Origin: a virus
Length of the DNA stretch: 22,602 bases
Reading direction: 5' to 3' (one strand)
IMG/VR virus record: IMGVR_UViG_3300046471_000056
Location: 1 to 22,602 of that record
The notes under the pieces were generated by a model that saw only the letters and a list, made by a program, of their open reading frames with translations, searched no databases and was not told the DNA's origin. Positions 1 through 22,602 of the stretch are shown in pieces. Positions within the stretch are counted from its first letter, which is position 1, and each line of letters starts with the position of its first letter. The translations under genes and the position numbers were made by a program.

Positions 1-34
1 AGATAGGATGAAGTCCCGAAATTCCCCCGAAGCA

Positions 35-64
35 TGAAAAAGCCCAACCTGAAAAGATTGGGCT
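35..64 (-). terminator. Rho-independent terminator downstream of tRNA-Pro remnant
   Basis: On the minus strand a 7-bp stem AGCCCAA/TTGGGCT (41-47 with 58-64) is followed by a run of five T. It sits 17 bases past the 3' end of the tRNA-Pro fragment and in the same direction, so it reads as the native terminator of that tRNA transcript and probably lies in host chromosome rather than phage DNA. Confidence 0.75.
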
Positions 65-80
65 AAGTCATTGAAAAATA

Positions 81-128
81 TGGTCGGGACGGAGTGATTC
101 GAACACTCGACCCCTAGCACCCCATGCT
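81..128 (-). other. 3' part of tRNA-Pro(GGG): probable prophage attachment site
   Basis: On the minus strand, ending at 81, the sequence holds an encoded CCA end, discriminator A, the 3' acceptor strand CGTCCCG (85-91), a perfect T arm with 5-bp stem GAGTG/CACTC and loop TTCGAAT (92-108), and an anticodon loop ATGGGGT (119-125) giving anticodon GGG. The anticodon stem is already imperfect (CCAGC against GCTAG), and the bases above 131 show no D arm and no 5' acceptor strand. The tRNA is therefore cut at about its anticodon stem. Such 3' tRNA fragments are the usual trace of tyrosine-integrase insertion into a tRNA gene. The intact copy would lie at the other, unseen end of the prophage. Bases 129-317 hold no gene that I can support. 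Confidence 0.8.
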
Positions 129-317
129 GGGGGCTATACGAACGCAACCATATGATTAATAACGAAAACGGACCCTAGACGAGGCCGCAAAAAACGGCGT
201 TTCCTGTGATTTCGCAAACGAAAACACGCGGCCTGTAGGGAAGGTTTTGCGCCATGCTGCGCTCACATAATGAGGACTCCAGACGAGCTGTAACCGCCCC
301 GTCCCGCTCCAGCCTCA

Positions 318-524
318 TTATTGCGGAGTCACTGCCTTTGCTACTTTTGCCAGGTTCGCAGCTTGCCGTCCTAGGTCGCTGAAGCACTTGTCCTGCTCCG
401 GAAGTTCCAGCCTCAGACAGCTACTTGCTTTGGAATTTATTTCGTATTCACCTTTGACGAAATACCCAATCAGGGCGAGAACCGCGACCATTACAATCAC
501 ATATACGATGTACAAAGCTTTCAT
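318..524 (-). CDS. Small single-span membrane protein, function unknown
   Basis: A 68-residue protein with a strongly hydrophobic N terminus (about residues 3-23) followed by a short polar tail with two Cys (residues 36 and 47) and a Lys/Ala-rich end. The start is supported by an excellent ribosome binding site, AAGGAGG, six bases before ATG. A TTGACT element at 577-582 on the minus strand could be a -35 box, but I see no convincing -10 at normal spacing. This is the last gene before the attachment site, a common place for lysogenic cargo. A class III-like holin or an i-spanin-like role cannot be excluded from the topology, but nothing beyond the membrane span supports either. I do not recognise the family. 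Confidence 0.7.
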   Translation of the reverse strand: MKALYIVYVIVMVAVLALIGYFVKGEYEINSKASSCLRLELPEQDKCFSDLGRQAANLAKVAKAVTPQ

Positions 525-628
525 GACGCCTCCTTTTTGACGCCAAAAAATCTACAGTGAAATGAACGATTAGTGAAGTCAAAATAGTGGCCACCGTTCG
601 CGATTGCTGGTGTATGCCAGATGCGCCT

Positions 629-1021
629 CTAATGGGTGGCTGGCGCTCCAGGAAAGCACCGTTCCCCGCTGCTTTCCCCGTCAATTGGTACAAAATGTGG
701 TACGAGAGTTACCACCCCTTCCCCGGCGTTCTGCCGAAGCTCACCCTTTCCCACCAACTTCTGCAGGCCATCATCGTGCACTGTGCCTTCCGGGGAGAAC
801 AGTCCGTTCAGATAGGCCTCTTCCCATTCGATCAGTCCCCAGAGCCTGGCGGCATCCGAAAGCTCGAGCATTTCATTCAGCTCTACGGCGCTGACCTGGT
901 TGCGGCGGCGCGCGAGCATCGCCAGTTCGACCAGCTTGCGCCGGTGAGCCTCCGGGTCTGTGACCAGGTCGTCGCGTGACTTGATCGCCGACCGCCAGTC
1001 GGCCAGCGGGTTTTCACTCAA
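629..1021 (-). CDS. Hypothetical phage protein, second gene of LexA-controlled operon
   Basis: About 130 residues, acidic and helical in its first 80 residues (the segment with ARRRNQVSAVELNEMLEL), with a less ordered C-terminal third. No ATG suits the start. I choose the TTG at 1021, which overlaps the last codons of the upstream gene by 8 bases, so the two are translationally coupled; an in-frame TTG further upstream at 1060 is the alternative. There are no catalytic motifs or membrane segments. Soluble helical proteins of this type occur near the ends of Pseudomonas prophages, but I can assign no function. The coupling places it under the LexA box at 1323-1338. Confidence 0.6.
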   Translation of the reverse strand: MSENPLADWRSAIKSRDDLVTDPEAHRRKLVELAMLARRRNQVSAVELNEMLELSDAARLWGLIEWEEAYLNGLFSPEGTVHDDGLQKLVGKGELRQNAGEGVVTLVPHFVPIDGESSGERCFPGAPATH

Positions 1022-1307
1022 AGCGGCACCACCACGACTGTGCATACAGTGCGTCGTCAATCATCTCGACCCCGGTCAGGTTCATCCCGCCAGTGGCCAT
1101 GCCTGTTACGCGCACGTCCAGCAGTCGTGGCAGAATGTTCTCTCCAGGCGCCGAGCTGAATATCCATGCGGTGGTCGTCGTGCGGCCAAGCAGATTTTCA
1201 TGCGACTCGATGATCTGCACGTCTCCCCGGATCGGCGGGATTTTCGCCAATTCCTTTTTATCGATGGCCACGCCGAGGCGCCGTCTGGGTGTGATGAGGA
1301 AATACAT
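1014..1307 (-). CDS. Hypothetical protein, first gene of SOS-controlled pair
   Basis: A 97-residue protein with an alternating beta-rich pattern, starting at the internal ATG at 1307 (MYFLITPRRRLG). A longer in-frame reading back to 1400 would run across the promoter and LexA operator and begins with a low-complexity stretch, so the short form is preferred. The C-terminal half is hydrophobic and ends in a WWCRFE-like tail. No known motif is visible. It lies 16 bases downstream of a perfect LexA box and overlaps the next gene by 8 bases. The inference is a DNA-damage-induced prophage gene that may act around induction or as a host-benefit gene; function unknown. Confidence 0.65.
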   Translation of the reverse strand: MYFLITPRRRLGVAIDKKELAKIPPIRGDVQIIESHENLLGRTTTTAWIFSSAPGENILPRLLDVRVTGMATGGMNLTGVEMIDDALYAQSWWCRFE

Positions 1308-1322
1308 AGGTCGCGCCCGATA

Positions 1323-1338
1323 CTGTATATGCGTACAG
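1323..1338 (-). promoter_or_regulatory. LexA operator (SOS box)
   Basis: The 16-mer CTGTATATGCGTACAG fits CTGT-N8-ACAG exactly, with the outer CTGTA/TACAG arms fully palindromic. It lies just downstream of, and touching, the probable -10 region of the minus-strand promoter at 1338-1366 and 16 bases before the ATG at 1307, the right place to block initiation. This is the known LexA consensus of gammaproteobacteria. Binding itself is inferred. Confidence 0.8.
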
Positions 1339-1366
1339 TTAACGAGAATCGCAGGGGATGGGTCAA
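1338..1366 (-). promoter_or_regulatory. Probable sigma70 promoter of LexA-controlled operon
   Basis: On the minus strand, TTGACC (1361-1366) is a good -35. The -10 is weak: GTTAAC at 17-bp spacing or TTAACT at 18. Overlap with the LexA box and position before the 1307 start support the call. Confidence 0.5.
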
Positions 1367-1396
1367 TACTGTATGAGGGGATTTGCGACGGAGGGG

Positions 1397-1483
1397 TCAT
1401 GCGTAGATCCAGAACAGGGTCAGGACGATGCCAACCCAGGTGAGGGTCAGCAGAAAGGATAAGCCAGCAAGTCTCGGGTCCAT
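1397..1483 (-). CDS. 28-residue hydrophobic peptide (candidate small membrane protein)
   Basis: The reading frame starts with ATG at 1483 and encodes a short charged start (MDPRLAG) and then a continuous hydrophobic, Trp-containing span of about 20 residues ending in FWIYA, a textbook single transmembrane segment. The stop overlaps an ATG on the same strand (CATGA, 1396-1400). The Shine-Dalgarno is poor. A good promoter-like pair sits 28 bases upstream (1511-1538). It is too short to be certain; a chance hydrophobic frame is possible. If real it could be a toxin-like, regulatory or holin-like peptide. Confidence 0.4.
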   Translation of the reverse strand: MDPRLAGLSFLLTLTWVGIVLTLFWIYA

Positions 1484-1510
1484 GGTTTCGCCCAAATCCG
1501 TATGGGCGGC

Positions 1511-1538
1511 ATTTTATGCATGTGGACTGTTACGGCAA
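1511..1538 (-). promoter_or_regulatory. Probable sigma70 promoter before the 28-aa peptide
   Basis: On the minus strand, TTGCCG (1533-1538), a 16-bp spacer and TAAAAT (1511-1516) make a 4/6 and 5/6 match to consensus. The predicted start is near 1504, about 20 bases before the ATG at 1483. It would also feed the LexA-controlled genes further on. Confidence 0.45.
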
Positions 1539-1592
1539 TGCTGGCCTCTAACAATTACGAGGCACGGACATGAAGGTGGGAAGCCGTTCTGA

Positions 1593-2012
1593 TCAGGGCA
1601 GATCAAGGCGGTGTGGAATCTGCCTACCACCAATGCACTTTGAGCCCCTGATACACCGGTAGTGATCAAATGGTGATGGCTTACCTCTTTTCCTGGCTCT
1701 GACAGGAGAAAGTTGCATAATCTCGCCGCAAAGCGGGCAACGGCCAAGCCTATCCCAGTCCTTCCTTGCCGGTATTGGAAAGCCCTCTGCAGCTCTCTTT
1801 CTTCGGTAGAGCCGCTCGGACAACCTGCCAACAACGTGAGATGCACCAATTAGTGCACCGAGCCCGACAAATATCCCAAGCGCTAGTGTCCCGCCACCTC
1901 CACTTCCGCCCCAGCCACGACCTCCGCGCCGACCTCGTGCTTCGACTACTACGGGAAGAGCCAGCACAAGAGAAAGCAACAACGCACGTCGGGAAAAGTC
2001 CTTTTTGCTCAT
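1593..2012 (-). CDS. Secreted or membrane Gly-rich protein with C-terminal zinc-ribbon-like Cys cluster
   Basis: 139 residues. A basic N terminus (MSKKDFSRR) leads into a hydrophobic signal-like span of about residues 10-26, then an Arg/Gly-rich stretch (about 27-43), a second hydrophobic segment (about 44-62), a basic linker, and a C-terminal domain with CPLC and, about 30 residues later, a YRCIRGSKC pattern: four Cys that could hold zinc. ATG codons at 2015 and 2012 and a GTG at 2021 are all possible starts and no strong ribosome binding site decides. It follows the spanin gene by about 50 bases. Two hydrophobic spans beside the lysis block make it a possible holin stand-in, but the zinc-like domain is unlike known holins. 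Family not recognised. Confidence 0.6.
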   Translation of the reverse strand: MSKKDFSRRALLLSLVLALPVVVEARGRRGGRGWGGSGGGGTLALGIFVGLGALIGASHVVGRLSERLYRRKRAAEGFPIPARKDWDRLGRCPLCGEIMQLSPVRARKRGKPSPFDHYRCIRGSKCIGGRQIPHRLDLP

Positions 2013-2062
2013 CATATGCACCGAGGTGGTTTGGTGCAGGATTTTACCACCGTAGTGCGATT

Positions 2063-2587
2063 TCAGTCTTTCTTCGCCAACTCTGCATAGCTTGACTCGC
2101 AGGCCAATCCGGCTATTCGGGCTGTGTCATAAGCCCTTGCCAGCTCTCCCGCTCTTTTGTCAGCGCGCTGGAACAGTTCGGAGAGCACCATTGCGGCGCG
2201 GGTGGCTGTTTCGCTTCGCTGGGTAGCGCCGGGATCGCCGGTGGTGCAACTTGCGCTGGCAGCCAGTTTTCCTGCTTGGTCGCGCACCCGGTCGCCAGCA
2301 GCATCAGCACTGACAGAGTCAGCAGTCGCAACAGCCTGTTGTTGTCTCGCATCATTTCCCACCTGGTTGACCGCCGTCTGGCGGCGCTGCTCTTCGGTTC
2401 GGTTTTCGGTCGTGGCGGCGGCGAGGCCTTTCGCCTGAAGCGTCTGCTGATCGGCCCACTTCAATTGCCATCGCGCATCGGCCACCGACTCACCATGGTG
2501 ATACGCACCATAGAGAATCGCCGCGATGATGAGCAGGACAGCCAGCGCGCCGCCGATCTTCAGGTAAAGCGCAGCGGCTGAGCTCAT
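2063..2587 (-). CDS. Rz-like inner-membrane spanin (DUF2514-type)
   Basis: 174 residues: one N-terminal transmembrane segment (about 8-29) with the bulk in the periplasm, then a long Gln/Ala-rich region that should form a coiled coil (about 40-150). This is the build of the Rz/DUF2514 i-spanins that span the periplasm and, with the o-spanin, fuse inner and outer membranes at lysis. The start overlaps the endolysin stop (ATGA, 2584-2587), so translation is coupled. The o-spanin gene is entirely nested inside it in another frame. Name by analogy only. Confidence 0.85.
   Translation of the reverse strand: MSSAAALYLKIGGALAVLLIIAAILYGAYHHGESVADARWQLKWADQQTLQAKGLAAATTENRTEEQRRQTAVNQVGNDARQQQAVATADSVSADAAGDRVRDQAGKLAASASCTTGDPGATQRSETATRAAMVLSELFQRADKRAGELARAYDTARIAGLACESSYAELAKKD
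2113..2352 (-). CDS. Rz1-like outer-membrane lipoprotein spanin, nested within Rz
   Basis: About 79 residues. A basic start (MRDNNRLLR) leads to a hydrophobic signal peptide ending in the lipobox LLATGC, so the mature protein begins with a lipidated Cys at about residue 22. The mature part is Pro-rich (APPAIPALP, QPPAP), typical of o-spanins. It is read in a different frame and lies wholly within the i-spanin gene, the classical Rz/Rz1 arrangement. Tandem ATG codons occur at 2355 and 2352; the second has the better spacing from AGGTGG. It is expected in the outer membrane, binding the i-spanin C terminus across the periplasm. Confidence 0.85.
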   Translation of the reverse strand: MRDNNRLLRLLTLSVLMLLATGCATKQENWLPAQVAPPAIPALPSEAKQPPAPQWCSPNCSSALTKERESWQGLMTQPE

Positions 2588-3009
2588 GGCACGTCCTTGA
2601 AGAAGACGTGGTGCCCGAGCTTCAGCGTCTGCTTCGCCTTGGCAGCCCAGGCCGGTGGCTTCGGCATGGTGGTCGCGTAATAGTGAGTCGCGCCGCCGGT
2701 TGGATCTGGCTTAAGCCCACCGATCACCTGATCTGCCGCGAGACGGCACATCGTGAACTCCGCCGCCGGGATTGGCTTCGCGCCACTCAGGAACGGATAG
2801 TTCGGGTCGTTCTTGTTCCAGCAGCTGAACTGGTATGGCTTCTGGCAGACGCCGGTATAGCCCTCGCCCCACCACGATTTTTCCTTACCATCCTCGACCC
2901 GATTGCGGATCGACCAGGCCACGGCAATCATCCCCGCCAGACCTTCCCCGCGTGCTTCGCCCCACAGGGTTCGCGCCAGCACATCACGATCTTTCTCAGT
3001 CACGTCCAT
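2584..3009 (-). CDS. Endolysin, SleB-type cell wall hydrolase
   Basis: 141 residues starting at ATG 3009, which has GGAGAA at good spacing; upstream in-frame codons would run into a terminator. The LWGEARGEG motif (about residues 16-24) carries the Glu expected to be catalytic in the Hydrolase_2/SleB family; YTGVCQKPYQFSCWN and GGATHYYAT are the other family landmarks. The role is peptidoglycan cleavage (lytic transglycosylase-like in this family) at the end of infection. There is no signal peptide, so export needs a holin or another route. First gene of the lysis block, overlapping the i-spanin start by 4 bases. A terminator hairpin lies 16 bases upstream of its start. Confidence 0.88.
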   Translation of the reverse strand: MDVTEKDRDVLARTLWGEARGEGLAGMIAVAWSIRNRVEDGKEKSWWGEGYTGVCQKPYQFSCWNKNDPNYPFLSGAKPIPAAEFTMCRLAADQVIGGLKPDPTGGATHYYATTMPKPPAWAAKAKQTLKLGHHVFFKDVP

Positions 3010-3024
3010 CAGGTTCTCCAGGCG

Positions 3025-3047
3025 AAAAAAAACCCGCATGCAGCGGG
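3025..3047 (-). terminator. Intrinsic terminator just before endolysin
   Basis: On the minus strand, stem CCCGC/GCGGG (3043-3047 with 3033-3037), loop TGCAT, then eight T. It would stop transcription from the tail genes 16 bases before the endolysin start. Confidence 0.75.
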
Positions 3048-3061
3048 CTCGTTCAAACAGC

Positions 3062-3067
3062 TATGAT
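3062..3067 (+). promoter_or_regulatory. Possible -10 element of the YceK-like gene
   Basis: TATGAT on the plus strand, 5/6 to consensus, about 30 bases before the ATG at 3098. No good -35 is seen at 16-18 bp spacing, so this is tentative. Confidence 0.3.
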
Positions 3068-3097
3068 TGGTACTTCACCAAATATGGAGAAAGACCA

Positions 3098-3418
3098 ATG
3101 AGGATATGGATTGTCTTGGGCCTCGTTGCAGCACTATCAGGCTGCGGCACGGTGAAGACGCTAAACGACGAGAAAGGCGCGGCTGACGACCTCGCGAAGT
3201 GGCAATCCAACTGCCACACAATCCCCCGGGCTTACAGCGGAATGAGTTATCAGTTTTGCAACCTGAACAGCCCACCCCGGTCAGGTTCTCACTGGGCCGT
3301 AACGCCAATTGCCCTCGATCTCATTGCTTCCGCAATCGCGGACACGATCCTGATTCCTTACACCGGTTATCAGCAATACCAACGTGGCGATATCCAAGTG
3401 CGGCGTAAGCAGTACTGA
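3098..3418 (+). CDS. YceK/YidQ-like lipoprotein (moron)
   Basis: 106 residues. The signal peptide MRIWIVLGLVAALSGC ends in a lipobox LSGC with lipidated Cys 16. The mature part has the landmarks I associate with the YceK/YidQ (DUF1375) family: a YSGMSYQF stretch, and a C-terminal hydrophobic region with SAIADTILIPYT followed by a polar end. The start ATG has GGAG upstream, and longer readings lack the signal peptide at the N terminus. It is on the plus strand against the whole late operon, in a gap between the endolysin and a tail-end gene, and has its own possible -10. This is the usual look of a lysogenic-conversion gene expressed from the prophage. Function in the envelope unknown; superinfection exclusion is a guess. 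Confidence 0.75.
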   Translation: MRIWIVLGLVAALSGCGTVKTLNDEKGAADDLAKWQSNCHTIPRAYSGMSYQFCNLNSPPRSGSHWAVTPIALDLIASAIADTILIPYTGYQQYQRGDIQVRRKQY

Positions 3419-3479
3419 TTAGAGTCCGTCCAACTATGACGGCTCAAAGCGCACTTGGCGGGCATTGGTGAGCGTTGTG

Positions 3480-3692
3480 TTACTCGGCCGGCTGATCTTG
3501 CTCAGGAACGTCTTCGGCCGTGATGGTCACCTGTGCGCGGTAAGTCTTGAGCAACTGCGCGGTCCGGATGTTGGACTGGGGGAACGCCTGCAGGATCTCG
3601 CGGGCCTTGGCGTCTGCTTCTGCCTCGGTGGCGTACTCAGTCTGGTTGCTTGGGTCGTAGCTGTTGCTGGTGTTGATTACGATGTAAGGCAT
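3480..3692 (-). CDS. Small hypothetical phage protein
   Basis: 70 residues starting at ATG 3692 (MPYIVINTSNSYD), chosen over an in-frame ATG at 3722 because GGAG lies eight bases before it. The N terminus looks like a beta strand, then an acidic helical part (EYATEAEADAKAREIL) and an acidic, Pro/Gln-rich tail. No motif or membrane span. It is the last gene of the structural run before the lysis block; a tail-tip accessory or chaperone is possible but unsupported. Confidence 0.65.
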   Translation of the reverse strand: MPYIVINTSNSYDPSNQTEYATEAEADAKAREILQAFPQSNIRTAQLLKTYRAQVTITAEDVPEQDQPAE

Positions 3693-3755
3693 GGTAACGC
3701 TCCATGGTTGGTAAATTTTCAACCGGAAATGGTTGTGTAGCCGTTTTCTGGCCGC

Positions 3756-4436
3756 TCACGCAGCTATCTTTGCGAACACCGCAGGAAGATGGAAATCGTA
3801 GGGATTACTGAACGCCTCAGTGATGGCATACATATTTCCTCCCGCGAAGTCCCACCAGGTGAACAGGTTTCTGCCTTCGGAACCTCCTGAAAGCAACGTC
3901 ATTCCGAACGAATTAATCATGAGATATTCGTTCTCAGGGAAATTGAAATCCACCCGATAATAGTTTCGATAAGAGGTGGTGGGTGTCTGCTCAGACTTAA
4001 CGTACGTCCAGTTCGAAAATGATCGAGTGAACAAGGCTGCCTGGGTCCCGCTGTCGAACAGCAACTTGCCTGCCCCGTCCCATAACCTCAACCCATAGTT
4101 GGCCACAGGTTGGGCCGCGAATGCCGCCACAAAGTAACGCCCGTTTGGCTGCGCCGTGGTAACTCCATAAGTCCTGACATAAAACCCGGTCCAATTCCCC
4201 GGGCCTCCCGTCAAATACATCTTCCCTGCTGCGGCGATGACGTTTGTGGTGTCTGGCCGGATGAATACCAACGGGGGCTCTTGCGAGGTCACAGGCCTGA
4301 CGAACGTGGTCAGCGAGCCAAGACCACCGTCCTGATTAGCTGCATACCGACCTCCAGAGATGACGCAAAGCCGGGCGAATTCAGAGTCAAGAATGACGGT
4401 ATTTTGATTGTTGGTGAAGCTGAGGCCGTACGTCAT
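3756..4436 (-). CDS. Tail-tip or fibre-associated protein
   Basis: 226 residues, beta-rich, full of Gly, Asn, Thr and aromatics, with no signal peptide or membrane span, as in virion surface proteins. The N terminus MTYGLSFTNNQNTVILDSE has the same build as that of the preceding gene (MAYGMRVWGADGALQLDEN): a short Tyr-Gly strand then a repeated strand, which suggests relatives or a shared docking element. The ATGA overlap (4433-4436) couples it to that gene, with GAGG before the start. Lying directly after J, the pair probably belongs to the adsorption apparatus. Small proteins of this design follow J in other lambda-like phages (DUF6453-like, from memory). Confidence 0.7.
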   Translation of the reverse strand: MTYGLSFTNNQNTVILDSEFARLCVISGGRYAANQDGGLGSLTTFVRPVTSQEPPLVFIRPDTTNVIAAAGKMYLTGGPGNWTGFYVRTYGVTTAQPNGRYFVAAFAAQPVANYGLRLWDGAGKLLFDSGTQAALFTRSFSNWTYVKSEQTPTTSYRNYYRVDFNFPENEYLMINSFGMTLLSGGSEGRNLFTWWDFAGGNMYAITEAFSNPYDFHLPAVFAKIAA

Positions 4437-4753
4437 TTGAACCTCATCACAATGAGTCGCATCGAGCCCGAAGCCGTGTTGAATACGGTGGGCGAATTCC
4501 TCATCCAGTTCGCTACCTCGACCACACCGTTTCCCACCAAGACTTCGAACTGTCGATCATTACTACCGTAGTTGCCTATGGGTATAACAACGGCATTCGC
4601 ATTGTCCGGCGTGCAGCCTGGTACTGAAAAACTTTGTACTCCGCGTTCAATGCCGAAGCTGACTACCTGAGACAGCACTACTCGAATCGTAAAAGAGTTT
4701 TCGTCCAGTTGCAGGGCGCCATCGGCGCCCCACACTCTCATTCCATAAGCCAT
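4433..4753 (-). CDS. Small tail-tip-associated protein after J
   Basis: 106 residues starting at ATG 4753 (a GTG one codon earlier is possible), with a GGGGTGAG ribosome binding site that overlaps the J stop. The N terminus MAYGMRVWGADGALQLDEN resembles the next protein downstream; the rest is beta-rich with no catalytic motif. Tight packing between J and its longer relative suggests co-expression with the tail tip. Likely a virion component or assembly partner; the exact role is unknown. Confidence 0.72.
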   Translation of the reverse strand: MAYGMRVWGADGALQLDENSFTIRVVLSQVVSFGIERGVQSFSVPGCTPDNANAVVIPIGNYGSNDRQFEVLVGNGVVEVANWMRNSPTVFNTASGSMRLIVMRFK

Positions 4754-4756
4754 CAC

Positions 4757-7700
4757 TCACCCCAAGTTGCCAAGCTGAACACGTAAGGTTCCGTTTTGGT
4801 CGTAGACCTTTACCCCAGCGCTGGTAATAACGATCCGACCGGCACCAGGCGTGTTGCCGTTCATTTCGAAGTAACCAGTTTTCGATATCGCCCATCCCGT
4901 CTGGCCTGAAACCCAGTTATTCGACTGGATCACTTCCCCAATCTTTGCATTGGTGATAGAGCCGTCTTGAATGAACGCATCGCTGATGAAGGTCTGTCCG
5001 TTGACCACCGCAAACGGGGCAGTCAAAACATTGCCCGCCACGGTGTTGAGCACGGCAAACCGGTCGGCACTGACAACGAACGATGATTGTAAGGCGCCAG
5101 AGCTGTTATCCAGCCCAAGGCCGAACCCGGCCGCGTAATACTGGCCACCAGAAGACAGGGCCAATCGCACGCTGTATGAAGAAGCAATTTTGTTGGCCGA
5201 GTCCGCGATCGTTGTTGCCTGCTGCTGCAATTGAGCAGTGTTCCCGCCGACCGAGCTTTGCAGGCTTACGATTTGCTGGGACTGCGACGTCTGCGTTGCG
5301 CCCTGCGTGGTGACAGTCGATGTCAGCGACTGTAATGCTCGGCTCGATGCGGCAGGCCCGACACGACCGACAGCAATCCAGTCGATATCGAATGCGCTAC
5401 CGCTTACAAGTCCAAGATCGACACGCAAGGCCGTGATGGTGCTGGACGTCCAGTCCGCTCCGCCTGCGGTGAGCGCCGCCATGTCAAACTCAAGGATGGT
5501 GCTTGCGCCAATAGCGAGGTTAGGGTTTGCTAGCACCTTGCGGAAAGATGCCGTAAAACCGTGCCCGCTGGTGGAGTAGAAGAACTGACCATCCCAGTCT
5601 GTTGCGGCGGCTCCAGCGCGGCGCGTGATGGACATCCGGACCTTCGTAAACAAGCCTCCGTTGATGGACAGGCCGGACACTTGGATGCTCGGATCGCCAG
5701 CAGTCGCGGTTTGGCGCATTACCCCAACTGACGGGAACGACAAGGTCGAGTTGTTGGCCGTCCAGCCCTCTGCCGTACTGTCAAAATTCCACGTTGCGTT
5801 CTCTGCCGGGTCAAGCCCAGAAGCGCCCAAGCTGCCCTGAATGGTCGACACCGACGTTTGAAGATCGGTGATGCTGGACGATTGCGCGGTGTTCACGCCC
5901 TCAGCGCTGGTTACCCGATTCGACAACGTCTGCAATGCAGCCGCGCTGGCCTTGGTCGCAAGCCCGTCCGTGGTGCTGTTCACCGCGTTTTCAAGCGTCG
6001 TAGTCCGCGCAGCAACGCTGGTCAGCGTGGTGCCCTGCTGGGTGACCGTAGACGAGAGCGAATCAACTGCCGCCGATGTCACCGCCTGCGCGTTGGTGAC
6101 AGCCTGCACCGACGGGCTGTAGGCGGTGGCAACAGAGCCTTCCTGAAGCTGCACGTTATCCAGCTCGATCCACATATCCGCAGTTGCGCCGGAGCGATTC
6201 AACAGACGTCCGGCGTATACATGCGCCTTGACGGCGCCAGCTGGGCACGTCGCGGTAAAATTGATCCGAGTGAACGTCGTTCCTACTTGCGTCTCCGCGA
6301 GTTGACTGGTTGAAACAACCACGCTGGCCGCGTTCATCCACTGGATGTACATGGCAAACCGAGCCGAGGAACTGGACAGCTTGGCATACACGCTCAGGGT
6401 GTACGCTTGCCCCTCTATGACTTTTGGCTGGTCAGCATCGGGGGTGTTCCAGTTCAGGTCTATGTACCCGCCGTTCGCCAAACCTGCGCGAGTTAGACGA
6501 ACGGCTTTGACGCTTGAACTCAGGGTCGAATCGACAAATGTCAATGTCGGCGTGGCGCCAGTGCTGCCGCCGACTCTCCAGTAAGTCGGGCGAGTTGTGT
6601 CTCCACTTGGCGTCTGCTCAAACGAGCTGTTCGGCAGCAAGTTGTCACCACCCATACTGCCGATGCTGTTGTTCAGTTGGGTAAGTTGACCGCTCACGCT
6701 GGTCAGTCCGGTCTCGGTCTGGGTGACCCGCCCCGTCAACGCGGTGGTGGCTGCAGCCTGGGCCGCGATGTCGGCTGAAGCCACCTTGCCACTGTCCTTC
6801 CAGCCACTTACGACAGGAGAGACTTCAAGTTGCGCACGGTCCACCTCTGCAAATCCAGCGGTAATCGAACCCGCCGAGTTTGGACGCACTCGAAGAAGTG
6901 GCGTTGTAACTACGGTCCCGGCGGGAAGTGCCGCACTGGTCAGTGAGACCCGCTGCCAACCATCGGTTAGCGTATTGACGCCCTGCGACGCGGTCGCCAA
7001 TACGGCCCCATTTGCATCCCGATGCTGCATAAACAGCTGAAACCCGAGCCCTGCCGTCCCTCTTACGCTGGTGGACAAGGTGATTACCTGACCGGCTGAT
7101 ACCGCTGGCCTATTAGTCACCACCGGGGTCAAGTCGGCATAGGTGCTGGTTGTCAGGCCTGACACATCGATCCGCTGTGACTTGCCAGAAGGATCGAGTG
7201 TGGAAGCAACTTGAGAGAAGACTGCCGACGGCCCCGCGGGGACAGTGCTCACCCAGCCATCAGCAATCGGCGAGCCTGCCGTCGCAAACCTGTCAAACGA
7301 TGGGTTGTACAGCAGGTTCTCACCACCAACGTTCGAAATGTTTGCGGTGATGTTGGTGATCGCATTCCCGGCCGCTGTCAGGTCAGTCCCCTGCTGGGTA
7401 ACTGTGTTGCTTAATGCCTGGACAGTTGCTGCCTCGGCCTTGGTTGCCACCTGCGCCAGAGCGCTCGCAGCCGCCGCCGCAGCATCCGTCGCGGCCTTGT
7501 CTGTAACCGCCGCCCACGCGCTCCCCGTCCAGCGCTTTGGGGTGTTCGCGTTGCCGGTGATGTCGATCCAGAGGTTCTGGGCCAACTGATCGGCAGCCGC
7601 CGGCGCAGCCGACTGAACGATGACCTTGCCTTTCCCGCCTGCCAGCGTGTTCGCCGCATTCGCAGCATTCTGCGCGGCGGTCACGTTCTGGTTTGTGGTC

Positions 7701-10700
7701 GTCAGGCTGCTGTTCAGACCGGTGATCGCCGTGCCTTGGCTGCTGAGGGTGCCCTCCGCGGTCGTGACTCGGGTCGTCAGGCTCTGGACAGCAGTGGACG
7801 ACGCTTTGCCATCCAGCGAGGTTTGCAGGCCAGTGATCTGGTTCGCCTGCGCCGTGTTCACACCCTCGATGCTGGTGATCTTGGTTTCAGCGGTGTTGAC
7901 GCGCGCGGCCAGGCCGTTCGCTGTCTGCACAGCCTGGCCAACGTTCAGCCAGTACGTGGCGTTCGGCGGTGCCGTGTTTTTCGGGACGTTCTGGGTCGCC
8001 TGATAGATGATCCCGTCAGCGCCGAGCACACCCTGCCCGGCGGTGTAAGTCTGGTCGGCCTTGTACGGCATCGAGTCGGCCAGATCCGCAATCTGATCAA
8101 TCTGGGCCTGAAGCTCGTTCTGCACTTCGGTCACGGTGTTGCTGACGTCGGTGATCTGGTCGCCCAGGTCGGTCCTTACCTGGTCAAGGCGTTCATTAAC
8201 CGAACCCGGGCCGTCACCGCCGATCTTGCCGATCTCCGACAGCAGCTCCTGACCCAGTTGGCTTTCCGTGATCTCGCCGACCAGATAATCGAGGATGTCA
8301 TCAGCATTGGAGCTCGCCTGACCGTTTACGAATCCGGGTGCGGTTGGGAACCATGGGCCGACGTTGCCGGTGCGGTCGACGAGGCGCGCCCAGAAGAAGA
8401 ACGATTGCCCTGCTTTCAGGCCCTGCATGGTGTAGTCGGATTGCGGGTAGGCCAGATCGGCCAGTTTGATCGCGCTATCCAGCTGCGGCGTTTGGCTGTA
8501 CCAGAGTTCAGTACGCTGGGTGTCCTCGGCTCCGGCTGGAAACGTCCATTTCAGACCGATACCGAAGATCAGGCTTTCAGTGGTCAGCGAAGTGACCGCC
8601 GGCGGCAATCCTTCCTTACCGTTCAGTTGTGTCAGGTTCGACGAGCGCCAGGTCGACGAAATGTCATAGGCGCTGACGGCGCGTACACGGGCCAAATAGC
8701 CGCCCGAATAAATACCGGTGATGTCGACACTGGTGCTACCGGTGCGCTGTACCTTGATCCAGTTACCGTTGTCCTTCCGCCATTCGACGTCGTACCCGAC
8801 CGCGCCGTTTACGGCAGGCCAGGTGATCGTCATCGTGGTGACGGCGATGCCCTGGTCAATCGCAGATGTTGCGGACAGCGTAACGCTGGCAGGGGCTGGA
8901 ACGACAGTGATCGGGATAACGCTGATCGGCCGGTCTTCGAGTTTTGCGCCGGTGTCGATGTATGCGAACTTGCTCGGCTCGTACTGGAGCGCGGAAATCT
9001 CGTAGTCGCCCTCGGTCGTGCGCTTGGTGCTCAGCACCCGGTAAAGCGGGATCGCAAGATCGTCAGCGTCAAGCGCCCACTGAAGTTGTGGGGTCGGAGT
9101 TTCGCTGTAGGCCGTGGTCACGGTAACCGCGCGTCCAGCCACTGACTGTACAGTGCGCCCTTCCGCCTTGCCGCTCGGCAGGTTGATGATCAGACGATCT
9201 CCGGCCTTGGCTTGAGTGTCACGATCCAGTGTCACAACGCGGCCAGCTGCAGCGGAGATACGTCCGCCGATTTCTCGGCCCGCAAGCAACGAGTCCGCAA
9301 CCGGAATGATGTAGCCAGGCAGCGGGATTGCACCTTCCATCCCGGTCTTGAACGTAACGGTGCGATCCTGGTTGTTGCTCATCACCGCCCACTTACCGCG
9401 GCGCTGCGCTTCCGACGCACGGGTGCAACCGATTGCGCTGATCTCGACCGGCTTGTCACCAAACCGACGCTGCAAAACCGAGTCGGCATAGGCCGTCACG
9501 TCGGTGTCGTAGTTGTTCGCTGGATTGTCGTAGCTGACTATCGCCCGGGTATAACGAGTCTGGGCGGAGGCGCTGCCATAGGAAAACTTGCCGTCGATGA
9601 CATTGGCACGCGTGAAGACGTAGTCGAAGTCTTGCGCGCGAGGCATGTCGGCCTGCATCACAAGTTGGCCTTGCGCCCAGTAGGTCATCCCACGGTATAT
9701 CGCCGAGATGTCGCGCAGCAGCGTCCAGGCCTCGGCCTTACCTTGCAGGTTCATATCGCAGAGAAAGCGCGGCTCTAGTCCGCCGATGCCATTCGGCACC
9801 AACTGATCACAGTACTGGGCGATTCGATAGAGCTCCCACTTGTCGACCATAAACGGCTTGATGCGCTTGCCCAGGCCGAAGCGGTCAACGGTGCAAATTC
9901 CAAACGTGACCCAAGCCGGGTTATTTGTCCACGCCTGCTTGAAAGTGCCATCCCACACGCCTGAATAGGTGCGCGCGACAGGATCATAGTTGCTCGGTAC
10001 CTGCCACTTACGCGCCTTGCACCGTGCGGTTACGACCGGAATGTTTGTGAACTGCTCGGCGTCGAACTCGATGTAGAGGAGTGCCGTGTTCGGGTAACGC
10101 AGTTTCGCGTCGATAACTTCTGTGTAGCCGGCGACCAGCATGGCATCGGCGATCTTGTTGGTGTTCTGGTTTGGCGTGATGCGGCGGACGCGGATCTGCC
10201 AGCCGGTCATAGCCGCTGGTAAATCGATGCGGCGCGACCGCTCATAACGGGTGGTCGTCTTGCCGTCGACCGCCTCGTCAAGGACCTGCTGGTAGGCGCC
10301 GCCGTCCGTGGCAACATCGACCGCGTATTCGATCCGGTAGCCACCCACGTTCCCATTTTCATCCTGCTGCTGAAGCGCAGGCCACGCAAAACGCACGCGC
10401 ACGGCTGAGAGCTGGGTATTGGTCAGCGAGCGCACCCAAGCCGTATCGCTGCGCAGCTCGACGTTGACAGTCGTTTCATTCTCGACCGATGGAATGCCTG
10501 GGATGTAGGACTGATCTACAGCCCCTGAGCGCCACTCCCATTTTACGTTCGGAAAATTAAGATTGCCGCTGGCATCTGCTATTGGTGTGCCGTCCAACTT
10601 AATGGTGGCATTGGTGGGCGCACCGTCGAATTCCCCCTCACCCACTGCGATCAGGAGCTTGGCCAAGTTAGTGGAGCGCAGGCTGTCTGTTGCCTCGATA

Positions 10701-10765
10701 GGCTGCTTTGGGTTGCTGCTGCCGCCCTTGGCGCCGGTAATCTCGATTTTTTCAGCTGCGCCCAT
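4757..10765 (-). CDS. J: Central tail tip / host specificity protein J
   Basis: 2002 residues starting at ATG 10765 behind GGAGGAAAGC. The first ~600 residues match the general build of lambda gpJ (GAKGGSSNPKQPIEATDSLR near the start; NNPAWVTFGICTVDRFGLG near 290), which forms the closed hub at the tail end. Two fibronectin type III-like domains follow (about 618-812), then long Thr/Ser/Gln-rich coiled-coil repeats of the SLTTRVTTAEG kind (about 850-1840). These are broken by three likely beta-sandwich, carbohydrate-binding-like insertions at about 1145-1323 (NLLYNPSFD), 1370-1550 (NLLPNSSFE) and 1648-1807. A DUF1983-like C-terminal region starts about 1841 (AGFGLGLD, SADRFAV). Lambda gpJ is 1132 residues, so this one is much enlarged. 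It determines receptor binding. A terminator lies just before its ribosome binding site. Confidence 0.93.
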   Translation of the reverse strand: MGAAEKIEITGAKGGSSNPKQPIEATDSLRSTNLAKLLIAVGEGEFDGAPTNATIKLDGTPIADASGNLNFPNVKWEWRSGAVDQSYIPGIPSVENETTVNVELRSDTAWVRSLTNTQLSAVRVRFAWPALQQQDENGNVGGYRIEYAVDVATDGGAYQQVLDEAVDGKTTTRYERSRRIDLPAAMTGWQIRVRRITPNQNTNKIADAMLVAGYTEVIDAKLRYPNTALLYIEFDAEQFTNIPVVTARCKARKWQVPSNYDPVARTYSGVWDGTFKQAWTNNPAWVTFGICTVDRFGLGKRIKPFMVDKWELYRIAQYCDQLVPNGIGGLEPRFLCDMNLQGKAEAWTLLRDISAIYRGMTYWAQGQLVMQADMPRAQDFDYVFTRANVIDGKFSYGSASAQTRYTRAIVSYDNPANNYDTDVTAYADSVLQRRFGDKPVEISAIGCTRASEAQRRGKWAVMSNNQDRTVTFKTGMEGAIPLPGYIIPVADSLLAGREIGGRISAAAGRVVTLDRDTQAKAGDRLIINLPSGKAEGRTVQSVAGRAVTVTTAYSETPTPQLQWALDADDLAIPLYRVLSTKRTTEGDYEISALQYEPSKFAYIDTGAKLEDRPISVIPITVVPAPASVTLSATSAIDQGIAVTTMTITWPAVNGAVGYDVEWRKDNGNWIKVQRTGSTSVDITGIYSGGYLARVRAVSAYDISSTWRSSNLTQLNGKEGLPPAVTSLTTESLIFGIGLKWTFPAGAEDTQRTELWYSQTPQLDSAIKLADLAYPQSDYTMQGLKAGQSFFFWARLVDRTGNVGPWFPTAPGFVNGQASSNADDILDYLVGEITESQLGQELLSEIGKIGGDGPGSVNERLDQVRTDLGDQITDVSNTVTEVQNELQAQIDQIADLADSMPYKADQTYTAGQGVLGADGIIYQATQNVPKNTAPPNATYWLNVGQAVQTANGLAARVNTAETKITSIEGVNTAQANQITGLQTSLDGKASSTAVQSLTTRVTTAEGTLSSQGTAITGLNSSLTTTNQNVTAAQNAANAANTLAGGKGKVIVQSAAPAAADQLAQNLWIDITGNANTPKRWTGSAWAAVTDKAATDAAAAAASALAQVATKAEAATVQALSNTVTQQGTDLTAAGNAITNITANISNVGGENLLYNPSFDRFATAGSPIADGWVSTVPAGPSAVFSQVASTLDPSGKSQRIDVSGLTTSTYADLTPVVTNRPAVSAGQVITLSTSVRGTAGLGFQLFMQHRDANGAVLATASQGVNTLTDGWQRVSLTSAALPAGTVVTTPLLRVRPNSAGSITAGFAEVDRAQLEVSPVVSGWKDSGKVASADIAAQAAATTALTGRVTQTETGLTSVSGQLTQLNNSIGSMGGDNLLPNSSFEQTPSGDTTRPTYWRVGGSTGATPTLTFVDSTLSSSVKAVRLTRAGLANGGYIDLNWNTPDADQPKVIEGQAYTLSVYAKLSSSSARFAMYIQWMNAASVVVSTSQLAETQVGTTFTRINFTATCPAGAVKAHVYAGRLLNRSGATADMWIELDNVQLQEGSVATAYSPSVQAVTNAQAVTSAAVDSLSSTVTQQGTTLTSVAARTTTLENAVNSTTDGLATKASAAALQTLSNRVTSAEGVNTAQSSSITDLQTSVSTIQGSLGASGLDPAENATWNFDSTAEGWTANNSTLSFPSVGVMRQTATAGDPSIQVSGLSINGGLFTKVRMSITRRAGAAATDWDGQFFYSTSGHGFTASFRKVLANPNLAIGASTILEFDMAALTAGGADWTSSTITALRVDLGLVSGSAFDIDWIAVGRVGPAASSRALQSLTSTVTTQGATQTSQSQQIVSLQSSVGGNTAQLQQQATTIADSANKIASSYSVRLALSSGGQYYAAGFGLGLDNSSGALQSSFVVSADRFAVLNTVAGNVLTAPFAVVNGQTFISDAFIQDGSITNAKIGEVIQSNNWVSGQTGWAISKTGYFEMNGNTPGAGRIVITSAGVKVYDQNGTLRVQLGNLG

Positions 10766-10781
10766 GCTTTCCTCCAGGCAT

Positions 10782-10802
10782 AAAAAAACCGCCAATCGGC
10801 GG
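10782..10802 (-). terminator. Intrinsic terminator between I and J
   Basis: On the minus strand, stem CCGCC/GGCGG (10798-10802 with 10789-10793), loop GATT, then seven T. The T run ends about 17 bases before the J start and runs almost directly into the J ribosome binding site. Confidence 0.7.
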
Positions 10803-10822
10803 CCGGGTGTTCCAATCTGAAA

Positions 10823-11431
10823 TCACGTTTTGTCTTCGGCGTAGATCGAGGCGCTGATGATCGCCCCGCCCCAATCTCTCTCTCCGATGCAGATCGGGAC
10901 CGGGTTGCCGCTGGCGGTGGTGTTACGCGCGCTGCCGAAGGCATAGGACGGTAGGTTTTCCGGCGACGCACTTTGTCGGATGCCCGACGCCTGAGGGCTG
11001 AGCATTTGGATAACGCCGCCCGCTGTAGATGCGATGCCCCCAGCTATAAGTGCTGCGCCTTGTGCGGTCGTAGAGCCGTATGCAAAAAAACCGATGACAA
11101 TCAGCGCAACGCCCAAGATCGTCTGCAAGACCCCGGCTCGTTTGCTTCCGCTGATCACAGGAACAATCCGAATTTCGCGTGTGCCGCCAAGCTCGAGATC
11201 CTTTTCCCCGACATTTTTTCTGTTGCGGAAGATGGCGAATCTCATGCCAATACGGTCCAACCGTTTAATCTCTTCAGCAAACCCTTGAAGGGTTGCCTTC
11301 AGCGCCCGGAAAACCTCCAGCCCCTGGCCGCTGTCAATTTGGCGTTTATGGCTCCTGCCAAACTTTCTCGCAAGCGAGCCAGATAACAAGATTGTTGTCA
11401 TAGGACTGTAGTGAGCCGCTGTAGCTGCCAT
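10823..11431 (-). CDS. I: Tail assembly protein I
   Basis: 202 residues starting at ATG 11431 with GGAGTAAAA directly before it. A soluble N-terminal half (ETubiquitin-like in appearance, with FRALKATLQGF and the KDLELGG stretch) is followed by two adjacent hydrophobic segments (about 100-140: ILGVALIVIGFFAYG and AALIAGGIASTAGG) and a polar C terminus with GNPVPICIGERDWGGAIISA. This is the normal build of lambda gpI, needed for tail-tip assembly but absent from the finished virion. Order K-I-J is as in lambda, except that a two-gene cargo cassette separates K from I here. Confidence 0.88.
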   Translation of the reverse strand: MAATAAHYSPMTTILLSGSLARKFGRSHKRQIDSGQGLEVFRALKATLQGFAEEIKRLDRIGMRFAIFRNRKNVGEKDLELGGTREIRIVPVISGSKRAGVLQTILGVALIVIGFFAYGSTTAQGAALIAGGIASTAGGVIQMLSPQASGIRQSASPENLPSYAFGSARNTTASGNPVPICIGERDWGGAIISASIYAEDKT

Positions 11432-11446
11432 TTTTACTCCGGACAT

Positions 11447-11467
11447 AAAAAACCCGCCGAAGCGGGT
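11447..11467 (-). terminator. Intrinsic terminator with UUCG loop, between lipoprotein and I
   Basis: On the minus strand, stem ACCCGC/GCGGGT closed by a TTCG tetraloop, followed by a T run (11447-11451). It begins 16 bases after the lipoprotein stop and ends about 15 bases before the I start, so it would insulate the lipoprotein transcript from the tail genes. Confidence 0.78.
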
Positions 11468-11482
11468 GATTTTGATGATTGG

Positions 11483-11884
11483 TTACATAGCTGTCGGAGA
11501 TATGTCAAACGCATCTCCGGAAAGAGTGATCCTGCGCCGCACTGACTCACCGGCACCGACCTCTACCTCGCGCTCAACCAGACCAAACCCGCCACAGGCG
11601 GCGCTCGGCTTCACTCCGAGAATATGCTTGCCGGGCTTCACCCCGAACTTCGCGACTTCCCCTGACGCAAATTCAGCCGCGAGAGTACCGTCTATGTAGA
11701 GTCGATAGTTGCAGCCTGATCCATAGAGACCGCTATCTCGAGTCACGACAACCTGGGCGTCAGCCTTGTTGCCGAAAGCGTACAGCCTCGATTGCGGCAC
11801 CGGATCGGCTTTGTCCGCAGAAATCGGGGATGTGGCACAGCCAGCCAGCAGCGAAACTGCCAACGCCCCTACCAGAATTCGCAT
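11483..11884 (-). CDS. Lipoprotein (moron), function unknown
   Basis: 133 residues. The signal peptide MRILVGALAVSLLAGC has lipobox LAGC and lipidated Cys 16; the next residues (ATSP) do not suggest inner-membrane retention, so outer membrane is likely. The mature domain looks like a compact beta-sandwich of PEGA-like type (YRLYIDGTLAAEF, VKPGKHILGV, VEREVEVGAGES). GAGGGA sits six bases before the ATG. It is divergent from the retropepsin-like gene with 178 bases between the two starts, and is closed by a strong terminator. No lambda tail counterpart exists at this position, so it is cargo. Superinfection exclusion or envelope modification in the lysogen is inferred from location and lipidation only. 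Confidence 0.78.
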   Translation of the reverse strand: MRILVGALAVSLLAGCATSPISADKADPVPQSRLYAFGNKADAQVVVTRDSGLYGSGCNYRLYIDGTLAAEFASGEVAKFGVKPGKHILGVKPSAACGGFGLVEREVEVGAGESVRRRITLSGDAFDISPTAM

Positions 11885-12062
11885 GATGATCCCTCATTGA
11901 GAAAGGGCCGAGGGTAGCACCGGGCTGTCTGCCCATCCAGTGTGGACAAAAGGCCAGTAACAGAACTGATACAGGCCGTAGTAGCTTTCCGACTTCAATG
12001 AACCGCCACGGTCCGTTGCCGGAAAGCCCATGGACCGGGGCAATATAACCTAGGAGGTCGAT

Positions 12063-12581
12063 GTGCCTTTTGATGCAACCGACAGTATGAAACACGCCCT
12101 GTCCAATGGTGCACCCATCTACTTTCTGAGACCGGACAACACGCTCTCAGCCACTCCTTGGGATCAAGGGTTGATCCCAGTCGTAAGAGTATCGATCCGC
12201 CCCGCCTATCTGCATGACAGATCCAGCTCCGATCCTTCCCTGGAATCCATTGACGCAATTGCGTTGATAGATACTGGCGCAGATTACGTATATATCGACG
12301 AGGATTTCGCTACTCGCTACAACTTTCAATCGGACAGCACCATGGACGTGCAAGGCGCCACTGGCACCACGCACCAGAAGGTCCATCCAGCTCTCTTTAA
12401 GCTCGTCGAAGAAACGAATCACCCCACAATGGCCGCAGAGTTCACCTCAGCTCCTTTGAGACGTAATGGGAGGCGGTACGACATAGTTCTCGGGATGCGC
12501 CTTTTGTCAAATGGGGTGCTGGTGATGGATTTCGACTCTGGTGTTTACCGTTTCGAATTCACAGGTCAGCCCAATAAATAA
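12063..12581 (+). CDS. Retropepsin-like aspartic protease (moron)
   Basis: 172 residues starting with GTG at 12063; AGGAGG at 12052-12057 gives ideal spacing, while the ATG two bases earlier opens only a very short frame. Hallmarks of a single-lobe retroviral-type aspartic protease are present: hydrophobic strand then D70-T71-G72-A73 (AIALIDTGADYVYID), a glycine-bearing flap-like stretch (VQGATGTT, about 97-103), and the second hydrophobic-Gly element IVLGMRLL (141-148) followed by GVLVMDF. Such proteins work as homodimers with one Asp per chain. No signal peptide or membrane span, so probably cytoplasmic. It lies on the plus strand inside the tail operon, divergent from a lipoprotein gene. 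Substrate unknown. Confidence 0.78.
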   Translation: MPFDATDSMKHALSNGAPIYFLRPDNTLSATPWDQGLIPVVRVSIRPAYLHDRSSSDPSLESIDAIALIDTGADYVYIDEDFATRYNFQSDSTMDVQGATGTTHQKVHPALFKLVEETNHPTMAAEFTSAPLRRNGRRYDIVLGMRLLSNGVLVMDFDSGVYRFEFTGQPNK

Positions 12582-12746
12582 AAGATCCCGGGGATCCCGT
12601 GGCCCGCATTGGCGCAACCGGATTACCTCGCGTTGATCCCATCGCACATCCATTGCGGGCGGCACTGTAGTGGTACTCGATGTGTGATTAACTCGAGTTT
12701 CTAGCCTGCTTGCCGCAGTGATTTCAGCCTTGCAGAGATCAAGCAT
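12507..12746 (-). CDS. Possible small protein overlapping K and antisense to the protease 3' end
   Basis: 79 residues from ATG 12746, which has a very good AGGAGG ribosome binding site at normal spacing and overlaps the end of K by 8 bases, as real genes do in this operon. The first ~55 residues look protein-like (MLDLCKAEITAASRLE, VRWDQREVIRLRQCG). The last ~25 are translated from the strand opposite the protease gene and look like a chance read-through, so the original stop may have been lost when the cargo cassette was inserted. A terminator hairpin also lies inside this frame. It may be a truncated relic. Confidence 0.4.
   Translation of the reverse strand: MLDLCKAEITAASRLETRVNHTSSTTTVPPAMDVRWDQREVIRLRQCGPRDPRDLLFIGLTCEFETVNTRVEIHHQHPI
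12575..12596 (-). terminator. Probable minus-strand terminator at the edge of the cargo cassette
   Basis: On the minus strand, stem GATCC/GGATC with loop CCG is followed by TTTTATTTATT. It lies after K and directly beside the stop codon of the plus-strand protease, so it would stop tail-operon transcription before the cassette. Confidence 0.5.
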
Positions 12747-13524
12747 GTGCCCCTCCTGCATCATCGCAGCATTTAGAATCCTTGTGCCTGAGGATCAGGC
12801 GTGTCCTGTCATGCCAGGGGCCGCCGAAGACAATGACCTCGGACGGCTTGCCGTACATGTGGTGAAGCAGGAACGGTCCGGCGCCGTGTACTGCCGTTGG
12901 CTCTTCCGGCAGGTTTGGATCGGCGCCGAGATAAATACCAGCATGGTTAGGATGCCTGGTGCGCCCCACTTCCATTACGATCATGTCGCCGCGCTGTGGT
13001 GAACCGACGCTCTCAAAGCCGGCCGCCTCGTAGGCCTGCTCGTACAGGCTCGGCCCATCGGCATGCTCCCACCAACCGTCCTCACGCTTGAAGGCATCGA
13101 ACTCCAGCCCCCATTCGCGCTTATACCAGTCAGCGCAAACCTGCCAGCAGTCCCAAGCGCCATGCACGAAGGGACGCCCTAGCAGCGGCGTGTGACCGGT
13201 GGGCAAGATGGTGCGCAGATCACCTTCCGGCCAGCTCAGAATGTGCCAGGGCAGCTCGGTCGCCTCACACATCGCGAGATCGCGCGGTGACGGCCTGCTG
13301 GTCGCGTCCGGATGCGAGTGAACGATGCCGATCACCTCGCCCTCGTCTTCAGCCGAGGCGTAATCGTCTGGGGTAATCCGGAACTCTTCGTTCGGGTCGG
13401 TTGCGGTGTTCGGGCACGGGATGTACTTCTGCTTGCGCCCAATGCTGATCAGCACGCCACAGCATTCGCGCGGATACTCCGCGGCGGCATGTGTCTGCAC
13501 CGCTTTAAGGATGTGCTTCAGCAT
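12739..13524 (-). CDS. K: Tail assembly protein K: JAMM peptidase plus NlpC/P60 hydrolase
   Basis: 261 residues from ATG 13524, with CGGAG at good spacing. The N-terminal Mov34/MPN domain carries an intact JAMM zinc site: E20 in PRECCG, H69 and H71 in HSHP, S79 and D82. The C-terminal NlpC/P60 domain has C126 in AWDCWQVC and H194 in NHAGIYLG, with H213 a candidate for the third residue. This fusion is the standard form of lambda gpK, which is needed for tail-tip maturation and is thought to cut peptidoglycan or process tip proteins. Placed between L and the cargo cassette. Both catalytic sets look functional. Confidence 0.92.
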   Translation of the reverse strand: MLKHILKAVQTHAAAEYPRECCGVLISIGRKQKYIPCPNTATDPNEEFRITPDDYASAEDEGEVIGIVHSHPDATSRPSPRDLAMCEATELPWHILSWPEGDLRTILPTGHTPLLGRPFVHGAWDCWQVCADWYKREWGLEFDAFKREDGWWEHADGPSLYEQAYEAAGFESVGSPQRGDMIVMEVGRTRHPNHAGIYLGADPNLPEEPTAVHGAGPFLLHHMYGKPSEVIVFGGPWHDRTRLILRHKDSKCCDDAGGAHA

Positions 13525-13526
13525 GG

Positions 13527-14276
13527 TCAACTCCGGGCAATCAGCGAGACAGCCGGGAAGCCGCCAAAAGGTAGTTCGTTGTTGGCACCCCAGCGCGGTT
13601 CGCAGCCTGACGTGAGCAGACCGTTGCACTCGTCGAGCTCAGGGTTGCCAGTCGGGTTGCCGTCCTTATCGAAGTAGGGCCCGGTGTATCCGCAGTTAGG
13701 CCCGCGATACCCACCGGTGAGGCACCAGTGGCATAGAGTGGTCATCTGCCTGCCGATTGACTCGCCGCCTACATCGCCCGGGCTGGCCAGCTCCCACGAA
13801 ACGGTCTCGCCGTCCTCGTTGGTCTTCTGGTCCAGGTACCAGACCTCGATCGATTCTTGCGTCGGGTCGGCCTCGGGATTGCCTGAGGGGAAGTTCAGCG
13901 CATCGATGTAGCGCACCAGCGTGTGCCGCATTGTCAGCTTGAAATCCAGCAGATCCTCGAAGGCGAGGCACAGCGCAGTGATTCGCCCATTCACGTTTCC
14001 GACTGACAATGTTGGGCGCACCGCTGTCCCGTCGCCGTTGGCCTCAATGCCGTCGATTTGCATCGGCCAGGCACCGTATTCCTCTCCCTGCCACCAGATT
14101 GATTTCGCCGGTAGCTGGTCTGCATCGGCACCAGCCGCGATGATTTCGGCCTGGGTGTGAGGGATTGCGTGTCCGTGAAACCGCAGAATATCCGCACCGT
14201 AATCCGAGCCATCGAGCTCAAACAGCAGTACCTCGCTGCCAGGTTCGAGAACCTGCAGGTCGTTGATTAGGGGCAT
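13527..14276 (-). CDS. L: Minor tail protein L (Fe-S tail tip protein)
   Basis: 249 residues. The N-terminal beta-rich part (GSEVLLFELDGSDYG) and the C-terminal Cys cluster are those of lambda gpL, a tail-tip protein that binds a 4Fe-4S cluster. Six Cys are present: 103, 182, 185, 195, 217 and 225. Cys 185, 195, 217 and 225 match the spacing of the four cluster ligands of lambda gpL. It lies directly after M and two bases before the K start. It should form the ring between the tail tube and J. Confidence 0.92.
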   Translation of the reverse strand: MPLINDLQVLEPGSEVLLFELDGSDYGADILRFHGHAIPHTQAEIIAAGADADQLPAKSIWWQGEEYGAWPMQIDGIEANGDGTAVRPTLSVGNVNGRITALCLAFEDLLDFKLTMRHTLVRYIDALNFPSGNPEADPTQESIEVWYLDQKTNEDGETVSWELASPGDVGGESIGRQMTTLCHWCLTGGYRGPNCGYTGPYFDKDGNPTGNPELDECNGLLTSGCEPRWGANNELPFGGFPAVSLIARS

Positions 14277-14285
14277 GGTGGTTCC

Positions 14286-14624
14286 TTACGGCATGAATGC
14301 TTGCTCGAACGTTGCGGTGAGCTTGAACTGACTACCGCCCAGCGGCGTAGGCACGGCTTTTTCGCAGGTGTAGAGACCCACCTCGCCGAGCGGAGTAGTC
14401 CATTTGAAGGCCTTGGCCCCGCTATGCCGATCAAGGAATGCCATGATTTCGACCACCTTAGCCTTTGACCCGGTGTAAGTGATGGGAAACGACTGCTCCT
14501 TGTTGTTCGGCCCATCGCCGACCTTCTGGGTATACCCGTTACCGAATTGTGACTTGCGAACCCGCCAATCAATATCTGGCGAATCTCCAGTCTGGGTCGG
14601 CCAAATGAACGTTTCGATTGCCAT
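14286..14624 (-). CDS. M: Minor tail protein M
   Basis: 112 residues from ATG 14624 with AAGGA upstream, overlapping the end of the tape measure message. The N-terminal ETFIWPTQTG and central RKSQFGNGYTQKVGDG and FKWTTPLGEVGLYTCEK stretches are typical of the lambda gpM family, a small ring protein of the tail tip near the end of the tape measure. Ordinary length for the family. The H-M-L-K order agrees. Confidence 0.92.
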   Translation of the reverse strand: MAIETFIWPTQTGDSPDIDWRVRKSQFGNGYTQKVGDGPNNKEQSFPITYTGSKAKVVEIMAFLDRHSGAKAFKWTTPLGEVGLYTCEKAVPTPLGGSQFKLTATFEQAFMP

Positions 14625-14625
14625 A

Positions 14626-17600
14626 TCAGGTCCTTGTCTGCCGGAAGCTCACGCCGCCCGGGCGCCACGAATCAGCGACGGCCTTCTCGGCCGCTTGCTT
14701 GATCTGGATTTGCAGATTCTGTGCGAGCGCCGTCTGATCCAGTTCAAGACCGTCAGAGCTGCGATCCTCAACGACCAGACTGACCGGCGCACTGATCGAC
14801 ACGCTCGTGCCGCCGCCACCGAGCGCTCTTACGCCGAGGGCACCGCTCGAAGTTCTGGTGAGCGGCATGATGGCCTCATCACCGGCTTCGCCCATCACGC
14901 CCAGCTTGCCGTTAGCCATGCCGAATGCTGTCGGCGAGCTGACGACGCTATTGGTGAACGCTCCGCCGTTGGCGAACATCTGCACGCCGTTGAGCCAGGC
15001 GCCGCCGTCAGCTTGCGGAAAGTACGTCGACGAATACCCGGCCTGCGATGCGCCGAGGCTCGAAGAAGTAGCGGCAGAGGATCCAGCAGCAAAACCGTTG
15101 GCTCCGCCTGAGAAGTAACTCAGCCCAGCTCCGAAGAGTGAGCTGAGCAGTGCGGATGACGCTTGGCGGGTAGCGATGCGCGCCATGTCTGCCAGGATCG
15201 ATTTCGCGAAGTCGGAAAAAGACAGCTTCCCGGTCAGGGCGAAGTTCGTCACCGCGTCTTCCATGGAGCTGAAGGCATTGCCGAAAAGACTCTTGGTCTG
15301 CCCCGCAACATCCTTGGCGCTGTCGAGGTAGTTTTCCCAGGCAGCGGTCGCGCCGTTGCTCCAGTCGCCCTGAGCAGTCTGCACGTCCGCGTAGTTCTGC
15401 CGGATCTGGTCGGTTGCCTTTTTGTTGGCATCGGCCAGAGCCTGGGATCTTTTCTCGAAGTCTTCCTTCGACATTTTCCGGGATGGATCGGATCTCTGGT
15501 TTTCCAGATCCAACGACTGCTGGGCAAAACGATCCTGTTGGCTATTCAGTTCCGCGTTCAGCGCGTTCTGACGATCACCCCGGCCAACGCCCAGGACGGC
15601 GCGCTGCCCGGCCAACTCCAAAGCCTTCTGCTGCTGGCCAAGAGCCTGGACGTACTGATCAATGTTGTATTTCTGTTTTTTTACCCGCCCGTCTTCCTCG
15701 TCGGCCAGCACTTTCAGCCGCGAGTCGGCATCCGACTGCGCCTTGACCATGCTGTTCCGGGCGTCAGCGATCTTCTGGTCCAGCTGAATACGCTGCTCGC
15801 CCGTGGTCGACGACTTGTCTCGCACCGCTTGCAGGGCGGCGATTTCAGCCTCGTAGGCTGCGGTGAGGTCGCCCTTCTCCTGCTCAACGATCGCGACGCG
15901 CTGGCTGCTGTACGACTCCGCCGAGACCAGCCCGGCCTTTTGAGCGGAATCCAGTTCCTTTTCGAGGTTCTGGTAGTACCCGGTGATCGACTTGAGATTG
16001 TTCTGCGCGTCATTGTACCCGGTCAGGTTCAGCTGGTTTGCCGGGCCTTTCGGGTCTTTGAACTTGTCGTTGATATTGGCGAGGTTTTTGTCGACCGTCG
16101 CTTGGTTGAGCCGGGTGTCATTGGGATCGGTCTTCCGGATGTCATCCAGCCACTTCTTGTATTCCTTTACCGCCTCAGTGCGCTTTTGTTCGTTGGTCCA
16201 GGACGATTTCGTCAGCGCATCGATCTTGCCCATGGCACTGATCGAGTCTTGCTGTGCCTTGGCCTGCTCGGCATCGTATTTCGCGATGTCAGCGTTGGCA
16301 GCCTTAGTGTCCTTCAGGAAGGTCAGCTTGTCCGTGTAGTACTCGATCATCTCCTGCTTGTTTTGGAACAGGCCGACATCGCCGGCTTGAGCCTGATCGA
16401 GATCCCGCTGTGCATTGGCGATATCTGTGTCGATATCGGAGCGGCCCAAGTTCTTCAACCCGTCAGCGGCTTTCACCACCGCCAGATAACCGCGCTCCCA
16501 GATACTCAGGTTTTCAAGAATCTTGGGAGTACGCTCATTGATTGCGTCGGCGTACTGCTCAGTCGCGAGCTTTACCGCTGCGGCATGGTCGCCCTGCTCT
16601 TCCAGCGCAGCGATCTGCGAGTAAACGGATGCAGTGAGGTAGTGATACTGCTCGTTCAGGGCCGCAGACGCCTTCACAGGGTCGTCGGCGAGCTTCACGA
16701 ACTCGGCAATGGTGGCGCTGACGGCGGTTCCGGTCGCCTCTTGCATGCCGACGGCGGCCTGGGTGATCGCCCCAAAGCTGTCGCCCGCGATTTTGCCGTT
16801 GGCTGCCAATGTCGCGAGCACTTCGGCGGCAGCGCCTGTTGTGCCTACCGTTGCGCTGACTTGCCGAGCCAGAGCTCCAAGCTGTTCAGCGCTTACCCCC
16901 GCTGCGTTGCCGGTGGTAATTAGCGATTTGTTGTAGTTGTCGGCCTCCTCGCTGCCTTTGTAGTAGGCAATGCCCAAGGTGGCGACCACCGCGGCAACTG
17001 CTGCGATGGGCGCAAGGATCGCAGCCAAGCGCAGAGCCGACGTGCCAGCGCTTGTGCCGATTTCCAGTAGGTTGTGAGCGGCGACACGGAAGTTGCCCTC
17101 GGCCAGGGCGTTGCCCAGCTGAAGCACGTTCTCGCGCGCGCCCTTGGTGTTAAGGCTGAACTTCGATGTCTCGTCACCCAGGCCTTTGACCTTCTGGCGG
17201 GCGGTGTCGATATCTGCCGAAAAGGTTTTGTAGTCGTCCTCTCCGAGGTTGCCAGCGGCGCGATGTTTGTTCAGCAGCTCCTGTTGATCGTCCAGTTTCT
17301 GCAGCGCGGCGAGCGTCGGGCTGATCTTGCCCAGCAGTGCTTGCAAGCCCTCCGCCTGTACGCCGGTGGCCGCCGCTGCATCCTTCGCAGCCTTGGCGCT
17401 ATCCTGAGTGGTCCCGACAAGCGCGTCGGACTCGGCCTGCATGCGCTTCTGCAGCGCGAGAAGACTTGCCGTTGAATCGCGACTGACATCCATCGCGCCG
17501 GCGGTGCTAGTCACGCTGGTAGTCAGGCGCTGGTAATACTCGCTGTTCTTCAGCGACGTCTGCGCGGTTTCCAGCAGCCGTGCCTTCGCATCCTCGGTTG

Positions 17601-17793
17601 CCTGCGCGGCGCGGGCCTCAGCCTCTGCCAGTTTGTCAGCCGCATCAGCGGTCTTCTTGAAACCGGTGGTGACGCCGTCAGCGGCTTTTTCGGCGTTGGC
17701 TCCAGCCTCTGTGAGTTTGTCGAGATCGCTCGCGGCTTGGGCAGCATCGCCCGAATCAACCGCTATCCCAAGTGCTGCGATTGTGCCCGACAT
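14626..17793 (-). CDS. H: Tape measure protein H
   Basis: 1055 residues from ATG 17793 with GGAGC upstream. Ala/Gln/Lys-rich and mostly helical, with coiled-coil stretches (about 15-110 and 480-800). A hydrophobic region at about 251-279 (LAAILAPIAAVAAVVATLG) may help DNA entry through the membrane. The TMP C-terminal domain is recognisable (SLFGNAFSSMEDAVTNFALT, about 828 on), as is VMGEAGDEAIMPLTR near 970, a common tape measure landmark. It sets tail length: at roughly 0.15 nm per residue the tail would be about 160 nm, somewhat longer than lambda's. It follows the G/G-T chaperone genes. Confidence 0.94.
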   Translation of the reverse strand: MSGTIAALGIAVDSGDAAQAASDLDKLTEAGANAEKAADGVTTGFKKTADAADKLAEAEARAAQATEDAKARLLETAQTSLKNSEYYQRLTTSVTSTAGAMDVSRDSTASLLALQKRMQAESDALVGTTQDSAKAAKDAAAATGVQAEGLQALLGKISPTLAALQKLDDQQELLNKHRAAGNLGEDDYKTFSADIDTARQKVKGLGDETSKFSLNTKGARENVLQLGNALAEGNFRVAAHNLLEIGTSAGTSALRLAAILAPIAAVAAVVATLGIAYYKGSEEADNYNKSLITTGNAAGVSAEQLGALARQVSATVGTTGAAAEVLATLAANGKIAGDSFGAITQAAVGMQEATGTAVSATIAEFVKLADDPVKASAALNEQYHYLTASVYSQIAALEEQGDHAAAVKLATEQYADAINERTPKILENLSIWERGYLAVVKAADGLKNLGRSDIDTDIANAQRDLDQAQAGDVGLFQNKQEMIEYYTDKLTFLKDTKAANADIAKYDAEQAKAQQDSISAMGKIDALTKSSWTNEQKRTEAVKEYKKWLDDIRKTDPNDTRLNQATVDKNLANINDKFKDPKGPANQLNLTGYNDAQNNLKSITGYYQNLEKELDSAQKAGLVSAESYSSQRVAIVEQEKGDLTAAYEAEIAALQAVRDKSSTTGEQRIQLDQKIADARNSMVKAQSDADSRLKVLADEEDGRVKKQKYNIDQYVQALGQQQKALELAGQRAVLGVGRGDRQNALNAELNSQQDRFAQQSLDLENQRSDPSRKMSKEDFEKRSQALADANKKATDQIRQNYADVQTAQGDWSNGATAAWENYLDSAKDVAGQTKSLFGNAFSSMEDAVTNFALTGKLSFSDFAKSILADMARIATRQASSALLSSLFGAGLSYFSGGANGFAAGSSAATSSSLGASQAGYSSTYFPQADGGAWLNGVQMFANGGAFTNSVVSSPTAFGMANGKLGVMGEAGDEAIMPLTRTSSGALGVRALGGGGTSVSISAPVSLVVEDRSSDGLELDQTALAQNLQIQIKQAAEKAVADSWRPGGVSFRQTRT

Positions 17794-17803
17794 GAGTGCT
17801 CCG

Positions 17804-18501
17804 CTATTTCGATTCGCTCATGACGAGCAACGCCTCGGCCTCCATCACCCGAAGGTCATGGAACACCTGGTTTCTGGTTTTCTTAGGAATGTTGACGAGC
17901 GACATGACGGCCGGCACAACGGAGTAGTCCAATCCACTGGCGCCGCCCATTCCGGTACGCCATTGGGTGGCCATGGCTTCCATGACGACGAACGCAGGCC
18001 AGTTGCCCGGAAGCACTTCGACAGTGTCATCGAGGTCGAGAGAGGAGATTCCGAACAGGGCCAACTGGTCAGGCGGCGGCGCCGGCGTGTAAAGCGCCTG
18101 CGCCACCTCCTTCAGTTTCCCAATCGGGCCGCCGCAAAGGCTGCCTGATAAGCGGCGACGATGGCGTCACCGGCGCCTGCGGACGTTTCGACAAGCTTGC
18201 GAATGTTCTCCGGGGAAAACTTGTCTTCAAAAGCCCAGCCCACCACCAGTTCGCCAACCTGCTCAATCTGCCGCTCGATGTTTGCATCAGTGATGTCGAC
18301 GAGAGTGATGTCATCACCCTTTTCCTTGAACCTTTGCTGATCGTCCTTGGCGGACTGCTGCCATCCAGCAAAAAGCGCCGCCAGTTCCTTGCGGTCCCGA
18401 TACCTGAACTCGAACGGCACCTTGTTGAACGTACCGCCCACCCGTGGGATTTGGACATCAGCCTTGAACGTTGCGTCCTGGGCAATCTTGAACTTAGCCA
18501 T
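17804..18501 (-). CDS. GT: Tail assembly chaperone G-T fusion made by -1 frameshift
   Basis: The G frame is read to its last codon AAC at 18115-18117; slippage at GGGAAAC (18115-18121) then re-reads the C at 18115 and enters the T frame as CTG-AAG-GAG-GTG, adding 103 residues to the 129 of G, for 232 in all. The T part (VAQALYTPAPPPDQLALFG, then an acidic helix and a C-terminal helical region) is of DUF1799 type and has no good start of its own: the only candidate, GTG at 18106, directly abuts its AAGGAG. In lambda, gpG and gpGT bind the tape measure and recruit tail tube subunits and are not in the virion. Position between V and H is exactly as in lambda. Confidence 0.85.
18078..18104 (-). 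other. Putative frameshift-stimulating hairpin
   Basis: On the minus strand, GGCGC and GGCG pair with CGCC and GCGCC around a CTTTACA loop, with one A-G mismatch: nine GC-rich base pairs in all. It begins ten bases after the GGGAAAC slip site, slightly beyond the usual distance for a stimulating structure. Confidence 0.55.
18112..18501 (-). CDS. G: Tail assembly chaperone G
   Basis: 129 residues from ATG 18501, three bases after the V stop. An N-terminal beta segment (VGGTFNKVPFEFRYRDRKEL) and a helical C terminus are typical of gpG-like chaperones. The zero-frame stop TGA follows directly after the slip site GGGAAAC, so most ribosomes end here and a few go on to make G-T. The expected role is to keep the tape measure soluble and aid tail tube polymerisation. 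Confidence 0.88.
   Translation of the reverse strand: MAKFKIAQDATFKADVQIPRVGGTFNKVPFEFRYRDRKELAALFAGWQQSAKDDQQRFKEKGDDITLVDITDANIERQIEQVGELVVGWAFEDKFSPENIRKLVETSAGAGDAIVAAYQAAFAAARLGN
18115..18121 (-). promoter_or_regulatory. Slippery site for -1 ribosomal frameshift (GGGAAAC)
   Basis: In the G frame the heptamer reads G-GGA-AAC, an exact X-XXY-YYZ motif in the correct phase, followed at once by TGA. Lambda uses GGGAAAG at the same place. The -1 frame opens directly into the T coding region. Confidence 0.85.
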
Positions 18502-18504
18502 GCG

Positions 18505-19167
18505 TTACGCCCCGGCCGCTGCGGTGGTGTAACGGGTAGGCTCCGCCTGCAGAGCCAAGTTAACCGTCCGGGCCATCAGGTTGTTCCGGGTGATGGTCGG
18601 CTGCTTGGAAAACGAGGTGTAGGTGCCGTAGAAGATGGTGTCGTTGCCCGGCAGGTTCATGCGTGCGGCTTGGATCTGCTTGCCGGAGTCGGCCTTCGAC
18701 AGCACGGCGTTGTGCGGCAGCGCAGGATCGTCAGCAATTGTCAGCGCCATGCTCGATGCGGCTTTATCGGTGGGGATCTGCCGGCCTTGGTCGTCTTCCA
18801 GAAAGACGACGTCGGTGTAGTTCTGGTCGCCACCGGAATACACCACATCAACGACTTGCGGCACAGCAACCCAAGAGAGCACCTTCTTCAGGGTGCCTGC
18901 ACCGCTACCGGTCGGGTAGAGCTGCGTATCGGTGGTGTCCATGGCTTCGAGGGTGATCGCAGTCGCTGTAGCAGCCTTCACACGCACCACGCGATTGTTG
19001 AGGCGCGACCATGCCGACGTGACCAGTACGATGTCACCTGCCGACAGAGTGCCGCCGACAACGGTCGCCACCGCTTCGGAAGCATTGGAGATGGTGGCGA
19101 AAGCCAGTTCGGTAGCGTATGTCGCCCCGTGCTGGATGGTGGCGCCGTTCGGGAGTTTGTAGCCCAT
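18505..19167 (-). CDS. V: Major tail tube protein V
   Basis: 220 residues from ATG 19167 (MGYKLPNGATIQHG) with GAGGAAAA upstream. Gly/Thr/Ala-rich and beta-rich, with no membrane span. The FLEDDQGRQIPTDKAASSMAL and NLPGNDTIFYGTYTSF areas fit a tail tube subunit, and the position between the terminator protein and G/G-T is that of gpV. It should polymerise around the tape measure. It may lack the C-terminal Ig-like domain of lambda gpV (246 residues), since no such region is apparent. A GC hairpin lies upstream of its start. Confidence 0.88.
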   Translation of the reverse strand: MGYKLPNGATIQHGATYATELAFATISNASEAVATVVGGTLSAGDIVLVTSAWSRLNNRVVRVKAATATAITLEAMDTTDTQLYPTGSGAGTLKKVLSWVAVPQVVDVVYSGGDQNYTDVVFLEDDQGRQIPTDKAASSMALTIADDPALPHNAVLSKADSGKQIQAARMNLPGNDTIFYGTYTSFSKQPTITRNNLMARTVNLALQAEPTRYTTAAAGA

Positions 19168-19195
19168 GGGTTTTTTCCTCTTCGCAGAAATGAAT

Positions 19196-19216
19196 AACCC
19201 CGCACTTGGCGGGGTT
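19196..19216 (-). terminator. Strong hairpin between U-like and V genes, possible weak terminator
   Basis: A perfect 8-bp stem AACCCCGC/GCGGGGTT with a 5-base loop. On the minus strand it is followed by ATTCATTT, a poor T tract, so it may attenuate, or protect or process the RNA, rather than terminate. High expression of V would benefit from a stabilised 5' end. Confidence 0.45.
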
Positions 19217-19238
19217 CAGGGTTTGCCCAATGGGCGGG

Positions 19239-19649
19239 TTATGCGCGGTCGGCCCGGTATTGAAACGAAGCCGATACGGTAAGCGTGGTGTCGTCGACGA
19301 TGGCGGGCCCGGGTTCAATAGGCGTCAGCACCATCACCTCGATCTCGCCCTGCTGCAGTCGCAGGAAGGCCGGGAAGAGACCGTCGAGTTCATCGACGAG
19401 CCCTTCCGCATCGCCGGTGCCGTTGCCGGCCGGTGACACGATGCTGATCTGGAAGACGCCGGTGTAAACCCGGTCTGTGCCTTCCAGCGTCTGGGTGTCG
19501 GTCCCTGCTGGAAGGGTGAAGGCTCTGATGTAGGTCTCATTGTTCGAGGGCTCGAACTCAACGCTCTCGAACGCTACGCGCAAATCGCGCTCCCCTGCCC
19601 ACGCAGCAAGGCGTTGTTCGTACAAACGCCGGATGACTTGATGACTCAT
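19239..19649 (-). CDS. U: Tail terminator protein U-like
   Basis: 136 residues starting at ATG 19649 in a 4-base overlap with the preceding gene. The sequence (RLYEQRLAAWAGERDLRVAF, then FTLPAGTDTQTLEG, then a YTGVFQISIV strand and SASFQYR near the end) fits the DUF4128/gpU-like terminators, which cap the tail tube at the head-proximal end and stop its growth. Length and position before V agree with lambda. Confidence 0.82.
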   Translation of the reverse strand: MSHQVIRRLYEQRLAAWAGERDLRVAFESVEFEPSNNETYIRAFTLPAGTDTQTLEGTDRVYTGVFQISIVSPAGNGTGDAEGLVDELDGLFPAFLRLQQGEIEVMVLTPIEPGPAIVDDTTLTVSASFQYRADRA

Positions 19650-20302
19650 ACCTGGTTGTTCCTGATGGCCTCCAGCACGATCTGCTGGAAGCGTGCGACG
19701 GTGATGCGGACCATGCCGCCGGGGGCCTGCTGGGAGTGACCGAACTCCAGCGGGATGGCATATAGCAGTGAGTTGGTGATGTACGCCGTGTCGCCCGCCT
19801 TAAACTCGATCGCTCCGTCGACGATCCGCGCGGTGGACTTGCGCCCGCTCGGGTCGACCTCGTCTGTTGTTGTGCTGTCCGGCGAGCCGATGCTGAACAT
19901 CCAGTTGCCACGAAAGCGCCCGCCGACATAGTCCTTGCCGGAAACCAGACCGTTCACGTTGAAGTTCTGGACCCGTTCGGCTTTCGTCAACGGGTTGGCG
20001 TACTTGACGCCCTTCTTGAGCTTACCGGACTTGGTGAAATTCGATTCGGTCAGGTTTATGACCGTGTTACGAGCTGCAACCTTGAAGTCGTAGTCGTCGG
20101 CTTCGCGGGTGTTCTTCTCGCGGTGCGCGACGTTGGCTGCCCAGATCTCGGGGTTACCCACTGGTGACATGCGAATCACGCTGCTGCCAAGTTCGATCAC
20201 GATCTCTCGCAGGCTAGCGTCGATTGCTTCCTTGGCCTGCTCGGCGAACTGGGCCAGGCTCAGCGCGAAGCTGCCGGACTGGCCGGAGCCCGCGCGGCTC
20301 AT
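19646..20302 (-). CDS. HK97 gp10 / lambda Z-like tail completion protein
   Basis: 218 residues from ATG 20302 (MSRAGSGQSGSFALSL), in a 4-base overlap with the upstream gene; a longer reading to 20377 would overlap that gene in another frame and is unlikely. The N-terminal amphipathic helix (LAQFAEQAKEAIDASLREIV), MSPVGNPEIWAAN, and a late YAIPLEFGHSQQAPGGMVR motif are typical of HK97-gp10-like proteins, where the last marks the tail-completion fold. It would work at the head-tail joint. Confidence 0.85.
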   Translation of the reverse strand: MSRAGSGQSGSFALSLAQFAEQAKEAIDASLREIVIELGSSVIRMSPVGNPEIWAANVAHREKNTREADDYDFKVAARNTVINLTESNFTKSGKLKKGVKYANPLTKAERVQNFNVNGLVSGKDYVGGRFRGNWMFSIGSPDSTTTDEVDPSGRKSTARIVDGAIEFKAGDTAYITNSLLYAIPLEFGHSQQAPGGMVRITVARFQQIVLEAIRNNQV

Positions 20303-20667
20303 GACCGCACCTGCAACTCGTACAGCAACGGCGTGCCTGCGGGATTGATCTCTTTCAGTGGAGGGACGATAGACCAAGTCTTGCCCTGGATGACCGCCTT
20401 GCTCAGCAGCGTGGGCGGCGAACTGAGCCCGCTCGCGGCGATCTTCAATTTCTTGTCGCCGACCTTGATCAGGCTGTTGGTCTGGAATTCTTGGCCGGTG
20501 AAGTTGAGCAGGATTCCTTGGGCGATCCGCTCGGTGACCGTGTCCGGGCCGGTCTTGCCGGTGCCGGGGTCGTATACGCCCTTGACCATGTCTCGAAGGG
20601 CTATGGGCTGACCAAGTTCAGTGATTAAATCAAGCGCGACCAGCGCCATCTCATCATAAAAACTCAC
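20299..20667 (-). CDS. Head-tail joining region protein
   Basis: 122 residues if it starts with GTG at 20667 (V/MSFYDEMALVALDLITE); an ATG six codons later at 20649 is possible. GGGGGGTGGAG precedes the GTG but lies close to it. N-terminal helix, then a beta-rich body (GQEFQTNSLIKVGDKKLKI, WSIVPPLKEINPAGTPLLYE) as in small head-completion or stopper proteins of siphophages. The 4-base overlap with the gp10-like gene and the position agree with a stopper-like role, but the family is recognised only by pattern. Confidence 0.72.
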   Translation of the reverse strand: MSFYDEMALVALDLITELGQPIALRDMVKGVYDPGTGKTGPDTVTERIAQGILLNFTGQEFQTNSLIKVGDKKLKIAASGLSSPPTLLSKAVIQGKTWSIVPPLKEINPAGTPLLYELQVRS

Positions 20668-20690
20668 ACTCCACCCCCCAAGAGGATTGC

Positions 20691-20981
20691 ATGCAAAATC
20701 ATTTTGAAACCGCCGTTGTAAGACTGAATGAAGCGATGGCTTCCGGTTACGGCAACGTCCCTGCCAAACGCTTGGTTGCCGAACACGCCCTGGCAACAGC
20801 ACTTCAAAACACCCCACTCAACAATGTCTATCTGGATATATACGAAGCTTGTTTCCCTCGCGGAAAGCCTGCGAACATCGATCTGCTTAGAGAACTGGCG
20901 ACCGGAGGCACGCAGCGCCGGACGTCACGAAGAGTAAGCATCTACTGGGAGAAAGCTCTGGCAGTTGATTTGGGCCTTTAG
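20691..20981 (+). CDS. Unknown small protein on the opposite strand (moron)
   Basis: 96 residues from ATG 20691 with AGAGGA five bases before it. Ala/Leu-rich and helical in the first half (AVVRLNEAMASGYGN, LVAEHALATALQNTP), Arg-rich in the second, no membrane span or signal peptide. It fills a gap of about 310 bases between two minus-strand connector genes, and its stop codon overlaps the stop of the gene facing it. No lambda-type structural role is expected for an antisense gene here, so it is probably cargo expressed in the lysogen. I see no good promoter. Not recognised. Confidence 0.65.
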   Translation: MQNHFETAVVRLNEAMASGYGNVPAKRLVAEHALATALQNTPLNNVYLDIYEACFPRGKPANIDLLRELATGGTQRRTSRRVSIYWEKALAVDLGL

Positions 20982-21481
20982 GCCCTAACCGCAAACAAAC
21001 CGCGCTTGAGCAGATAGTCGGCGAACTGGGTTGCACTTGGCCGATCCGGCGCCGCTGGCAGCAGTCGTGAACTATTGATGGGGATCACGGCGTACTCCCG
21101 GGTTACCGCGCCTTCGACACGATCCACCGTGATTGCGCCTTTGCGCTTCTCCGGTGGGTCAATGTCATCTGCGTGGATCTCAGCAGCCAACGCCATCTGC
21201 CCGTACTCGATCCGCGCTGGCAGGTAGTTGTCCGGTTTCAGTTCATAGTCCAGCTCAACGCCACGCCGAGGCCAGGCCAAAGCCTGATCACTCGACATCT
21301 TGCGCCCTTTCCACGTCATGCCATCCATCGCCAGGGCGGCCCGGCGCAGCAATGCTTCCTGAGCCGGCTCGTCTGCCGGGATCGTCACGCCGAACTTTCC
21401 GGCGTAGATGACCAGATCGGCAGCGCTCGCGTAGCTTTCGGCATCAGGCTTGCCGGTACCGTCCTCGGTGATGAGTGCCAT
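20978..21481 (-). CDS. Head-tail connector (family often labelled DnaT-like ssDNA-binding)
   Basis: 167 residues from ATG 21481. The N-terminal MALITEDGTGKPDAESYAS is the clear signature of the phage family often annotated as putative DnaT-like ssDNA-binding protein, here better viewed as a head-tail adaptor from its place after the capsid gene. A central WKGRKMSSDQALAWPRRGV stretch is also typical. Helical and soluble. The stop overlaps that of the facing plus-strand gene within the small palindrome GGGCCTTTAGGCCC. Confidence 0.85.
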   Translation of the reverse strand: MALITEDGTGKPDAESYASAADLVIYAGKFGVTIPADEPAQEALLRRAALAMDGMTWKGRKMSSDQALAWPRRGVELDYELKPDNYLPARIEYGQMALAAEIHADDIDPPEKRKGAITVDRVEGAVTREYAVIPINSSRLLPAAPDRPSATQFADYLLKRGLFAVRA

Positions 21482-21484
21482 GGG

Positions 21485-21799
21485 TTATTCCACTGGGATG
21501 AGGGCTTGAAGGTCCGGCTTCAGTGCATTGGCATCATACTCGATGCCCTTGGACGTCAGCCAAGCGCGCAGGTCTTCAACGTTCATTTTCTTCGGATCGG
21601 TTTCAGGCCCGGTCTTTTCAGACCTGGCTGACCATTCCGGCTTCAGCTTGGCAGCGGGCGTCTTTTCAGCAGCACCGTCACGGCTGTCCGTCACGTTAGC
21701 GTCGACGATGATCAAACCGGCCTTCTTGGCCTGGGCCTTCACGTCGCCTTCGTAGCGGTGAAAAGGGCCCGGCAAATACCAGACGTTGTTCTCGCTCAT
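21485..21799 (-). CDS. Small head-region protein with LEM/HeH-like C terminus
   Basis: 104 residues from ATG 21799 with GGAGATG upstream. A short N-terminal WYLPGPFHRYEGD stretch, a charged flexible middle, and a C-terminal helix-extension-helix pattern (MNVEDLRAWLTSKGIEYD, then ALKPDLQALI) of SAP/HeH/LEM type, common in small phage head or assembly proteins downstream of the capsid gene. Function unknown; nucleic-acid or capsid interaction is possible. Confidence 0.72.
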   Translation of the reverse strand: MSENNVWYLPGPFHRYEGDVKAQAKKAGLIIVDANVTDSRDGAAEKTPAAKLKPEWSARSEKTGPETDPKKMNVEDLRAWLTSKGIEYDANALKPDLQALIPVE

Positions 21800-21816
21800 G
21801 ATTGCATCTCCGCCAA

Positions 21817-21835
21817 GCCGGGCACACGTCCCGGC
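21817..21835 (-). other. GC-rich hairpin after the capsid gene
   Basis: A 6-bp stem GCCGGG/CCCGGC with a 7-base loop, 16 bases after the capsid stop, without a T tract. It may slow 3' decay of the capsid message or lower expression of the genes after it. Confidence 0.4.
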
Positions 21836-21850
21836 ATGGACATCAAAGGG

Positions 21851-22602
21851 TTACTTGGAAGCGTCACCGATCAGGGCAACACCAGCGGTGTCCTTGATGC
21901 TGGTGGCGGTTTTGTCCCAGTTAGTGCCGGTGGCCAGTGCCGCACTGGTCGGCGACTTGCCGCCGTTGGCGGTGTCCCAGGTGTAACCCTTCAGGCCGAG
22001 GCCGAAGGTGTAATCGACCTGAATCGTGGTCTCGATACGAGTCTGGCCGTTGCTGGTTTCGACGTTCGAGATGATGTCACGGCTGTCATGAACCAAAGCG
22101 GCGCCGGACGCCAAGCTGAGGATGATTTCCTTGTTCGGCGTGCCGGTCTGGGACAGCGCCGGAGCGTCGGTGACCACGGAGGTCTTTCCGAGGATATCGA
22201 CCACCCGAACGTTGCCTGCCAAGAATAGGTTGTTGACGTTCGCCAGGTTCTGGCCGACCAGCTTGTGCCACGAACTGCCGGTCATGACCTGGGCGACGAG
22301 GTTCTGACTGGCATCGCCGAACTTCGCGTGCGAGCTGTTCAGGCCTGCCTGCGAGATGCCAGCGGTGGCCGAAACGTCGTTGACGGCGGCAGCCTGAGCG
22401 GTGATTGCGGCCACCAGTGCGGCAATGGCGGTGTTCAGCTGATCCTTGAGCAGGATTTCAGCGAACGCGCGCGAGGCCACTTCGATGCCCTGAGCAGTCG
22501 GGCGTTGCAGCCAGGTCATCTGGGAAGGCTCATAGCGGACTGGGCCGAAACCACCAGCCACCTTCACGGTGGTGTTCTGCAGCTCGGTCAGATCGACCGG
22601 AG
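21851..22602 (-). CDS. Major capsid protein, C-terminal part (cut by window end)
   Basis: 250 residues are visible and the frame stays open to 22602, so the N terminus lies outside. The sequence has VRYEPSQMTWLQRPTAQGIE, a helical Ala-rich region (IAALVAAITAQAAAVNDV), then LVGQNLANVNNLFLAGNVRV and a beta-rich end with the YTFGLGLKGYTWDT stretch. Position, expected abundance features and this pattern fit a phage major capsid protein of a non-lambda-E type, as in many Pseudomonas siphophages. The apparent GTG start at 22567 is internal. A GC hairpin follows the stop. Confidence 0.8.
   Translation of the reverse strand, partial: PVDLTELQNTTVKVAGGFGPVRYEPSQMTWLQRPTAQGIEVASRAFAEILLKDQLNTAIAALVAAITAQAAAVNDVSATAGISQAGLNSSHAKFGDASQNLVAQVMTGSSWHKLVGQNLANVNNLFLAGNVRVVDILGKTSVVTDAPALSQTGTPNKEIILSLASGAALVHDSRDIISNVETSNGQTRIETTIQVDYTFGLGLKGYTWDTANGGKSPTSAALATGTNWDKTATSIKDTAGVALIGDASK

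Follow-up and report, generated by a model that had tools for sequence, protein, structure and literature searches.

The DNA analysed here (the window) is the whole 22,602-base stretch of a virus record, and it carries a lambda-like late region in which the genes for tape measure, M, L, K, lipoprotein, I and J lie on the minus strand. It is a fragment of a Pseudomonas-type siphophage prophage; its tail genes resemble those of Pseudomonas phages, the best match being Medea1 (77% identity). On the plus strand, the gap between K and the lipoprotein gene holds a single sizeable gene, which is preceded by a leader and met at its 3′ end by a small ORF of the late strand. The features are as follows.

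12063-12581, plus strand: retropepsin-like aspartic protease gene, by sequence and predicted fold (Pfam, family alignment, AlphaFold model, pN/pS)
11963-12062, plus strand: leader common to Pseudomonas cargo genes (covariance model R1, recurrence, G-U:A-C cells)
12507-12746, minus strand: small late-strand ORF convergent with the protease gene, 79 aa counted from the ATG at 12746 (class-1 similarity, constraint, linkage)
12739-13524, minus strand: lambda K-like tail assembly protein with JAB and NlpC/P60 domains (PF14464, PF00877, phrog_30)
11483-11884, minus strand: phage lipoprotein gene on the far side of the cargo slot (phrog_890, E=9e-35)
10823-11431, minus strand: tail assembly protein I (phrog_32, E=3.5e-63)
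4757-10795, minus strand: tail tip/host specificity protein J (PF24801, PF09327)

The ORF at 12063-12581 consists of 172 codons, begins with GTG and is preceded by a Shine-Dalgarno sequence, AGGAGG, at 12052-12057, 5 bases upstream of the start codon. An earlier sequence-only reading of this DNA had picked out the same ORF, antisense within the tail operon, as a retropepsin-like aspartic protease, and both its position and its main landmarks hold: K, the lipoprotein gene, I and J are all on the minus strand, the catalytic motif D70-T71-G72-A73 (encoded at about 12270-12281) directly follows the hydrophobic strand AIALI, and the second element, IVLGM, occupies residues 141-145 (about 12483-12497). 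The N-terminus, as read from sequence, contains no hydrophobic segment and no apparent signal sequence. A search for a protease promoter found no match to the sigma-70 consensus, and none was found when a plus-strand terminator was looked for 3′ of the gene. On the minus strand, a terminator-like hairpin with a T-run lies at 12582-12598, just beyond the protease stop and within the late operon.

Profile searches agree with the proposed family. PF13650 (Asp_protease_2) matches with E=1.8e-5 and 25.8 bits, above its curated cut-off of 24.3, and PF13975 (gag-asp_proteas) with E=1.1e-5 and 26.3 bits, just below its cut-off of 28.2. Among 33 distinct aligned relatives, residues A67, L68, D70, T71, G72, A73, G144 and G151 are invariant and the catalytic motif reads A-L-[IL]-D-T-G-A; a further relative outside this set (L098) has DTGC in place of DTGA. 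The AlphaFold model, based on an alignment of 30 sequences, has a pLDDT of 88 and a pTM of 0.84. Foldseek ranks retroviral proteases, Ddi1 and APRc highest among PDB entries (prob 1.00), and structural superpositions give Z of 9-11 and rmsd of 2.0-4 Å over 96-118 residues, with VIA-align Z of 10.7 for human Ddi (4rgh), 10.0 for Rickettsia APRc (5c9f) and about 9 for HIV protease. The viral structure library likewise contains other phage proteins that carry an acid or retropepsin-like protease annotation, and a search of solved structures by protease sequence alone gave no match. The predicted fold is therefore that of a single-lobe acid protease, as the sequence-only reading had anticipated. 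That reading had also counted a flap-like Gly stretch among the landmarks. The model does predict a β-hairpin (92-97/102-114) where the flap belongs, but Gly98 varies among relatives, many of which have VHSAAAT or VYSAAAT at this position, and as judged from the alignment it is no landmark of the family. Taken together, sequence and predicted fold identify the ORF as a retropepsin-like aspartic protease.

Antisense ORFs abound in GC-rich late operons, and the composition of this one departs from that of the operon (51.6% GC compared with 58.7% for the window), which would fit a spurious antisense ORF or a decayed pseudogene. Against this stand the profile match, the existence of about 50 relatives, the invariant catalytic motif and a pN/pS of 0.25-0.37 in four sub-groups, together with the dedicated leader and Shine-Dalgarno sequence. 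The relatives evolve under purifying selection, and the profile scores, the motif and the pN/pS values exclude a chance ORF, making a spurious or decayed gene extremely improbable.

The first relative, 54% identical to the window protease, came from IMG/VR, and a search with an alignment that included two Enterobacter plasmid relatives yielded 50 viral loci and three cellular contigs. The sources are Pseudomonas and enterobacterial prophages. Within sequenced genomes, the protease is carried by 7 of 399 from Pseudomonas and by 2 of 295 from the family of Pluralibacter; no match was obtained in the E. coli genomes searched, nor in genome contigs searched with the single protease protein. PHROG likewise returned no confident match for the protease. 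The view that such enzymes are uncommon as phage cargo is thus borne out, with no tblastn match in 50,697 phage records and relatives in about 50 of 2.9 million IMG/VR contigs.

The antisense position had been considered unusual, and this part of the sequence-only reading did not survive comparison. In all 52 loci, the coding bases within 4 kb of the protease are mostly antisense to it, and late-strand genes occur on both flanks in 48 of the 52, with neighbouring genes called by a simple script and then clustered. Seven relative regions fetched later are again antisense amid phage genes, and a published account gives an antisense position relative to lytic genes as a characteristic feature of moron loci (PMC7067206). 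The position is therefore regular rather than odd. The sites themselves differ: in many Pseudomonas phages the gene lies between K and lipoprotein-I, in enterobacterial ones between L and M or between J and I, and further copies occupy the lysis-terminase region, head genes, or the junction of tail chaperone and tape measure (L057, L113). The constancy of orientation across unrelated sites suggests that orientation matters.

Many phages use maturation proteases, and the location of the gene among tail genes could be taken to indicate an enzyme for processing a tail or head protein in virion assembly. However, the gene runs antisense to the structural operon, occurs sporadically and is absent from close tail relatives, and its neighbours vary from phage to phage (tail, head, terminase or lysis genes). 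We rejected a virion maturation role on the basis of position and sporadic presence, and regard it as very improbable.

Several other cargo genes were found near the protease relatives. A divergent HEPN_AbiU2 gene with an RNKRIAH motif adjoins the retropepsin gene in L002 (4146-4778, minus strand), L018 (7180-7812, minus strand) and L019. In L030, a TIR_2-domain protein is encoded at 4688-5479 on the plus strand, about 1.6 kb upstream of the retropepsin relative and on the same strand, antisense to the late operon; a TIR_2-like gene also adjoins the protease copy of L098. A zeta-toxin gene with a 64-codon partner lies beside the retropepsin gene in L049 (4716-5638, minus strand) and L052 (6810-7732, minus strand), the pair being nearly identical in the two loci while their surroundings otherwise differ. 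L013 has a NucS-like nuclease gene, and cargo without a defence character is represented by genes for Kdo kinase (L016) and glyoxalase (L056).

The 100 nt upstream of the window protease start are common to most Pseudomonas relatives. This leader contains a hairpin with the consensus CCCCRGTCC..GGACYGGGG plus GACCTAGGAGGTC around the Shine-Dalgarno sequence; in the window, the hairpin arms are at 12006-12014 and 12032-12040, with one A.G mismatch, and the palindrome ACCTAGGAGGT surrounds the Shine-Dalgarno sequence at 12048-12058. Using the covariance model R1, we found that the leader ends on or near the protease start codon in the window and in most Pseudomonas relatives. The window match ends on the start codon and spans 103 positions including GTG with 106.9 bits, a score to be read with the window copy, like several other R1 matches, being a member of the training alignment. 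R1 found no leader in the enterobacterial relatives, and Rfam gave no match in the window or the leader loci. For the hairpin and the Shine-Dalgarno palindrome read on the plus strand, G-U and A-C cells number 47:5, as counted on the alignment from which the structure itself was read. Since a structure on the opposite strand would give the reverse ratio, the large excess of G-U over A-C suggests that the leader folds as RNA on the cargo strand. Covariation of the classical kind is weak in the hairpin, its score being reached by 54 of 500 shuffles. Two other candidates in this region were discarded, namely, a minus-strand peptide (MGFPATDRGGSLEVQ...) as a gene, because length differences of 1 nt between relatives break its frame, and a long-range anti-Shine-Dalgarno pairing of CACCTCC with GGAGGT, because several leaders lack the 5′ part.

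The leader is not confined to the protease. A 27-nt leader pattern occurs in 89 IMG/VR stretches, and in 71 of the 80 that were followed up (L129-L208) an ORF with a Shine-Dalgarno sequence starts less than 50 nt past the pattern, usually 22-25 nt. These ORFs form about 18 unrelated clusters of small cargo families from Pseudomonas prophages. Similarly, 99 Pseudomonas genomes were scanned with R1 and 19 gave a leader match, and in two genomes without the protease the leader lies ahead of other small genes that run antisense within late regions of phages.

At its other end, the protease gene is overlapped over its last 75 nt by the small convergent ORF, which in the window starts at the K stop codon and has its first ATG at 12764. 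This ORF shares about 34-47% identity with its class-1 counterparts beside 13 other protease genes. Class-1 partners, from Pseudomonas, are 68-90 codons long, typically overlap the protease gene by about 35-45 nt and have a pN/pS of 0.25 outside the overlap. A class-1 scan returned 16 loci, all 16 with the protease; 13 of these are contigs already known for the protease, and the remaining three (L105, L112, L113) proved to have it as well. Because the pair lies away from K in L113 and L057, at the tail chaperone-tape measure site, adjacency to K is not a fixed property of the small gene. The enterobacterial partner is a different 53-codon ORF (WP_023303625.1) without demonstrable homology to the Pseudomonas ones. 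In enterobacterial phages the two genes form a cassette that is 92-98% conserved from about −131 relative to the protease start to +144 relative to its stop, where the partner ORF begins, amid differing flanks. The enterobacterial partner accompanies the protease in 24 of 26 loci. The other two loci (L066 and L069, about 2501-2691, at the lysis-terminase junction) retain the enterobacterial partner together with only 14 codons from the 3′ end of the protease gene, a remnant that is a deletion scar. In L055, L056 and L057 the partner ORF is a mosaic, with a class-1 N-terminus and a class-2 C-terminus (SPSKGDKYLS) joined near the protease overlap.

These observations bear on a scenario where the two genes form a self-immunised module. 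The protease would be anti-phage or toxic and harmful to the prophage's own lytic cycle, the partner would act as an inhibitor or decoy substrate, and late transcription would silence the protease. Such an arrangement is consistent with a partner that overlaps the 3′ end of the protease gene and moves with it, with the conserved cassette, with the constraint on class-1 partners and with the orientation kept across loci. It is opposed by the lack of demonstrable homology between the partners in the two host groups, by the class-1 partner being predicted to be unfolded when modelled alone (pLDDT 50, which leaves the model uninformative) and by a few protease loci that have no clear partner, such as L047, or a partner without overlap, as in L052. 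On balance we consider this scenario unlikely, if worth keeping in sight.

Morons are described as single genes of deviating composition inserted between conserved neighbours (PMC4378225). The window protease is such an extra gene, placed between the conserved K and lipoprotein-I and absent from the related Medea1, whose slot is filled by an HTH regulator and a Rha antirepressor, and its GC content deviates as noted above. Accordingly, the gene is very probably a real moron of the retropepsin family. We infer the following course of action. As foreign cargo with its own leader, set antisense in a slot of the late operon, the gene would be expressed during lysogeny, when the late genes are silent. 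Its product would be a cytoplasmic single-lobe enzyme of retropepsin fold, active as a homodimer with one D-T-G per subunit, and upon prophage induction the converging late transcription would switch it off. The lysogen would benefit, most probably through cleavage either of a protein of an incoming phage, providing superinfection immunity, or of a host protein, amounting to lysogenic conversion.

In favour of the first of these targets, the neighbouring cargo includes HEPN_AbiU2, TIR_2, zeta-toxin and NucS-like genes. The protease itself matches no model of known anti-phage defence systems in PADLOC, its putative link to defence is one of neighbourhood only, and the Kdo kinase and glyoxalase neighbours indicate that the slots are not defence-specific. 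An anti-phage role of the protease, taken alone, is accordingly no more than tentatively proposed. Alternatively, the protease may act on a host protein, such as a surface receptor, a regulator or, as with RimB, a ribosomal protein, in a manner unrelated to defence. The same Kdo kinase and glyoxalase genes housed in the slot speak for this option, as do the bacterial retropepsins RimB and RloA, which act on host physiology (PMC12239564). Yet the protease has no match to the RimB family and, unlike RloA, no apparent signal sequence, and several of its neighbours are defence-like. Lysogenic conversion of this kind is a real possibility, though we would stop short of calling it probable. The most elaborate proposal is a portable prophage immunity module, in which a retropepsin made by the lysogen, a shared RNA leader and an overlapping late protein that disarms the protease during the prophage's own lytic cycle would travel together. 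We consider it distinctly improbable as a whole; if true, it would represent an immunity factor of the HIV-protease fold with built-in self-immunity.

The best-known retropepsins are the retroviral ones, along with a few bacterial regulators. The class of the protein is known, and the Enterobacter relatives are entered in RefSeq under the name retropepsin-like aspartic protease. Literature searches on retropepsins in prophages or bacteriophages and on aspartic proteases in phage defence or superinfection, whose scope left out many subscription journals, found no paper on a phage-borne family; what appears to be new is the cassette of two convergent genes, together with the leader shared among cargo genes. 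With a retropepsin recognised as mobile cargo with an overlapping partner, protection of the lysogen and switch-off by the partner become testable, and the leader offers a sequence handle for listing Pseudomonas prophage cargo genes that are hard to recognise by sequence alone.

Compared with known systems, the window protein shares with the clan AA families PF13650 and PF13975 the profile over residues 67-149, the D-T-G motif, the second hydrophobic-Gly element and the predicted fold, but it is highly diverged, extends by about 60 N-terminal residues beyond the profile and is mobile phage cargo. It has a predicted fold in common with the retroviral-protease-like domain of Ddi1, Rickettsia conorii APRc and HIV-1 protease at 12-22% identity, whereas those proteins come from eukaryotic, rickettsial and retroviral settings and are known homodimers and active enzymes. 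RimB and RloA are retropepsin-like enzymes of Pseudomonas, the same genus as the host (PMC12239564). They are chromosomal, RloA being secreted, and their type is defined by an operon with an ATP-grasp partner and, in RloA, a signal peptide (PMC12239564); the window protease has no ATP-grasp operon partner and no RloA-like signal peptide, and its Pfam matches do not include their family. WP_023330226.1, annotated as a retropepsin-like aspartic protease, from Enterobacter phage-plasmids (L003, L004), belongs to the same family (37% identity) and is likewise antisense in a phage late operon, but differs in hosts, insertion sites and partner ORF, with no shared leader detected. Finally, the locus has in common with prophage moron loci (PMC7067206, PMC4378225) a single gene with its own leader and deviating GC content, antisense to lytic genes, and differs from them in that its cargo is a predicted protease with an overlapping convergent partner gene.
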